From Bryobacteraceae bacterium (GTDB lineage: Bacteria > Acidobacteriota > Terriglobia > Bryobacterales > Bryobacteraceae), in assembly GCA_025929455.1 (NCBI GenBank), contig JAICMB010000202.1, positions 1 through 6,319 of the forward strand: 6,319 bases of DNA. Direction: 5' to 3'. This document shows, one piece after another, positions 1-6,319 of the stretch. The notes beneath the pieces were generated by a model. The model searched no databases, was not told the origin of the DNA, and was given only the letters and a program-made list of their open reading frames with translations. Positions within the stretch are counted from its first letter, which is position 1, and every line of letters starts with the position of its first letter. Both the position numbers and the translations under genes were made by a program.

Positions 1-776
1 ATGTCCACTACCGCCGCTCCCGGCATGTGCGCGTTGTACATCGATGCGGGTGCCAGCGCCGCGCCGATGCCCGCCACTACCAGAGCGAACGCCGACGGAA
101 AATTGTCCGTTTCGTGCACCACCACGGGACTGAACTGGCTCGCTGCGCACGCCGCGATGAGGAGATCGTAATAGGTCGGTGCAATGCGCCGCTGCGGCAG
201 AATCCATCGCTCGCTCGCCAGTTCCTGCAACGTGACACGCTGCCGCGCGGCCATGGCATGCCCCGCCGGCAGCACTGCCACGACGCCGTCGTTCCAAATC
301 GGTGCAGTGAGCAGTCCCGCCTCGTCAAGCGGCGGCGTCATGAATCCGACGTCGATGATGCCGTGACGCAACTCGTGGCTCTGCTCTTCGGGCAGAAGCT
401 CCCTCAGTTTGAAATCGACGCGCGGGAACTCACGCCGGAACGCAGGCAAAATCGCCGGCAAGACGCTGTGGACTGGAATCAGGCCGGCGCCGATCGTCAG
501 AGTCCCGCAGTCCTTGCCATCCGCCCGCCGCACCGCGCGTACTGCGCGATCGACCTGCTCTACACAGGCGCGCGCTTCGCCCAGAAAAACCCTGCCCGCA
601 TAAGTCAGCTCCACCGAGCGGCTGGTGCGGTTGAGCAGGCGCACGCCTAGCTCCTCTTCTAGCTGACGGATTTGATGGCTTAGAGGCGGTTGCGCGATAT
701 CGAGCCGTTCGGCTGCGCGCGTGAAGTTCAGTTCTTCTGCAACTGCTATGAAATACCGGAGATGGCGAAGTTCCAT
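1..776 (-). CDS. LysR-type transcriptional regulator, C-terminus cut off by the window edge
   Basis: This is a DNA-binding transcriptional regulator of the LysR family, acting in the cytoplasm, usually as a tetramer. Reading leftward from an ATG at 776-774, 258 codons stay open to the edge. The N-terminus MELRHLRYFIAVAEELNFTR is the classic LysR winged-helix start. It is followed by the helix-turn-helix (about residues 18-37, with AAERLDIAQPPLSHQIRQLE), the wing and linker helix (about 50-85), and the effector-binding domain from about residue 91 (TLTIGAG, FPRVDFKLRELL, GIIDVGFMTPPL, GIGAALAP). The family is usually 290-320 residues, so roughly 35-60 are missing. The sequence resembles the CbnR/BenM subgroup, but the effector cannot be inferred. 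An in-frame TAG (779-777) directly precedes the ATG, which fixes the start. No good Shine-Dalgarno sequence is visible. It lies 173 bp downstream of the malectin gene in the same direction. Confidence 0.93.
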   Translation of the reverse strand, partial: MELRHLRYFIAVAEELNFTRAAERLDIAQPPLSHQIRQLEEELGVRLLNRTSRSVELTYAGRVFLGEARACVEQVDRAVRAVRRADGKDCGTLTIGAGLIPVHSVLPAILPAFRREFPRVDFKLRELLPEEQSHELRHGIIDVGFMTPPLDEAGLLTAPIWNDGVVAVLPAGHAMAARQRVTLQELASERWILPQRRIAPTYYDLLIAACAASQFSPVVVHETDNFPSAFALVVAGIGAALAPASMYNAHMPGAAVVD

Positions 777-803
777 CTATTTGGAAAGCCTGAAAAGGGG
801 GAA

Positions 804-834
804 GCCTGCCGGGCGCTTGCCACGACCGGCAGGC
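804..834 (-). repeat. GC-rich inverted repeat in the LysR leader
   Basis: Perfect 9-bp arms, GCCTGCCGG (804-812) and CCGGCAGGC (826-834), enclose a 13-nt loop. The near arm lies 27 nt upstream of the LysR start codon, so in a LysR transcript it would form a stable hairpin just before the poorly marked ribosome site. It lacks a following run of T on either strand, so it is not a typical intrinsic terminator. It could be a leader structure, a protein site, or a dispersed palindromic repeat; the sequence alone does not decide. Confidence 0.5.
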
Positions 835-877
835 CAACTTCGCGGACGGTGCCTGACCACGAAGTTTCGTCGGTTGT

Positions 878-919
878 TATACGCAGTATATATCAGAAAG
901 TGCTATTTCGATACTCGAA
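878..919 (-). promoter_or_regulatory. candidate LysR-box pair (two T-N11-A dyads)
   Basis: Two perfect dyads of the same geometry lie in the AT-rich gap upstream of the LysR gene: TATAC-GCA-GTATA at 878-890 and TTCGA-TAC-TCGAA at 907-919. The second extends by one pair to TTTCGA/TCGAAA at 906-920. Each is 13 bp of the form T-N11-A with 5-bp arms, which is the known recognition pattern of LysR-family regulators. Their centres (884 and 913) are 29 bp apart, close to three helical turns, as expected for recognition and activation sites bound on one face by a tetramer. A site for autoregulation by the neighbouring LysR protein is an inference. A TATAAT hexamer on the minus strand (936-931) is nearby but lacks a convincing -35 element. 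Confidence 0.45.
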
Positions 920-949
920 AAGAATAAATTATTATAGATCGGCACGGGC

Positions 950-2500
950 CTACCGCGACTCGTCCACAACCTCCAGCGCGTTGATACACGCATAGTTCCT
1001 CACCGGAATAAAGCTGATGTTCAGCTTGCCTTGCGCGGTCGGCTCGATGCCGTGGAAGACTTTGACGAGCGGCCGGTTACTGCCGCCCGCTTCGCGAAAA
1101 ATATCGAAATTCTTGGTGAGCGTGGTGCCGTTGCACAGAATGTCGAACAGCCGGCTTCCCGCGCCTCCGCCGCCGGGCTGCCCGGGTCCGAACCAGGACT
1201 CCGCAGTGTGGAGTACCACGGCATAACGCCCGCGCGCGACCGGAATGCTGTAACTGACGTTGCCGAACCGCTCGCCCGCATACAGCTCGGGATCGTCGCC
1301 GCCGGCCACTGTGCGCGGCCGTGTCACCAGCATGCCGCCCTTTGCAAAACGGTCCGGTTCCCAGAACACGCCGTCGTGCGCGATATAGGAACTGTCGCGC
1401 TCCACCAGCCGGATCGGACGCATGCGCCCCGGGGCGCCGGGCGTAATTTCAATCCCCGAAACCTGCGGCAGCGCAATATTCGGCGTGAAGTTCAGGTGGA
1501 GCTTGCCATCCGGCGCCGGCGAAATGTCGCGAAACACCTTCACATCGGCTGTAGCTGAGCCCGCGTCGGCGATTATATCGAAGCTCTCCAGCAGCGGCCG
1601 GCCGTTCGCCGTCACGCCGAAAATGCGGCTGGTCTCGCCGCCCCCAACCATATTGGAATCGCCATAGAACATCTCGGCGAAGTAGAGGCGCAGCTCATAT
1701 ACTCCCGGCCGCAGCGGAATATCGTATCCAAAAGCGCCTTCGCGGCGGCTCAAAAAGAGACGCGGGTCGCGGGTACCGGCTACACGCCGGTCGTGTGACG
1801 AGCCGGCCGTACCGCCATGAAAGTAGCGATCGCCCTGCCACAAGTGACCGAACGCGTCCGTATACGAGGTGTTCGCGACGCCCGCGAGGATGCGCACGGC
1901 TCCGTTTTCAGCGGCAACGGGCGCCCCCTGCGAAGGTAGCGGTACAAGTGCCGGCGCCGGGGTGTGGCGCCATGCGGCATAACCGAGCGCGGCCGTTACC
2001 AGCACCGCCGCGCCGGTAAGCAGCCACATGCCGCGAAACCCCCGGCGCACGAGTTCAAATTCCAGCGGAGCTGTAGGGACCGGCTGCGGGCCGACAGCGG
2101 CCGGCGGAGTGGCAGGTTCAACCGTGGTGAGTGCGGTCTGCGCATGTTCTGCCGGGAGCGCCGGGTTCGGCACAAACCGCGGCGAATATTGCCCGGAAGG
2201 AATTTCGATGTGAATGGCGTGTCCGGCGCCCTGACCTTCGTAGAACTCCCGCAGCCGTTTTCTTAGGCGGTGCGCTTCCACACGCACAATCGAATCGCGC
2301 TTCTGGTCGAAACTCGCCGGGCGGCCTAGCGCCTCGATCGCGATGTTGTACTCCTTGATCGCGTTCGACTGCCCCTCAAAATATTTCCCACAGACATATA
2401 TAAGGACCTGCGCCAAGCCGGGAGCGCGCGCGAACAACCCGGAGGCGAGCAGGGCTTCTAATTCCGCCCGCTGAGCCTCAAAATCTGCGGCAATAGGCAT
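950..2500 (-). CDS. membrane-anchored regulator-like protein with two tandem malectin domains
   Basis: This 516-residue protein has a composite architecture. Residues 8-109 match an N-terminal domain I recall from Acidobacterial and proteobacterial signalling proteins (AIKEYNIAIEALGR 47-60, DSIVRVEAHRLRKRLREFY 69-87, IEIPSGQYSPRF 98-109). It looks like a DNA-binding-type domain, but that role is inferred. A Pro/Ala-rich linker (about 111-146) leads to one membrane helix (157-177), preceded by VRRGFR, which favours an N-in orientation. Then come two malectin-like carbohydrate-binding domains, about 202-353 and 361-512. Each has a Trp-Asp element (HLWQGDRYFHGG; VFWEPDRFAKGG), a GxY-x-L-xx-AE strand (GVYELRLYFAE; GRYAVVLHTAE), an SR-[IL]-F strand and a final IEI/LEV strand. 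The likely role is a one-component sensor of periplasmic sugars. ATG at 2500-2498 follows GGGGA by 3 nt. It is divergent from the TonB receptor gene. Confidence 0.85.
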   Translation of the reverse strand: MPIAADFEAQRAELEALLASGLFARAPGLAQVLIYVCGKYFEGQSNAIKEYNIAIEALGRPASFDQKRDSIVRVEAHRLRKRLREFYEGQGAGHAIHIEIPSGQYSPRFVPNPALPAEHAQTALTTVEPATPPAAVGPQPVPTAPLEFELVRRGFRGMWLLTGAAVLVTAALGYAAWRHTPAPALVPLPSQGAPVAAENGAVRILAGVANTSYTDAFGHLWQGDRYFHGGTAGSSHDRRVAGTRDPRLFLSRREGAFGYDIPLRPGVYELRLYFAEMFYGDSNMVGGGETSRIFGVTANGRPLLESFDIIADAGSATADVKVFRDISPAPDGKLHLNFTPNIALPQVSGIEITPGAPGRMRPIRLVERDSSYIAHDGVFWEPDRFAKGGMLVTRPRTVAGGDDPELYAGERFGNVSYSIPVARGRYAVVLHTAESWFGPGQPGGGGAGSRLFDILCNGTTLTKNFDIFREAGGSNRPLVKVFHGIEPTAQGKLNISFIPVRNYACINALEVVDESR

Positions 2501-2527
2501 GTTTCCCCAAGCAGTTACTTTCGTTGG

Positions 2528-2556
2528 AGTATACCGGAATCGGCGAGAGCCCGCAA
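2528..2556 (-). promoter_or_regulatory. candidate sigma70-type promoter of the malectin gene
   Basis: On the minus strand, TATACT (2533-2528, 5 of 6 to TATAAT) lies 17 bp from TTGCGG (2556-2551, sharing TTG with TTGACA). Transcription would start near 2521 and give a leader of about 20 nt before the ATG, with GGGGA as a Shine-Dalgarno-like element. The -35 match is weak, which fits a promoter that needs an activator. The CGTTAC elements begin about 20 bp upstream of it. Confidence 0.4.
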
Positions 2557-2574
2557 CCGGAGCGTCCGTATTCA

Positions 2575-2667
2575 GTAACGGCTCGCCAAGGACGGTAACG
2601 AATGCGTTAACGCAACTGAAATAAAAAGACTTACTGCGTTAACTCTATCCGGCGTTGACCTGTTAAC
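2575..2667. promoter_or_regulatory. cluster of CGTTAAC-like elements, candidate operator
   Basis: Six related short elements lie within 93 bp. On the minus strand, CGTTAC occurs at 2580-2575 and 2600-2595. On the plus strand, CGTTAAC occurs at 2605-2611 and 2637-2643, CGTTGAC at 2653-2659 and TGTTAAC at 2661-2667. The 2605 copy sits in the perfect 12-bp palindrome TGCGTTAACGCA (2603-2614), and TGCGTTAAC recurs at 2635-2643. The starts of the four plus copies are 32, 16 and 8 bp apart, and the first two are about three helical turns apart. Repeats of this kind between divergent genes usually mark cooperative binding by one regulator. The adjacent malectin protein is the obvious candidate, by inference only. 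Confidence 0.45.
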
Positions 2668-2728
2668 CCCATTAGCCTCCCGCGAGAGGGTAATAGATTT
2701 GTATTATCAACAAAAGCCTTTGCTACGC

Positions 2729-2773
2729 GCGCACAACTTCCCTGCACCCCAAACGGACTATACCGTTGTGCGC
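2729..2773 (+). repeat. inverted repeat in the receptor leader
   Basis: Perfect 9-bp arms, GCGCACAAC (2729-2737) and GTTGTGCGC (2765-2773), are separated by 27 nt. The right arm ends 46 nt before the receptor ATG. It may be a hairpin in the 5' untranslated leader, if transcription starts upstream of 2729, or a spaced operator dyad. No T-run follows it, so a terminator is unlikely. Confidence 0.45.
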
Positions 2774-2805
2774 CTCCGCTGCATTCTGTTCTACGAAACG
2801 AAATC

Positions 2806-2813
2806 AGGAAGGG
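2806..2813 (+). promoter_or_regulatory. ribosome binding site of the TonB-dependent receptor
   Basis: AGGAAGGG lies 6 nt before the ATG at 2820. It is a strong Shine-Dalgarno match and supports this start, which also gives an N-terminus that reads as a clean signal peptide. Confidence 0.8.
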
Positions 2814-2819
2814 TAAGGT

Positions 2820-5800
2820 ATGCCAACACTCGCAAAAACACTCCGTGTCGCGTCGCTGGCCTTATGGTGTCTGACGGTGGCGGCGCCGCTCGGTTTCGCG
2901 CAGTCGATTACGGGTACGTTGACGGGGACGGTCGGGGATGCGTCGGGCGCCGTGGTTCCGGGCGCCAATGTATCACTTATCAATGAGGGATCGGGTGACG
3001 AGCGCAAGACGGTCACGAACTCCGATGGGTACTTTACGATCGCGGCGGTGCCGGCCGGCACTTACACGCTGCGCATTGAGGCGCCCGGGTTCCAGAAGTA
3101 CGAGAGCAAGGGCGTGGCCTTCAACGGCTCCGATAAGCGCAACGTCAACGCCGTGATGCAGGTCGGGACGGCGGCGCAGTCGGTCGAGGTCGTTTCGGCG
3201 GTCGACATCATCACGCCCGTAGACTCCGGCGAGAAGGCCTCCACGCTCAACACCCGCGAGTTGCAGGACTTCTCCGTAGTCGGCCGCAGCGCGGCGGAGT
3301 TTATCAAGATTCTGCCGGGCATGGGCATTGCGGGCACCGGCGTCGAAAACCGGTCGAATTTTACAGGTGAAGTGATCGGCATCAACGGCAATGGCGACGC
3401 CGGAAGCCAGAGCGCCCTAAACGGCGCCTATAACGTTAACGGCCTGCCCACCAATTCGCTGGACATCACGGCCGACGGTGCGCACGTCTCCGATCCGGGC
3501 TGCAATTGCGCCACGCCCGTCAATCCGAATACCGACATGATCCAGGAAATGAAAGTCATGACGTCGAATTTCAGCGCGGAGAACTCCAAAGGTCCGGCAG
3601 TTATCAACACCATCGCGAAGGCCGGCACGCGCGACTTCCACGGAGAAGGCTATTTCTATGCACGCGATTACTCGTTGAACGCGAACGACTGGATCAACAA
3701 TCGCCTGAACGTGCCCCAACCGAAGAACAAGTACTTCTTCCCGGGCGGAAATATCGGCGGTCCGGTGCTGGTTCCCGGAACAAACTTCAACAAGAACCGC
3801 GACAAGCTGTTCTTCTTTACCGGATTCGAATATTATTTGCAGTCGCTCGATACCGGCATCGTCAACGCAACTGTTCCGACGCCCGGAATGCTCGACGGCA
3901 ATTTCAGTCCCGCGGAGTTGGCAAAACTAGGCACCATCGACGCTTCCGGCGGCGCGCCGAAACAGCTGAATAGCGCGTTGTACCCGAATGGCATTATTCC
4001 AAAGTCGCAAATTGATTCGAGCGGCCTGGCGCTGTTGAAGTTGCTACCGCAACCGAACGTCGATCCTAATCTGACGGGCGGTTACAATTTCGTGAAGGCC
4101 GTCGATTTCGACCAGAATTCGTGGCAGTGGATGAGCCGCGTGGATTACTCCATCAGCGATAACACCAAGCTGTTCGTTCGCTACAACCTGCAGAAGGAAA
4201 AGCAGCTGTTCCCCGTCGGCTTATGGTGGCGCAACGCGAACCAGGTCCCATATCCGACTCCAGTGGTGGGTAACAATCAGAGCCAGTCGGTATCGGCGGA
4301 CCTCACGCACGTGTTCAGCCCGACACTGACCAACGAGTTTGTATTCGGATATACCTACATCGATTTCCCAAACGTTTTCGAGGACCCGAGCAAGGTAGAC
4401 CGCACCAAAGTTGGATATAACAACCCGGGCCTGTTCCATAACGGCGTGACGCAGATTCCACAATTGTCGGGCGGAGGCGAGATCGCGACCATGCTGAACC
4501 CGGGCGGTTTCGAAGCAGGGGGAAGTAAAGGCCTTTTCGCGGACAAATACCTGCCGACCTTTTCCGATAACCTTTCAAAGGTGTGGGGGACGCACACGCT
4601 GAAGTTCGGCGCGTACTACGAATATGTGATCAACAACCAGCCTGCCAACACCAATTCAAACGGAGCTATTACAGAGAATGCGGCGGCGGGCAGCAATACT
4701 ATCGGGAACCAGTACGCAGACCTGCTCACCGGTCGTACGAGCTCGTATTCGGAGACAAACTACAGCAACCTGCATAACGAGGCGTACAATACGCTCGAGT
4801 TTTTCGTACAGGACAACTGGAAGGTCACGAGGCGCGTGACGCTCGAGTTGGGTATCCGCATATCGCATTTTGGACAGTGGTATGACCGGCTGGGAAACGG
4901 TTTCGCCGTCTGGGATCCATCGTTGTACAACGCTGCGGATACCGCTACGGGCGACTACACGGGTTTTACCTGGCACAAGAAGAACTCCAAGATCCCGCTA
5001 TCCGGATTTAGTTCTCCCGCGCTTTTGTTCGGACCCCGATTCGGCGTCGCTTATGACATCTTTGGTTCTGGCAAGACAGTCTTGCGAGGCGGCTGGGGGC
5101 GCTTCTACTACCACAACTCGCAGTTCACAACCGGGTTAGATGTCTCTGCCGGTCAACAGAACGTAACACTGAACAATTTGAACTTAGCCGACATTCCGAA
5201 TCAGGTAAACTTCGTTGGCGGTGTTTCAGCAGCAGGCGTAGACCCGAACGATGACAAGACCCCCTACAGCGATAGTTACAGCTTTACGATTTCGCAGCGC
5301 GTGCCGGGAGCGAGTCTGTTGGAGGTTTCCTACGTCGGAAACCAGAGCCACGATCTACTTAATACGGGAAATCTTGGCACCAACGTCAATGCCGTGCCGT
5401 ATGGCGCTTTATTCGGCATCTCGAACCCGTCCGGGCTGAGCTCGGGCGCGTATAGCGCGTACCGTCCATTTCAGATCTACGGCGACCTGGGCATCGTGCA
5501 ACACAACCTCTACCAGAACTATAATTCGTTGCAGATTACCTGGGCCAAGCAGCGCGGTCACTGGGATATCCAGGCCAACTACACGTACGGCAAGAACCTC
5601 GGTATCGTTGGCGGCGATCAGCTAAATCTCAATAACGACTACGGCCCGCTCGCGAACGACCGGCGTCACATTTTCAACGCCGCGTATTCGGTCGAGTTCG
5701 GGAATCCGGTGAAGAACAACAAATTCGCGGCCGCGGCGGTGAACGGCTGGCAGGTTTCGGGCATTACGCAGTGGCAGAGCGGAATCAACTTAGCCGCTAA

Positions 5801-6272
5801 CACCGGGAATAACTTCAACCTCAATGCGAACAATTTTGCAGTGAACGGCAATGCCATCAACGCGCGTTATATCAACGGAACGGATTCCGTGCCACTGCAG
5901 CCGATACTGACGTGTAATCCCACCGCGAACCTCGCCGCTCATCAGTTTGTGAATGCGAACTGCTTCGCGCTGCCCACCACGCCCGGAGGCAATGGGCCCA
6001 TCGTGCTGCCGGAAATATTCGGACCGGCCTACTTCGACACCGACCTGTCACTGTTCAAGAACTTCAAGATCGGTGAGTCGAAGAAGCTGCAGTTCCGCTT
6101 CTCAGCTTACAATTTCCTCAATCACGCGCTGTGGAGCTTCCGGGGCGCCGGCAACAACCTGAATTTGATCTTCGATCCCGACACGGGCAAGGTCTCTAAC
6201 CCCAACTTCGGCGTCACGACCGATAAACTGGGCCACCGCATCGTTCAGCTCGCCGTGAAGTTCTACTTCTAG
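2820..6272 (+). CDS. TonB-dependent receptor, Oar-like, with carboxypeptidase-regulatory-like domain
   Basis: This is an outer-membrane receptor of 1150 residues, complete, of the Oar-like/SusC-related type that imports large ligands with energy from TonB-ExbBD. Residues 1-27 form a signal peptide (hydrophobic core VASLALWCLTVAA, probable cleavage after GFA). Residues about 29-115 form a carboxypeptidase-regulatory-like beta-sandwich (ITGTLTGTVGDASGAVVPGA, NSDGYFTIAAVPAGTYTLRI). The plug follows at about 134-270 (LNTRELQDF, FIKILPGM, NVNGLPTNSLDITADGAHVS, MIQEMKVMTSNFSAENSKG). The rest is a beta-barrel with typical family segments (DKLFFFTGFEYY, FFVQDNWKVTRRVTLELGIR, FGPRFGVAYDIFG, NDRRHIFNAAY). 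It ends QLAVKFYF, with the terminal Phe expected for recognition by the Bam complex. Length and order fit the acidobacterial family. Unusual features are a C-N-C motif in the plug (228, 230) and two barrel cysteines (1032, 1048). The substrate is unknown; the divergent malectin protein hints at a sugar or glycan. Confidence 0.94.
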   Translation: MPTLAKTLRVASLALWCLTVAAPLGFAQSITGTLTGTVGDASGAVVPGANVSLINEGSGDERKTVTNSDGYFTIAAVPAGTYTLRIEAPGFQKYESKGVAFNGSDKRNVNAVMQVGTAAQSVEVVSAVDIITPVDSGEKASTLNTRELQDFSVVGRSAAEFIKILPGMGIAGTGVENRSNFTGEVIGINGNGDAGSQSALNGAYNVNGLPTNSLDITADGAHVSDPGCNCATPVNPNTDMIQEMKVMTSNFSAENSKGPAVINTIAKAGTRDFHGEGYFYARDYSLNANDWINNRLNVPQPKNKYFFPGGNIGGPVLVPGTNFNKNRDKLFFFTGFEYYLQSLDTGIVNATVPTPGMLDGNFSPAELAKLGTIDASGGAPKQLNSALYPNGIIPKSQIDSSGLALLKLLPQPNVDPNLTGGYNFVKAVDFDQNSWQWMSRVDYSISDNTKLFVRYNLQKEKQLFPVGLWWRNANQVPYPTPVVGNNQSQSVSADLTHVFSPTLTNEFVFGYTYIDFPNVFEDPSKVDRTKVGYNNPGLFHNGVTQIPQLSGGGEIATMLNPGGFEAGGSKGLFADKYLPTFSDNLSKVWGTHTLKFGAYYEYVINNQPANTNSNGAITENAAAGSNTIGNQYADLLTGRTSSYSETNYSNLHNEAYNTLEFFVQDNWKVTRRVTLELGIRISHFGQWYDRLGNGFAVWDPSLYNAADTATGDYTGFTWHKKNSKIPLSGFSSPALLFGPRFGVAYDIFGSGKTVLRGGWGRFYYHNSQFTTGLDVSAGQQNVTLNNLNLADIPNQVNFVGGVSAAGVDPNDDKTPYSDSYSFTISQRVPGASLLEVSYVGNQSHDLLNTGNLGTNVNAVPYGALFGISNPSGLSSGAYSAYRPFQIYGDLGIVQHNLYQNYNSLQITWAKQRGHWDIQANYTYGKNLGIVGGDQLNLNNDYGPLANDRRHIFNAAYSVEFGNPVKNNKFAAAAVNGWQVSGITQWQSGINLAANTGNNFNLNANNFAVNGNAINARYINGTDSVPLQPILTCNPTANLAAHQFVNANCFALPTTPGGNGPIVLPEIFGPAYFDTDLSLFKNFKIGESKKLQFRFSAYNFLNHALWSFRGAGNNLNLIFDPDTGKVSNPNFGVTTDKLGHRIVQLAVKFYF

Positions 6273-6284
6273 GCGCTATCTGTG

Positions 6285-6312
6285 GGGCAGGCGTTCTTGC
6301 CGCCTGCCCTTT
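6285..6312 (+). terminator. probable intrinsic terminator of the receptor gene
   Basis: Perfect 9-bp arms, GGGCAGGCG (6285-6293) and CGCCTGCCC (6301-6309), enclose a 7-nt loop and begin 13 nt after the receptor stop codon. Position and stability fit a terminator, but only TTT follows (6310-6312), so the U-tract is short. It could also be a dispersed palindromic repeat that serves as a terminator. Confidence 0.6.
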
Positions 6313-6319
6313 GACCCGC

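Follow-up and report, generated by a model that had tools for sequence, protein, structure and literature searches.

Acidobacterial membrane proteins with an external malectin pair look like one-component regulators of a neighbouring outer-membrane receptor gene

Soil acidobacteria encode a family of membrane proteins, real and conserved, that resemble gene switches built as a single protein, with an inner end of DNA-binding type and an external pair of sugar-binding-type malectin domains. The member described here is encoded in a window (the whole stretch of DNA analysed) of 6,319 bases (Table 1), and we consider it likely that it is a ToxR/CadC-like one-component regulator, in which a winged helix acts on phased CGTTAAC sites, the malectin pair provides the input, and both a receptor gene and the regulator's own gene are controlled. 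The domain order, the malectin fold, the conserved gene pairing and the phased sites before both genes were all obtained by computation.

Table 1. Features of the window, in order of position (a dot marks features with no assigned strand).
Feature	Coordinates	Strand	Remarks
LysR-type regulator gene, cut by window edge	3-776	-	PF00126 and PF03466
Predicted membrane one-component regulator gene, 516 aa	950..2500	-	ORF list; homologues
Residues 357-516, malectin domain 2	953..1432	-	predicted periplasmic
Residues 199-356, malectin domain 1	1433..1906	-	predicted periplasmic
Residues 157-178, sole transmembrane helix	1967..2032	-	N-in by charge, prediction
Residues 115-156, Pro/Ala-rich disordered linker	2033..2158	-	pLDDT <50 over 114-155
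Residues 1-114, divergent OmpR/PhoB-type winged-helix domain	2159..2500	-	predicted cytoplasmic and DNA-binding
Candidate -10 box of regulator's promoter, TATACT	2528..2533	-	33 bases before ATG
Candidate operator site 1, CGTTAACG	2605..2612	.	motif enriched in relatives
Candidate operator site 2, CGTTAAC	2637..2643	.	
Degenerate candidate site, GTTGAC	2654..2659	.	
Candidate operator site 3, GTTAAC	2662..2667	.	
Outer-membrane beta-barrel receptor gene, N-terminal CarboxypepD_reg, divergent	2820..6272	+	TonB-dependent/Oar type by likeness; predicted target

The layout read from the sequence in a preliminary description (cytoplasmic domain, linker, one helix and two malectin modules) was confirmed, the order of the domains being shown by computation. 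Hydropathy peaks from residue 158 on, matching the predicted helix, and three K/R residues in the 18 residues before the helix against one after it predict an N-in orientation. The resemblance to ToxR/CadC-type proteins likewise held for the winged-helix fold, the single N-in helix and the flexible linker, each as predicted.

A phmmer search returned 2643 matches, including the window's own protein, and the 119 other homologues among the matches listed were all full-length; where names were given (e.g. Solibacter usitatus, Bryobacteraceae), they were at best 'malectin domain' proteins. Alignments A1 and A3 held 31 and 52 of these 119. The family profile matched in 199 of 200 genomes of the family to which genome G001 belongs, many by the N-terminus alone, and at least 63 of the 200 had one match covering at least about 440 of 518 positions (hand count among the matches listed). 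Phylum-wide, at E 1e-20, matches were found in five of 119 genomes, near full length in G001 and G294 and for the N-terminal part only in the three others. In G001 the same N-terminus is also carried by paralogs (one TPR protein, two PD40 propeller proteins and one unassigned) and, since its C-terminal partners vary, the sensor family is modular. Two further proteins, at L004 and at L102 (the latter divergent to a control receptor gene), show by eye the N-terminal domain and a membrane segment; the C-terminal part at L004 has no Pfam assignment, and both C-terminal parts are possibly another sensor type. P0201 and P0198, each a single database protein, carry the N-terminal domain together with other parts (PF01048, PF00083) and may be assembly or gene-call fusions.

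The receptor gene starts 319 bases from the regulator gene, and its product belongs by Pfam to OMP_b-brl_4 (PF25183, 489.6 bits) and to CarboxypepD_reg (80.9 bits); no TonB plug family was among its Pfam matches at E up to 1. We compared 61 related loci, namely the window's (L001) and 60 regions hand-picked from the best-scoring family-profile matches listed, with seven candidates scored per genome, G200:C19 added out of order and some partial or second rows passed over. A divergent receptor gene lay less than 1 kb away at 43 of the 61, and a same-strand receptor gene lay upstream at eight (one within 1 kb, seven at 3.3-5.6 kb). At the remaining ten no upstream receptor was in view, that is, within 1.1 to 6.9 kb, or within 2 bases at L092 because the contig ends there; among these ten, a receptor piece does occur downstream at L091 (same strand), as does a weak one at L055, 2.8 kb away. 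At L083 the receptor was fragmented. Just one of 40 unlinked control receptors had a gene for the N-terminal domain upstream (up to 3 kb), with no malectin part by eye. These controls were hand-picked from the upper rows listed (identity <=35%, match start near the N-terminus), leaving out some receptors, among them G086:C36, which was seen beside a malectin regulator. In the rows listed, relatives of the window's receptor at 54-65% identity number one or a few per genome, and most rows stand at 28-36%. A receptor gene beside a family member is probably the target that the regulator controls.

Other genes were observed around these loci. Two genes separate receptor and regulator at seven same-strand loci (L037-L041, L043, L046); at L040, the one locus scanned, they encode a TPR protein and a 704-aa protein without Pfam match. 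Multihaem cytochrome c554-type genes follow the receptor at L047 and L054. A receptor was in view at one of 16 TPR paralog loci (about 1.5 kb flanks), namely L003 (G001:C77). There the TPR paralog, which shares the N-terminal domain, and a different CarboxypepD_reg receptor gene are divergently oriented. In the window itself the LysR-type gene lies 173 bases downstream of the malectin regulator and shares its strand.

Upstream genes were inspected at nine of the ten loci with no upstream receptor in view. At three of these nine the divergent genes are of glycoside hydrolase or GH42-like type: a GH31 gene and then a GH42-like gene at L045, a GH1 gene at L048 and a DUF4832/GH42-like gene at L086. 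Elsewhere we found divergent FG-GAP or FG-GAP/UnbV genes (L055, with a convergent GH3 gene besides, and L074), a divergent ankyrin gene (L057), same-strand UnbV genes (L053, L082) and a same-strand amine oxidase gene (L091).

What the malectin pair may sense was read from its fold and from these neighbours. The assignment to malectin proved strong, with a PF11721 score over the cut-off and a malectin fold; the fold also occurs on bacterial beta-glucuronidases and is thus not eukaryote-specific. Both domains were aligned against the presumed ligand-residue positions of animal malectin: domain 2 offers the aromatics W436/F437 and in domain 1 the loop with one ligand tyrosine is shortened. A glycan as ligand would be favoured by the fold class and by the glycoside hydrolase neighbours, with a caution from plants, where tandem malectins of similar fold were reported, in the part of the study consulted, to bind none of the carbohydrates tested (PMC6038381). 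The same regulator could instead sense a protein, for instance some protein of the periplasm or the portion of the partner receptor that faces it, a reading that differs in the ligand alone. We think it rather unlikely: the correlation that might speak for it is confounded by species relatedness, with a Spearman value of 0.59 for the N-terminus and a lower one, 0.31, for the malectin part, and the three receptor-less relatives divergent to glycoside hydrolase or GH42-like genes argue for a glycan.

The preliminary description had also proposed a DNA-binding domain at the N-terminus, which stood at the level of fold and profile but found no backing from Foldseek or from Pfam on the window's own protein. 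The N-terminus was modelled alone because the full-length model is poor there (blocks of 40-63). When this predicted structure was compared with others, the top 13 VIA rows were all OmpR/PhoB-type DNA-binding domains (folds missing from the VIA lists were not counted as excluded), although Foldseek gave no significant match to the PDB. By profile, hhalign placed the N-terminus against Trans_reg_C well above 21 controls. The window's own protein had no match to Trans_reg_C (PF00486), let alone one over the curated cut-off, but this was the family most often matched among 44 N-termini (eight at E up to 10, best 8.7e-4; runner-up two), all other Pfam matches being weak, with one or two members apiece. 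Alignment A5 comprised the window's sequence and 43 of 84 N-terminal pieces, and A6 29 of 30 Trans_reg_C loci. A PDB sequence-profile search with the N-terminus returned a single match (E 0.74), which was irrelevant.

The intergenic region 2501-2819, put forward earlier as the place where the N-terminal domain would bind, is backed as a candidate target by comparison: it holds three GTTAAC, a motif common before relatives and rare in controls. In the window GTTAAC occurs at 2606, 2638 and 2662 (spacings 32 and 24) and at 3435 inside the receptor gene; four per 6319 bases were reached in 5 of 200 shuffles, and three of the four fall in these 319 bases. The motifs conspicuous in the 350 bases upstream of regulators are CGTTAAC and a TATACT box. 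CGTTAAC was present in 32 of 62 regulator upstreams against 3.1 expected from shuffles, and, counting the window and the 60 loci, before 32 of 61 regulators, 2 of 40 control receptors and 0 of 16 TPR paralogs (GTTAAC: 34, 3 and 0), at upstream G+C contents of 0.54, 0.57 and 0.60, respectively. These counts include the window and drop L092 (47 bases), and the upstream regions may include some codons because starts were taken from match positions. The excess over control receptors (Fisher 2.9e-7) persisted after alignable upstreams were collapsed (22/41, Fisher 1.3e-6). In the collapsed set, GTTAAC pairs up to 60 bases apart lie at distances of 7, 11, 11, 20, 20, 21, 22 (four times), 23, 23, 24, 25, 31, 32, 33 (three times), 43, 45, 54 and 56 bases, a period of 11.0 (Rayleigh about 6e-6, the period being taken from the data and pairs of one region being non-independent). 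On the regulator strand of the 62 upstream regions, 34 of 35 TATACT boxes lie 12 to 45 bases before the start; a sigma-70 scan of 2400-2900 found no promoter despite this positionally conserved box. TATACT often stands within TGNTATACT, resembling an extended -10 promoter that lacks a clear -35. We infer that the regulator binds DNA, with these sites as its operators, and activates or represses from them. Conversely, the protein might bind glycans from a membrane anchor and use its N-terminus for structure or protein contacts and not for DNA binding, the GTTAAC sites belonging to another regulator; this is improbable given the VIA rows, the hhalign result and the lead of Trans_reg_C, and since the sites track the malectin regulator rather than TPR paralogs or unlinked receptors.

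The sites were also found where receptor and regulator are apart. All seven receptors fetched from same-strand loci carry three or four GTTAAC within 430 bases upstream (the eighth locus starts inside the receptor, so its upstream is absent from the count), and GTTAAC precedes six of the seven regulators (L046 has none), most of these loci being related. We further hand-picked from the listed rows 11 receptors of at least 40% identity with no malectin regulator known beside them, passing over a few other rows. Sites lay within 400 bases upstream of two, L205 (G077) and L213 (G021), from genomes whose fetched malectin regulators have no upstream receptor in view; none preceded two G002 receptors, where the regulator is unlinked too, or seven receptors from genomes with a linked pair. 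Genome-wide, GTTAAC-N15..17-GTTAAC occurred at 15 places in 15 genomes, eight of them before malectin regulators, and the stricter GTTAACG-N13..15-CGTTAAC at ten places in 237 genomes, again eight before malectin regulators. The reversed versions of the two patterns occurred 16 and 23 times (hand count), so by count alone the double site shows no over-representation, and its location is what is unusual. Four of the ten strict double sites fall outside the motif-discovery loci: two at malectin regulators (L230 and L232, the latter much like L217), both in genomes unused for motif discovery, and two elsewhere (L231, inside a receptor gene, and L233). It is very improbable that shared descent explains the gene order without any regulatory connection. 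Because all 61 loci as sampled belong to a single bacterial family, an ancestral origin of the pairing is conceivable, but the pairing is kept as the listed receptors drop from 65% to about 31% identity (e.g. G086:C36), occurs in more than one gene arrangement, and has sites before both genes even when these are apart.

Under the ToxR/CadC-like reading, the cytoplasmic winged helix would bind CGTTAAC-type sites, phased by about one DNA turn, in the intergenic region shared with the receptor, reading them on one face of the DNA before its own gene and the receptor gene. The flexible linker and single helix would join this part to the two malectin domains, for which we infer a periplasmic location and a ligand, as we do dimerisation for the protein. 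That ligand would most likely be an oligosaccharide entering through, or made available by, the partner receptor; once bound, it may alter how the cytoplasmic domains pair or where they sit, which would change transcription of both the receptor and the regulator gene.

More tentatively, we suggest that Bryobacteraceae-type acidobacteria might use dedicated malectin-tandem one-component regulators to read periplasmic glycans and control receptors through an 11-bp-phased CGTTAAC operator, an idea about which we remain somewhat doubtful. If true, this would be a separate solution to a problem solved elsewhere by SusR, hybrid two-component systems and sigma/anti-sigma pairs, with a tandem malectin glycan sensor resembling plant cell-wall receptors, and the range of sensors in such regulators would gain a malectin tandem. 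Acidobacteria abound in soil, and their genomes carry many receptor genes of this type: each of 21 genomes had 28 to 55 matching stretches, with 34 candidates scored per genome; to our knowledge, little is known about the regulation of such receptors in this group. The regulator, together with its predicted target and operator, offers a route for assigning ligands to receptors. No description of malectin-sensor membrane regulators was found among the open-licence papers searched, and 'malectin' occurs 0 times in the part of PMC3174227 consulted.

Among known systems, CadC/ToxR-like regulators come closest, sharing a cytoplasmic OmpR/PhoB-type winged helix, a disordered linker, one helix and a periplasmic sensor; in the part of the study consulted, the linker of CadC is disordered and its DNA-binding domain superimposes on that of PhoB (PMC5430869). 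The window's protein differs in an N-terminal domain so divergent that Pfam Trans_reg_C does not match it, in the malectin tandem as sensor and in the linked outer-membrane receptor gene. Compared with the plant CrRLK1L ectodomain (FERONIA, ANXUR1/2), it is bacterial and has a winged-helix-type output instead of a kinase, and at an rmsd of about 7 A the two-domain packing is not matched. Relative to the malectin domains found in animals and in bacterial beta-glucuronidases, domain 1 here has a shortened loop at one presumed ligand tyrosine. Acidobacterial TPR/PD40 proteins (the G001 paralogs) share the N-terminal domain, whereas their C-terminus is TPR, a PD40 propeller or unassigned, and none of 16 TPR upstreams has CGTTAAC. 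Finally, Sus regulators, hybrid two-component systems and ECF-sigma/FecR pairs control TonB-dependent receptors, and there too a membrane or periplasmic sensor governs an adjacent receptor gene; here a single protein takes the place of sigma/anti-sigma or hybrid parts.
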